DNA from: Ectothiorhodospiraceae bacterium 2226
GTDB lineage: Bacteria > Pseudomonadota > Gammaproteobacteria > GCA-013348725
Assembly: GCA_013348725.1 (NCBI GenBank)
Contig: CP054689.1
Location: 484,501 to 548,500 of the forward strand
Length of the DNA stretch: 64,000 nt
Reading direction: 5' to 3'
Shown: positions 1 through 64,000 of the stretch, in pieces
Position numbering within the stretch: position 1 is the first letter of the stretch
Layout: the number at the start of each line of letters is the position of its first letter
Translations under genes and position numbers: made by a program
The notes under the pieces: generated by a model
The model's database searches: none
The model's input: only the letters and a program-made list of their open reading frames with translations
Told to the model about the DNA's origin: nothing

Positions 1-699
1 GTCGCCCACCTCGCGGCGGATGCGCTCGATGCTCTCCTCGATGATGTTGCCCGACGTCCAGCGCGCCTCGCAGCCGCAGATCTCGTGCACGAAGCGCGAC
101 AGGATGCGCGCGCCCTGGCGCGTGTGCGTGACCTCAGGGTGGAACTGCAGGCCGTAGTAGCGGCGCGCCTCGTCGGCGATGCCGGCGATCGGCGCGCTGT
201 CGGTGCTGGCGATGAGCTTGAAGCCCTCGGGCAGTTCCTCCACCCGGTCGCCGTGGCTCATCCACACGTCGAGCATGCCGTAGCCCTCGCGCGTGGTGTG
301 GTCCTCGATGTCGCGCAACAGGCGTGAGTGACCCCGGGCGCGTACCTGGGCGTAACCGAACTCGCGGTGGTTGGCCACCGCCACCTTGCCGCCGAAGTGG
401 GAGGCGATGGCCTGCATGCCGTAGCAGATGCCGAGCAGCGGCACCTCGAGGTCGAATACCGCCTGCGGCACGCGCGGCGCGGCCACGCCGTGCACCGACT
501 CGGGCCCGCCGGAGAGGATGATGCCCTTGGGCGCGAAGGCGCGCAGCGCCTCTTCGTCACTGTGCCAGGGGCGGATCTCGCAGTAGACACCGGCCTCGCG
601 CACCCGCCGGCCGATGAGCTGCGTGTACTGCGATCCGAAGTCGAGGATGAGGATGCGGTCGGTGTGGATGTCCGCGGGAGCGGCGTGTTGATCGGTCAC
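1..699 (-). CDS. guaA: GMP synthase (glutamine-hydrolysing), N-terminal part
   Basis: Amidates XMP to GMP with glutamine nitrogen, the step after IMP dehydrogenase in guanine nucleotide synthesis. Only the first 233 residues are present; the frame stays open to base 1, so the ATP-pyrophosphatase domain lies outside the window. The visible part is a class I glutamine amidotransferase domain: [11 protein letters not shown] near residue 20, nucleophile elbow GICYGMQ with Cys92, and FHPEVTHT with the His187/Glu189 dyad. The start is a GTG at 699-697 giving MTDQHAAP; no strong ribosome binding site is visible. It follows guaB by 59 bp and is probably co-transcribed with it. Confidence 0.95.
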
Positions 700-758
700 T
701 GGGTTCGAGCTCGCGTGGCGCCCGCGCGGGCCGCCGCGCGGCCCACGCGGGGCGGTGA

Positions 759-2222
759 TTACAGCCGGTAGTTCGGCGCCTCTTTGGTGATCGTCACGTC
801 GTGCACGTGGCTCTCACGCATGCCGGCATTGGTTACCCGCACGAACTCCGGACGGGTGCGCATCTCCTCGATGGTACGGCAGCCGGTGTAGCCCATGCTG
901 GCGCGAATGCCGCCGAGCAGCTGGTTGATCACGGGCTGCAGGTTGCCCTTGTACGGCACGCGGCCCTCGATGCCCTCGGGCACCAGCTTGTCGGCCTCGC
1001 CGCCTTCCTGGAAATAGCGGTCGCTGGAGCCCTGCTGTTGGGTCATGGCGCCCAGCGAGCCCATGCCGCGATAGGACTTGTAGGAGCGGCCCTGGTAGAG
1101 CTCCACGTCGCCCGGCGCCTCTTCGGTGCCGGCGAACATGCTGCCGACCATCACCAGGTGTGCGCCGGCGGCCAACGCCTTGGCGATGTCGCCCGAATAG
1201 CGGATGCCGCCGTCGGCGATCAGCGGAATGTCGGTGCCCTGCAGGGCCTCGGCCACGTTGGCGATGGCCGAGATCTGCGGCACGCCGACGCCCGCCACAA
1301 TGCGCGTGGTGCAAATCGAGCCCGGGCCGATGCCGACCTTGACCGCATCGGCGCCCGCCTCGGCCAGCGCGCGGGCGGCGTCGCCGGTGGCGATGTTGCC
1401 GCCGATCACCTGCACGTGGGGGAAGTGCTTCTTTACCCAGCGCACGCGGTCCAACACGCCCTGCGAGTGGCCATGCGCGGTGTCCACCACCACCACGTCC
1501 ACCCCGGCGGCGGCCAGCGCCGCGACGCGCTCCTCCGTACCGGCCCCGACGCCCACCGCCGCGCCGGCGCGCAGCCGGCCCTGCTCGTCCTTGCAGGCGT
1601 ACGGGTTCTCGGTGGCCTTCTGGATATCCTTGACGGTGATCAGCCCACGCAGCTGGAACTTGTCGTTCACCACCAGCACCTTCTCGATGCGGTGTTCGTG
1701 CAGCAGGTTGACGATCTCGCCGCGGTCTGCGCCCTCCTTCACGGTGATCAGGCGCTCTTTGGGGGTCATGATGCTGGAGACCGGCTCTATGCGGCGGGTC
1801 TCGAAGCGCAGGTCGCGGCTGGTGACGATGCCGACCAACTCCTCGCCCTCGACCACCGGCACGCCGGAGATGGAGTGCTCGCGGGTGAGGCGCACCACGT
1901 CCTGGATGCTGGTGTTGGGGCTGACGGTGATCGGCTCCTTGATCACCCCGCTCTCGAACTTCTTCACCCGGCGCACATGCTCGGCCTGCGCCTCAATGGT
2001 CATGTTCTTGTGGATGATGCCGATGCCGCCTTCCTGGGCCATGGCGATGGCCAGACGCGCCTCGGTCACCGTATCCATGGCGGCGGACACCAGCGGGATG
2101 GACAGGCGGATGCCGCGGGTTATGTGGGTGGCGAGTTCGACCTCCTTGGGCAGCACCTTGGAGTGGGCGGGCACCAGTAGGACGTCGTCGAAGGTGAGGG
2201 CTTCCTGAACTATGCGCAGCAT
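759..2222 (-). CDS. guaB: Inosine-5'-monophosphate dehydrogenase
   Basis: Oxidises IMP to XMP with NAD+, the committed step of GMP synthesis. The 487-residue length is typical. The TIM barrel is interrupted by a CBS-domain pair at about residues 92-205. The catalytic loop [11 protein letters not shown] carries the nucleophilic Cys304, followed by the [11 protein letters not shown] phosphate-binding segment and the [10 protein letters not shown] flap region. ATG at 2222 is preceded by AGGAAG and lies about 22 nt from the start predicted by a strong promoter at 2251-2279. It forms the usual guaBA operon with the downstream guaA. Confidence 0.98.
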
Positions 2223-2250
2223 AGATAAGGCTTCCTAAAGCGAAACGCGC

Positions 2251-2279
2251 ATTATAAGTTTTTCCTGCCGACGGGTAAA
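2251..2279 (-). promoter_or_regulatory. sigma70 promoter of guaBA
   Basis: Minus strand: -35 TTTACC (2279-2274), 17-bp spacer, consensus -10 TATAAT (2256-2251). Transcription should start near 2244, giving a 5' leader of about 22 nt before guaB. This is the best-matching promoter in the window. Confidence 0.8.
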
Positions 2280-2348
2280 CGTGTGCGGGTTCCCGAATGC
2301 GCCGGGAGGCGGTGGGCGCGGTCGCGCCGCGGCGGTATCATCTCCCTC

Positions 2349-3719
2349 ATGAACCAAGACCGTGAACCGTGGGGGGGCACGCCGGGAGCCGAACGCGAGA
2401 TCCTGCGCGTCTCCCAGCTCAACCGCAACGTACGCCTGCTCCTGGAGGGCTCCTTCCCGCTGCTGTGGGTGGAGGGGGAGATCTCCAACCTCGCCCGTCC
2501 CGCCTCGGGCCACCTCTACTTCACCCTGAAAGACGCCCAGGCGCAGGTGCGCTGCGCCATGTTCCGCACGCGCGCGGGGCTGCTCAGCGTACGGCCCGAA
2601 AACGGCATGCAGGTGGTGGTGCGCGCGCGCATCTCGATCTACGAGCCGCGCGGCGACTACCAGCTCATCGTCGAGCACCTGGAAGAGGCCGGCGACGGCG
2701 CCCTGCAGCGCGCCTTCGAGCAGCTCAAGCAGCGCCTCGCCGCCGAGGGCCTGTTCGCCACCGAGCTCAAGCGCCCGCTGCCGCGCTTCCCGCGTCGGGT
2801 GGGCGTCATCACCTCGCCCACCGGGGCGGCGATCCGCGACGTGTTGGCGGTGCTGCGCCGGCGCTTCCCCACCCTGCCGGTAGTGGTGTACCCGGTGCCG
2901 GTGCAGGGGACCGAGGCGCCCGCCGCCATCGTGCGCGCGATCGAGACCGCCAACGCGCGCGGCGAGTGCGACGTGCTCATCCTCACCCGCGGTGGCGGGT
3001 CGCTCGAGGATCTGTGGGCCTTCAACGAGGAGCGCGTGGCGCGCGCGGTACGGGCCTCCGAGTTGCCCATTGTGTGCGGCGTGGGGCACGAGATCGACGT
3101 CACCATCGCCGACTTCGCCGCCGATCAGCGCGCGCCCACCCCCTCCGCCGCCGCCGAACTGGTCAGCCCCGAGCGCGCCGAGTGGGCGCAAAAGGTGGAC
3201 AAGCAGGCGGCCGCGCTGCGCCGCTGCATGGTGCACCGCCTGGCGGAGGCGCGCGGGCGCGCGGAGGGCCTGCGCGCCCGCCTCCGTCATCCGGGCCGTC
3301 GCCTGCAGGACATGGCCCAGCGCCTGGACGAGCTGCACGGGCGCATGCAGGGCTGCCTCACCCGACGCCTCGCGCTGCAGACCCGTCAGGTACAGGACCT
3401 CGCCCTGCGCCTGCAGCGCCAGACCCCACGCACCCAACTCCTGCGGCTCGGCAGCCAGCAGGCGCAGCTGGCCACGCGCCTGCAAGGGGCCGTGCGCGCG
3501 GCGTTACGCAGCCGTCAGGACCGCCTGATGGGCGACGCGCGCGCCCTGGAGGCGGTCAGCCCGCTCGCCACGCTGGGACGCGGCTACGCCATCGTGCAAC
3601 GTCTACCCGAGCGCACCCTGGTGCGCACGGCCGATCAACTCGAACCCGGCGCGCGCGTGGAGGCCCGCTTCGGCCGCGGCCGCGCCACCTGCACTGTGGA
3701 GGAGATCTCGAATGATTAA
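2349..3719 (+). CDS. xseA: Exodeoxyribonuclease VII large subunit
   Basis: Large subunit of the exonuclease that degrades single-stranded DNA from both ends, working with the small subunit XseB, which is not in this window. From the ATG at 2349 it is 456 residues. An N-terminal OB-fold DNA-binding domain (LNRNVRLLLEG through EGEISNLARPASGHLYFTLKD) is followed by the catalytic core with GVITSPTGAAIRDV, LTRGGGSLEDLWAFNEE and GVGHEIDVTIADFAADQRAPTPSAAAE, then a long coiled-coil tail. An in-frame upstream start at 2283 exists but adds a non-homologous extension. It diverges from guaB and overlaps the next gene by 8 bp. Confidence 0.95.
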   Translation: MNQDREPWGGTPGAEREILRVSQLNRNVRLLLEGSFPLLWVEGEISNLARPASGHLYFTLKDAQAQVRCAMFRTRAGLLSVRPENGMQVVVRARISIYEPRGDYQLIVEHLEEAGDGALQRAFEQLKQRLAAEGLFATELKRPLPRFPRRVGVITSPTGAAIRDVLAVLRRRFPTLPVVVYPVPVQGTEAPAAIVRAIETANARGECDVLILTRGGGSLEDLWAFNEERVARAVRASELPIVCGVGHEIDVTIADFAADQRAPTPSAAAELVSPERAEWAQKVDKQAAALRRCMVHRLAEARGRAEGLRARLRHPGRRLQDMAQRLDELHGRMQGCLTRRLALQTRQVQDLALRLQRQTPRTQLLRLGSQQAQLATRLQGAVRAALRSRQDRLMGDARALEAVSPLATLGRGYAIVQRLPERTLVRTADQLEPGARVEARFGRGRATCTVEEISND

Positions 3720-4566
3720 AGGGGGGCTCGCCCTGTTCGCCCTGCTGGGCTCGGCGCTGGCCGCCGGCACCGCCTGGGCGTGGCCGGCACACGATCCGGT
3801 GCCGGGGGGCGTGGCGGTGGTGCCGCTGGAGATCAGCGGCAGCCGCGCGCCGCTGGTCACCTACGGCGAGCGGCGCGTGCTGGTGCTGCAGCGCGAGGGG
3901 CGCTGGCACGCGGTGGTCGGGCTGCCGCTGAGCGCGCGCCCAGGCGTGCATCGCCTCGAGCTGCGCGAGGGCGAGCAGCCCCAGCGCATCGAATTCTCGG
4001 TCCACGACAAGGACTACCCCACCCAGCACATCACGCTAAGCAGCAACCGCCGGGTGAACCTCTCCGAGGCCGACTTGGCGCGCCACCAGCGCGAACGCGT
4101 GAAGATGGACGCCGCCCTCACCCACTGGGCCGACGCGTCCGAGGTGCCGGTGCGCTTCACGCTGCCGGTGGAGGGCCGCCTCTCCAGCCCATTCGGCCTG
4201 CGCCGCTACTTCAACGAGCAGCCACGCGCGCCGCACAGCGGCCTGGACATCGCAGCCCCCGAAGGCACGCCGGTCACGGCCCCCGCGCCGGGACGCGTGC
4301 TGTCGGTGGGCGATTACTTCTTCAACGGCAACACCGTGTTCCTGGATCACGGCCAGGGTCTGGTCACGATGTACGCCCACTTGCACACCATCGAGGTGGA
4401 GCCCGGCCAGCAGGTCGCGCAGGGCGAGGTGGTCGGTACCGTCGGCATGACCGGCCGCGCCACCGGCCCGCACCTGCACTGGGGCGTGAGCCTCAACGAC
4501 GCGCGCGTCGATCCGCTGCTGTTCGTGGAGCTGCAGGAAGCGGCACTGGAGGAGCAGGCGCCTTAG
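3712..4566 (+). CDS. M23 (LytM) family peptidase, secreted
   Basis: A 284-residue exported protein, probably a peptidoglycan endopeptidase or LytM factor in the periplasm. Residues 1-23 form a signal peptide ending near AGTAWAWP. A beta-rich N-terminal region precedes the LytM domain (about residues 155-265) with zinc motifs HSGLDIA (HxxxD) and HLHWG (HxH) plus SPFGLRR, so the catalytic ligands are intact. The start overlaps the xseA stop by 8 bp, implying translational coupling. The cleaved peptide bond cannot be told from sequence. Confidence 0.88.
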   Translation: MIKGGLALFALLGSALAAGTAWAWPAHDPVPGGVAVVPLEISGSRAPLVTYGERRVLVLQREGRWHAVVGLPLSARPGVHRLELREGEQPQRIEFSVHDKDYPTQHITLSSNRRVNLSEADLARHQRERVKMDAALTHWADASEVPVRFTLPVEGRLSSPFGLRRYFNEQPRAPHSGLDIAAPEGTPVTAPAPGRVLSVGDYFFNGNTVFLDHGQGLVTMYAHLHTIEVEPGQQVAQGEVVGTVGMTGRATGPHLHWGVSLNDARVDPLLFVELQEAALEEQAP

Positions 4567-4582
4567 TCGGCGGCTGAACGAT

Positions 4583-4604
4583 GGCCCGCCCAGGCGAGCG
4601 GGCC
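4583..4604. terminator. Candidate terminator hairpin between convergent genes
   Basis: Seven-bp perfect stem GGCCCGC/GCGGGCC with an 8-nt loop, between the convergent M23 peptidase and der genes. There is no T-tract on either side, so intrinsic termination is uncertain. Confidence 0.3.
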
Positions 4605-4644
4605 GGCGAGAAACGGCGGCGAATGCCGCGCGGCGCGCTCGCCG

Positions 4645-6048
4645 CTACGACTTGCCCTTGACGTGACGCATCAGGCGCTTGCGGCGCTCGGCCTGACGGG
4701 GGGTGAGCTTGTTCTTGCGGCCCTCGTAGGGGTTGGCGCCGGAGCGGAACTCGATGCGCAGCGGCGTGCCGCGCAGCTTCAGGCGCTCGCGGAACAGATT
4801 GACCAGGAAGCGCCGGTAGTTGTCCGGCACGGCCTCGGCCTGGGTGCCGTGGATGACGACCAGCGGCGGGTTGCTGCCGCCCTGGTGGGCGTAGCGCAGC
4901 TTGATGCGCCGCCCCCGCACCAGCGGCGGCTGATGCTGGGTCACGGCGTCCTGCAGCAGACGCGTGAGCTGGGGCGTCGGCAGCTTGCGCATGGCCGCGT
5001 CGTAGGCACGCTGCACGCAGCCGAACAGGTCGCCCACGCCGGTGCCGTGCAGGGCCGAGATGGTGCGCACCTCGGCGAAATCCACGAACGGCAGCTTGCG
5101 GTCCAACTCGCTGCGTACCCGCTCGCGCACGTCGCGTTCCAGACCGTCCCACTTGTTCACCACCACCACCAGCGCGCGACCGGCCTCCAGCACGAAGCCC
5201 AGCAGGTGCGCGTCCTGGTCGGAGATGCCCTCGCGCGCGTCCAGCACCATGATCACCACGTGGGCCTCTTCGATGGCTTGCAGGGCCTTGATCACGCTGA
5301 ACTTCTCGATGGCCTCGTGGACGCGACCGCGGCGGCGCACGCCCGCGGTGTCGATCAAGGTGTAGCGCTGTGCGTCGCGCTCGAAGGGGATGTGGATGCT
5401 GTCGCGCGTGGTGCCGGGCATGTCGTAGGCAAGGACCCGCTCCTCGCCGAGCATGCGGTTCACCAGGGTGGATTTGCCGACGTTGGGCCGCCCGAGCACG
5501 GCGACCTTGATGCCGAACTCCTCCTCGGCCGCCGCGTCGGGCGCCTCGGGCTCGGGCACCGCTTCCAGCACCTGTGCGATCAGGTCGGGCACGCCGTGGC
5601 CGTGCGCCGCGGCGATGGCCAGCGCCTCGCCGAGCCCCAGAGCGTGAAACTCGACGGCGTGGACGTCCGGGTCCAGGCCTTCCATCTTATTGGCGACCAG
5701 GGTGACCGGCTTGCCGGTGCGCCGCAGCTCCGCGGCGATGGCCTCGTCGCCGCCGGTCAGGCCGCCGCGCCCGTCCACCAGGAACAGCACGTGGTCGGCT
5801 TCCTGCACGGCACGCATGGCCTGCTGTGCCATGAGGCCCTCCAGGCCGCCGCCCTCGCCGGTGAGGCCGCCCGTATCCACCACGATGAACGCGCGCCCGG
5901 CATGCTCGACCCGCCCGTACTGGCGGTCGCGGGTCAGCCCGGGTTGGTCGGCCACCAGCGCATCGCGCGAACGCGTGAGGCGGTTGAACAAGGTGGACTT
6001 GCCGACGTTGGGGCGCCCCACCAGGGCAATGACCGGATGCAGCGCCAT
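4645..6048 (-). CDS. der: Ribosome biogenesis GTPase Der (EngA)
   Basis: Essential GTPase for 50S subunit assembly. At 467 residues it has the diagnostic tandem G domains: the first P-loop GRPNVGKST near residue 10 with DTGGL and NKMEG, and a second GRPNVGKST near residue 185 with DTAGVRRRG and NKWDG. A C-terminal KH-like domain ends in a basic tail ([20 protein letters not shown]). The start is the ATG at 6048 ([14 protein letters not shown]); the frame stays open upstream through bamB but is not homologous there. It follows bamB by 10 bp, the usual bamB-der pairing. Confidence 0.98.
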
Positions 6049-6058
6049 GGCTCGCTCG

Positions 6059-7219
6059 TCAGCCTCCGACGCGCCAAGCGCTGAGGCGCCCGCCGCGGCC
6101 GTGCACGTACAGGTACTCGCCCTCCACCACCGGTGCGGCGAGGACCCCGCGCCGGTCGGCGCGCTCGCGCGCCACCAGGCGCCCGTCCTCGCGCGCGAAC
6201 CAGTGCAGATAGCCCTGGTAGTCGCCCACCACCACGTAGTCGCCGTGCACGGCCGGGCCGCTGAGGCGCCGGCCGCGCAACTCGTCCTGACGCCACAAGG
6301 TCTCGCCGGTGCGGGCATCGAGCGCCCACAGGTGATCGTCGGCGTCCGTCACATACACGGCGCCGACCACCGCCGGACCGCGCGGCCGCGCGTCGGTGGC
6401 CAGACCCGCGTGCACCGAGATATCCCGCGCCCACACGGCCCGGCCGCTCTCCAGTTCGATGGCGCCCACACGCCCCTGATAGCTGGCCGCGAAGACCAAG
6501 GGGCCGACCACGAGCGGATCGGCGTCGATATCCACCATGCGCTCGAGCTCGTTGCGTCCGCGCGGCACGCCGAGCGGCAGCTCCCACAGCACGCCGCCCT
6601 CGGCCAGGGTCAGCGCGGTGAGCTGGCCGCTGTCGAAGCCGGCCAACAACCAGTCGCCGAGCAGCAGCGGCGCGCTGGTGCCGCGCAGCGTCAGCACCGG
6701 CACGGTGCGGTCGTAAACCCACAGCCGTCGGCCCTCGCGCGCATCGAGGCCGGTAAGGCGACCATCACCCGAACGCACCACCACCACCCCGCCCGCCTCA
6801 CGCGGCGGCGCCAGCACCTCGGAACTGACCCGTGCGCGCCAGATCTCCTCGCCGGTATCGGGCGCGAGCGCCACCACGGTGCCGTCGCTCGCGCCGATAT
6901 ACAAATGAGCGCCCCAGCCGGGCGAACTGGTCAGCGTCGCCTCGAGATCTTGGCGCCACAGCGGGCGGCCGCTCCCGGCTTCGTAGGCGCGCACCGTACC
7001 GCCGCGCTCGCCGACATAGACCGCGCCGTCGGCCACCAGCGGCGCCAGCCGCAGATAGCGCTTGTCGTCGCCGCCACCGGCGCGGCGCTGCCAGTCCCGC
7101 TTCACCTCCACGGTGGGTTCGAACTCGACCAGCGGCGCCGGGGGTTCGACCGCCGAGCGTGTGGCGCAACCGGCGAGCAGCAGGGCGGCGAGCGCCGCCA
7201 CCGTCAGCAGGCGTCTCAC
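6059..7219 (-). CDS. bamB: Outer membrane assembly lipoprotein BamB
   Basis: Lipoprotein subunit of the BAM complex that inserts beta-barrel proteins into the outer membrane. The 386 residues start with a signal peptide and lipobox LLLAGC (Cys18), followed by an eight-bladed PQQ-type propeller with repeated segments such as [38 protein letters not shown] and [21 protein letters not shown]. It overlaps yfgM by 4 nt and is followed by der, as in most gammaproteobacteria. Confidence 0.95.
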
Positions 7220-7857
7220 GAGGCCGCGTCCTCTTGTGTGGCCGCATCCGCGACGTCGTCATACTTCATCTGTAACAGCTGCGAGGGCCGCCCCTCCACG
7301 CCCTCCAGCGCGGCCGCGTAGGCCTGCCGCGCCTGCGCGCGCTCGCCCATCGCGAGGTACACGTCGCCGCGCGCCTCGTCGAAGGCGGGCCGCAGGGGGT
7401 CCGCCACCTCGCCTTCCAGCCGTGCCAGCGCCTCTTGGTGCTCGCCGGCGTCGAGCAGCAGCCGCGCCAGGTGCAGCCGCGCCAAGGTGCGCGCCTCATC
7501 GGTACGGGCATTGTCCGCCGCCCAGGCAAGCTGCGCGCGGGCCACGTCGAGTTCATCCTGTGCCACCGCGGCGCGCGCCACGGCCAGCGCGGCGAGGCCG
7601 GCGTAGGCGCTGCGCGAATACTCGCCGATCAGCCCCTGGCCTTGCTCCATGACGCGGGCGTACTCGCCCTGCTCCAGGTCGTGGAGCATGGACTGGTACG
7701 CCATGGAGGCCGACTCGGCCTGGCGCTCCTGCTGCTCCATCCACCACCAGGCACCGCCGGCGATGGCGCCGCCAAGCACCACGCCGAGCACCACCGAGCG
7801 GCCGTACTCCTTCCACCAGCGCTTGAGCGCTTCGAGTTGTTCGTCGTCTGTCTGCAC
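7216..7857 (-). CDS. yfgM: YfgM-type TPR protein, SecYEG-associated
   Basis: Inner-membrane anchored periplasmic TPR protein. The family binds the SecYEG translocon and the chaperone PpiD. At 213 residues it has a short cytosolic N-terminus (DDEQLEALKRWWKEYG), one membrane span at about residues 22-40 (VVLGVVLGGAIAGGAWWWM) and TPR-like helical pairs rich in Ala/Leu. The ATG at 7857 is preceded by an AGGAGG-like sequence. It sits between hisS and bamB, the diagnostic position for this family. Confidence 0.9.
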   Translation of the reverse strand: MQTDDEQLEALKRWWKEYGRSVVLGVVLGGAIAGGAWWWMEQQERQAESASMAYQSMLHDLEQGEYARVMEQGQGLIGEYSRSAYAGLAALAVARAAVAQDELDVARAQLAWAADNARTDEARTLARLHLARLLLDAGEHQEALARLEGEVADPLRPAFDEARGDVYLAMGERAQARQAYAAALEGVEGRPSQLLQMKYDDVADAATQEDAAS

Positions 7858-7887
7858 CGTCCTGCCTCCTGATCCTCAATCGGCCCG

Positions 7888-9189
7888 CTAGCCGATGGCG
7901 GGCTCTTGCTGTGTCGTTGGGCGCGTCACCCTCTCCGCCAGGTGCTCACCGAGGCGCTCCTGCGCCACGCTCTCCTGCTCACGCGCCTCGCGCAGCCATT
8001 TGATACCGGCCACCCCCTGCGCCACCTCGCTCTCGCCCAGGATCACCGCCACCGCAGCGCCGCTGCGATCGGCGCGCTTGAGCTGGCTCTTGAAGCTTCC
8101 GCCGCCGGCGTGCATCAGCACGCGCAGGCCCGGCAGCGCGTCGCGCAGCCCCTCGGCCAGCGCAAAGCCGCGCCGCTCGGCCGCATCCCCGGCCATCACG
8201 AGATACACGTGCGGCGCGTCGTCCAGCCGACGCGTCTCGTCCAACAGCGCGACCAGGCGTTCCAGCCCGGCGGCAAAACCGATCGCGGGCGTGGCCTTAC
8301 CGCCTAATTGCTCGACCAGGTCATCGTAGCGCCCGCCGGCGCAAACCGTGCCCTGGGCGCCGAGGCGGTCGGTGACCCACTCGAACACGGTACGCGAGTA
8401 GTAATCCAGTCCACGCACCAGGCGCGGGTTCACCACGAAGTCCACGCCCGCGTCGCGCAAATAGCCCTGCAGGGCCTCGAAATGCGCCTGCGACTCGGCG
8501 TCCAGGTGTTCGGTGAGCACCGGCGCCTCGGCGAGCATCGGCGCCATCGCGGGATTCTTGCTGTCGAGGATGCGCAGCGGGTTGGTGTGCAGCCGCCGCT
8601 GACTGTCCTCGTCCAACACGTCCGCGTGCTGCGCAAGATAGGTCACCAAGCGTTCGCGATAGGCCGCGCGGGCGGCGGCGGTGCCCAGCGAGTTGAGCTG
8701 CAGGGTAACCGCGTCGCCCAGACCCAGCCCGTCCAGCCAGCGCCGCGTCATGACGATGAGTTCGGCATCGATGTCCGGCCCCGCCAGCCCGTAGGCCTCC
8801 ACGCCCACCTGATGGAACTGGCGGTAGCGCCCCTTCTGCGGACGCTCGTGGCGGAACATCTGACCCGCATACCACAGGCGCTGCACCTGATTGTGCAGCA
8901 GCCCGTTCTCGATGCAGGCACGCACGCAGCCCGCGGTGCCCTCCGGGCGCAGGCTCAGGCTGTCGCCGTTACGGTCTTCGAAGGTGTACATCTCCTTCTC
9001 GACCACGTCGGTGACCTCGCCGATGGAGCGGCGGAACAGCTCGGTCTTCTCCACCACGGGCAGGCGAATCTCGCGGTAGCCGTACTGGGCCATCAAGGCG
9101 CGGAAGCCGGCCTCCAAGTACTGCCACTGGGGGGTCTGCTCGGGCAGGATGTCGTTCATCCCGCGCACGGCCTGTACGGTGCTGGACAA
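7888..9189 (-). CDS. hisS: Histidyl-tRNA synthetase
   Basis: Class II synthetase that charges tRNA-His; 433 residues, close to the usual 424. The N-terminus [14 protein letters not shown] matches the family. Motif 2 surrounds [16 protein letters not shown] and [17 protein letters not shown]. The histidine signatures are [15 protein letters not shown] and [12 protein letters not shown]. The start is inferred as TTG at 9189 ([12 protein letters not shown]) because GAGGTC sits at ribosome-binding distance; the frame continues upstream without homology. It lies about 160 bp after ispG and 30 bp before yfgM. Confidence 0.96.
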
Positions 9190-9348
9190 AACTGACCTCG
9201 ATCGACGGGTTGGAAGGGCGCGCGCGGACGCGCAGGAGGCCGCATTATACATGGGCGGTGGCGGCGCTAGCAGGATGTTGAAATGCCCGGCACTGCGGCG
9301 TTGCGCCACGGCGCGCCGAAACACTGGACGGGTTGTCCCCGTCGGCGC

Positions 9349-10488
9349 TCAGACGGCCTTGATGGGGATCACGGGGCGCCCGGGCTCTGCCTCCCCCGCT
9401 TCGGCGCGACGTGCAAGTTCGGCGCGCACCACCCGCTCGAGCTCGTCGACCAGACCCTCGTTGCCGACCTTGTGATGCGGCTTGCCGCCGATATAGAGCA
9501 GATTCGGGCTACCGCCAGCCAGGCCGATGTTGGCCTCGCGGGCCTCGCCCGGGCCATTGACCACGCAGCCGATGACCGCGACGTCCATGGGCTCGAGTAC
9601 ATCCTCCAAGCGCTCCTCGAGGGCGTTCACCGTGGCGATCACGTCGAAGTTCTGTCGCGAGCAGGACGGGCAGGCGATGAGGTTGATGCCCTTGTTGCGC
9701 AGGTGCAGGCTCTTCAGGATGTCGAAGCCGACCTTCACCTCCTCCACCGGATCGGCGGCGAGCGAGATGCGGATGGTGTCGCCGATGCCGTCGGCGAGCA
9801 GCATGCCGAGCCCGATGGACGACTTCACGGTGCCCGCGCGCAGGCCGCCCGCTTCAGTGATGCCGAGGTGCAACGGCTGCTCGATCTGCTTGGCCAGCAG
9901 GCGGTACGCGCCCACGGTCATAAAGATCTCGGAGGCCTTCAGGCTGACCTTGAAGTCCTGGAAGTCGAGCCGGTCGAGGATCTCGATGTGGCGCAGGGCG
10001 GATTCGACGAGCGCCTCGCTGGTGGGCTCGCCGTACTTCTTCTGTAGATCCTTCTCGAGCGAGCCGGCGTTCACCCCGATGCGGATGGGGATGCCGCGGT
10101 CGCGCGCGGCGCTCACCACCGCCTGCACGCGATCCTCACGCCCGATGTTGCCCGGGTTGATGCGCAGGCAGTCCACGCCCAACTCGGCCACGCGCAGCGC
10201 GATGCGGTAATCGAAATGAATGTCCGCCACCAGCGGCACCCGCACCCGTTGCTTGATGCGCCCGAACGCCTCGGCGGCCTCCATGGTGGGCACGGACACG
10301 CGCACGATGTCGGCGCCCGCGCGTTCCAGACGCTCGATCTGCGCCACCGTTGCCTCGACGTCACAGGTCTCGGTATTGGTCATGCTCTGCACGGCGATGG
10401 GCGCCCCGCCGCCGACCGGCACATCGCCGACCATGATCTGGCGGGAAGAGCGTCGCTGTATTGCACCGTGGAACTGCATGTCGATCAC
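9349..10488 (-). CDS. ispG: 4-hydroxy-3-methylbut-2-enyl diphosphate synthase
   Basis: Penultimate enzyme of the MEP isoprenoid pathway, a 4Fe-4S protein converting ME-cPP to HMBPP. At 379 residues it shows the N-terminal TIM barrel ([42 protein letters not shown]) and the C-terminal cluster-binding domain with CPSCSRQ and CVVNGPGEA supplying cysteines. ATG at 10488 gives MIDMQFHG; the second Met four codons on is also possible. It lies 18 bp after rodZ. Confidence 0.97.
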
Positions 10489-10506
10489 CGCGGGATAGAA
10501 GGTGGG

Positions 10507-11448
10507 CTAGTGGCGCGCTTGGCCGATGCGAAAACGCGCCGCATCATTCGCGCGATTGTAGCGTGACTGGTCGAAGCGCGCACCGTCGTAGGTCACTGCC
10601 ACGCCGGGCGAATAGCCCAGGAATACCGTGAACGGCGGCTCACCCTCGAGGCTCAACTCACGCCCGGCCGCCACCAGGTTATAGGCCAGGCGCTCGCCGC
10701 TCGCGTCGGTCACTTCGGTCCAGGAATCGGCCTCGAAGCGCAGCACCAGGCGCGACTTGGGCGCCGCTGCGGCGACCCGCGGGGCCGCCTCATTGGCCGC
10801 CGGCGCGGCTTCGCGCCGCGCCGCGAGGGCGTCCGCGGGCGCGCTTTGCACCTGCGGGGCCGGTTCCGGGGCGGGGGCCGCCGCGCGTTCGGAGGCCGCC
10901 GTCGGCGCGGGCGCCGGGGCCGCCGGCTCCACAATCGGCGGCTCGGCGAGCGGCTCTGGGCCGGCAACCTCATCGGGCACCGCGTCCCCCGCGGCTACCG
11001 TGACCGAGCCGCCCGCGTCCTCGACCGGCAGCCGCTCGGCGAAGCGGTCCGAGCCCTGCGTGGCCCACCAGATCGCCAATAGCGCGACCAAGCCCAGCAC
11101 CACCGCATAGGTCACCAGTCGCACCGGGGCATCGCTGCTGCGCACCTGCGGACGGGTGATGTTCGGCATCAGGGCGGGGTCATGGAGGTCCAGCGGAAAC
11201 TCGCCCACGACGGTATCGGGGTCCAGCCCCAGGTGGCGCGCGTAGGCGCGCAGGTAGCCCTTGATAAACATGTCGGCCGGCAGTGCCGCCCGCTCCTCCG
11301 CTTCCAGCGCCTGCACCACCCGCGCCTCCAGCCGCAACGCCTGAGCGGCCTGCTGCACGGTCTGACCGCGGGCCTCGCGCGCGGCCCGCAGCCGCGCGCC
11401 GGCGCCCAAGCGCTCGGCCGATTCCTGTACGTGTTCAGTGTCGCTCAT
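10507..11448 (-). CDS. rodZ: Cytoskeleton protein RodZ
   Basis: Membrane protein that links MreB filaments to the cell-wall elongation machinery. The 313 residues comprise a cytoplasmic helix-turn-helix domain (about 16-85, GARLRAAREARGQTVQQAAQ through GYLRAYARHLGLDPD), a basic juxtamembrane segment, one transmembrane helix (LVTYAVVLGLVALLAIWW, about 110-130), a long Ala/Pro/Glu linker of low complexity, and a beta-rich C-terminal DUF4115 domain. The start overlaps pilW by 14 bp; ispG follows. Confidence 0.93.
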   Translation of the reverse strand: MSDTEHVQESAERLGAGARLRAAREARGQTVQQAAQALRLEARVVQALEAEERAALPADMFIKGYLRAYARHLGLDPDTVVGEFPLDLHDPALMPNITRPQVRSSDAPVRLVTYAVVLGLVALLAIWWATQGSDRFAERLPVEDAGGSVTVAAGDAVPDEVAGPEPLAEPPIVEPAAPAPAPTAASERAAAPAPEPAPQVQSAPADALAARREAAPAANEAAPRVAAAAPKSRLVLRFEADSWTEVTDASGERLAYNLVAAGRELSLEGEPPFTVFLGYSPGVAVTYDGARFDQSRYNRANDAARFRIGQARH

Positions 11449-12205
11449 GTCGCGTGCGTTCCCATTCGCGCATCAGGCGCGCTTCGTCCGAATCCGGAAA
11501 GCGGTTGTTCAACTGCATGCGAAGGCTGGACACCGCATTCTGATCGCCCAGCGCGTACTCGTTGCGCACCGCGAGCCACAGCGTCTCGGCCGTATGCGGA
11601 CCGACCTCCCGATACCGCTGGAGGTAACGTCGCGCCTCCAGGTGCTCGCCCTGCTCGTACTTGAGCTCCATCAGCGCCACGAGCGCCGTAGGCAAGTGTG
11701 GATCGAGTTGCAGCGCCGACCGAAAGTAAGACGCCGCCTGTTCCGCGTCGCCATTGCGCTTACTGCACACGCCCAGGTTTTCGTAGGTCTGCGCCGGGGC
11801 GTTGTAGACCGGGTTGCGCAGCGCCGTGTGGAAGTGCTTGGAGGCGCGCTGGTACTCCCCCTGGGAGCACAAGAACACGCCGTAGTTGTTGTGCAAGGCG
11901 GCGTCTCGCGGGGCCAGCCGCACGGCGCGCGCGAAATGCTGCTCGGCCTTCTCCGGCTCGTCCAGACGCCGATACAACTCGGCGAGGTAGTGGTGGGCCC
12001 GGTCCAGGCGCGGATTGTGCTGCAACGCCCGCTGCAGTTTGTTCAGTGCGAGTTCCAGTTCGCCCTGCTGCATGTAGGCCAGACCGAGTTCGGCATTCAA
12101 CTCAGCCGGACCGCTCTGCTCTTCCCGTGGACCCTTGCTGGCACATCCTGCCAGCAAAACAATCAGCATCCCTGCCAGAACCAAGGTTCTGGTCGATGCT
12201 CTCAT
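11435..12205 (-). CDS. pilW: Type IV pilus biogenesis/stability lipoprotein PilW (PilF)
   Basis: Outer-membrane lipoprotein pilotin needed for multimerisation of the PilQ secretin. It is 256 residues with a signal peptide and lipobox VLLAGC (Cys21), then about six TPR repeats ([52 protein letters not shown]). The start ATG at 12205 shares 4 nt with the rlmN stop. Its place between rlmN and rodZ is the normal position; no other pilus gene is in the window. Confidence 0.9.
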
Positions 12206-13371
12206 CTCACCTCCTGCACCCTCTGTAGGCGTTGGCTGCGGCGCGTCCGATCTTGTACCCGGCCTGCGAGCTGACCGCAGGCGGCGTCGATATCGTCACC
12301 GCGTGTCTTGCGTGTAATGGTGGTCAGGCCCGCGGCCAGCAGCACGTCGCGGAAGCGATCGATGCGGGACTGCGAGGAGCGCCGATAGCGGGCCTGAGGA
12401 AAGGGGTTGAACGGGATCAGATTCACCTTCGAAGGCACGCCACGCAGCACCCGGATGAGTTCGCGCGCGTGCTCCAGGCTGTCATTGACGCCCTCGAGCA
12501 TGACGTACTCGAAGGTGATGCGCCGGCGCGAATCCGCCGCCACGTAGCGTTTGCAGGCCGCCAACAGCTCCGCGATAGGGTACTTCTTGTTGAGCGGCAC
12601 GAGTTCGTTTCGCAGCGCATCGTTGGGCGCGTGCAGCGAGACCGCCAGCGCCACGTCGCTCTCCTGGGCCAAGCGATCGAGCATGGGCACGACGCCCGCG
12701 GTGCTCAACGTCACGCGCCGCTTGGACAGGCCATAGGCGAAATCGTCCATCATGATGTCCATGGCGGGCACCACGTTGTCGAAGTTGAGCAGCGGCTCGC
12801 CCATTCCCATCATCACCACGTTGGTGATCACGCGCTCGGCGGCCGGAGAATCCCGCCGCGCGCCGTCCGGATCCCCTTCCAACGCACGCTTCGCGACCCA
12901 CACCTGCGCGATGATCTCCGCGGTGGTCAGATTGCGGTTGAAGCCCTGAGCCCCGGTCGAGCAGAACGAGCAGTTGAGGCTACAGCCGACCTGCGAGGAC
13001 ACGCACAGCGTGCCGCGCCCGGCCTCGGGGATGAATACCGTCTCGATCGCGCTGCCGCCGTCCACGCTCAGCAACCACTTGCGCGTACCGTCGGCCGAGG
13101 TCTGCTCCAATCGCACCTCGGGGGGGCGGATCTCACAACGCTCGGCCAGCCGCGCCCGCAGTGCCTTGCTGAGGTTGGTCATGGCGTCGAAGTCGGTGAC
13201 ACCAAGCTGGTGTATCCACTTCAACACCTGCGTGGCGCGGAAGGGCTTCTCGCCGAGGTCGACGAAATAGGCCTCCATCGCGGCACGGTTGAGGCCGAAC
13301 AGATTGAGGCGCGCGTTCCCTTCCTGGGTTCCCGCGGCCTGGGGGCGGTCTGACTGTGCTGCCTGATCCAT
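12202..13371 (-). CDS. rlmN: Dual-specificity RNA methyltransferase RlmN
   Basis: Radical SAM enzyme that makes 2-methyladenosine at A2503 of 23S rRNA and A37 of some tRNAs. At 389 residues it carries the CxxxCxxC cluster motif ([11 protein letters not shown]), [12 protein letters not shown], and the C-terminal methyl-carrier region [16 protein letters not shown] with its conserved Cys. The ATG at 13371 ([10 protein letters not shown]) gives a 20-residue leader before the homologous part, so the exact start is less sure. It overlaps pilW by 4 nt. Confidence 0.95.
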
Positions 13372-13498
13372 GGGGCATTGCCTCTATGACGCTGGGGTAC
13401 TTCGGCGGCGGGCGGTCCGGCGTCGCGCTGCCGCCGCCCCCGGAGACGGAGCGGCGCGCGCGGCGCACTCCCCGCTGCTCACGCGGCGCTGCAGCGAC

Positions 13499-13514
13499 GG
13501 CACCTCCGTGTGCC
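13499..13514. repeat. Relic of composite-repeat hairpin HP1, minus orientation
   Basis: GGCAC-CTCCGT-GTGCC, 16 bp, matches the reverse complement of the HP1 hairpin found at 14293, 24.3-24.8 kb, 40108 and 59136, including the loop. No HP2-HP4 follows. It sits between ndk and rlmN. I found nothing else gene-like in the 159-bp gap apart from the expected rlmN leader. Confidence 0.5.
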
Positions 13515-13530
13515 TAGAACGCGCGGCGCC

Positions 13531-13962
13531 TCAGCGCGTCCGCGCGCACAATTCCTCGGGCTTGAAGAAGAAAGCGATCTCCTCCCGGGCAGTCTCCGCG
13601 GCGTCCGAACCATGCACGGCGTTCTCGTCGACGGTCTCGGCGAAATCGGCGCGAATGGTGCCGGGCGCGGCATCCTTCGGGTTCGTGGCGCCCATCAGCT
13701 CACGATTGCGAGCCACCGCGTTCTCCCCCTCGAGCACCTGCACCATCACCGGGCCGGAGGTCATGAAGCTCACCAAGTCGTTGTAGAACGGGCGTTCCTT
13801 GTGCACCGCGTAGAAGGCTTCGGCCTGCTCGCGCGACAGCTGCAACATCTTGGCGGCGACGATGCGCAACCCGCCCTTCTCGAAGCGGCTGTAGATTTCG
13901 CCGATCACGTTCTTGGCGACGCCGTCGGGCTTGATGATGGAGAGGGTACGTTCTGTGGCCAT
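13531..13962 (-). CDS. ndk: Nucleoside diphosphate kinase
   Basis: Transfers the gamma phosphate of ATP to NDPs through a phosphohistidine. It is 143 residues, the usual length. It shows [13 protein letters not shown], the [22 protein letters not shown] segment, and the active-site ENAVHGSD with the catalytic His. ATG at 13962 follows GGAG. In related genomes ndk follows iscX; here it follows a 580-bp gap filled with hairpin repeats. Confidence 0.97.
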
Positions 13963-14292
13963 GACTACTCCGTAAGGTCTCTAGGGGGGTGTCCATCCGC
14001 CTCCCGGCGGTCGCGCTATTCTAACGGTCGCCCCGCAGGCCCACAATCGAGCGCCGTGACCGCGTGCACAAAAAGTCCGCGCAACCCGCCGAACGACCGC
14101 GCGCCGCCCTGCAGAGCCATGGCGCACCGCCGCCGAAGACAAGCCATTGAAAACAAAGTCGGCGGGCATATGGACGCCCGTCTTGATTGGACGCAGACGC
14201 GCGCCAGGGGTTCAGCCGCGACGAGATAGATGGCACGGGAACGGCGCGACATCAGGCCACGCGCCCACAACCGCCGAGAACCCGCAGGGTCC
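13963..14292. other. Non-coding stretch between ndk and repeat locus A
   Basis: About 330 bp with no convincing gene; small frames here lack ribosome binding sites and homologous motifs. It should hold the ndk promoter (minus strand), but no clear -35/-10 pair is visible. By gene-order comparison, this is where hscBA-fdx-iscX would be expected. Confidence 0.5.
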
Positions 14293-14517
14293 GCGGCACA
14301 GGGATGTGCCGCCCGTTTTCGGGGCAACACGCCGAAAACGAAGGAAGGCGAGAACCACGCTTCTCGCCTTCCGTCAGCCGGGGAATCCAGGAGGGATTCA
14401 TCCGGCTTAAAACAGCCGCCGCCCGTTTTCGGGGCAACACGCCGAAAACGAAGGAAGGCGAGAACACGCTTCTCGCCTTCCGTCAGCCGGGGAATCCAGG
14501 AGGGATTCATCCGGCTT
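14293..14517 (+). repeat. Composite four-hairpin repeat, locus A (two units)
   Basis: Unit 1: HP1 14293-14312 (GCGGCACAGGGATGTGCCGC); HP2 14314-14340 (arms CGTTTTCGG/CCGAAAACG); HP3 14343-14372 (12-bp arms GGAAGGCGAGAA/TTCTCGCCTTCC, loop CCACGC); HP4 14376-14408 (arms AGCCGG/CCGGCT and GAATCC/GGATTC). Unit 2 repeats HP2 (14424-14450), HP3 (14453-14481, one loop base lost) and HP4 (14485-14517) 110 bp later but keeps only the right end of HP1. Same architecture as the arrays at 24.3 kb and 40.1 kb, with different stem sequences. Confidence 0.9.
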
Positions 14518-14543
14518 CAAAACAGCGCCATCCCGGCTTGCAA

Positions 14544-14867
14544 TCAGATATTGAAACTCTCTCCGCACCCGCACTCGTCCTTGACGTTGGGGTTGTTGAA
14601 CTTGAATCCCTCGTTGAGGCCCTCGCGCCGGTAATCGACCTCGGTGCCTTCGAGGTACATCAGGCTGCTCGGGTCGACGATCACCTTCACACCGTGACTC
14701 TCGAACACCTTGTCCTCGGGCGCCACCGCCTCGGCGTAGTCGACGACGTACATGTAGCCGGAACAGCCCGTACGCTGCACCGCCACGCGCAGTCCCTCGC
14801 CGGAGCCGCGCTTCTCGATGAAGTTCTTGACGCGGCTGGCGGCCGCGGGGGTGAGACTGACTGCCAT
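14544..14867 (-). CDS. iscA: Iron-sulfur cluster assembly A-type protein IscA
   Basis: A-type carrier that delivers Fe-S clusters to apoproteins. It is 107 residues, identical in length to E. coli IscA, with the three conserved cysteines (TGCSGY near residue 35 and the ECGCGESF C-terminus) and the IscA-like segment GLNEGFKFNNPNVKDECGC. An AGGAGG ribosome binding site precedes the ATG at 14867. It directly follows iscR after 79 bp; iscS and iscU, normally between them, are absent. ErpA is an alternative name, but the C-terminus favours IscA. Confidence 0.93.
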   Translation of the reverse strand: MAVSLTPAAASRVKNFIEKRGSGEGLRVAVQRTGCSGYMYVVDYAEAVAPEDKVFESHGVKVIVDPSSLMYLEGTEVDYRREGLNEGFKFNNPNVKDECGCGESFNI

Positions 14868-14946
14868 TGACTACCTCCTGAACATACTTGGCGGCGCGCC
14901 TTCCGGCGGCGCCAGACCACACTTTCCGAAGCTTGACCGCTGCGTG

Positions 14947-15405
14947 CTAAGGACGCACGAAGCGCGCCACCTTAATATCCTGGCGCGTGGCGACCTCGCG
15001 CACCGCGCGCCGCTCCACCAGTTCGCCGAGGGTGATGTTGCTCAGGAAACTGTGGATCTGGTTGCTGAGATCCGCCCATAGATCGTGGGTCAGGCAGCGC
15101 TCCTCGCCTTGGCAGTTGGAGGCCCCCCCGCAGCGCGTGGCGTCCACCTTCTCGTCCACGGCGGTGATGACGTCCGCCACCGCAATGTGTGCGGCGGCGC
15201 GGCTCAAGCGATAGCCGCCGCCCGGCCCGCGCGCGCTCTCGACCAGCCCGTGCTTGCGCAACCGTGCAAACAGCTGCTCAAGATACGACAGCGAGATGCC
15301 CTGGCGCCGCGAGATATCGGCCAGAGTGATCGGGCCATCCGTGTAATGCAAGGCGAGATCCAGCATTGCGGTGACGGCGTAACGCCCCTTGGTCGTCAAC
15401 TTCAT
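14947..15405 (-). CDS. iscR: Fe-S cluster regulator IscR (Rrf2 family)
   Basis: Rrf2-family winged-helix regulator that senses Fe-S status and represses isc genes when it carries a 2Fe-2S cluster. It is 152 residues: [19 protein letters not shown], wing and recognition helix around [19 protein letters not shown], and the cluster ligands in [19 protein letters not shown] (three Cys plus His). ATG at 15405 follows GGAAGAG; the frame is open further upstream without homology. It lies between cysE and iscA. No clear IscR binding site was recognised upstream. Confidence 0.95.
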
Positions 15406-15546
15406 AGCTCTTCCTTCGCGCGCGATTGCTGTCCAGTGTGTGCCGCGGCGCCCGGATACGGGCGAGGCCCAAGGCCCGAGGCGGCTCAATCGGCGCCTGG
15501 TGAAAATCTACCCAACGCCCCCCAACCCCGGCAATACGGGTACTAC

Positions 15547-16347
15547 CTACTTGCGGCCCGCGGCCGCTTCCTGCTCGGGGCCGCCGGGCTTCTGGCTCTC
15601 CAGATCCACGCTGCAGGCGGCCGACTCGGGCGCCGTCCCGTGGAACTTCGGGTCGAGGCGCTGCATGGCATGCCACAGGATCTCCAGCTGCTTATCCGTC
15701 GCGTGCATGTGATCGAGTACGCAATCGATGGCATTAGCCACCGGATCGGGCATGTCCTGTGTGGTGCCGTAGGCGTCGAAGCCGATCTTCTGCGCCATCG
15801 CGCGACGGCGCGCATCGACCTCCACCACCGGCCCGCTTTTGCGCACCACGCGCCCCGGGATGCCCACTACGGTGGCGCCGGCGGGCACGTCCTTGACCAC
15901 CACGGCGTTCGAGCCCACCCGCGCGCCCTCGCCCAGCGTGATCGGCCCGAGCACCTTGGCGCCCGCGCCCACCACCACGTCCGCGCCGAGCGTCGGATGA
16001 CGCTTGCCCTTCTGCCAGCTGGTGCCGCCCAAGGTCACACCGTGGTACAGGGTGCAGTCGTCGCCGATCTCCGCGGTCTCGCCGATCACCACGCCCATGC
16101 CGTGGTCGATGAAGAACCGCCGGCCGATCTTGGCCCCTGGATGAATCTCGATTCCCGTCAACCAGCGACCGACCGTCGAAAGCACGCGCGCCAGCCACTT
16201 CAGGCGCCACTGCCACAGCGCGTGACTCAGGCGGTGCAGATAAATCGCATGCAGGCCGGGATAGGTGGTGAGAATCTCCAGTGCATGACGCGCGGCAGGA
16301 TCCCGCTCCCTGATGCAGCGAAGGTCTTCGCGCAGCCGGCCAAACAT
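15547..16347 (-). CDS. cysE: Serine O-acetyltransferase
   Basis: Acetylates serine for cysteine synthesis. The 266 residues start with an N-terminal helical domain ([21 protein letters not shown]) followed by a left-handed beta-helix of hexapeptide repeats ([39 protein letters not shown]) with catalytic His and the substrate-binding GTSWQ segment. The long C-terminal tail after [14 protein letters not shown] has no clear motif. The position upstream of iscR suggests a role in cysteine supply for Fe-S assembly. Confidence 0.95.
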
Positions 16348-16433
16348 AGGCGTGAGCCCCTATTCCTGAGTAAACGCGTCAACTATTATGACGCAACTCG
16401 CCGTCACGATGCCAGTGCCGACTAGCATCGCCT

Positions 16434-17153
16434 TCAGCGTCCGGTTTTCTTCTGCACCGCGGTCAACACCCCGCGCAGGATGTTGAGTTCCATGCGCTCA
16501 AGTTGCGCCCGGTTGAACAGCCGGCGCAAGCGGCGCATCAGTTGGCGCGGGTTGCCGGGATCCAGGTAGTCGACCTCTACCAGCACCTGCTCGAGGTGAG
16601 CGTATAGCCCCTCCATGTCGGCGCCGGTAGCGAGCGGCCCGTCCGTCTCCGGCGCCGGAGGCGCCTCGCGCGCCGCCAAGTGCAACTCGTAGGCCAGCAC
16701 CTGCGCGGCGGCTGCCACGTTGAGCGAGCTGTAGCGGGGATTGCTCGGGATGTGCACCAGCGCGTTGCAGCGTTCCAGTTCCTGGTTGGTCAGGCCCGAA
16801 TGCTCGCGCCCGAGCACCACCGCCACCTGCGCCTCGCCCGCCAACGCCATCGCCCGCGCGGCGGCCTCGCGCGGCTCGACCACCGGCCAAGGCAAGGTGC
16901 GCAGGCGGGCGCTCGCTCCGAGCACCAAGGCGCAGTCGGCCACGGCCTCCTCCAGCGTCGCGCACACCACGGCGCGGGCGAGCAGGTCGTCGGCCCCCGA
17001 GGCACGCGCGGTGGCCTCGGCATGCGGGTACTCCAGCGGGTCGACCAGGTACAGCCGCTCCAGGCCCATATTCTTGAGCGCGCGCGCCGTCGCCCCGATA
17101 TTGCCGGGATGCGAGGTGTTGACCAGGACAAAGCGAATCTGCGAGAGGCTCAT
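16434..17153 (-). CDS. trmJ: tRNA (cytidine/uridine-2'-O-)-methyltransferase TrmJ
   Basis: SPOUT-class methyltransferase that modifies ribose 32 in the tRNA anticodon loop. The 239 residues begin at ATG 17153 (MSLSQIRFVLVNTSHPGNIG). Motifs include GNIGATARALKNMGL, VLGREHSGLTNQELERCN and IPSNPRYSSLNVAAAAQVLAYEL, the trefoil-knot SAM site. The C-terminal helical dimer domain ends NILRGVLTAVQKKTGR. It diverges from suhB, as in related genomes. Confidence 0.94.
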   Translation of the reverse strand: MSLSQIRFVLVNTSHPGNIGATARALKNMGLERLYLVDPLEYPHAEATARASGADDLLARAVVCATLEEAVADCALVLGASARLRTLPWPVVEPREAAARAMALAGEAQVAVVLGREHSGLTNQELERCNALVHIPSNPRYSSLNVAAAAQVLAYELHLAAREAPPAPETDGPLATGADMEGLYAHLEQVLVEVDYLDPGNPRQLMRRLRRLFNRAQLERMELNILRGVLTAVQKKTGR

Positions 17154-17248
17154 GAAACATGCCGACAGCACTTGCGGGCTGCTAGAATACAACGTTTTGC
17201 AGCCAGGCGGGCGCCTGCCCCTGCGCCACGAACCGAGGAGTCCCCTAC

Positions 17249-18049
17249 ATGCACCCCCTGCTGAACATCGCCGTTCGTGCCGCGCGCAGCGCGGGCAACG
17301 TCATTGCACGTTCGGTCGACCAGCTGGACACGCTCAACGTCGTGCAGAAGGCGCAGAACGACTTCGTCAGCGAGATTGATCGCCGCGCCGAGCAGGAGAT
17401 CGTGCGCATCATCCGCGAGGCCTACCCCCAGCACGGCATCCTGGCCGAGGAAAGCGGCGCGCAGGGGCTGGACGAGGAGTATGTGTGGATCATCGACCCG
17501 CTCGACGGGACCACCAATTTTCTACACGGGTTTCCGCAGTTCGCCGTCTCGGTGGCCGTGCAGCAGCGCGGGCGTTTGTACCAGGGCGTGATCTACGACC
17601 CCCTGCGCCAGGAGTTGTTCACCGCTTCACGCGGCGCCGGCGCGCAGCTCAACAGCCGCCGCATCCGCGTCACCAGCCGCCGCAGCCTCGACGGCTCGCT
17701 GATTGGTACCGGCTTCCCCTTCAAGGACCTTGAGCACCTCGACGCCTACCTCGAGACGTTTCGCGCGATGCTCCCCAAGACCGCGGGTATCCGTCGCGCC
17801 GGTGCCGCGGCGCTGGACCTCGCCTACGTCGCGGCCGGGCGCCTGGATGGGTTCTGGGAGATCGGGCTCAAGCCCTGGGATATGGCGGCGGGCGTGCTGA
17901 TGATCCAGGAGGCAGGCGGGCTGGTCGGCGACTTCGCCGGCGGCCACGGCTATATGGAAAGCGGTAACGTGGTTGGCGGCAACCCCAAGGTCTTCAAGGC
18001 CATTCTGCAGACCATCCAGCCGCACCTCGGCGAGGCTTTGACCCGCTGA
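17249..18049 (+). CDS. suhB: Inositol-1-monophosphatase SuhB
   Basis: Mg-dependent inositol monophosphatase family. In E. coli, SuhB also joins rRNA antitermination complexes. It is 266 residues with the metal-site motifs EES (AEESG), WIIDPLDGTTNFLHGFPQ and the C-terminal IGLKPWDMAAGVLMIQEAGG. A GAGGAG sequence precedes ATG 17249. It is divergent from trmJ and followed by 259 bp without a gene. Confidence 0.95.
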   Translation: MHPLLNIAVRAARSAGNVIARSVDQLDTLNVVQKAQNDFVSEIDRRAEQEIVRIIREAYPQHGILAEESGAQGLDEEYVWIIDPLDGTTNFLHGFPQFAVSVAVQQRGRLYQGVIYDPLRQELFTASRGAGAQLNSRRIRVTSRRSLDGSLIGTGFPFKDLEHLDAYLETFRAMLPKTAGIRRAGAAALDLAYVAAGRLDGFWEIGLKPWDMAAGVLMIQEAGGLVGDFAGGHGYMESGNVVGGNPKVFKAILQTIQPHLGEALTR

Positions 18050-18118
18050 AAGGGCGCTCCGTCGCACTTCCCTCTCCTGCGCGGCACCCCGACCGTGGCG
18101 CAGCCGTCGCGCTAGTGC

Positions 18119-18147
18119 CTTGACAAGCCCGCGGCGCGGCTGCTAAA
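18119..18147 (+). promoter_or_regulatory. Candidate promoter upstream of the 18309 gene
   Basis: Consensus -35 TTGACA at 18119-18124, 17-bp spacer, and a weak -10 GCTAAA at 18142-18147. A transcript starting near 18154 would have a leader of about 155 nt before the small membrane protein gene, beginning just before the structured segment at 18158. Confidence 0.5.
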
Positions 18148-18157
18148 CGGGAGCGTA

Positions 18158-18231
18158 GATCCCGACTCCAAGAGGTCGGTGGGTAACGACCCGGTGGGGA
18201 TCCTTCGGGCGACGGACCCGGGTCCGCCGTC
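18158..18231 (+). ncRNA. Candidate structured leader RNA
   Basis: The predicted leader can fold as a three-way junction: P1 GATCC (18158-18162)/GGATC (18198-18202); P2 CGAC (18163-18166)/GTCG (18175-18178); P3 GGGT (18181-18184)/ACCC (18189-18192). A hairpin at 18211-18231 follows (GACGG/CCGTC). I do not recognise a known riboswitch consensus. Stems are short and the region is GC-rich, so this is a hypothesis. Confidence 0.3.
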
Positions 18232-18308
18232 GTCAGTGGAGCGCAGGCAGCGAGCCGCGCCAGCGGAATACGCCTGCCGCGCCCCGCCCAACCTCATAAG
18301 GGGGCGGT

Positions 18309-18659
18309 ATGAAGAATGTTGTCACCTACCTGGCTCCACCTCTGGCCGTGTACCGCTACGCCTATGCGCGCTGTTGCGCAGCGCCCATAGGCGTATTCTG
18401 GCTCGCCGGCATCACCGCATTGCTCTATGGCTTGAACGACGGACTGCTGGGCAGCAGCGGGCTGGAGTGGATGATGCTGGGGCTAGGCTTGGTGCTCTGG
18501 GCAATCGCCGTGGTGTGGACGTTCGACACCCTGCGCCGGGCCGCGGAAGACGAACGCGACCCGGACTGCACCAGCGGGGAAAGCGCCCACTGCCACGTGG
18601 TGCGCCCGCAAGACGACGAACAAGACCCGCTGGAGGAAGTGCGCCGCCTGAGCCATTGA
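18309..18659 (+). CDS. Small hypothetical membrane protein
   Basis: A 116-residue protein I do not recognise. ATG at 18309 follows a GGGGG-type ribosome binding site at good spacing. Two hydrophobic segments (about residues 28-45, GVFWLAGITALLYG, and 54-72, WMMLGLGLVLWAIAVVW) suggest two membrane spans. The C-terminal third is acidic and hydrophilic with two Cys and two His (DPDCTSGESAHCHVV), perhaps a metal or redox site. It lies between suhB and the convergent secF. Confidence 0.72.
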   Translation: MKNVVTYLAPPLAVYRYAYARCCAAPIGVFWLAGITALLYGLNDGLLGSSGLEWMMLGLGLVLWAIAVVWTFDTLRRAAEDERDPDCTSGESAHCHVVRPQDDEQDPLEEVRRLSH

Positions 18660-18674
18660 GCGGCCATCGTGCGT

Positions 18675-18693
18675 GGCGCCCGCGCAGGGCGCC
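18675..18693. terminator. Candidate hairpin between convergent genes
   Basis: GGCGCCC-GCGCA-GGGCGCC, a 7-bp perfect stem in the 47-bp gap between the small membrane protein gene and secF. No T-tract follows on either strand, so its role as a terminator is only suggested by position. Confidence 0.3.
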
Positions 18694-18706
18694 GCGTGGC
18701 ATCGGC

Positions 18707-19654
18707 TCAGGGCTCCGGGCGCCCTTCGCCTTCCCCTTCACCCTCTTTCTTGACGGGCATCAGATCCGCCTTGCTGACACCCAGCGCCAGCGCGACGGGG
18801 CTCGCGACGTAGATCGACGAGTAGGTACCCACCACCACGCCGATGATCAGCGCGATGGCGAAGTTGCGCATCAGTTCACCGCCGATCAGCAGCAGGGTCA
18901 GCAGCACCAGCAAGGTGGTGACGCCGGTGACCAAGGTGCGCGACAGGGTTTGGTTGATCGACACGTTCATCACGTGTGCCGGCGTGCCCTTGCGCAGACG
19001 CCGAAAGTTCTCGCGGATGCGGTCGAACACCACGATGGTGTCGTTGAGCGAATAGCCGATCACCGCCAGGATGGCCGCCAGTACCGTGAGGTCGAAGCTG
19101 AGTTGGAACAGGGCGAAGATACCGAAGGTGATGATCACGTCGTGTATCAACGCCGCCACCGAGCCCAGCGCGAAGCGGTACTCGAAGCGCAGCGCCACAT
19201 AGATCATCACCAGAATCAGCGCGTAGAGCATGGCTAGCGCACCGTCTTCGGTGAGCTCGTCGCCCACCTGCGGCCCCACGAACTCCTGGCGGCGCCGATC
19301 GACCTCACCCTCCACCGAGGCATCGAGGACCGCGAACACCTGCTCGGCCAGGGTGGCGGCCTGCACACCCTCGCGCGGCGCGAGCCGCACCAGCACGTCC
19401 CGCGCGGTACCAAAGTGCTGTACCACCGCATCATCGAAGCCCGCCTCGGCCAGCACCGCGCGCACTTCGGACAACTCCACCGCATGCGGATAGCCCGCTT
19501 CAACCAGCGTGCCGCCGGTGAAATCCAGCCCCAGGTTCAGACCGCGCGTGGCCAGCGCCACTATCGACACCACGATCAGCACTATCGAGATGAACAGGGC
19601 CAGCTTGCGCTTGCCCATGAAGTCGAACTCGGGGTTCTTCTTGATCAGCCACAT
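18707..19654 (-). CDS. secF: Protein translocase subunit SecF
   Basis: Inner-membrane partner of SecD that uses the proton-motive force to help pull exported proteins through SecYEG. The 315 residues have six predicted spans, beginning LALFISIVLIVVSIVAL, a periplasmic P4-like loop, and the conserved GLNLGLDFTGGTLVE and YSLNDTIVVFDRIREN segments. The C-terminus is basic/acidic (KEGEGEGEGRPEP). It lies 11 bp after secD. Confidence 0.97.
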   Translation of the reverse strand: MWLIKKNPEFDFMGKRKLALFISIVLIVVSIVALATRGLNLGLDFTGGTLVEAGYPHAVELSEVRAVLAEAGFDDAVVQHFGTARDVLVRLAPREGVQAATLAEQVFAVLDASVEGEVDRRRQEFVGPQVGDELTEDGALAMLYALILVMIYVALRFEYRFALGSVAALIHDVIITFGIFALFQLSFDLTVLAAILAVIGYSLNDTIVVFDRIRENFRRLRKGTPAHVMNVSINQTLSRTLVTGVTTLLVLLTLLLIGGELMRNFAIALIIGVVVGTYSSIYVASPVALALGVSKADLMPVKKEGEGEGEGRPEP

Positions 19655-19665
19655 GACGCGAACCC

Positions 19666-21525
19666 TCAGATCGACAGCCGGCGCATACGGCGCCCGCCGA
19701 CGAAGTAGTTGACCACCGCGCGGGTGCAGACGATGGCGGTGAACATGGAGGTCGCGATACCGATCGTTAGCGTGATCGCGAAGCCTTTAATCGGGCCGGT
19801 GCCGAACATGAACAGCACGATGGCCGCCAGAATCGTGGTGATGTTGGCGTCGGCGATACTCGAGAATGCCTTGTCGTAGCCCGCCACGATGCTCGCGTGC
19901 GGACTGCTTCCGTTACGCAGCTCCTCGCGTATTCGCTCGAAGATCAGCACGTTGGCGTCCACCGCCATACCCACGGTTAGCACGATGCCGGCGATACCCG
20001 GCAGGGTGAGTGTGGCCTGCAGCATCGACAGCACCGCCACGATGATGACCAGGTTCAGCCCCAGCGCGAGGTTGGCCACCAGCCCGAAACCGCGGTACCA
20101 CAGCGCCATGAACGCCAGCACCAACACGAAGCCGATCACCACCGAGCGGAAGCCCTGCTCGATGTTGTCCGCGCCCAGGCTCGGGCCGACGGTGCGCTCC
20201 TCGACGATCTGGATGGGCGCGGCGAGCGCGCCGGCACGCAGCAAGAGCGCGAGGTCGCGCGCCTGCTCGGGGCTGCCGACGCCGGTGATCTGGAAGCGGC
20301 GGCTGAAGTGGCCCTGAATCGTGGCCACACTGATCACCTCTTCCACGCGACGGGTGCGCTGCTGCGCCTCGCCGCCGACCATGACGGTTTCGACCCGGTT
20401 TTCGATGAACACCACCGCCATGGGGCGGCCGATGTTGTCGCGCGTGGTCTGGCTCATGGCGCGCGCGCCCTGCCCGTCCAGGCTGACGAACACCGCGGGG
20501 CGCCCGCCCTCCTGATCGAAGCCGGACGAGGCGTCGGTGATCTGATCGCCGGTGACGATCACCTGCCGGCTCAGCAGCACCGGCGAGCCGTCGCGCTCGC
20601 GATACAGCCGCGCGTCGAACGGCACCCGGCCCGTCTGCGCCGCCTCCTGCCACTGGTCGTGCGTGCCGACCGCGAGGCGGAACTCGAGCGTCGCCGTGGT
20701 GCCCAGGATCTCCTTGGCGCGCGCCGTGTCCTGCACCCCCGGCAGCTGAACCACGATACGGCTCTCGCCCTGCTGCTGGATGATCGGCTCGGCCACGCCG
20801 AGTTCGTTCACGCGGTTGCGCAGGGTGGTGATGTTCTGCTGCACCGCGAAGCGCTGGATCTCGCGCTGCTCGTCTTCGGACAGACGGGCATAAAGAAAGA
20901 AGTTCTCGCCCCGCTCGGCGGTGGTGAACTCGAGCGCACGGAACTCGCCGCCCAGGTGGCGCTGCGCGCGTTCGCGCTCGGCGGCATCACGGAAGCCGAT
21001 CTCCACCGCGCCGCCCTCGCGCGCCACGCTCAGGTAGCGGATGCGCTGGTCGCGCAGCATGGACCGGAAGGTGTTGACGTAACGTTCCAGCGCCTGGTGG
21101 ACCGCCGCCTCCATATCCACTTCCAGCAGGAAGTGCACGCCCCCGCGCAGGTCGAGCCCCAGGTACATGGGCGCGGCACGCAGCGCGCTCAGCCAGTCCG
21201 GCGTGTTGGGCGCCAGATTGAGGGCCACCGTGTACTCCGGGCCCAGCGCGGCACGCACGATGTCGTTGGCGCGCAGCTGATCTTCGGTCTCCTCGAAGCG
21301 CACCAGGATGCCGCGCTCGACCTCGTCCACCGCGCGCGGGGTCAGGTTGGCCTGCTGCAACGAGTCCATGATGCGCTCGCGCGCGGCGGCGTCGAGCGTC
21401 GCGGTACGCGGCGGTGAGACCTGCAGAGAGGGGTCCTCGCCGAACAGGTTGGGCAGCGCATACACCACGCCCACCACGACGATGGCGAGGATGAGGAGAT
21501 ACTTCCAGAGCGGAGTACGGTTCAT
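19666..21525 (-). CDS. secD: Protein translocase subunit SecD
   Basis: Large subunit of the SecDF proton-driven export motor, 619 residues. The N-terminal span (LWKYLLILAIVVVGVVYALP) precedes the long periplasmic P1 head (GLDLRGGVHFLLEVDME, VNELGVAEPIIQQQGESRIVVQLPG), followed by a five-span bundle with SLGADNIEQGFRSVVIGF and VGMAVDANVLIFERIREEL, which holds the conserved Asp. It sits between yajC and secF in the standard order. Confidence 0.97.
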   Translation of the reverse strand: MNRTPLWKYLLILAIVVVGVVYALPNLFGEDPSLQVSPPRTATLDAAARERIMDSLQQANLTPRAVDEVERGILVRFEETEDQLRANDIVRAALGPEYTVALNLAPNTPDWLSALRAAPMYLGLDLRGGVHFLLEVDMEAAVHQALERYVNTFRSMLRDQRIRYLSVAREGGAVEIGFRDAAERERAQRHLGGEFRALEFTTAERGENFFLYARLSEDEQREIQRFAVQQNITTLRNRVNELGVAEPIIQQQGESRIVVQLPGVQDTARAKEILGTTATLEFRLAVGTHDQWQEAAQTGRVPFDARLYRERDGSPVLLSRQVIVTGDQITDASSGFDQEGGRPAVFVSLDGQGARAMSQTTRDNIGRPMAVVFIENRVETVMVGGEAQQRTRRVEEVISVATIQGHFSRRFQITGVGSPEQARDLALLLRAGALAAPIQIVEERTVGPSLGADNIEQGFRSVVIGFVLVLAFMALWYRGFGLVANLALGLNLVIIVAVLSMLQATLTLPGIAGIVLTVGMAVDANVLIFERIREELRNGSSPHASIVAGYDKAFSSIADANITTILAAIVLFMFGTGPIKGFAITLTIGIATSMFTAIVCTRAVVNYFVGGRRMRRLSI

Positions 21526-21587
21526 AGTCTACCTGCGCGGCGCGACCGCCTCGGCCGCGCGCGTACTGTTACCGGCTAAGAGGGGCC

Positions 21588-21932
21588 TCAAAGGGTCTTC
21601 ATGGTCCCCTTGGGCAGCACCGAGGAGATCATCTGGCGCTGGACCTTGACCTGGATGTTGTCCGCCACCTCGACGACCATGAAGTTCTCGCCGAGTTCGA
21701 TGATGCGCCCCACCAGCCCGCCGTTGGTCACGATCTCATCGCCCTTGGCCAGCTCGGTCACCATCTTGCGGTGGTCCTTGGCACGCTTGAGCTGCGGGCG
21801 GATCAGCAGGAAGTAGAACACCACGAACAGGATGATCAGCGGCAGGAAGGTCGCCAGCATGCCCGGTTGATCGGCGGCCGGCGCGGCCTGCGCCCAAGCA
21901 TCAGAGATGAAAAAGCTCATAAAGTTTCCCAA
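21588..21932 (-). CDS. yajC: Sec translocon accessory protein YajC
   Basis: Small single-span protein that binds SecDF; 114 residues. The hydrophobic span (MLATFLPLIILFVVFYFLLI, about 25-45) is followed by RPQLKRAKDHRKMV and the conserved beta-rich domain GDEIVTNGGLVGRIIELGENFMVVE. It is the first gene of yajC-secD-secF and follows tgt by 21 bp. Confidence 0.95.
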   Translation of the reverse strand: MGNFMSFFISDAWAQAAPAADQPGMLATFLPLIILFVVFYFLLIRPQLKRAKDHRKMVTELAKGDEIVTNGGLVGRIIELGENFMVVEVADNIQVKVQRQMISSVLPKGTMKTL

Positions 21933-21953
21933 GGTTGGCGGTAAAAAGCGGCA

Positions 21954-24096
<2,143 letters not shown>

Positions 24097-24175
24097 GGGC
24101 CGCGCGATGGTAACAGATCGGCTCGCCGGCTGCTTGGCCGGGCGCCGCCGGACGCGTATACTTCCGCGTTCCCTC

Positions 24176-24263
24176 GCCGGGGTGGCGGAACTGGTAGACG
24201 CGCCTGACTCAAAATCAGGTGGTGGTGACACCGTGGGAGTTCGAGTCTCCCCCTCGGCACCAT
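24176..24263 (+). tRNA. tRNA-Leu (anticodon CAA)
   Basis: 88 nt including an encoded CCA. The acceptor stem GCCGGGG/CCTCGGC has one G-T wobble. The anticodon arm is CCTGA-CTCAAAA-TCAGG with CAA at positions 34-36, reading UUG. A long class II variable arm is followed by the T arm GGGAG-TTCGAGT-CTCCC. A repeat array begins 11 bp after the 3' end, and queA diverges upstream. Confidence 0.96.
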
Positions 24264-24273
24264 TTTATATACG

Positions 24274-24836
24274 GAAGAATCCATCCATGGATTCTTCCTA
24301 GTCGCCCCTTGAAAAGCGTGGTTTTCAAGGGGCTCCCATTATCGGCTGGCGCCGATAATGGCGGCACCTCCCTGTGCCGCGGGGGCGCGGCGGAATCCAT
24401 CCATGGATTCTTCCTAGTCGCCCCTTGAAAAGCGTGGTTTTCAAGGGGCTCCCATTATCGGCTGGCGCCGATAATGGCGGCACCTCCCTGTGCCGCGGGG
24501 GCGCGGCGGAATCCATCCATGGATTCTTCCTAGTCGCCCCTTGAAAAGCGTGGTTTTCAAGGGGCTCCCATTATCGGCTGGCGCCGATAATGGCGGCACC
24601 TCCCTGTGCCGCGAAGGCGCGTCGGGATCCATCCATGGATTCTTCCTGGTCGGCCCCTGAAAAGCGTGGTTTTCAGGGACCTCCCATTTTCGGCGCTTAC
24701 CGAAAATGGCGGCACCTCCCTGTGCCGCGGAGGCGCGTCGGGATCCATCCATGGATTCTTCCTGGTCGGCCCCTGAAAAGCGTGGTTTTCAGGCGCCTCC
24801 ATTTTCGGCGCTGCCGTAGCGGGGCAGTTCCCTGTG
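24274..24836 (-). repeat. Composite four-hairpin repeat, locus B (five 116-bp tandem units)
   Basis: Unit anchors at 24278, 24394, 24510, 24626 and 24742 are exactly 116 bp apart. Read on the minus strand, each unit runs HP1 (GCGGCACAGGGAGGTGCCGC), HP2 (CCATTATCGG/CCGATAATGG), HP3 (12-bp arms GCCCCTTGAAAA/TTTTCAAGGGGC, loop CCACGC) and HP4 (GAATCC/GGATTC around ATGGAT). Units 1 and 2 are identical; unit 3 differs at three positions. Units 4-5 have other stems: HP2 arms CCATTTTCGG/CCGAAAATGG in unit 4, and HP3 changes CCCCTTG to GCCCCTG with paired changes opposite. The outer end near 24800-24836 is decayed. Confidence 0.93.
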
Positions 24837-25105
24837 TTCGCGCCGTCCGACCAGCGGACCCGGACCCTGTTTGGGAACCGATCCTGAGCCCATTGAGCGG
24901 CAATGTCCCGCACCACCTTGGACTGAGCGGCGGGATGGGCGCACAATAGCGATCTTGGCCCGCTTCGGCGATCCGCGGTGCTGGCACCAGTCCCAAATCC
25001 AGTAGGCCCGCCTTCTGCTGCTGATGCGGCACGCGTTATCCTTCGCCAATCCGCCGACACCCGACCCGGCACCCGCTCGGGTCCAATAAGGACGAAAACA
25101 CACCT
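24837..25105. other. Non-coding leader region of glgP
   Basis: About 270 bp between the repeat array and glgP with no gene that I can support. It ends with AAGGAC about 13 nt before the glgP ATG, rather distant for a ribosome binding site. No convincing -35/-10 pair was found. Confidence 0.4.
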
Positions 25106-27664
<2,559 letters not shown>

Positions 27665-27683
27665 GCGCCGCACGGTAACGACG

Positions 27684-27708
27684 GAGGCCGCCCCTGGGCG
27701 GCCTCTTT
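27684..27708 (+). terminator. Intrinsic terminator of glgP
   Basis: GAGGCCGCCC-CT-GGGCGGCCTC followed by TTTC, starting about 20 bp after the glgP stop. Confidence 0.8.
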
Positions 27709-27727
27709 CGTTCATAGCGCACGCAAC

Positions 27728-27752
27728 AAAAAGCCGCCCGAAGGCGGCTTTT
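27728..27752. terminator. Bidirectional terminator between glgP and rhlE
   Basis: AAAAAGCCGCC-CGAA-GGCGGCTTTT: a GC stem with a tetraloop flanked by A and T tracts, able to end transcription from both sides. It lies 48 bp beyond the rhlE stop on the minus strand. Confidence 0.85.
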
Positions 27753-27799
27753 CATTTCACTGCTCTGACCAATCCACGATGGATCTATTCAGGCCTTTC

Positions 27800-29056
27800 T
27801 TAGCTGAAACGCGGCGTGCGTGCAGCGAAGGGTTTCCCTCCGCCGGCACCTCGCTTGCCCTTGTAACCGCCGGGACGGCCACCTGGACGCGCACCGCCGG
27901 GACGGCCCGTCGGCACCGGACGCCGCGGCTCCAGGCCAGGCACGACGGCGTAATCCAGCCGCTTACCCGTGAGCCGCTCGACCTGGCCCAGTCGCCGCCG
28001 ATCCTCGGGACCGATCAGCGAGATCGCGGTGCCGCTTGCGCCCGCGCGACCAGTGCGGCCGATGCGGTGAATGTAATCCTCGGCCACCATCGGCAGATCG
28101 AAGTTGATCACGTGGGTGATGCCGCTGATATCCAGACCGCGCGCGGCCACATCCGTCGCCACCAGCAGGCGCACCTGGCCGCGGCGCATGTTGTCCACCG
28201 TGCGGCGACGGTCACGCTGCGACATGTCGCCGTGCAAGGGCGCGCTGGCATGACCGTTCTGGCTTAGAGCCGCCGAGAGGTCTTCGGCGCCACGCTTGGT
28301 ACCGGTGAAGATCACCGCCTGGGAGAGGTCCGCGTCCTCGATCAGGTGCTTGAGCAACGCCCGCTTGTGCGACACATCGTCCGCCCGGTAAGCGCGCTGA
28401 TCGATGTTGGTGTGCGGCGTCGCGGAGGCCGCCAGTGCGACCTGCGCGGGATCCTTCAGCAGCATACGCGCGACCGACAGCACCCGCCCTTCCAGCGTGG
28501 CCGAGAACAATACGGTCTGGCGCGTGGCCGGCGTGGCGGCGGCAATGTCCTTCACCGCGTCCACGAAGCCCATGTCCAGCATACGGTCGGCTTCGTCCAG
28601 CACCAGCATTTCCAGGCGCGAGAAGTCGACACGCCCGCGCGCCATGTGATCCATCAAACGGCCGGGAGTCGCGACCAGCACGTCCAGCGGCTGCGACAGC
28701 GCACGCTGCTGCGGCGGGTAAGCCATGCCGCCCACGACGGTGGCGAGTTTGACGCGCGAGAAGCGACCCAACTGGCGGAAGTTCTGCTCCACCTGCATGG
28801 CCAGTTCACGCGTCGGGGCGAGCACCAGCACGCGCGGTCCATGGCCGGGGGCGCGAGTTTGCAGGCGCTCCAGAGCCGGCAGCGCGAACGCCGCGGTCTT
28901 GCCGGTGCCCGTCTGGGCCGAGGCCATCAGATCACGGCCCGCGAGCAACACAGGAATCGCCTCCCGCTGAATCGCGGTCGGCACGGTAAATCCACAGCTA
29001 TCGAGCGCGCGCAACAGCGGCTCACTAAGATTCAGGTCATTGAAAGACAAAAGCAT
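27800..29056 (-). CDS. rhlE: DEAD-box ATP-dependent RNA helicase, RhlE-like
   Basis: RNA helicase for RNA remodelling. The 418 residues start at ATG 29056 (MLLSFNDLNLSEPLLRAL), preceded by GAGGGG. Motifs: Q motif with TPTAIQREAIP, ASAQTGTGKT (I), PTRELA (Ia), DEAD as VLDEADRML (II), SATL (III), VATDVAARGLDISG (V) and HRIGRTGRAG (VI). The tail is Gly/Arg/Lys-rich (RPGGARPGGRPGGYKGKRG), typical for RNA binding. A leader of up to 285 nt with strong hairpins precedes it. It is inserted between two groups of glycogen genes. Confidence 0.93.
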   Translation of the reverse strand: MLLSFNDLNLSEPLLRALDSCGFTVPTAIQREAIPVLLAGRDLMASAQTGTGKTAAFALPALERLQTRAPGHGPRVLVLAPTRELAMQVEQNFRQLGRFSRVKLATVVGGMAYPPQQRALSQPLDVLVATPGRLMDHMARGRVDFSRLEMLVLDEADRMLDMGFVDAVKDIAAATPATRQTVLFSATLEGRVLSVARMLLKDPAQVALAASATPHTNIDQRAYRADDVSHKRALLKHLIEDADLSQAVIFTGTKRGAEDLSAALSQNGHASAPLHGDMSQRDRRRTVDNMRRGQVRLLVATDVAARGLDISGITHVINFDLPMVAEDYIHRIGRTGRAGASGTAISLIGPEDRRRLGQVERLTGKRLDYAVVPGLEPRRPVPTGRPGGARPGGRPGGYKGKRGAGGGKPFAARTPRFS

Positions 29057-29341
29057 ACCCCTCGCCCGCCATGCCACTGGACGAGCGCAAACGAATGATT
29101 GACAGTAGGCGAACTACGGTGGCTGTAGCGACCGCCCGGTCTCGTGGCGCCTGGGGCGCCCGGTCTTCTAAGACCGCGACACCTGTCGACGCATACGTCG
29201 CTAACCGCGAAGCCGGAGGTGGGAAAGGAACCGGAGGAGGGTCAGGAACGCTGGGGGCGGAGTATAACCGCCGCGCGGCCAAAAAGCGAGCAGCAGCCGC
29301 AGGTCGGGGCGCGCGTTCCGCAATGCCCCTTCAACACCCAG
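29057..29341 (-). promoter_or_regulatory. Structured leader/promoter region of rhlE
   Basis: This 285-bp gap has no gene. On the minus strand TTATACT near 29268 could be a -10 element, giving a leader of roughly 200 nt. The region holds two strong hairpins: GGCGCC-TGG-GGCGCC near 29149-29163 and CGGTCTT-CTA-AAGACCG-type pairing near 29160-29176. Long leaders are common for cold-responsive helicases, but that role here is inferred. Confidence 0.35.
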
Positions 29342-30826
29342 CTAGTCCCGCGGCGGCAACCGGCCGTAGAGTCCCGCCAGGTGCAACAGGTGGCCGGCCT
29401 TGTCCTCGACCCCGTCCTCCCAGCGGAAGCGCCAGCGCCAGTTCCCCTCGGAGGTGCCCGGAGTGTTCATGCGCTGCTCGCTGCCGAGTTCCAGCACGTC
29501 CTGCAGCGGCACCACCGCGAGGCGTGCCACCGACGCCGTGACCGCGCGGATCAGGGGCCAGGGCATGGGCTCCTCCGGGCGCCCGAGGTATTCATGGATA
29601 GCGGCCTGCTCGTCCTCCCCGAGTTCGGCATACCAGCCCATGGTGGTGTCATTGTCATGCGTGCCGGTGTAGGCCACACAGTTGGGGCGGTAGTTGTGCG
29701 GCAGGTAGGGATTCTCCGGGCCGCCGTCGAAGGCGAACTGCAGGATGGTCATCCCCGGCAGCTGAAACTGATCCCGCAGCGCGCGCACCTCGTCGGTAAT
29801 GAGGCCGAGGTCCTCGGCCACCAGCGGCAGCGGATCAAAGTGCTTGTGCAACTCCTCGAACAAGGCCTCGCCCGGCGCCTTGACCCAGTGGCCGTCGACC
29901 GCGGTCTCCGCCTCGCCCGGGATGTCCCAGTAGGCCTCGAAGCCGCGGAAGTGGTCGATACGTACCAGATCGAACTGGCGCAACTGGGTGCGCAGGCGCT
30001 CGCGCCACCAGGCAAAACCATCTTGCTCCATGCGATCCCAGCGGTAGTGCGGGTTGCCCCAGCGCTGCCCGGTTTTGGAGAAGTAATCGGGCGGCACCCC
30101 CGCCACGCGCGCCGCATTACCCTCGTCGTCCAGCGCGAAGTACTCGCGCTGCGCCCACACGTCGGCGCTGTCGTGCGCGACGAAGATCGGCACGTCGCCG
30201 AACACCAGGATGCCGTTGTCGTTCGCATAGCGTTTGACGGCGTCCCATTGGGTGAAAAACACCCATTGTTCGAAGCGGGCCTGCTCCACATCGCGGGCCA
30301 GCCGCGCGCGCGCCTCGGCCAGCGCCTGCGGCTCACGGTCGCGCAGCGGCACCGGCCATTGCATCCACCCCTTGGCCTGTTGCTCGAGGCGCACCGCCTG
30401 ATACAGCGCGTAATCGTCCAGCCAACTCGCCTCCTCGGCACAGAAGCGCTCCATGGCGTGATGCTGCGCCTCGGTGCCGTGGGTGCGAAACGCGCGGTAG
30501 GCCTCGCGCAGCAGGCGTTCATGGTGCGCTTGATCGCCGCCGTGGGCGGCCTCGGCCGGCAGCCAACCCGCGGCCACCAGTTCCTCGATGCTGATCAAGC
30601 GCGGGTTGCCCGCGTGCACGGACAGGCACTGGTAGGGTGAGCGGTTGTCGTGCGTGGGCCCGAGCGGCAGGATCTGCCACACGCCCTGCCCGGCGCGTAC
30701 CAGAAAGTCCACGAAGCGCCGCGCATGCGGGCCCAGGTGGCCGTACTCCCAGGCACCCGGCAGCGAGGTCGGATGCAGCAGAATGCCCGCCATGCGGCGG
30801 GGCAGTACCTCATTGCGCACCACCAT
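29342..30826 (-). CDS. malQ: 4-alpha-glucanotransferase (GH77)
   Basis: Amylomaltase that rearranges alpha-1,4-glucans during maltodextrin/glycogen turnover. It is 494 residues, the typical bacterial type: GILLHPTSLPGAWEYGHLG, SPYQCLSVHAGNPRLIS, nucleophile region VRIDHFRGFEAYWDIP, acid/base LVAEDLGLIT, and YTGTHDNDTTMGWY. The ATG at 30826 shares one base with the stop of the upstream GH57 gene (TGATG), so the two are translationally coupled. Confidence 0.96.
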   Translation of the reverse strand: MVVRNEVLPRRMAGILLHPTSLPGAWEYGHLGPHARRFVDFLVRAGQGVWQILPLGPTHDNRSPYQCLSVHAGNPRLISIEELVAAGWLPAEAAHGGDQAHHERLLREAYRAFRTHGTEAQHHAMERFCAEEASWLDDYALYQAVRLEQQAKGWMQWPVPLRDREPQALAEARARLARDVEQARFEQWVFFTQWDAVKRYANDNGILVFGDVPIFVAHDSADVWAQREYFALDDEGNAARVAGVPPDYFSKTGQRWGNPHYRWDRMEQDGFAWWRERLRTQLRQFDLVRIDHFRGFEAYWDIPGEAETAVDGHWVKAPGEALFEELHKHFDPLPLVAEDLGLITDEVRALRDQFQLPGMTILQFAFDGGPENPYLPHNYRPNCVAYTGTHDNDTTMGWYAELGEDEQAAIHEYLGRPEEPMPWPLIRAVTASVARLAVVPLQDVLELGSEQRMNTPGTSEGNWRWRFRWEDGVEDKAGHLLHLAGLYGRLPPRD

Positions 30827-32506
30827 CAGTGGCTCCGCCGCATGGCGCCGCCATGTTCGGGCGCCCCGCCGCCGTGCGAGAGCACGTGCGTGAGGTCCTC
30901 CGGCGGTTCGTCACCGATCAATTGATAAAGGTTGGCGAGGTGCAGGCGGAACAGGCGCTCGAAATCGCTCACCGACTCCGCGGCGTTGTAGTCACCGAAC
31001 CACCAAAACCAATCGGAGCCCTCGCACACGGCGAGCTGACGCTCGGCCGCTGCCAGGCGCTCACCGCTGAGGCGGCCCTGGGCAACCGCCTGGTCGAAGG
31101 CCTGCTTGGCCGCGCCGAGCAGATCCCAGCCGCGATTCTTGTCGCTCTCGCCGATCCAGGTCGAGAAGGTGCCGTACACCCAGCTGCCGCTGACCAGCCG
31201 GGGCAGCGTGGCCGCCTCGGGCGCGCGCGCCAATAGCTCTGCGTAGGTGGTGAGTTCGAGTTGCGGGTGCTCGGCCAGGCGCCGGTACAGCCCGCGCAGG
31301 AAGTGGTAACCGTTTTGCGGATAATGCTCCCAGGCGTTCTCGCCGTCCATGATGATGGACACCACCGGCGCGGCCTCTGCGCTGCATGCGTTCGCCACCT
31401 CTTCCAGGTGGTGTACGAGGTTGTTCACGGCATCGTCTCCATGCCAGTCCGAATAGGTGAAGCCGATCAGATCGGACAGGCCATCGTCCCTGAAAAAACA
31501 GTGCAGGCCCTCTACGTCCTGGACGCGGTAGGCGCGGTGCGGACACTCGCCGGCGCCGCGCTCCGCCGCCGCCTGCGAGTTGCCAAGCACGGTGCCGCCG
31601 CTTGCCGCCCAGCGAAAGCCGTACTCGGCCAACAGCTTCAGTGTAGCCACGCTGACCGCCCCTTCCGAGGGCCAGCAGCCGGCCGGTCGGTGCCCGAACG
31701 CGCGCTCGAACACCTGGAGACCGCGCTCGATGTGCCAGCGCGTACGTGCCTCCCCGCCGGGATACTGGGGGAGCAGCGGCCGCGCGAATCCCGGCATGGC
31801 GTCCTCGGCGCTGCCGAGATCGAGCAACAGCGGGACAATGGGATGGGCATAGGGCGAGGTGGCGAGTTCGACCTGGCCGCGCTCGGCCAGCCGCCGGTAG
31901 CGCGGCAGCAGGTCCTCCAGCAGATCCTTGATCAGCCCCATCAGCAGCCGGCGGTCGTGCAGCGTGTAGGCACGGGCCTTCTTGATCAGCTGCTGGGCGC
32001 GCGGCTCGGCCATGCGCACGGTCTCGCCCAGCCAGACCAAGTGGTACCACACCACCAGGTCGGCGAAGTACTCATCGGCGAGATAATCCACGCTGTGCGG
32101 GTGATCGAGCGCGAAGCGGCCCAGTTCGGCCAGCTCCGCCAAGGGCGTAAACGGCTGGATCATGCGCGCCTCATTGGCGCGCAGGCAGGTGCGGATCAGT
32201 CCTAGGCGCGCCTCGCGCCCCGTGGGCAGCGCCGCGGCGTCCAGTGCCGCCAGCAAGGGATCGCGCACCGCGCCTTCGCCCGCCAGGTGGGCGCGCACCT
32301 GCGCGGCGTAGTCCTCGATCTGCTCAATCAGGATGGGGGCGAAGTTCACCACCGCGCGCGCCTCGGGCTGTTGCTCCAGCAGCGCGGCCATGTCGACGTA
32401 GTCCTTGATGGCGTGCAGGTAGGTCCACGGCTGGAGATACTCCCCGCTGACCAGGTCTTTGTACTGCGGCTGGTGCATGTGCCAACACAACACCACCGGC
32501 AAGCGT

Positions 32507-32517
<11 letters not shown>
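30826..32517 (-). CDS. Glycoside hydrolase family 57 protein
   Basis: A 563-residue GH57 protein acting on alpha-glucan; the family includes amylases, 4-alpha-glucanotransferases and branching enzymes. The start is ATG 32517 (MPAKRLPVVLCWHMHQPQYKDL). Visible motifs: HMHQP (motif 1), SPYAHPIVPLLLDLG (motif 2), GCWPSEGAVSVATLKLL with the likely nucleophile Glu (motif 3), GFTYSDWHGDDAVNNL with a candidate acid Asp (motif 4), and VSIIMDGENAWEHYPQNG (motif 5). It overlaps glgC by 11 bp and malQ by 1 bp. No glgA or glgB is in the window, so it could supply branching, but specificity is not decidable here. Confidence 0.9.
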
Positions 32518-33775
<1,258 letters not shown>

Positions 33776-34076
33776 TATCTCCCTTCCTGTCTCAGTAGTG
33801 CGCACTGCGCGTGCGGCACGGTCCGTTGTCGTTGTTCCCGGTGCACGACCGGCTGCCGCGGCGGCGGCACACGCACGCCCCGCGGCCGCTCGGCGGCACG
33901 CGGGGACGGGGGCGGGATCTCGGCCCGGCGCGGGATGCCGGACCAGGATATTGCAAGCCTAAGGTTTAGACCATGCCCCGGCGGCTTGTCATCGACCCGC
34001 GTGCCGGATGCGCCCGCCCGACCCCGGGTTATAATGCCGCCTTTGCCCGACCCACCAACCGCCCGCAGGACTGTAC
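33776..34076. promoter_or_regulatory. Divergent glgC/valS intergenic region
   Basis: This 300-bp non-coding stretch between divergent genes has a perfect -10 hexamer TATAAT at 34030-34035 pointing to valS, but no good -35 at 17 bp. No T-box features or repeat hairpins are visible. The glgC promoter could not be pinpointed. Confidence 0.45.
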
Positions 34077-36866
34077 ATGGACAAGACTTACGACCCCGCC
34101 GCCATCGAGCCGCGCTGGTATGCGCGCTGGGAAGAGGCCGGCTACTTCCGGCCGCGGGAGGACCAGGGGGATGCGGGGAAGGACGGCGCGGGCGCGCCCT
34201 ACTGCATCATGATCCCGCCGCCCAACGTGACCGGCAGCCTGCACATGGGCCACGCCTTCCAGGACACCCTGATGGACGCCCTCACCCGCTACCAGCGCAT
34301 GCGCGGCGCGCGCACGCTGTGGCAGCCGGGCACCGACCACGCGGGCATCGCCACGCAGATGGTGGTGGAGCGGCGCCTGAACGCGCAGGGCAAGACCCGC
34401 CATGACCTCGGGCGCGAGGCCTTCGTCGAGGAGGTGTGGCGCTGGAAGGAGGAATCCGGCGGCACCATTACCCGCCAGCTGCGCCGCATGGGCGCCTCCT
34501 GCGACTGGTCGCGCGAGCGCTTCACCATGGACGAGGGGCTCTCGGCGGCGGTGCGCGAGGTGTTCGTGCGCCTGTACGAGGAAGGGCTGATCTACCGCGG
34601 CCAGCGCCTGGTGAACTGGGACCCCGTGCTGCACACGGCGGTCTCGGACCTCGAGGTGGTCTCCGCCGAGGAGGACGGCAGCCTGTGGCATATGCGCTAC
34701 CCGCTGGCCGACGGCAGCGGGCATCTGGTGGTGGCGACCACGCGCCCCGAGACCATGCTGGGCGACACCGCCGTCGCCGTGCACCCCGAGGACGAGCGCT
34801 ACCGGCACCTGGTGGGCAAGGCGGTCACCCTGCCGCTCACCGGGCGCAGCATTCCGATCATCGCCGACGACTACGTCGACCCCGAATTCGGCACCGGCTG
34901 CGTGAAGATCACCCCGGCGCACGACTTCAACGACTATGCCATGGGCCAGCGCCACGACCTGCCCATGATCAGCATCCTCACGCCCGATGCCTGCATCAAC
35001 GACAACGCGCCAGCGGCCTACCGGGGCCTGGATCGCTTCGAGGCGCGCAAGCGCATCGTGGCGGACCTGGAGGCGCAGGACCTCCTGGAGCGGATCGAGC
35101 CGCACAAGCTCATGGTGCCGCGCGGCGACCGCTCCCACACCGTGGTCGAGCCCTACCTCACCGACCAGTGGTTCGTGAAGGTCGGGCCGCTGGCCGAGCC
35201 GGCCATCCGCGCGGTGGAGGACGGGCGCGTGCGCTTCGTGCCCGATAACTGGAAGAACACCTACTTCGAGTGGATGCGTAACATCCAGGACTGGTGCATC
35301 TCGCGCCAGATATGGTGGGGCCACCGCATCCCCGCCTGGTACGACGAGGCCGGTACCATCTACGTCGGGCGCGACGAGGCCGAGGTGCGCGCCAAGCACG
35401 GCTTAGCCGAGGATTACCCCCTGCGCCAGGACGAGGACGTGCTGGACACCTGGTTCTCCTCCGCGCTGTGGCCCTTCTCCACGCTGGGCTGGCCGCAGCA
35501 GACCCCGGAACTCAAGACCTTCTACCCCACCAGCGTGTTGGTCACGGGCTTTGACATCATCTTCTTCTGGGTGGCCCGCATGATCATGATGGGCCTGAAG
35601 TTCATGGACGACGTGCCGTTCCACGAGGTCTACATCCACGGCCTGGTGCGCGACGCCCACGGCCAGAAGATGTCCAAGTCCAAGGGCAATGTGCTCGACC
35701 CGCTGGACCTCATCGACGGCATCGAGCTCGACGCGCTGGTGCAAAAGCGCACCACCGGCCTCATGCAGCCCGAGATGGCCAAGCGCATCGAGCAGGCCAC
35801 GCGCAAGGAGTTCCCCGACGGCATCCCCGCCTTCGGCACCGACGCGCTGCGCTTCACCTTCGCCGCGCTCGCCTCCACCGGGCGCGACATCAAGTTCGAC
35901 CTGGGGCGCATCGAGGGCTACCGCAACTTCTGCAACAAGCTGTGGAATGCGGCACGCTATGTGTTGATGAACACGGAAGGCGAGGACTGCGGCGCCGCGG
36001 GCGGGGCACTCGAACTCTCGCAGGCCGACCGCTGGATCCTCGCGCGCCTCGCGCACACCACTGCGGCGGTGCACACGGCGGTCGGCCAGTACCGCCTGGA
36101 CCTCGCCGCGCAGGCCATCTACGAGTTCACCTGGAACGAGTACTGCGACTGGTACCTGGAGTTGTCCAAGCCCGTGCTGCAGACCGACGGGAGCAGCGAG
36201 GCCGCGCGGCGCGGCACGCGGCACACCCTGGTGCACGTGCTGGAGACGGTGCTGCGCCTCGCGCACCCCTTGATGCCCTATATCACCGAGGAGATCTGGC
36301 AGCGCGTCGCCCCGCTCGCGGGCAAGACCGGCGACACGATCATGCTGCAGCCCTACCCCGAGGCCGAGGCGATTGAAGGCGACGACGAGGCCGTGGCCGA
36401 GATGCAATGGCTGATGAGCTTCATTCTCGGCGTGCGGCGCATCCGCGGCGAGATGAACATCGCGCCCGGCAAGCCCCTGCCCGTCATGCTGCAAGACGGC
36501 GGCGCGCGGGACCGCGACTACGCCGCGCGCAACCGCGTCTACATCGACAGCCTGGCGCGCACCGAGAGCGTCACTTGGCTGGACGGCCAGACCGCGCCCG
36601 AGGCGGCCACCGCGCTGGTGGGCGAGCTCAAGATCCTCATCCCGCTCGCGGGGCTGATCGACAAGGACGCCGAACTCGCGCGCCTGCAGAAGGAGGCCGA
36701 CAAGCTGCGCAAGGACCTGGAGCGCAGCGAGGCCAAGCTCGCCAACCCGAGCTTCGTCGACCGCGCGCCCGCCGACGTGGTGGACAAGGAGCGCGGCCGC
36801 GTGGCCGAGATGCGCGCGGCGCTGGAGACGCTCGAAGCGCAACGCGCACGCATCGCCGGGCTTTAA
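34077..36866 (+). CDS. valS: Valyl-tRNA synthetase
   Basis: Class I synthetase with editing activity; 929 residues, near the usual 950. [20 protein letters not shown] is followed by [15 protein letters not shown] (HIGH-type), the CP1 editing domain ([38 protein letters not shown]), [16 protein letters not shown], an anticodon-binding helical domain and a C-terminal coiled-coil arm ([21 protein letters not shown]). AGGA lies upstream of ATG 34077. It converges with the MFS gene across a 90-bp inverted repeat. Confidence 0.98.
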
Positions 36867-36868
36867 CC

Positions 36869-36958
36869 GTAGGGCGCATTAAGCGCAGCGCAATGCGCCG
36901 GCCAAGGTGGCAAACCGGGACGCCCTCGGCGCAATGCGCTGCGCTTATTGCGCCCTAC
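36869..36958. repeat. 90-bp inverted-repeat element (MITE-like), complete copy
   Basis: Arms of about 32 bp, starting GTAGGGCGCATTAAGCGCAG and ending with its near-perfect complement CTGCGCTTATTGCGCCCTAC, with two mismatches, around a 26-bp centre. It begins 2 bp after the valS stop and ends 5 bp before the MFS stop, so it may also act as a two-way terminator. I recall similar GTAGGGCGCAATAAGCG repeats in other gammaproteobacteria. No transposase is present. Confidence 0.88.
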
Positions 36959-36963
36959 AATCC

Positions 36964-38250
36964 CTACACCCGCTCCAGCTCCCGCGCCATGCGCCGCCCC
37001 TCTTCCTCGTCCACGAACCACAACAACGTGCCCCCCGCCACGAAAAGCACCAGCACCGCCAGGATGGCGTAGCGCGGATCCCCGAGCAGCAGCGCCAGCG
37101 CGCCCATCGAGATCGGCCCCAGCACGGCAGCAAACTTGGTCATCATGTTGTAGAAGCCGAAGAACTCCGCCGCCTTGTCCTTGGGAATGAGGCGCGCGTA
37201 GTAGGAGCGGCTGAGCGACTGGATGCCGCCCTGCACGAGCCCGATGGCGACTGCCAGCACGAAGAACTCGGCCGTGCGCTCCATGAACACCGCGTAGATG
37301 GTCACGCCGATGTACACCACCAGCGCAATGTAGATGCCGAGCTTGGGTCCCCAACGCTGGCCGATGTAGCCGAAGGCGAGCGCGGCGGGAAAGGCCACGA
37401 ACTGCGTGAGCAGCAGCGCGAGAATCAGGCTGTTGACGTCGAAGCCGCGTGCCATGCCGTAGTCCACCGCCATGCGCACGATGGTGTCCACACCGTCGAT
37501 GTACAGCCAATATGCCACCAGAAACAGAAACACCACCTTCAGGCGGCGGATCTCGCGAAAGGTTGCGACCAGCTGGCGCAGCCCCTCGCGCACCGCGCGC
37601 CCGCCGCGCGCGCCGCCCGCTCGCGGCTCAGGCACCAGCCACAACACGGGAATGGCGAACACCGCCCACCACACCGCCACCGTAACGAACGCCACCTGCA
37701 CCGCGTGCGCGCTATCCCGCAGACCGAAGGTCTCGGGCGAGAGCGTCATCCACACGTTGACCGCGAACAGCAGCCCGCCGCCGAGATAACCGAGCGCATA
37801 GCCCAGCGCCGAGACCTTGTCGATACGCGACTCGTCGGCCACCGCAACCAGCAAGGAATCATAGAAAATGATGCCGCCCGAGAAACCGATGGTGGCGAGC
37901 ACATACAGCGCGACCGCCATCTGCCAGTGGCCGGCCTGCACGAAGTACAGCCCGCCGGTCATGACCACGCCGAGCAAGGTGAAGAACAACAGGAAGCGCT
38001 TCTTCGCGCTGCCGCGGTCGGCGATGGCGCCGAGCACCGGCGCGAGCGCCACGATGATCACGCTGGCCAGGGAGTTGGCGACGCCCAAATGAAAAGTGGG
38101 CAGCGCCGGATCGACCTCGCCGCTCCAATACTGGCGGAAGAAGATGGGGAAGAAACCCGCCATCACCGTCGTGGCAAAGGCCGAGTTGCCCCAATCGTAA
38201 AGCGCCCAGGCGAAGATCTGCTTTCTGTCGTTTTGCATCGGAACACTCAT
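36964..38250 (-). CDS. MFS transporter, Atg22/UMF1-like
   Basis: A 428-residue membrane transporter with about 12 predicted spans. The N-terminus QIFAWALYDWGNSAFATTVMAGFFPIFF is characteristic of the Atg22-like (UMF1) group; later segments include LAPVLGAIADRGSAKKRFLL and ALGYALGYLGGGLLFAVNVWM. Substrate unknown; some relatives export amino acids. Start ATG 38250 or 38238; no strong ribosome binding site at either. The gene is bracketed by GTAGGGCGC inverted-repeat ends at 36869 and 38335, which suggests acquisition or at least repeated insertion around it. Confidence 0.88.
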   Translation of the reverse strand: MSVPMQNDRKQIFAWALYDWGNSAFATTVMAGFFPIFFRQYWSGEVDPALPTFHLGVANSLASVIIVALAPVLGAIADRGSAKKRFLLFFTLLGVVMTGGLYFVQAGHWQMAVALYVLATIGFSGGIIFYDSLLVAVADESRIDKVSALGYALGYLGGGLLFAVNVWMTLSPETFGLRDSAHAVQVAFVTVAVWWAVFAIPVLWLVPEPRAGGARGGRAVREGLRQLVATFREIRRLKVVFLFLVAYWLYIDGVDTIVRMAVDYGMARGFDVNSLILALLLTQFVAFPAALAFGYIGQRWGPKLGIYIALVVYIGVTIYAVFMERTAEFFVLAVAIGLVQGGIQSLSRSYYARLIPKDKAAEFFGFYNMMTKFAAVLGPISMGALALLLGDPRYAILAVLVLFVAGGTLLWFVDEEEGRRMARELERV

Positions 38251-38302
38251 TCGCGGGCGGCACGGTGCAACACGCAACGACACCAGGGCACCCGTGCACC
38301 GT

Positions 38303-38335
38303 CGGCGCAATGCGCGACCGCTTATTGCGCCCTAC
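38303..38335 (-). repeat. Inverted-repeat element end, facing right
   Basis: 33 bp ending TTATTGCGCCCTAC, matching the right end of the element at 36869-36958 (CGGCGCAATGCGC start). The inner stretch differs (GACC for TGCG). With the 36869 end it forms a convergent pair bracketing the MFS gene. Confidence 0.75.
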
Positions 38336-38368
38336 GCCTCGCCCGCCCGCAGCGGCAATGAACGCAAG

Positions 38369-38397
38369 GTAGGGCGCATCAAGCGCAGCGCACCGGC
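38369..38397 (+). repeat. Inverted-repeat element end, facing left
   Basis: 29 bp starting GTAGGGCGCATCAAGCGCAG, matching the left end of the element at 36869. It lies 33 bp from the 38303-38335 end with outer tips facing each other, so the pair is inside-out relative to the complete copy. It ends just before the prfC stop. Confidence 0.75.
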
Positions 38398-38413
38398 AGC
38401 GTTGACCAGACTG

Positions 38414-39997
<1,584 letters not shown>

Positions 39998-40107
39998 AGC
40001 GATGATCCGTACTCAAGGGGATGGAAAAACGCATCACTATACGATGCGCGCGCCATCCATGGGAACCGGCCAAGGAAGCGCCGATCCCAGAACGCTCCAG
40101 ACTTCCC

Positions 40108-40340
40108 GCGGCACAGGGATGTGCCGCCGTGAGCAACGGCGCAAGCCGTTGCTCACGAAGCAGGGCGAAAACCACGCTTTTCGCCCTGCGTGGTCTGAGC
40201 CATCCAGGACGGATGGATTCAGACCTGCCAAACGGGCGCCGCCGTGAGCAACGGCGCAAGCCGTTGCTCACGAAGCAGGGCGAAAACCACGCTTTTCGCC
40301 CTGCGTGGTCTGAGCCATCCAGGACGGATGGATTCAGACC
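40108..40340 (+). repeat. Composite four-hairpin repeat, locus C (two units)
   Basis: Unit 1: HP1 40108-40127 (GCGGCACAGGGATGTGCCGC); HP2 40128-40157 (12-bp arms CGTGAGCAACGG/CCGTTGCTCACG); HP3 40160-40189 (arms GCAGGGCGAAAA/TTTTCGCCCTGC, loop CCACGC); HP4 40192-40225 (arms GGTCTGA/TCAGACC and CCATCC/GGATGG). Unit 2 repeats HP2-HP4 at 40243-40340, 115 bp later, with only the right edge of HP1. It ends 4 bp before the rimI stop. Confidence 0.92.
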
Positions 40341-40343
40341 TTC

Positions 40344-40799
40344 TTACAGCGGCTTGGACAGGACCAAGGCGTCCTCGCGCCCGCGCTGGGCCGGATAATA
40401 GGCCGGCCGGCGACCGATCTCTTTGAAGCCCAACCCGCGATAGAGCTCCACGGCCGAGCGATTCGACTTGCGCACTTCCAAAAAAGTCACCTGCGCCCGA
40501 CTGCCGCGCGCCCGCGCCAACAAATGCTCGAGCAGGCGCCGACCGATGCCCTGGCGCTGGTGCTGCGGGTCGACGCAGAGATTGAGGATGTGCGCTTCCC
40601 CCGCGGCCACCGACATAATGCCGTAGCCGACCGGCCATCCCTCGCGCACGTACACCCAGCAGTCGTAGCCCACCTGCAGACAGTCGCGGAAGATGCCGAC
40701 CGTCCAGGGGTAGGCATACGCGCTGCACTCGATGTCCATGACGGCATCGAGGTCGCGCAGCTCCATGCGGCGTAGGGCCTCGCCGGGTTCGGCGCTCAA
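40344..40799 (-). CDS. rimI: Ribosomal protein bS18-alanine N-acetyltransferase RimI
   Basis: GNAT acetyltransferase that modifies the N-terminus of ribosomal protein bS18. From a TTG at 40799 that overlaps the upstream stop (TTGA) and follows GCGAGG it is 151 residues. The ATG at 40766 (140 residues) is the alternative. It shows MDIECSAYAYPWTVGIFRDCL, the acetyl-CoA site ILNLCVDPQHQRQGIGRRLLEHLL, and NRSAVELYRGLGFKEIGRRPAYY. The udg-rimI order is a common pairing. Confidence 0.9.
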   Translation of the reverse strand: MSAEPGEALRRMELRDLDAVMDIECSAYAYPWTVGIFRDCLQVGYDCWVYVREGWPVGYGIMSVAAGEAHILNLCVDPQHQRQGIGRRLLEHLLARARGSRAQVTFLEVRKSNRSAVELYRGLGFKEIGRRPAYYPAQRGREDALVLSKPL

Positions 40800-41524
40800 C
40801 GCGCGGCCTCGCTGCGTGCCAGCAACAGGTCCTGCCAGGCCTTGGCCTTGTCCTGCGGCGCACGCAGCAGGTAGGCAGGATGGTAGGTGACGACCAGCGG
40901 GGACCCGTCCGCATAGCGATGCGCACGCCCGCGCAACCGCGCGAGCGGAGCGTCGGACTTCAAGAGGTTCTGGGCGGCGACCCGACCCACCACCAACAAG
41001 ATGCGGGGACGCACCAAGGCGATCTGGGCATGCAGGTGCGCCTCGCAGGCGGCGGCCTCCTCGGCCGTGGGGTCGCGGTTGTTGGGCGGGCGGCACTTGA
41101 GCACATTGGCGATATACACCTGCTCGCGCGCTAGGCCCAAGGCGCGCAGCATGGCGCTCAGCAGTTGCCCGGCGCGCCCCACGAAGGGCGCCCCCTGGCG
41201 GTCCTCCTCGGCACCCGGCGCCTCGCCGACGATCATCCACTCGGCGCGCCGGTCACCCACGCCGAATACCGGCTGGGTCCGGGTGGCATGCAGGCCACAG
41301 GCGGTGCAAGAGGCCACCGCCCGCTCCAGCTCCGGCCAATCCAGATCCGCGCGCGGGGCGGCCTCAAGGTCCGGCGGTGCAGATAGGTCAGAGGCGGCGG
41401 GGGTTTCAGGATGCACGGACTCATCGCGCGTGCGTGCCGCCGGCTCGGCGGGCTCGGAGGCCCGCCGCCGCCAGGGCGTGATGCCCATCAGCTCCAGATA
41501 CTGGCGGCGGCGCGCGTCCATCAC
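40796..41524 (-). CDS. Uracil-DNA glycosylase, family 4 (Fe-S)
   Basis: Removes uracil from DNA. The 242 residues have a variable N-terminus (about 70 residues), then the family-4 core: CTACGLHATRTQPVFG (first two cluster Cys), motif A GEAPGAEEDRQGAPFVGRAG, CRPPNNRDPTAEEAAAC with the other two Cys 16 residues apart, and motif B TYHPAYLLR. All four 4Fe-4S ligands are present. It lies 10 bp after leuA and overlaps rimI. Confidence 0.93.
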   Translation of the reverse strand: MMDARRRQYLELMGITPWRRRASEPAEPAARTRDESVHPETPAASDLSAPPDLEAAPRADLDWPELERAVASCTACGLHATRTQPVFGVGDRRAEWMIVGEAPGAEEDRQGAPFVGRAGQLLSAMLRALGLAREQVYIANVLKCRPPNNRDPTAEEAAACEAHLHAQIALVRPRILLVVGRVAAQNLLKSDAPLARLRGRAHRYADGSPLVVTYHPAYLLRAPQDKAKAWQDLLLARSEAAR

Positions 41525-41534
41525 GCCGCGGAAC

Positions 41535-43079
41535 TCAGACGTCCGCCGCCTGCGGGTGCGCCCGCGTAACGGTGGCGTAGAGCTTGTTCAGCGCGTTGAT
41601 GTACGCCTTGGCGGAGGCCACGACGATGTCGGTATCCGCCCCTTGCCCGTTGACGATACGCCCGCCCTTCTCCAAGCGCACGGTGACCTCGCCCTGCGCG
41701 TCGGTGCCGCTGGTGATATTGCTCACCGAGTAGAGCTGCAGCTGGGCGCCGCTCTCGGCAACCGACTCGATGGCGCGGTAGGCGGCATCCACCGGGCCGC
41801 TACCCTCGGCGCTGGCGGTGAGCTCCTCGCCCTCGCGCACGACGGTGATATCGGCACGCGGCGTCTCCCCGGTTTCCGAGCACACCCGCAGGAACGCCAG
41901 CTTGTAGAGTTCGCGCTCGGCCGCGAAGGTGTCGGACACCAGCGCGTGCAGATCCTCGTCATAGATGTCGTGTTTCTTGTCCGCCAGATCCTTGAAGCGC
42001 TGGAAGGTGGCGTTCAAGTCCGCCTCGTGCTCGAACTCGATGCCGAGTTCCTTCAGGCGTGAGCGAAAGGCGTTACGACCCGAGTGCTTGCCGAGCACCA
42101 TGCGGTTCGCGGTCCAGCCGACGTCCTGCGCGCGCATGATCTCGTACGTCTCGCGGTTCTTGAGCACGCCGTCCTGATGGATGCCCGACTCGTGCGCGAA
42201 GGCGTTGGCGCCCACGATGGCCTTGTTGGGCTGCACCGGAAAGCCGGTCACGTTCGAGACCAGGCGCGAGCAGGTCATGATCTGGGTGGTGTCGAGGTGG
42301 TCGACCTGACAGGGGAAGATGTCCTGACGCGTGCGTACCGCCATCACCACCTCTTCAAGCGCGGCATTGCCGGCACGCTCTCCGAGGCCGTTGATGGTGC
42401 ACTCGACCTGACGCGCGCCGTTGACCACCGCGGCCAGCGAATTGGCCACCGCAAGGCCGAGGTCGTTGTGGCAGTGCACCGAGAACACCGCCTTGTCCGA
42501 GTTCGGGATGCGCTCGCGCAGGGTGCGGATCAGTTCGCCGAACTGCTGGGGTACGTTGTAGCCCACGGTGTCGGGTATGTTGAGCGTGGTGGCACCGGCG
42601 TCGATCACCGCCTCGAGCACGCGACACAGGAAGTCGATATCCGAGCGGCCGGCGTCCTCGGGCGAGAACTCCACGTCGTCGGTATACTGCCGCGCGCGCT
42701 TGACCGCGTGCACCGCCTGCGCGAGCACCTGGTCGGGCTCCATGCGCAGCTTCATCTTCATATGAATCGGCGAGGTGGCGATAAAGGTGTGGATGCGGGC
42801 CGCGTTGGCCTCGCGCAGGGCCTCGCCGGCCCGGTCGATGTCCCCGTCCACCGCGCGCGCGAGGCCGCACACGCGTGAATCCTTCACCGCACGCGCTACC
42901 GCCTGCACCGCCTCGAAGTCACCCGAGCTGGCCACCGGGAAGCCGGCCTCGATCACATCCACGCGCAGACGCTCAAGGGCGGTGGCAATGCGCACCTTCT
43001 CGTCGCGCGTCATGGAGGCACCGGGACTCTGTTCCCCGTCGCGCAAGGTGGTGTCGAAGATAATGAGCTGGTCTTTCAT
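41535..43079 (-). CDS. leuA: 2-isopropylmalate synthase
   Basis: First committed step of leucine synthesis: acetyl-CoA plus 2-oxoisovalerate. It is 514 residues from ATG 43079 ([23 protein letters not shown]), preceded by AGGAG. It has the catalytic barrel ([37 protein letters not shown]) and a complete C-terminal LeuA allosteric domain ([20 protein letters not shown]), so leucine feedback is expected. The ilv genes lie a few kb upstream on the same strand. Confidence 0.97.
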
Positions 43080-43379
43080 GGCTACTGCTCCTGCGAACGC
43101 GCCTGTGCGGTTCGTCAACGCTACGGAAGTCTACAACGCGGATGCGTGATCGTGGCCCTCACGCCGGGGCGTCTTTCACTCGCTGCTCAGGGCAGCAGTC
43201 GTAGCGAAAGCAGGGCGTCGTGGGAGAGGAGCAGAGCAAAGGAGATGCGCGCACCGGCATGCGGCGGGCGCATACGCACCGCGCCCTGCGCACCGGCAGG
43301 ACGGCAGAGGCTTGAATGTCGGCTTACGGGCTCCATGCCGGAAACTATACCGTCGCGGGTCGGCCTTTGCCAAGCCGGC
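43080..43379. other. Intergenic region upstream of leuA
   Basis: A 300-bp stretch between pssA and leuA. It must contain the leuA promoter, but no good -35/-10 pair or leader peptide rich in Leu codons was found. Short frames here look spurious. Confidence 0.4.
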
Positions 43380-44195
43380 TCAGGGCTTGTCCTCGCCGGC
43401 GCGGTCGGTGCCCTCCAGGTGTGCCTTACGCTCAGCGCGGCGCCGACGCAGATTGGTCAGTGTGAGTACCGGCCCGCTCAAGGCGTACAACAGGAAACCG
43501 GCGAACAGCACCTGCGGCGGGTCGATGGAGATCAGCACGAACACCAGCACCACCACCAGCATGGTCACGAACGGCACCCGGCCGCGCAGGTCCAGGCCCT
43601 TGAAGCTGTGGTAGCGGATGTTACTCACCATCAGCAGGCCGGCCAGCACCGTGAGCATGAAGGCGGGCAATCGCCAGGTCTCACCGTCGAAGCCGTAGCT
43701 GCTGCCGACCCACACCAAGCCCGCCACCAGCGCGGCGGCGGACGGACTCGGCAGCCCTTGGAAGTAGCGCTTGTCGGCGGTATCGACCTGGGTATTGAAG
43801 CGCGCCAGGCGCAGCGCCGCCGCGGCGGTGTAGATGAACGCGGCCAGCCAGCCGAGCTGACCCAGCTCGATCAACGACCACTGGTAGATGACCAGCGCCG
43901 GCGCCAAGCCGAAGGACACCATGTCGGCGAGGCTGTCGTACTCGGCGCCGAACGCACTCTGGGTGTTGGTCAGGCGCGCCACCCGCCCATCGATGCCGTC
44001 CAGCAGCATCGCCACGAACACCGCGATGGCGGCGTGGCGGAAGTTCCCGCCCATGGCCGACACGATGGCGAAGAATCCGGCGAACAGCGCGGCGGTGGTG
44101 AACAGATTGGGCAGCAGGTAAATGCCCCGGCGCCGCTTGGGCTCGATGCCGTCGGTCTTGCGTGGTGTCACCGCCTCATCCTTCTCGCTGGCCAT
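43380..44195 (-). CDS. pssA: CDP-diacylglycerol-serine O-phosphatidyltransferase (type II)
   Basis: Integral membrane enzyme making phosphatidylserine. About 271 residues from ATG 44195 (MASEKDEAVTPRKTDG); an upstream Met is possible and no strong ribosome binding site decides. The CDP-alcohol motif is intact: DGIDGRVARLTNTQSAFGAEYDSLADM. Around eight hydrophobic segments follow from LLPNLFTTAALFAGFFAIV. The ilvIHC-pssA order is seen in pseudomonads. Confidence 0.92.
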   Translation of the reverse strand: MASEKDEAVTPRKTDGIEPKRRRGIYLLPNLFTTAALFAGFFAIVSAMGGNFRHAAIAVFVAMLLDGIDGRVARLTNTQSAFGAEYDSLADMVSFGLAPALVIYQWSLIELGQLGWLAAFIYTAAAALRLARFNTQVDTADKRYFQGLPSPSAAALVAGLVWVGSSYGFDGETWRLPAFMLTVLAGLLMVSNIRYHSFKGLDLRGRVPFVTMLVVVLVFVLISIDPPQVLFAGFLLYALSGPVLTLTNLRRRRAERKAHLEGTDRAGEDKP

Positions 44196-44303
44196 CCATC
44201 GTCGCCGCATACGGTACAACATGGCGCCGGGCGCGGCACCCCCGACAACCCGCGCGTTTGCGCAAGCACGCTCATCCCCGCCCCCGCCAACGCGCAAAGA
44301 AAA

Positions 44304-44318
44304 GGCCGCATCGCGGCC
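44304..44318 (-). terminator. Intrinsic terminator after ilvC
   Basis: On the minus strand GGCCGC-GAT-GCGGCC is followed by TTTTCTTT. It lies about 72 bp beyond the ilvC stop and ahead of pssA, so pssA probably has its own promoter or depends on readthrough. Confidence 0.75.
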
Positions 44319-44332
44319 CTCTCCGACGCCTA

Positions 44333-44374
44333 GTCGCGCGGGGATACTTCGACGCAGCCCGAGATCCCCGCGCG
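44333..44374 (-). other. Long hairpin in the ilvC 3' region
   Basis: Perfect 13-bp arms GTCGCGCGGGGAT/ATCCCCGCGCGAC around a 16-nt loop, between the ilvC stop and its terminator. It could protect the mRNA 3' end; there is no T-tract of its own. Confidence 0.6.
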
Positions 44375-44389
44375 ACAGCTCGCGTCGCG

Positions 44390-45454
<1,065 letters not shown>

Positions 45455-45949
45455 TCAGGCACGCAGGCCCTTGTCGCCGCGCGAGATGCCCGACACGCCG
45501 GAGCGCACGGTCTCGAGCACTTGGGAGCTGTTCACCGCCTGGATGAACGCGTCGAGCTTGTCGCCGGTGCCGGTGAGTTCGACCGTGTACGTGGTGTCGG
45601 TGACGTCGATGATGCGGCCGCGGAAGATGTCGGTCAGGCGCTTCAGCTCCTCGCGCTGCTCGCCGCCGACCGCGCTCACCTTGATGAGCATCATCTCGCG
45701 CTCGATGTGCGTGCCCTCGGTGAGGTCCACGAGCTTGACCACGTCCACCAGCTTGTTGAGCTGCTTGGTGATCTGCTCGATGATCTCGTCCGAGCCGCGG
45801 GTGACCAGCGTCATGCGCGACAGCGAGGCGTCCTCGGTGGGCGCCACGGTGAGCGACTCGATGTTGTAGCCGCGCGCGGAGAACAGACCGGCCACGCGCG
45901 ACAGCGCCCCAGCCTCGTTCTCCAGCAGAATCGAAATGATATGCCGCAT
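45455..45949 (-). CDS. ilvH: Acetolactate synthase small (regulatory) subunit
   Basis: Regulatory subunit giving valine feedback inhibition to acetolactate synthase. It is 164 residues. The N-terminal ACT domain MRHIISILLENEAGALSRV-AGLFSARGYNIESL has the conserved NEAGALSR valine-site loop; the C-terminal domain contains VDLTEGTHIEREMMLIKV. It is separated from ilvI by 4 bp. Confidence 0.97.
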   Translation of the reverse strand: MRHIISILLENEAGALSRVAGLFSARGYNIESLTVAPTEDASLSRMTLVTRGSDEIIEQITKQLNKLVDVVKLVDLTEGTHIEREMMLIKVSAVGGEQREELKRLTDIFRGRIIDVTDTTYTVELTGTGDKLDAFIQAVNSSQVLETVRSGVSGISRGDKGLRA

Positions 45950-45953
45950 CTTC

Positions 45954-47672
45954 TTATGCCAGTTCCCGCTCGGGCGCCAGGTGCATCTCGTTGTGCCCCT
46001 TGCCCTGCGCGATCATCGGGTAGACGTTCTCGGTCTGGTCGGTCATGAAATCCAGGAACACCAGGCGATCCTTGAGCGCCAGTGCCTCGCGCAGCGCGCC
46101 CTCCACGTCGCCCGGCTTCTCGATGCGCAGACCGACGTGGCCGTAACTCTCGGCCAGCTTCACGAAGTCCGGCAGCGCGTCCATGTAGGACATGGCGTAG
46201 CGGCCTTCGTAGAAGAACTCCTGCCACTGGCGCACCATGCCCATGTAACGGTTGTTCAGGTTGATGACCTTGATGGGCAGGCGGTACTGCAGCGCGGTGG
46301 ACAGCTCCTGGATGCACATCTGGATGCTGGCCTCGCCGGTCACGCAGGCCACGGTCGCGTCCGGATGGGCGAGCTGCACGCCGATGGCTGCCGGCAGGCC
46401 GAAGCCCATGGTGCCGAGTCCGCCCGAGTTGATCCAGCGGCGCGGCTTGTCGAACTTGTAGAACTGCGCGGCCCACATCTGGTGCTGGCCGACGTCGGAG
46501 GTGATGTAGGCATCGCCACCGGTCGCCTCGTACAGCTTCTCCAGCACGAACTGCGGCTTCACCAGTTCGCTCGCGCGGTCGTAGCGCAGGCAGTCCTTGG
46601 CGCGCCATTCGTCGATCTGTTTCCACCAGGCCGCCAGCGCCTCGCGGTCGGGATCGCGGCGCGCCTCCTTGAGGGCTTTGTTCATGTCGGTCAGGACGTT
46701 GCGCACCGAACCCACGATGGGCACGTCGACCTTCACGTTCTTAGCGATGGAGGCGGGATCGATATCCACGTGGATGATGCGCGCGTGCGGGCAGAACTTC
46801 TCGATGTCGCCGGTCACCCGGTCGTCGAAGCGCGCGCCGATCGCCACCAGCACGTCGCAGTCGTGCATGGCCATGTTCGCTTCGTAGGTGCCGTGCATGC
46901 CGAGCATGCCGACGAACTGGGGGTCGGTCGCCGGATAGGCGCCGAGCCCCATCAACGTGTTGGTGATGGGGAAGCCGAGCGCACGCGTCAGTTCCGTCAG
47001 TTCCGCCGAGGCGTCGTCGAGCACCACGCCGCCGCCGGTGTAGATCATCGGGCGCTTGGCGCCCAACATGAGGTCCACGGCGCGACGGATCTGGCCAGGA
47101 TGGCCCTGCACCACCGGGTTGTAGGAGCGCATGCGCACCGACTCCGGATAGACGTAGGGCACGCGGATGCGCGGATCGGTGATGTCCTTGGGGATGTCGA
47201 CCACCACCGGGCCGGGACGGCCGGTGGTCGCGACGTAGAACGCCTTCTTGAGCGTCTCGGCCAGCTCGTTGACGTCCTTGACCAGGAAGTTGTGCTTCAC
47301 GCACGGGCGGGTGATCCCCACCGCGTCCACTTCCTGGAAGGCGTCGGAGCCGATGTAGCGGGTCGGCACCTGGCCGGTGATCACCACCATCGGAATGGAG
47401 TCCATGAAGGCGGTGGCGATGCCGGTCACGGCATTGGTCGCGCCCGGGCCGGAAGTGACCAGCACCACGCCCGGCTTGCCGGTGGAGCGCGCATAGCCGT
47501 CCGCCGCATGGGTGGCGCCTTGTTCGTGGCGCACCAGCACGTGCTTGACGGCGTCCTGCTGATAGAAGGCGTCATAGAGGTGCAGTACCGCGCCGCCGGG
47601 GTAGCCGAATACGTACTCCACACCCTCGTCCTTCAAAAACTGGACGACGATTTCGGCACCGGAGAGCTCCAC
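45954..47672 (-). CDS. ilvI: Acetolactate synthase large (catalytic) subunit
   Basis: ThDP/FAD enzyme condensing pyruvate with pyruvate or 2-oxobutyrate. It is 572 residues. The start is GTG at 47672 (MELSGAEIVVQFLKDEGV) with GGAGG upstream. The catalytic Glu lies in VRHEQGATHAADGYARSTG. FAD-region and ThDP-binding motifs include the segment from GEASIQMCIQEL to NNRYMGMV with the Mg-binding residues. It heads ilvI-ilvH-ilvC, and an attenuator-like hairpin lies just upstream. Confidence 0.97.
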   Translation of the reverse strand: MELSGAEIVVQFLKDEGVEYVFGYPGGAVLHLYDAFYQQDAVKHVLVRHEQGATHAADGYARSTGKPGVVLVTSGPGATNAVTGIATAFMDSIPMVVITGQVPTRYIGSDAFQEVDAVGITRPCVKHNFLVKDVNELAETLKKAFYVATTGRPGPVVVDIPKDITDPRIRVPYVYPESVRMRSYNPVVQGHPGQIRRAVDLMLGAKRPMIYTGGGVVLDDASAELTELTRALGFPITNTLMGLGAYPATDPQFVGMLGMHGTYEANMAMHDCDVLVAIGARFDDRVTGDIEKFCPHARIIHVDIDPASIAKNVKVDVPIVGSVRNVLTDMNKALKEARRDPDREALAAWWKQIDEWRAKDCLRYDRASELVKPQFVLEKLYEATGGDAYITSDVGQHQMWAAQFYKFDKPRRWINSGGLGTMGFGLPAAIGVQLAHPDATVACVTGEASIQMCIQELSTALQYRLPIKVINLNNRYMGMVRQWQEFFYEGRYAMSYMDALPDFVKLAESYGHVGLRIEKPGDVEGALREALALKDRLVFLDFMTDQTENVYPMIAQGKGHNEMHLAPERELA

Positions 47673-47693
47673 GTCACAACCTCCACGAAGGTG

Positions 47694-47717
47694 AAAAGCG
47701 CCCCGAACATGGGGGCG
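47694..47717 (-). promoter_or_regulatory. Attenuator-like hairpin before ilvI
   Basis: On the minus strand CGCCCC-C-ATGTTC-GGGGCG-C is followed by TTTT, an intrinsic-terminator shape ending about 21 nt before the ilvI GTG. The ribosome binding site GGAGG lies between. No leader peptide with clustered Ile/Val/Leu codons on an ATG was found, so the sensing mechanism is unknown. Confidence 0.5.
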
Positions 47718-47822
47718 AACAGCGAGGACACGCGCAAAGGAAGAAAGTACTTATATTAGCGACGCAGGTCAAGCAGGGCCGCCCGACGACCCGCCGCGGC
47801 GCGCCAGGTGCGCGGGCGCGGC

Positions 47823-49373
47823 TCAGAACCTGGCCAGGTGATCGCGGGCGCGCTGCACCAACTCCGGGGGCAGCCCGCTCTTCTCGGCGATCAGCAGGCC
47901 CAACGACTTGCCCGGCTCGCCGATGCGCAGCTGGTAGGTGGGGCGCAGTTGCTCATGGTCGAACAGCATCGAGGCATTGCGCACATGGTCGCGCTGCGCG
48001 GCATAGGTCTTGAGCGGCGACAGGTGGGTGTTGACGATGCCCTGCACGCGGCGCTCGACCAGCTCGTCCATCACCGACATGGCCAGCGCCGCCCCCTCCT
48101 CCGGATCCGTGCCGGTACCCAGCTCGTCGAGCAGCACCAGGGTGCGCTCGTCCGCCTCGGCCAGGATGCGCTTCAAGACCTCCACATGGCCGGCGAAGGT
48201 GGATAAGTGATGGAACAGGCTCTGGTGATCGCCGACGTCGACCATCACGCGGCGGTAGTTGCCGATCACGCAGTCGCCCTCGGCCGGAATGTGCAGCCCG
48301 CAGTGGGCCATCACGGTCAGCAGCCCCAGGGTCTTGATGACCACGGTCTTGCCGCCGGTGTTGGGGCCCGTGATCACCAACACCCGGTTCTGGTCGTCCA
48401 GACGCACCGACAGCGGCACCGGCTGCGGGCCGCTGCCGTCCGCGTACTGCAGCAGCAGCAAGGGATGGTAGGCCTGCTCCAGCGCGACCAGCGGCTCGTC
48501 GGCCAGCTGCGGCGCGTGCGCGTTCAGGTGCTGGCTGAGCTGCCCGGCCGCGAGCGCGAGGTCGATCCAGGTGAGCGCGGCGATCTGCTGATGCAGCGCA
48601 TCGAGATGCGCGCGCACCACGCCGGTGATCTCGCGTAGCAGGCGCTGCTGCTCGGCGCCGATCTGGCCGTTGACGGTCTCCAGGCGGTTGTTGACCGCCA
48701 CCGCCTCCATCGGCTCCATGAGCACATCGCGCCCGCCCATGGCGGTGCCGCGACGCACCCCCTTCACGCGGTCGGCGGCGCTGTTGTGCAGCGCGAACAC
48801 GGCGCGCTGATTGTGCCACTGGACCTTGGGCTCCTTGACCGCGTCGGCGACGTCCGCGGCCTGCATGCGCCGCTCCACGATCTGCCCGGCCTCGGCGCAC
48901 AAACGCGCCTGCTCCCCATGCAACTCGGCGAGCGTCTCGCTCGCCTCCGGGCGCAGCGCCGCGCCGGCCGCCAGCGTCTGCGCCAGCCGTTCGGCCACCG
49001 GCGCCGGGGCGTTCAGCGCCGCGGCCGGCCCCGGATAGAGCGCCGGCCAACGTTCCACCGTATCCCGCAGCCCCTCCACCGCCTGCATCACCAGACGCAG
49101 GTTATGCAGCGCATGCACGTTCAGCGCCGCGCCCTCGCGCGCCGCCTGGCGCAGTGCGGCACGCATGTCCGGCAGTTCGCCCAGCGCCGGGACGGCGCCC
49201 GCCTCCAGGACCTCGCGCGCGGCGGACACCGAGGCTTGCATGCGCAGCGCATCGGCCAACGCGGGCGCGGGCTCCAGGGCCCGGGCGGCGTCGGCGCCGT
49301 ACGGGGTGGCGGTGAGTTTCTCCAGCAGTCGCCGGATGCCCTCGAACTCCAGGGCCTTGAGGTCGCTGTTCAT
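47823..49373 (-). CDS. MutS2-family ATPase lacking the Smr domain
   Basis: A 516-residue MutS-superfamily protein. The start is ATG 49373 (MNSDLKALEFEGIRRLLEKL), matching the MutS2 N-terminus. Core and lever helices precede the ATPase: Walker A ITGPNTGGKTVVIKTLGLL, Walker B LVLLDELGTGTDPEEG, then NTHLSPLKTYAA. It ends at IAEKSGLPPELVQRARDHLARF, where family MutS2 proteins of about 780 residues continue into a linker and C-terminal Smr nuclease. It lacks the mismatch-binding N-domain of MutS. The function may be in recombination control or ribosome rescue; not decidable. Confidence 0.9.
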   Translation of the reverse strand: MNSDLKALEFEGIRRLLEKLTATPYGADAARALEPAPALADALRMQASVSAAREVLEAGAVPALGELPDMRAALRQAAREGAALNVHALHNLRLVMQAVEGLRDTVERWPALYPGPAAALNAPAPVAERLAQTLAAGAALRPEASETLAELHGEQARLCAEAGQIVERRMQAADVADAVKEPKVQWHNQRAVFALHNSAADRVKGVRRGTAMGGRDVLMEPMEAVAVNNRLETVNGQIGAEQQRLLREITGVVRAHLDALHQQIAALTWIDLALAAGQLSQHLNAHAPQLADEPLVALEQAYHPLLLLQYADGSGPQPVPLSVRLDDQNRVLVITGPNTGGKTVVIKTLGLLTVMAHCGLHIPAEGDCVIGNYRRVMVDVGDHQSLFHHLSTFAGHVEVLKRILAEADERTLVLLDELGTGTDPEEGAALAMSVMDELVERRVQGIVNTHLSPLKTYAAQRDHVRNASMLFDHEQLRPTYQLRIGEPGKSLGLLIAEKSGLPPELVQRARDHLARF

Positions 49374-49626
49374 GGAAGGCGTTTCGAGAATTCGTCTGCA
49401 ATCATGGCGGTTAACGGGACGCACCGGCGCCACCGCGCGAGTTCAACATCGTAGCAAACGCCCGCGCCACCGACCATGGGCACCGCCCGCGGCAAAAAGC
49501 ATCCCAAAGCCCGCCTTTTTGTCGACCCGCCGGTGCACTTGGGGGCGCAAGTCCTGTAGACTAGAGCCCATCAGCGACACGGAGCGAGCGACTCCGGTCG
49601 ATTCGAAGTACAAGGTCTCCCTTGTC

Positions 49627-49935
49627 ATGCCATCCGAACCTGTGAGCATGCACGCCAACAACAAAATCATCATCGAGGGCATCACCACCGAGGGCCGCAA
49701 GTTCCGTCCCAGCGACTGGGCCGAGCGGATGAGCGGTGCCCTGTCCACCTTCGGTGGCGGGCGGATCCACTACTCCCCGCTGCTGCAGCCGCAGACCTCG
49801 CGCAGCGGCTCCAAGTGCGTGGTGGTCGATCCTGCGCTGCGCCAGATCCACCCGGAGCTGTTCCGGCACATCATCAACTTCGCGCGCGCTAACCACCTGA
49901 CCATCATCGGCGAGCCTGAGCCCAGCGAGGCCTGA
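49627..49935 (+). CDS. DUF3579 family protein
   Basis: A 102-residue protein (95 if the second Met at 49648 is used). The core IIIEGITTEGRKFRPSDWAERM and the following SPLLQPQTSRSGSKCVVVDPALR region match what I recall of DUF3579, a small family of unknown function found in beta- and gammaproteobacteria. No signal peptide or membrane span. It ends 4 bp before the MIF homologue, and the two are likely co-transcribed toward proS. Confidence 0.8.
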   Translation: MPSEPVSMHANNKIIIEGITTEGRKFRPSDWAERMSGALSTFGGGRIHYSPLLQPQTSRSGSKCVVVDPALRQIHPELFRHIINFARANHLTIIGEPEPSEA

Positions 49936-49939
49936 GGCC

Positions 49940-50284
49940 GTGCCGTACCTGAGCCTGCAGACCAACCAGGACTTGAGCGAGGAGCAGGCGAGCGCACTGC
50001 TTCCGCGCCTCTCGACGCAGCTCGCCGACCTGCTCGGCAAGCCCGAGCGCTACGTCATGGTAGCCCTGCGCCCGCCCGTGCCGATGATGTTCGCCGGCAG
50101 CGACGCCCCCGCCGCTTATCTGGAACTGAAGAGCATCGGGCTGCCGTCCGCAGACGCACCGGCCCTGTCGGCCGAGCTATGCGCCCTGCTCGAGGAAACA
50201 CTCGGCATCCCCCGCGACCGCGTGTATATCGAGTTTGCCGACGCGCCCCGCACGATGTGGGGCTGGAACGGGCGGACCTTCTAG
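49940..50284 (+). CDS. Macrophage migration inhibitory factor (MIF)-like tautomerase
   Basis: Small tautomerase-superfamily protein of 114 residues. The GTG start gives M-PYLSLQTN, so after Met removal the conserved N-terminal proline becomes the catalytic base. KPERYVMVAL, the second-half repeat and the C-terminal segment IEFADAPRTMWGWNGRTF match the MIF signature (NxxxxxWGWNG-like ending). Likely keto-enol tautomerase activity; the natural substrate is unknown. It sits between the DUF3579 gene and proS. Confidence 0.88.
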   Translation: MPYLSLQTNQDLSEEQASALLPRLSTQLADLLGKPERYVMVALRPPVPMMFAGSDAPAAYLELKSIGLPSADAPALSAELCALLEETLGIPRDRVYIEFADAPRTMWGWNGRTF

Positions 50285-50319
50285 CCGGCGCGGCCTGTAC
50301 GCTCGGGGCGCCCCGCGGC

Positions 50320-50325
50320 TACAAT
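50320..50325 (+). promoter_or_regulatory. Candidate -10 element of proS
   Basis: TACAAT 35 bp before the proS ATG; the -35 position reads poorly. Supports separate transcription of proS but is weak evidence alone. Confidence 0.35.
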
Positions 50326-50359
50326 GCCGGCACCCATAAACGCGGAGTCTTGCCGTCCG

Positions 50360-52078
50360 ATGCGTAGCTCGCAGTTTCTACTCAGCACCCTCAAGGAAAC
50401 CCCCTCCGACGCCGAGGTCGTCAGCCACCAGCTCATGCTGCGCGCGGGCATGATCCGGCGCCTGTCCAGCGGACTTTACACTTGGCTGCCGCTGGGCCTG
50501 CGCGTACTGCGCAAGGTGGAGGCCGTGGTGCGCGAGGAGATGAACCGCGCCGGGGCCCAGGAGGTACTGATGCCCGCGGTACAGCCGGCCGAGTTGTGGC
50601 AGGAGTCGGGCCGCTGGGAGCAGTACGGCCCCGAGTTGCTGCGCCTCAAGGACCGCCACCAGCGCGAATTCTGTTTCGGGCCGACCCACGAGGAAGTCAT
50701 CACCGACCTCGCGCGCAACGAGCTGCGCAGCTACAAGCAGCTGCCCGCCAACTTCTACCAGATCCAGACCAAATTCCGCGACGAGATCCGTCCGCGCTTC
50801 GGCGTGATGCGCGCGCGCGAGTTCCTGATGAAGGACGCCTACTCCTTCCACCAGGATGCGGCCTCGCTGAACGAGACGTACGAGGTGATGTACGCGGCGT
50901 ACACGCGGATCTTCCAGCGCCTGGGACTGGACTTTCGCGCGGTGCGCGCCGACACGGGCTCCATCGGCGGCAGCCTGTCCCACGAGTTTCACGTGCTGGC
51001 GGACTCCGGCGAGGACGCCATTGCCTTCTCCGACGGCAGCGATTACGCGGCCAACGTGGAGTTGGCGGAGGCGGTCGCGCCCGCCGCCGAGGCACCCGCA
51101 CCCGGCGAGGACCTGCGCCTGGTCGACACCCCCAATGCCAAGACCATCGCCGAGCTCGTCGAGCAATTCGGCGTCCCCATCGAGCGCACGGTGAAGACCC
51201 TGGTCGTCGCCGCCAGCGAGGAGAGCGGCGGCGGCCTCGTCGCACTGCTGATCCGCGGCGATCACGAGTTGAATGCGGTCAAAGCCGAGAAGCTGCCCCA
51301 GGTGGCCGCGCCGCTGCGTTTTGCCGAGGAAAGCGAGATCCGCGCCGCCATCGGCGCTGGGCCGGGCTCGCTCGGCCCCGTGAAGCTGCCCATCCCGTGC
51401 GTGATCGACCGCGCCGTGGCGGCACTGGCCGACTTCGCCGCCGGCGCCAACGTCGACGGCAAGCACCATTTCGGCATCAACTGGGCGCGCGACGCGGCGC
51501 GCCCCGCAGTGGCCGATCTGCGCAACGTGGTGGCGGGCGACGCGAGTCCCGACGGCAAGGGCACCCTCAGCATCCGCCGCGGCATCGAGGTCGGGCACAT
51601 CTTCCAGCTCGGCACCAAGTACAGCGCGGCGCTGGGCGCGACGGTGCTCGACGAGCAGGGCCAGAGCATCGTGATGCCCATGGGCTGCTACGGCATCGGC
51701 GTCTCGCGCGTGGTCGCGGCGGCCATCGAGCAGAATCACGACGCGCGCGGCATCATCTGGCCGCAGGCGATCGCGCCGTTTCAGGTCGCGCTGGTGCCGA
51801 TCAACATGCACAAGTCGCAACGCCTGCGCGAGGCCGCCGACGCGTTGTACGCCGCCCTCACCGACGCAGGCTTCGAAGTCTTCTACGACGACCGCAAGGA
51901 ACGCCCGGGCGTCATGTTCGCCGACATGGAACTCATCGGCATCCCGCACCGGGTCGTCCTGTCCGAACGCGGACTGGACGCCGGCGAGATCGAGTACAAG
52001 GGGCGTAGCGATGATCAAGCGGCGCAGGTTCCCATGGCGGAACTGGCGGCCTTCCTCCGCGACCGGCTCGCCGTCTGA
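50360..52078 (+). CDS. proS: Prolyl-tRNA synthetase (bacterial type)
   Basis: Class II synthetase; 572 residues from ATG 50360 ([20 protein letters not shown]). It has motif 2 [26 protein letters not shown] and [26 protein letters not shown], then the INS/YbaK-like editing domain between motifs 2 and 3 ([22 protein letters not shown]), motif 3 [21 protein letters not shown], and the anticodon domain. The 3' end overlaps the next gene by 68 bp. Confidence 0.97.
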
Positions 52079-52649
52079 AGAGCGCCGCGCCGGTGCGGCC
52101 TGCGCGCTGGCGTTCGGCCTGCTACTGATCGGCGCACCTGTCGCGGCCGACGCCGACCACGGGACTCTGCGCGCCGCCCTCGCCGATGCCCTGGCGGAAC
52201 CGGACACCTTCGAGGACCGCTACGCCGCCGAGGTGTGGCTGGTCGACATGGCGCACCGCTTGCGCCACCGCATTCCCGACGAAGCCGAACGCATACGCCT
52301 GCTGCGCAAGGTGCACCAGGAAGCGGCCCGCGTCGATCTGCCGCCGGAAGTCGTGCTCGCCGTGATTCAAGTGGAAAGTAATTTCGATCGCTTCGCGATT
52401 TCCGTGGCCGGGGCGCAGGGTCTGATGCAGGTGATGCCCTTCTGGCTGGAGGAACTCGGCCGACCCGACGACAACCTGTTCGATCTGCGCACCAACCTGC
52501 GCATGGGCTGCACCATCCTGCGCCATTACCTGGACCGGGAGCGCGGCGACCTTACTCGCGCACTGGCGCGCTACAACGGCAGTTTCGGACAGACTTGGTA
52601 TCCCGAACGGGTGTATCAGGCGTTGAACACCCGCTGGGCGGCCCGCTGA
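52011..52649 (+). CDS. Lytic transglycosylase (SLT domain)
   Basis: A 212-residue periplasmic murein transglycosylase. The SLT domain (about 105-205) has the catalytic Glu in [28 protein letters not shown], followed by [13 protein letters not shown] and LARYNGSFG. The N-terminus has a basic stretch then a hydrophobic signal segment ([19 protein letters not shown]). The only usable ATG/GTG/TTG start is at 52011, 68 bp inside proS, giving an unusually long n-region of about 29 residues. Confidence 0.88.
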
Positions 52650-52757
52650 CGTGTGAGGGGCGCCCCTGCATGGAGAGCAGCAACCGAAGAAAGGGACCGC
52701 GAGGCACCGGTGGCGGCGTTCCCACCGCAGCTAGAAAACCGTCGTCGTAGAGGGACG

Positions 52758-53027
52758 CTACTTCACCGAGAAGCCGGCGGGGGCGTCGCCGTCGACCACC
52801 TCGCAGTCGACGCCCTCCACACGCGCGGCGCGCGGCCCCTGCCACAACCAGGACCGCAAAGCCTCCACCTGTGCCGGCACACCGCAGGCCAGCACCTCCA
52901 CCGAGCCGTCGTCGAGATTGCGCACATAGCCGCGCACCCCGAGCTCCTTCGCCTTCCGCTCGGTGGACGCGCGGTAAAACACGCCCTGCACGCGACCGCG
53001 TACACGGCACGTCATGCAGACGCTCAC
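52758..53027 (-). CDS. acyP: Acylphosphatase
   Basis: Hydrolyses acyl phosphates; 89 residues. The catalytic motif [20 protein letters not shown] supplies the phosphate-binding Arg and [17 protein letters not shown] the conserved Asn. The start is GTG 53027 overlapping the adaptor stop (GTGA), with an ATG four codons in as the alternative. It is last in a five-gene envelope operon. Confidence 0.92.
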
Positions 53028-53797
53028 GGCAGATCGACCTGCCCGCTCTGCCCCGCACGCAAGGTCACGCGGTTCGGGTCGTAGTCGAACTCAACGTCCA
53101 CCGCGTAGCCGCCGGCCTCCGCCGGCTCGAGACCGACATGGCGCACCTGTCCGTCGAATCGCTGGCCGGCCACACGCACCGGCACTTGCGCACCGCGCGT
53201 GAGACGGCCGACGACCTCCTCCCCGGCTTGCGCACGCGCCACCATGCGCCCGTCCTGCGCCAGCACCAGCAACGGCGTCACCTGCAGACCGGACGCAATG
53301 GCCTGCCCGGGCTCCACCATGCGCCGCAGCACAACCGCATCGAACGGTGCGCGCAGCACGCTGTATTCCAGATTCAATTCACTTTGTACCAGTTCCGCCT
53401 GCGCCGCGGCGTACTCGGCCTTGGCGCGCGCAAAGGCAATCTTCGCGACATGCAGCTCGTGATCCGACAGCACCGTGCGTTCATACAGCTCCTCGGCGCG
53501 CTCCGCCTCGCGCTCGGCCTCCGCGAGGGCTTCCTCCTGGCTGGCCATGCGCGCCTTGGCACGCGCCACGGCGGCCTCGTAGCCGCGCGCATCGAGCCGC
53601 ACCAGTACCTGCCCGCGCTTGACCCGCTCGCCCTCGCGCACCTCGACCGCCCGCACCGTGCCCGACACCGGCAGGCCCAACTCCACGCGCGCGGCCCAGT
53701 GCAGCGTCGCCGCCTGTTCCGCCGCCAGGGGCACCGAGCCCCAGAGCAGTGCCAGCGCTGCGAACGTCACCAGCGCGACGCGACGCGCCTCCACCAT
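53024..53797 (-). CDS. Periplasmic adaptor (HlyD/RND membrane-fusion) protein
   Basis: A 257-residue membrane-fusion-type adaptor with a signal peptide ([21 protein letters not shown]). It has a biotinyl-lipoyl half ([25 protein letters not shown]), a helical hairpin ([23 protein letters not shown] to [26 protein letters not shown]) and a beta-barrel. It is shorter than typical RND adaptors (about 350-400) and has no inner-membrane pump partner nearby. It follows a TolC-like gene by 11 bp. Start ATG 53797. Confidence 0.86.
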
Positions 53798-53808
53798 GCT
53801 TCGTGCCC

Positions 53809-55143
53809 TCACCGTATCGCCTCCTCCGGTAGCGGCATCGCCCCTGTGAGCGCGTCCAGGCGCGCCCAGGCTTGCGCCAACTGAAAGTCCACCTCCGCCC
53901 GCGCCAATTCGGCCTCGGACACGCGCACCATCGAATCCCCCAGATCCGTGCGAACCTCCATCTCGTACAGCGCGCGGCTGCGGTCGAGATAGAGGGCGCG
54001 ATAATCGCGCAGCACATTCATCTCCTGCCGACGCGCCTGCAGGTGCTCGAGTTCGAGGTACAGCTCGAGCACCTGCTGACGCAACGCCAGGTCGTGGGCG
54101 TGCAACTCGGCGCGCAGGCGCGCGAGCTCGGCGTTCTGCTGCGCGACCTGCGCTGCGACCCGCCCGCCGGTAGCCAGCGGCACTTCCAGCACGACGCCCG
54201 CGCGCCACTCGTCGCGCCCCGACAACGGGCGCTCGTAGTGGAAGGCCTCGAGTTCGGCATCGAGGCGCGGGCGACGCCCGGCACGCGCGGCGCTCACGCG
54301 CTCGCGCGCGGCGTCAACCTCGGCGCGTAACGCGCGTAGCGTGAGATTGTGTTCGCGCACGCTTTGCTCCAATTCCTCCAACTCGGGGAGCTCGCGCTGC
54401 AGGGCCAGGTTCGGCACGGCCAGGTTGGCGGGCAACTGGCCGGGGCGGCCCAGCACCGCCGCCAGGCGGGCGCGCGAGGTGCGTTGGCGATGCTGGCTCT
54501 CAATGCGCCGTGCACGAATGTTCTGGAAACGGCTTTCATGCTCGAGCAAATCGACGTCCGAGACCTGACCAAGCTCGTGCCGATCGCGCAGCCGATCCAG
54601 CGCCACGAACACCACCGCCATGTCCTCGTTGTCGCGCGTGAACTGCAGATCGGCCAGCAACACGTCAAAGTAGTGCCGCATGATCTCCAGGCGCCGCTGC
54701 TGCCGCGCATCGAGATAGGCGAGTTCGCTGCCGTGCAGCGCCGCATCGGCTGCCGACAGCGCGCCGCGACTGCGCCCGAAGTCGTAGAGATTCTTACGCA
54801 CCACGATTCCCGCGAGGTGATCCTCGACACTGTCGCGGTTGTTATCGGGGGAGAGCTCGGACGGCCCGACCACGCGCGCACCCGCAATCAGGCTTGCCTC
54901 CAAGCCAGTACGCGCGCGGGCATCGAGGCGTCCGGCGCGCGCCCGGTCTCGCGTAGCGAGCGCGCGCGCCAGATCGGGATGCTCGGCCTCGTCAGCCAGC
55001 GACAAGGCATGGTTCAGCGTCAGGGGATCGGGCAGTGGCTGCGCGGTGTCCGCCGGCGCCGCGATCGGCAGCACCAGGCACGTGCACAACGCGAGAAACC
55101 GCGCGCCCCTCCCACCGCGCGGCGCCCACGAGCGCTTGATCAT
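53809..55143 (-). CDS. TolC-family outer membrane efflux protein
   Basis: A 444-residue outer-membrane factor with a signal peptide (ARFLALCTCLVLPIAAPAD). Two homologous helical/strand halves are visible, each with long heptad-rich helices (LEIMRHYFDVLLADLQFTRDNE, RIESQHRQRTSRARLAAVLG, DLALRQQVLELYLELEHLQARR). NLYDFGRSRGAL and VPLATGGRVAAQVAQQNAELA mark the strand-helix turns. The ATG at 55143 overlaps the upstream stop (ATGA). Substrate unknown. Confidence 0.87.
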   Translation of the reverse strand: MIKRSWAPRGGRGARFLALCTCLVLPIAAPADTAQPLPDPLTLNHALSLADEAEHPDLARALATRDRARAGRLDARARTGLEASLIAGARVVGPSELSPDNNRDSVEDHLAGIVVRKNLYDFGRSRGALSAADAALHGSELAYLDARQQRRLEIMRHYFDVLLADLQFTRDNEDMAVVFVALDRLRDRHELGQVSDVDLLEHESRFQNIRARRIESQHRQRTSRARLAAVLGRPGQLPANLAVPNLALQRELPELEELEQSVREHNLTLRALRAEVDAARERVSAARAGRRPRLDAELEAFHYERPLSGRDEWRAGVVLEVPLATGGRVAAQVAQQNAELARLRAELHAHDLALRQQVLELYLELEHLQARRQEMNVLRDYRALYLDRSRALYEMEVRTDLGDSMVRVSEAELARAEVDFQLAQAWARLDALTGAMPLPEEAIR

Positions 55144-55685
55144 CGGTCGATCAGCTGTCCTTCTTGTTCGCGCCGATAGCGGGTAAAGCGCATGTCCTTA
55201 TAGATGCCGTCCGCCACGAACTGCGCCATTAGCAGAAACTCGTCAGGGCCGGCCGTGCGTCCGGTGTGGCGGTGCACCATCTCCCCGTCGAGATCGAAAA
55301 AGGCCATCACCGGCGTGGCCCGCACGCGGTGCTCACGAAACGCGAAGTCGCGTTCCGTCATGGTGTTGCCTTCGAAATCGACCACCTCCACGCCGCCCTC
55401 GATGTCGACACTGAAGGCGAGGAAATGGTCCTTGAAGTACTCCTGGACCGCGGGCTGATTCAGCACGTGGTCCTTCATGTAGTGGCAGAACGGGCACTCG
55501 TCCATCTCGAAGAAGATGAACACACCCTTCTTGTTCTCCTCCCGCGCCTTCTCCAGTTCTTCCTGGAAATCGTGCCAGGTTTCGTCGAAGAAGTGGCGAT
55601 AAGGATCGCGCGGCCCGTCGGCGGATACCGCCAAGGGTGCGGCCAGCAGAGCGGCAGCAAGGAATAGAACGCTGAATCTCGACAT
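55140..55685 (-). CDS. Periplasmic thioredoxin-fold protein (SoxW-like)
   Basis: A 181-residue exported protein: signal peptide (FSVLFLAAALLAAPLAVSA), then a thioredoxin fold with the redox motif CPFCHYM (CxxC) and the cis-proline region VRATPVMAFFD. Similar to thioredoxin-related proteins (COG2143 type, SoxW-like). GGAGG precedes ATG 55685. It follows a second thioredoxin-fold gene by 13 bp and overlaps the TolC-like gene. Confidence 0.88.
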   Translation of the reverse strand: MSRFSVLFLAAALLAAPLAVSADGPRDPYRHFFDETWHDFQEELEKAREENKKGVFIFFEMDECPFCHYMKDHVLNQPAVQEYFKDHFLAFSVDIEGGVEVVDFEGNTMTERDFAFREHRVRATPVMAFFDLDGEMVHRHTGRTAGPDEFLLMAQFVADGIYKDMRFTRYRREQEGQLIDR

Positions 55686-55698
55686 GTGTAACCTCCGC

Positions 55699-56172
55699 CT
55701 AGCGCCCACGGCTTTCGTGCTTATCGATGAATTCATCCAGCATCTGGGCGTCGAGTTCGCCGAGGTGACGCGCGACAACCTCGCCGGACGGATCCACCAG
55801 ATACGTTGTAGGCAGTCCGACGACGGGGCCCAGCGGCGTCTGCGACGCGGGCTCCATGCGCAGTACAGGATACGAGATCGCATGCACATCGATGAAGCCC
55901 GCCAGCATGTCGGCGTCGATGTCTTCCATGTTCACCCCAAGGACCACTGCATCGTCCCGGCGTTCGTGGAACCTGATCAACTCGGGAATCTCTTTCAGAC
56001 AGGGCGGGCACCACGTCGCCCAGAAATTGACCACCACCCAGTTGCCGCGATAGTCGGACACCTTGTGTTCCCGGCCATCCATACCGGGGAGGACTAACTC
56101 GGCGCTGGCGAGCGCCGCCATGGGTAAGACCAGGGCGATGCTCAGCAACCATCGACGTACCGCTCGCGACAT
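55699..56172 (-). CDS. TlpA-like thiol-disulfide oxidoreductase
   Basis: A 157-residue TlpA/ResA-type protein: signal peptide (WLLSIALVLPMAALASA), then NFWATWCPPCLKEIPEL with the CPPC site, a GVNMEDID insertion and the cis-proline GLPTTYLVDPSGEVV. Probably reduces periplasmic disulfides. ATG 56172 follows GAGG. It is the first gene of an operon with the SoxW-like protein, the outer-membrane factor, the adaptor and acylphosphatase. Confidence 0.9.
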   Translation of the reverse strand: MSRAVRRWLLSIALVLPMAALASAELVLPGMDGREHKVSDYRGNWVVVNFWATWCPPCLKEIPELIRFHERRDDAVVLGVNMEDIDADMLAGFIDVHAISYPVLRMEPASQTPLGPVVGLPTTYLVDPSGEVVARHLGELDAQMLDEFIDKHESRGR

Positions 56173-56263
56173 ATTGGCGCCTCTTCGGAGTCTTTTTTGT
56201 ACCGACCGCGCCCTGACGAAAAGGTTCCGGTGCTCACCCATGCCGAGCTGGCATGCCGCGCAT

Positions 56264-56293
56264 AAAAAAGGGCTCCCCGAAGGGAGCCCCTTT
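56264..56293. terminator. Intrinsic terminator (bidirectional)
   Basis: AAAAAA-GGGCTCCC-CGAA-GGGAGCCC-CTTT, just after the LysM lipoprotein stop on the minus strand. The A/T tracts on both sides allow termination in either direction. It separates this gene from the thioredoxin operon. Confidence 0.88.
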
Positions 56294-56313
56294 GACCCTT
56301 TGGGGCGCCGGTA

Positions 56314-57126
56314 TTAGCGGCGGCCTCGCAGGTAGTCCTGGTCCGACTGCTCGACCCGGCCCAGTTCCCACTCACCGCGGGTACGGGCATGCTGCGCCGC
56401 CGCGTCGATGTCCTGCTGCGAGAAGTTGCGCTCGATGCGGAAGCGCTGACCCGGGTAGATCAGGTCGGCGTCGGTGATCTGGTCGCGGTTGGTGCGATAG
56501 ATCAGCGGCCAGTGGTAGGGGTTGTTGTAGACCTCGGCCTTGCCGGAGATCGACCACAGGCTGTCGCCACGCTGCACGTTGTACTCGGTGGCCTCGCCAC
56601 CGGCTTGCGCGCGACGCTGCTCGGCCGCCAGCATCGCCTGCCGACGGGCCTGGACGGCGAGTTCGTAGGCGGTGTCGTAGTCGCCCGCATCGAAGGCCGT
56701 GCGTGCGTCTGCGATCATCTTCTCGGTGTCGCGCCACTCCTGCCCGGCCTCGCGCGCCTGGCGCAGGGCCTCCTCGGCATCCTGGATCGCGCCTTCGGCG
56801 GCGGCACGGCGGAACGTCTCACGCTCGGTGCGGCGCTGCTCGGCCGCCATCTCGCCCTCCGCACGCGCGCGCTGCGCCAACTGCAGCGCCTGCTGCGCAT
56901 CGCCGGCCTCGAGCGCCTTCTCGGCGTCTTCTATGAACTTCTCGGTGTCGCGCCAGACCTGACCTTCCTGCGCAGCTGCGCTGGCGGCCGCGCGGGCCTC
57001 TTCGATGGCCTGCCGCGCCTCGGCCTCAGGACCGCGCGGCTCGGGCTGCACGGCGGCACAACCCGCGGCGACCGTCAACACCAGCGCCGCCAGACTCGAA
57101 TACTTAAGCGAATCCTTTATTTTCAT
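56314..57126 (-). CDS. LysM lipoprotein with duplicated helical repeats
   Basis: A 270-residue lipoprotein: signal peptide and lipobox TVAAGC, then two tandem repeats of about 70 residues (WRDTEKFIEDAEKALEAGD and WRDTEKMIADARTAFDAGD, each ending AAEQRR), then a LysM domain (YNVQRGDSLWSISGKAEVYNN, LIYPGQRFRIERN) that should bind peptidoglycan. ATG 57126 has GGGAG upstream; an ATG 7 codons earlier is possible. The helical repeats resemble DUF4398-type lipoproteins such as its upstream neighbour. Confidence 0.85.
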   Translation of the reverse strand: MKIKDSLKYSSLAALVLTVAAGCAAVQPEPRGPEAEARQAIEEARAAASAAAQEGQVWRDTEKFIEDAEKALEAGDAQQALQLAQRARAEGEMAAEQRRTERETFRRAAAEGAIQDAEEALRQAREAGQEWRDTEKMIADARTAFDAGDYDTAYELAVQARRQAMLAAEQRRAQAGGEATEYNVQRGDSLWSISGKAEVYNNPYHWPLIYRTNRDQITDADLIYPGQRFRIERNFSQQDIDAAAQHARTRGEWELGRVEQSDQDYLRGRR

Positions 57127-57227
57127 TTTCGGTAACTCCCGACTCATGAGTGTTTCGTCATTATCTTTAGACTTGAGAGAGGCCCTTAGATTCGGCCCAT
57201 ATCTCGCTGTTTTAGCCTTGACCTGAC

Positions 57228-57255
57228 GCTATCACCGGCCCTATAAAGGTGTCAA
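57228..57255 (-). promoter_or_regulatory. Promoter of the LysM lipoprotein gene (twin 1)
   Basis: Minus strand -35 TTGACA (57255-57250), 16-bp spacer ending AGGGCCGGT, -10 GATAGC (57233-57228). Spacing and downstream half of the spacer match the promoter at 57662-57689, so the two lipoprotein genes are probably co-regulated. Confidence 0.68.
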
Positions 57256-57276
57256 CCGGTGCGAACGCCAGTCCGC

Positions 57277-57603
57277 TCACAGCGCGGAGTCGCTTGTCGT
57301 CGCGCGGCGAATAGCGAGGCTGCGAGAGCGCATCGCTTGTTCCTTGGCTTCCAACGCAGCGTCCCGAGCGCTGCGGTACTGCCCTGCCTCCAAGTCGCGC
57401 GCGGCCTGCTCCAATAACCGTTCGGCGGCAACCAGGACATCCACGGCGTAGCGCTGCGCTTGCGCATCCCGCGCTGCCTGAACCGCCTGCCGGGCATCGC
57501 TCATTTCTTGCACCGGCGGAGCAACCGCGCAGGCCGCCAAAAAGAGCAAGGAAACCGGAACCGCAAGTAGCCTTTTCCAGCGATCCCCAGAACCTCTCGA
57601 CAT
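57277..57603 (-). CDS. DUF4398-type lipoprotein
   Basis: A 108-residue lipoprotein: signal peptide with lipobox LFLAAC, then one helical segment MSDARQAVQAARDAQAQRYAVDVL and AARDLEAGQYRSARDAALEAKEQAMRSR, as in DUF4398 proteins. ATG 57603; the frame is open further upstream without homology. It has its own promoter, nearly identical to that of the LysM lipoprotein downstream. Confidence 0.82.
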   Translation of the reverse strand: MSRGSGDRWKRLLAVPVSLLFLAACAVAPPVQEMSDARQAVQAARDAQAQRYAVDVLVAAERLLEQAARDLEAGQYRSARDAALEAKEQAMRSRSLAIRRATTSDSAL

Positions 57604-57661
57604 GCCGGCACCCATGGAAAAAACTAACGCATTTGGACTTGTTAAGGCCTGGCGACAAGAA

Positions 57662-57689
57662 GCTATCACCGGCCCTGTTGGGCTGTCAA
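57662..57689 (-). promoter_or_regulatory. Promoter of the DUF4398 lipoprotein gene (twin 2)
   Basis: Minus strand -35 TTGACA (57689-57684), 16-bp spacer ending AGGGCCGGT, -10 GATAGC (57667-57662). The transcript would begin about 50 nt before the ATG at 57603. Confidence 0.68.
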
Positions 57690-57739
57690 GAAAGTCCCGG
57701 TACAATGGATGTTTTGGCGAATTTGGACGAAATTCTGTG

Positions 57740-59068
<1,329 letters not shown>

Positions 59069-59135
59069 AGCAGCGGCGCCTGCCAGACCGTCCCCAAGTT
59101 CTGCCCTCGGGAAGCTTTGTTTTATGCCGTCACCT

Positions 59136-59155
59136 GCGGCACACGGATGTGCCGC
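59136..59155 (+). repeat. Lone HP1 copy of the composite repeat
   Basis: GCGGCACACGGATGTGCCGC, one base different from HP1 of loci A and C, followed by CGTGA as in locus C, then unrelated sequence. It sits in the gap between the convergent DUF2069 and hda genes and looks like a solo or decayed copy. Confidence 0.72.
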
Positions 59156-59170
59156 CGTGATCGACCTTTC

Positions 59171-59851
59171 TCAGTCGCGCGCGGCAATGACGCCGCGCAC
59201 GAACGGTATCGTCACACGGCGCTGGGCAGCGAGGGAGGCCCTGTCGAGTCGATCGAGCAAGGCGCACAAGGCCGGCAGATCGCGGCGCCAATGGCGCAGT
59301 AGGAACCAAGCGACTTCCTCGCTCACGTCCAACCCGCGACGCGCCCCCTGACGGCGCAGCGCGTGCACCTTATCCGCGTCATCCAGCGGCTCCAGGTGGA
59401 ACACCGCGCAGGCGCTCAAACGCGAGCGCAGGTCCGCCAACCCAAGGGGCAACGCCTGGGGCGGGGCCGCCGCCGCGAATACCAGACGCCCCCCGCCGGC
59501 CGACACCTCGTTGTACAGCCCGAACAGCGCCGCTTCCCAAGCGGGCTGACCGGCCACGGCGTCGAGATCGTCGACGCACACCAGCGCGATCGATTCCAGG
59601 CCCGCCGCCATCGCCGGGGCAAGTGCGGGCTCGTGCAACGGCAGGTACGCGCTGCTCGCCTGCGCGTTCGCGGCCTCCGCGCAAGCCGCCTGCAGCAGAT
59701 GACTCTTGCCGGTCCCCGGCGCACCCCACAGATAGATCAAACGCTCCGGCCCGCGCAGCGCCGCCAGCGCGGCGCCGTTGGCGCCCGCCTCGAAGTGCTC
59801 GAAGGTCGGCGCACCGGCGAGCGCCATGCGCAAAGGCAGCTGATGGCTCAT
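59171..59851 (-). CDS. hda: DnaA regulatory inactivator Hda
   Basis: AAA+ protein that, with the beta clamp, stimulates ATP hydrolysis by DnaA after initiation. It is 226 residues from ATG 59851. The N-terminal clamp-binding motif reads QLPLRM. AAA+ motifs: LWGAPGTGKSHLLQ (Walker A), CVDDLDAV (Walker B), and the DLRSRLSACAVFHLEPLDD sensor/arginine-finger region. It overlaps the pgsA-like gene (ATGA). Confidence 0.93.
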   Translation of the reverse strand: MSHQLPLRMALAGAPTFEHFEAGANGAALAALRGPERLIYLWGAPGTGKSHLLQAACAEAANAQASSAYLPLHEPALAPAMAAGLESIALVCVDDLDAVAGQPAWEAALFGLYNEVSAGGGRLVFAAAAPPQALPLGLADLRSRLSACAVFHLEPLDDADKVHALRRQGARRGLDVSEEVAWFLLRHWRRDLPALCALLDRLDRASLAAQRRVTIPFVRGVIAARD

Positions 59852-60417
59852 CGCGAGGCCCGCAACGCGCGCAGCCGATCGCGCGCGCGTCCGCTCCAGA
59901 TCCATACATACTCGCTGCCGCTCGCAACGGTGGTCGCCGCGACGACGTAGATCAAGGCATCGATCAACCCGGCCGGCATCGGCAGTCCGCCCAGCGCGAC
60001 GATGACGGCGAGCACCAGCACCATTTGCATCAGGGTATTGAACTTGGAGAGCGCGCGCGGCTCCACCCGATAGTTGCCAAGCGCGGCGCGGTACGCCGCG
60101 GCGCCGGCCAGGATGAGCACGTCCCGCCCGATGACCAGGGCGACCAGCCAGATGGGCAGATGACCGAGCAACCCCAGGCTGAGGTACAGGCCGACGTGCA
60201 GCAGCTTGTCGGCCAAGGGGTCGAGGAGCGAGCCCAGCCGGCTGGTCCAGCCATAGCGGCGTGCGAGAAAGCCGTCGGCGCCGTCCGACAGACCCGCCAC
60301 CAGAAACAGCACCATGGCCGCGGTGTACTGCTCCAGCCACAGCAGCGCGATCAGCGGCGGCACCAACAGCAGACGCGCGCCGGTGATGAGGTTAGGGATG
60401 TGCCGGTAGCGGCTCAC
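59848..60417 (-). CDS. CDP-alcohol phosphatidyltransferase (PgsA-like)
   Basis: A 189-residue membrane enzyme with the full CDP-OH motif DGFLARRYGWTSRLGSLLDPLAD and about five spans. PNLITGARLLLVPPLIALLW is typical of phosphatidylglycerophosphate synthase or CMP-forming cardiolipin synthase; the two cannot be separated here. It sits between the DUF2066 gene and hda, a common gammaproteobacterial order. Confidence 0.88.
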   Translation of the reverse strand: MSRYRHIPNLITGARLLLVPPLIALLWLEQYTAAMVLFLVAGLSDGADGFLARRYGWTSRLGSLLDPLADKLLHVGLYLSLGLLGHLPIWLVALVIGRDVLILAGAAAYRAALGNYRVEPRALSKFNTLMQMVLVLAVIVALGGLPMPAGLIDALIYVVAATTVASGSEYVWIWSGRARDRLRALRASR

Positions 60418-60426
60418 GACCTCGCG

Positions 60427-61449
60427 CTAGCGCACCAGACGCAGCACGACCTCATCGTCTGCGCCCTCGCTCTCGACCGCGGCCAGTGCGGCATTGCCGC
60501 GTAGTGCGCGGCCGAGGCCGGCACGTCCGCCGCGGGCATCGACGCGAAACACGACGTGGTCGGCGCCGAGGGTCTGCGGCTGCGCGAGCGATACCGGCCC
60601 GACGCGTTCCAGCGCCTCCATGGCACGCCGATAGTCCTGTAGGCCGCGTACGTCGCGCACACGCACATACAGCACGCCCTCCTGGCCGATGTTCTCCCCA
60701 TAGTGGCGTGCCAGCAGATCACCGGCATGATCGAGCCCGCCGGCGAGCGTGTCCTGCAACGAGCCGCTCGACTCCCAGCCGGCCACTGCCTCGCCGCCCT
60801 GGAACAACTGCCAGCGTCCCGACCACTCGCGCGCGCCACGGGAGACACGGCCGCTCAGCACGGAGGCGGCGTCGTAGCGCTCCGAGGCCTCGAGCACGGG
60901 CTCGTGAAAACCGCCCCACAGATCACCCAGTCGCACCCGCCCCTGATCGGTCAAGTCCATCAGCGGAAACATCAGCGGCAAGGCCCGCTCCTGGGCACGT
61001 GCCTCGAGGACTTGGCGGGTCTCATGGTCGAGGTCGGCAGCGCCCAGCAGCATGCGCTCGCGTCCATCGTCGACCGCCAGCCACACCAGCGTGGCGTTGC
61101 GCGGGAACGGCCACGACACCACCTGCGCCCGACTGAGCAGCCCTTCCACGGCCGCCGTATCGAAGCGCACCCACAAGCGCTGGCCCTCGTCGTCCGCCAG
61201 GTAGCGATACTGCTGCACCAGACGACCGGCCTGACCGAGCGCTGCGCGGGCCTGCTCGTGGTCGAGCACGGCCCGGGTGCCGGCCACCTTCACCAGCACT
61301 TTGCTCAAGGCGGCACCGAGTGCCTGGTCGCGCTCCCCGGCGGCCTGAGAACGCACCGGCACCTCGACCTCGTATACGGCGGCGGGTGCGCGGGCCTCCG
61401 CATGGGCCACGGCGAGAATCAACAAAAGAGAGGTCAACAATATGCGCAA
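60427..61449 (-). CDS. DUF2066 periplasmic protein
   Basis: About 340 residues with a signal peptide (ILLTSLLLILAVAHAEA). AVYEVEVPVRSQAAGERDQALGAALSKVLVKVAG is the typical DUF2066 start, with a later segment LYVRVRDVRGLQDYRRAMEAL. Function unknown. The start is inferred as TTG at 61449, with GGGGG upstream; no ATG/GTG fits because the frame runs on through purM antisense. Next to purM and hda, as often seen. Confidence 0.84.
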   Translation of the reverse strand: MRILLTSLLLILAVAHAEARAPAAVYEVEVPVRSQAAGERDQALGAALSKVLVKVAGTRAVLDHEQARAALGQAGRLVQQYRYLADDEGQRLWVRFDTAAVEGLLSRAQVVSWPFPRNATLVWLAVDDGRERMLLGAADLDHETRQVLEARAQERALPLMFPLMDLTDQGRVRLGDLWGGFHEPVLEASERYDAASVLSGRVSRGAREWSGRWQLFQGGEAVAGWESSGSLQDTLAGGLDHAGDLLARHYGENIGQEGVLYVRVRDVRGLQDYRRAMEALERVGPVSLAQPQTLGADHVVFRVDARGGRAGLGRALRGNAALAAVESEGADDEVVLRLVR

Positions 61450-61489
61450 AACAGCCCCCGGGGATCGACGTCTTGCGGCCGTGCGCGCG

Positions 61490-61519
61490 TTTTCAGCGCC
61501 TAAGCCGGCCTGATAGACT
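61490..61519 (+). promoter_or_regulatory. Candidate promoter of purMN
   Basis: TTTTCA (61490-61495), 18-bp spacer, TAGACT (61514-61519). It lies 65 bp before the purM GTG. Moderate match only; no PurR-type operator was recognised. Confidence 0.4.
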
Positions 61520-61584
61520 ATGGCGCCTATTATGCCTCCATTCTCCCTCAAGGGAATGTGCCCTTCCGCCAACTGGAGTGTCTT

Positions 61585-62643
61585 GTGACCGAGCGCAACC
61601 CCGATTCCCAGGCGTCCTTGAGCTACCGCGACGCCGGCGTCGACATCGATGCCGGCGATGCGCTGGTCCAGCGGATCAAGCCGATTGCCCAGCGCACCGC
61701 GCGTCCCGAGGTGATGCAGGGCCTGGGCGGCTTCGGCGCGCTGTTCGAGTTGCCGCTCGACCGCTACCGCGAACCGGTGCTGGTATCCGGCACGGACGGA
61801 GTCGGCACCAAACTCAAGCTCGCGATGCAGATGGGCCGCCACGACACCATCGGCATCGACCTGGTCGCGATGTGCGTGAACGACCTGGTGGTGCAAGGCG
61901 CCGAGCCGCTGTTCTTCCTCGACTACTACGCCACCGGCAAGCTGGACGTGGAGGTCGCCGCGCAGGTGGTCGAGGGCATCGGCGTGGGCTGCGAGCGCGC
62001 CGGCGCCGCGCTGATCGGCGGCGAGACCGCCGAGATGCCGGGCATGTACGGCGGCGGCGACTATGACCTTGCCGGTTTCTGCGTCGGCATCGTGGAGAAG
62101 AGCGCCATCATCGACGGCAGCCGCGTGCAGGCCGACGACGCGGTGCTCGGCATCGCCTCCTCCGGCCCGCATTCCAACGGCTACTCCCTGATTCGCAAGG
62201 TGCTGGAAGTTTCCGGCGCCGATCTCGCCCAGCCCTTCGACGGCCGCACGCTAGGCGAGGCCCTGCTCGAGCCGACGCGCATCTACGTCAAGCCGCTGCT
62301 GTCGCTCATGCACCAGGTCGAGGTGCGCGCGCTGGCCCATATTACCGGCGGCGGACTGACCGAAAACATCCCCCGCGTGCTGCCCGAAGGCCTGGGCGTC
62401 GAACTGGGCGCCAAGACCTGGCAGCAGCCCGCCATCTTCGACTGGCTGCAACGCGAAGGGGGTATCGAGACCGCCGAGATGTACCGCACCTTCAACTGCG
62501 GCATCGGCATGGCGGTGTGTGTCGCGCAGGGCGACGCCGAACGGGCCCTCGCCCACCTCGCCGAGGCCGGTCTGCCGGCTTGGCAGATCGGGCGCGTCGT
62601 CCCGCTGCGCGACGGGGCCCCCGCGGTCCTTATCCACGAGTGA
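61585..62643 (+). CDS. purM: Phosphoribosylformylglycinamidine cyclo-ligase
   Basis: AIR synthase, step five of purine synthesis. It is 352 residues from GTG 61585 ([24 protein letters not shown]), with GGAG upstream; the GTG at 61558 is a weaker choice. Motifs: [58 protein letters not shown] and [16 protein letters not shown]. It overlaps purN by 4 nt. Confidence 0.97.
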
Positions 62644-63314
62644 GCGTCGGCACCGCGCCGTTGCCGATCGTCGTCCTGATCTCCGGCGGCGGCACCAACC
62701 TGCAAGCGATTTTGGACGCCTGCGCCGAGCGGCGCGTGCACGCGCGGGTGCAGGCGGTGATCGCCAACCGGCCCGCCGCCGGCGGCCTGGAACGTGCGCG
62801 CCGCGCGGGGGTGCCGGCGCAGGTCGTGGATCACACGGAATATTCGGACCGCGCCGCCTTCGATCGTGCGCTGGCGGCCGCCATCGATGCCCACCGCCCC
62901 GGGCTGGTTGTGCTGGCGGGCTTCATGCGTATCCTGGGGGACGAATTCGTCGCGCATTACGAAGGGCGCATGATGAACATCCATCCCTCGCTGCTGCCGC
63001 TGTACCGCGGCCTTGACACACACCGGCGCGCCATCGCCGACGGGCAGCGCGAGCACGGCGCCAGCGTGCACTTCGTCACCCGCGAACTGGACGGCGGGCC
63101 GGTCATCCTGCAGGCGCGCGTGCCGGTGCTGTCCGACGACACGCCGACCTCGTTGGCGGCGCGGGTGCTGGAGCAGGAGCACCGCATCTATCCGCAGGCT
63201 ATTGATTGGTTCGCGCGTGGGCGCCTGCGCCTTGAAGACGGACGCGTCTTCCTGGACGACCGTCCGTTGAACGCCGCCGCCCCCACGGATCCCGGCGTGG
63301 AGCCGGCGGGATGA
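62640..63314 (+). CDS. purN: Phosphoribosylglycinamide formyltransferase
   Basis: Transfers formyl from 10-formyl-THF to GAR, step three of purine synthesis. It is 224 residues from GTG 62640, overlapping the purM stop (GTGA). [43 protein letters not shown] with catalytic Asn/His, and [17 protein letters not shown] are intact. The tail after FLDDRPLN is longer than in E. coli (212). It overlaps the next gene by 4 nt. Confidence 0.96.
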
Positions 63315-64000
63315 GGGCCGTTCCCGCCGCCCTCTTCCTGTTCCTGCTCGCCGGCCTCGCGCTCGCCGAGGCGCCGCAGCCCTTCAGCGCCAGCTACACC
63401 CTCACCGCCAACGGCGTGCGCGCCGCCGAATCGAGTCGCACCTTGCAGCGCCGGGAGGACGGCGTGTGGGAGTTTCGCACCGTGGCGCAACCGGCCGGCG
63501 TCGCCACACTGTTCGTACGCGACCGCATCGAGGAGTACAGCCGCTGGCGCCTCGAAGAGGGTAAGGTCAAGCCGATGTCATACGCCTATCACCAAACCGG
63601 CGGCCGCCGGGAGCGCCACCGGGAGATCGCCTTCGACTACGAGCGCGGCGTGATCGCCAGCACCCTCACCGATGAGCGCTGGGACCTGCCCTGTTGCGCG
63701 CAGGACCTCGCGTCGATCCAGATCGCGTTGATGCTCGACGTTGCGCAAGGCAAGACGCAGATGGAATACCCGATCGCCGACGGACGGCGGGTCGAGTCCT
63801 ACACCTTCGAGGTCAAGGGCGAGGGGCGGGTGGAGACGCCGGCGGGACGCTATCACACGGTGCGCGTCGAACAGCGCGACACGGACCGCCAGCGCAGCAT
63901 GATTTTCTGGTTGGCGCCGGAACTCGGCTATCTACCGGTGCGCATCGAGCAGCGCGACGCCGAGCGCACTGTCGGCACGCTGGTGCTGCGGCTCACCCGG
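63311..64000 (+). CDS. DUF3108 periplasmic protein, C-terminus cut by window edge
   Basis: 230 codons open to the end of the window. Signal peptide LFLFLLAGLALAEAPQ, then FSASYTLTANGVRAAESSRTL and a beta-rich domain with YAYHQTGGRRERHREIAFDYERG and ETPAGRYHTVRVEQ, typical of DUF3108. Function unknown. ATG 63311 overlaps the purN stop (ATGA). The purN-DUF3108 pairing is widespread in gammaproteobacteria. The last few residues are probably outside. Confidence 0.86.
   Translation, partial: MRAVPAALFLFLLAGLALAEAPQPFSASYTLTANGVRAAESSRTLQRREDGVWEFRTVAQPAGVATLFVRDRIEEYSRWRLEEGKVKPMSYAYHQTGGRRERHREIAFDYERGVIASTLTDERWDLPCCAQDLASIQIALMLDVAQGKTQMEYPIADGRRVESYTFEVKGEGRVETPAGRYHTVRVEQRDTDRQRSMIFWLAPELGYLPVRIEQRDAERTVGTLVLRLTR

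Follow-up and report, generated by a model that had tools for sequence, protein, structure and literature searches.

A tandem hairpin array in Ectothiorhodospiraceae bacterium 2226 is probably a decayed MITE-like element and a candidate CsrA-binding RNA

Dispersed structured repeats of about 100–150 bp, modular or tandem in form, include the pneumococcal BOX and enterobacterial ERIC sequences. The element considered here is set apart from these by description, as it occurs in other taxa and has other ends and another hairpin architecture. It also differs from integron attC arrays, for no genes lie between the units of its array and the direct target duplications of the family point elsewhere. 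To our knowledge, it is rare for a MITE to have both a clear transposon anatomy and strong covariation of the RNA-like kind. Like IS5-family MITEs, the element is short, has no transposase gene, has ends of the form GGAAnnTCTGA and YTAR-type duplications, and is accompanied by an IS5-family partner in element-rich genomes. Unlike them, each end is a hairpin with an inverted repeat, the body consists of three covarying hairpins and other types of end are found. It is thus a MITE-like element whose conserved body of several hairpins is unusual and whose ends are exchangeable.

The accessible part of the account of Coxiella burnetii QMITE1 and QMITE2 presents them as MITEs with strong transcript structure, some of which are transcribed as small RNAs, QMITE2 being about 190 bp with duplications of 7–9 bp (PMC5896051). 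Neither a covarying multi-hairpin body nor GGA loops are described in that part of the account (PMC5896051), and the present element is set apart from both by description. REP/BIME sequences with their RAYT partner are likewise dispersed intergenic palindromes that are often clustered (PMC2817692), whereas the element here has target duplications and an IS5-type partner. A RAYT/REP origin was rejected, as element motifs are absent within 1.5 kb of three Y1_Tnp loci (L060–L062). CsrB/RsmZ-type sponge RNAs share with the element their repeated A(N)GGA hairpin loops, and its first hairpin carries the high-affinity ANGGAX hexaloop (PMC4005645). Unlike these RNAs, the element is mobile, occurs in many copies per genome and has no Rfam match; no promoter was found for it, and its binding by CsrA is predicted.

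The array lies in a window of 64,000 nucleotides, the whole stretch of DNA that was analysed (CP054689.1, positions 484,501 to 548,500), to which unlabelled coordinates refer. Five tandem units of the element body, each with the hairpins HP1-HP2-HP3-HP4, occupy 24266..24842 on the minus strand. TRF reports a repeat at 24277–24809 with a period of 116, 4.6 copies, 94% match and no indels, and model R2 places the minus-strand units at 24266–24381, 24382–24497, 24498–24613, 24614–24729 and 24730–24842. Unit anchors lie at 24278+116n. On the minus strand units 1 and 2 agree throughout (116/116), and unit 1 has 113, 100 and 73 of 116 positions in common with units 3, 4 and 5, respectively. The sequence-only reading, which had described five 116-bp units of four hairpins each with the first two identical, is confirmed by TRF, unit comparison and folding; the folding z-scores of minus-strand units 1, 3 and 4 range from -5.2 to -5.6.

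In unit 1, HP1 (24361..24380, minus strand) reads GCGGCAC-AGGGAG-GTGCCGC and so has a CsrA/RsmA-type ANGGAN hexaloop; a motif scan finds the HP1 motif in the array at 24364, 24480, 24596 and 24712. HP2 (24336..24361, minus) is a variable stem and HP3 (24304..24333, minus) has the invariant core AAAA-CCACGC-TTTT. HP4 (24273..24298, minus) has the loop ATGGAT and takes the place of the terminal-repeat hairpin of full copies. Paired changes are seen in unit 4, where an A/T pair of HP2 becomes T/A and, in HP3, an outer C-G pair becomes G-C and an inner T-A pair becomes C-G, on both sides of the stem. The HP3 changes are as originally reported; the paired HP2 change had been claimed for units 4 and 5 and is clean in unit 4, whereas unit 5 is degenerate, with the 3' arm of HP2 and HP1 both broken. 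At a further HP3 position of the array the minus strand has U-G and the plus strand C-A. On one side the array is flanked by a tRNA-Leu(CAA) gene (24176..24262, plus strand), whose transcription is antisense to the GGA-loop strand. A glycogen/glucan metabolism cluster also lies beside the array (window 25106–32691), comprising alpha-glucan phosphorylase, 4-alpha-glucanotransferase-like and glycoside-hydrolase-like genes, with a Pfam check that covered the phosphorylase only.

Two further window loci, each of two tandem units on the plus strand, share the hairpins of the array and their order; they lie at 14292..14521 and 40107..40344. The latter is the best-preserved copy in the window, and its 3' end abuts a TTA that is the stop codon of an opposite-strand gene. 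A degenerate copy at 59135..59255 (plus strand; model 21.7 bits, E 4e-4) retains HP1 and the start of HP2, the rest being deleted. The initial inspection had found the array but missed these two loci, the fragment and the copies elsewhere in the genome. A search of the 2.96-Mb genome for the HP3 core AAAACCACGCTTTT gives 72 matches with up to 2 mismatches, compared with 3 for a reversed control, and most of these matches fall in one four-hairpin unit. A covariance model built on 23 copies gives 109 matches in this genome at E <= 0.01, a number that includes a few antisense echoes of strong copies; in round figures the genome has about 100 model matches. Copies are both single and tandem. A six-unit tandem array is found just downstream of a tRNA-Ser-like sequence (G000:C1:13810-14534, L057) and is the second array beside a tRNA gene. 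At G000:C1:549319-550129 (L056) there is a composite array of a diverged subfamily, in which full and partial units alternate and are separated by an additional block of GC-rich hairpin sequence. Minimal derivatives, consisting of end hairpins only with or without HP1, occur at about 764.6 kb and 254.0 kb of G000:C1 (L066 and L065), flanked by CTAG or TTAG-like sequence.

What the earlier inspection had not recognised is that the array unit represents one piece of a mobile element with five hairpins, full copies of which are found in relatives. These have the order HP0-HP1-HP2-HP3-HP4, measure about 150–164 bp between duplications and contain no transposase gene. HP0 is an extra hairpin upstream of HP1 in many copies (e.g. 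GGAAGCTCTGATTTATTCAGAGCTTCC), and its 5' arm together with the 3' arm of HP4 forms the terminal inverted repeats, giving paired ends of GGAAnnTCTGA type or of other types. Amongst GGAA-type copies, 18 of 30 have perfect 4-bp target duplications (shuffled mean 4.6, maximum 11 in 2000), which are of YTAR type and mostly TTAA, TTAG, CTAG or TTCA. Copies with CAGGCTGTTGAAAAA-type ends have CTAG or CTAA duplications in five of six cases, where shuffles give 3.5, the target being so constant. Those with GAGGGTGTCGCAAAA-type ends have 5-bp duplications in 3/3 cases (TCTTA, AATCA and TCGAA), which points to a different transposase; copies with this same hairpin body, these ends and 5-bp target duplications were seen at L107, L117 and L124/L163 (G009, JALSHZ010000018). 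The same body therefore carries three kinds of ends across lineages. Ends and duplications are also retained by internal-deletion derivatives that lack HP2-HP3 and by solo HP0 hairpins, and the genome of strain 2226 itself has two near-identical copies at different sites (86295 and 2839935), each between TTAG repeats.

A likely source of transposase is found in the element-rich genomes G127, G264, G093 and G306, which contain an IS, multi-copy or single, with the same end type and YTAR-type duplications. The transposases of these IS score 326–353 bits against the NCBIfam IS5 family NF033581 (cutoff 140). Relatives thus show inverted repeats, YTAR duplications, the lack of an own transposase and, in four other genomes, an autonomous partner, which together characterise MITEs. 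That IS5-family IS share this kind of end indicates that the elements are non-autonomous transposons, and the family is very probably a MITE-like, non-autonomous transposable element of about 150 bp, which an IS5-type transposase would move in trans. The ends of IS and element match best within one and the same genome in G264 and G306 but not in the other two of the four, and the exact pairing is therefore unproven. No IS with element-type ends lies within 1.5 kb of the two PF01609 genes of the strain 2226 genome, and no partner IS with CAGGCTGTTGAAAAA ends was found among 20 loci. An IS5-family element in G127 adjoins an apparent CRISPR array that had been read as a repetitive ORF (L316:171-1169, minus strand; VHPRVRGEH/FIPACAGN repeats). 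In the window copies HP0 and target duplications are missing and the ends are decayed, so that mobility, which is strongly supported in relatives, is for these copies inferred from the relatives.

The elements insert in intergenic DNA in either orientation. In the strain 2226 genome, crude gene calls place a gene on the opposite strand beyond the 3' end at 23 of 34 loci, its stop codon usually within about 20 bp, and insertion at gene ends follows from the target, because YTAR contains TAA or TAG. HP0 and HP4 have 3' arms that repeat each other almost exactly in direct orientation and stand in an equal position before HP1, which offers a simple route to both tandem arrays and solo hairpins. 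As judged from the sequences, unequal recombination or slippage between these arms would generate head-to-tail (HP1-HP4)n arrays with the observed period of 110–125 bp, and deletion would leave a solo HP0. Since arrays would arise from these arm repeats and insertion is governed by target choice, the tRNA-Leu neighbour of the window array looks incidental.

The hairpin structure is very probably maintained, by paired substitution. Amongst the 23 copies from the strain 2226 genome there are 107 double-change cells, with double changes in 25 of 46 pairs; none of 500 shuffles reaches the observed structure values, and sliding the partner column by one to three positions reduces paired cells from 90% to 36–45%. 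Across species (83 sequences), 94.5% of cells are paired, double changes occur in 44 of 46 pairs and the covariation score is 0.571 compared with 0.156 when shuffled. As plain shuffles ignore relatedness, an R-scape-like, tree-based test was added, an in-house procedure distinct from R-scape and run on a model-fitted alignment of 109 sequences less than 95% identical. It places 1558 substitutions by parsimony on a FastTree topology, reshuffles them among columns on each branch and scores pairs with an APC-corrected G statistic. In this test 22 of 46 structure pairs are significant at E <= 0.05 (HP2 7, HP3 6, HP4 9, HP1 0), as against a single other pair, which supports the proposal of selection on structure; covariation beyond phylogenetic expectation is present and the copies are not duplicates of one sequence. 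The absence of significant covariation from HP1 is consistent with its low variation. The single other pair lies within the HP3 hexaloop YCRCRY, whose positions 1 and 5 covary as C-G or T-A and would form an extra pair inside this loop of invariant length. On the sense strand G-T exceeds A-C by 155:68, a weak signal, since the alignment was fitted to an RNA model, but one that is suggestive of strand-specific constraint.

The best overall explanation, and a likely one, is that the array represents a MITE-like element which has decayed and been amplified in tandem, with maintained hairpins, and a candidate CsrA-binding RNA. The body would work when transcribed, with CsrA/RsmA as its partner, and in read-through transcripts the element could provide a mobile binding site, or a decoy, for CsrA. 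The chances that the body functions at the RNA level are about even. CsrA/RsmA is the most likely partner because HP1 carries an ANGGAN hexaloop on its stem and A(N)GGA is usual in HP4, and as a prediction from sequence its biological role here is possible rather than probable. The SELEX consensus of CsrA is RUACARGGAUGU, mostly in six-base loops (PMC7652899), and a high-affinity RsmE site is an ANGGAX hexaloop that sits immediately on a stem and leaves N and X free (PMC4005645). The HP1 loop reads C-ANGGAN-G on its stem, and only N and X vary. The scan pattern had fixed the A and GGA of HP1, so that the fair check is provided by copies found through HP3 alone; the predicted folds of these 67 copies place A(N)GGA in a loop around HP1 in 43 cases and around HP4 in 47, and model-found copies in other genomes agree on the GGA loops.

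Co-occurrence with csrA was ruled out as support for CsrA binding, there being no association: csrA is missing from 9/67 carriers and 47/302 non-carriers and, in high-quality genomes, from 3/59 carriers and 31/255 non-carriers, and is not commoner with the element. The GGA loops persist in one genome that is 95% complete and in which csrA was not found (G125), loci being assigned to genomes by scores. Orientation gives no support for a sense 3'-UTR role, as the upstream gene is co-directional with the element at 17 of 34 loci in the strain 2226 genome, an even split. A search of the minus strand at the window array revealed no sigma-70-like promoter, and matches to an intrinsic terminator or promoter there are at chance level.

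It is possible, though not probable, that the hairpins matter as DNA, with single strands or cruciforms helping the transposase to find, pair or cut the ends, so that the body is kept for transposition and has no RNA function. Such a role would suit the construction of HP0 and HP4 from the terminal repeat, the abundance of near-identical copies in some genomes, the single body with three kinds of ends and intergenic insertion in both orientations. However, derivatives without HP2-HP3 lie in perfect duplications, so that the full body appears dispensable unless it was deleted afterwards, and loop sequences are conserved on one strand. We know of no need for hairpins in DDE transposons of the IS5 kind, which also counts against a DNA-level role.

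An unlikely alternative is that the element acts as a hairpin block in 3' UTRs, an RNase barrier or weak terminator in the manner of REP/BIME and with no protein partner. The folds are very stable and at many loci the element ends about 20 bp or less from a stop codon, but the YTAR target alone accounts for that proximity, no T-run terminator is present except for one chance-level match, and the invariant loops are left unexplained. Hairpin-templated mutation correction, a known mutational process that the sequence-only reading had put forward as another cause of symmetric stems, would make covariation a by-product without selection. It may contribute to stem symmetry, and several subfamilies have long perfect stems. 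It is nonetheless improbable, and disfavoured, as the cause of the pattern, for order, spacing and loops are conserved across many families, including the loops of HP1, HP3 and HP4; the asymmetric internal loop of HP4, G against AT, is kept across GGAA-type lineages; and the covariation of positions 1 and 5 in the HP3 hexaloop lies outside the stem register. That the window array is a dedicated multi-unit sponge sRNA gene of CsrB/RsmZ type is very improbable, for although up to ten GGA-bearing hairpins lie on one strand and a glycogen/glucan phosphorylase gene comes next on that side, from a type of pathway under known Csr control in E. coli, the array has no detectable minus-strand promoter and no Rfam sRNA match above chance (RsmV at about E 1), unit 5 is decayed, HP4 misfolds in units 4 and 5, and HP1 is missing from some MFE folds of units 1, 2 and 4.

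A second covariance model finds the element at E <= 1e-7 in 67 of 369 sampled gammaproteobacterial genomes (~18%, about one in six). The richest have at least 130 matches (G127, a single contig), 104 (G093) and 63 (G312), and the complete genome G127 holds many near-identical copies. Among the matches listed from a pattern scan of species genomes are Pseudohongiella, Solimonas aquatica, Halothiobacillus, Marinobacter, Woeseiaceae, Chromatiales and Thiotrichales, together with one MAG labelled Nitrospirae, the remaining records listed being gammaproteobacterial. Copies in this MAG (NC_groundwater_1776; L164, L168 and L181) have CTAG duplications, and reflect either spread beyond the Gammaproteobacteria or a mislabelled or contaminated bin. 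Carriage by plasmids, phages or viral contigs was discounted, there being no element match in those sets. The array has no Rfam match at gathering, no such family exists in Rfam 15, and a search with Rfam sRNAs gave nothing above chance for the array and none in four other loci. Literature searches for a prior description returned only other MITE families, and the element family is apparently undescribed so far.

A structured repeat that reaches more than 100 matches in some genomes is thus absent from both Rfam 15 and the literature searched. The element joins RNA-like covariation, transposon anatomy and a loop that matches the site of a master regulator. A further and rather unlikely reading is that it is a selfish structured RNA, whose conserved three-hairpin body has in gammaproteobacteria acquired ends of at least three transposon types and binds CsrA/RsmA when transcribed, so that its spread perturbs or tunes the post-transcriptional network of the host; if this were true, spread would add decoy or cis sites. 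If the element is not transcribed, a DNA transposon can evolve strong covariation, which would be a caution for RNA-discovery pipelines. If it is transcribed, mobile DNA would be spreading ready-made regulatory RNA sites.
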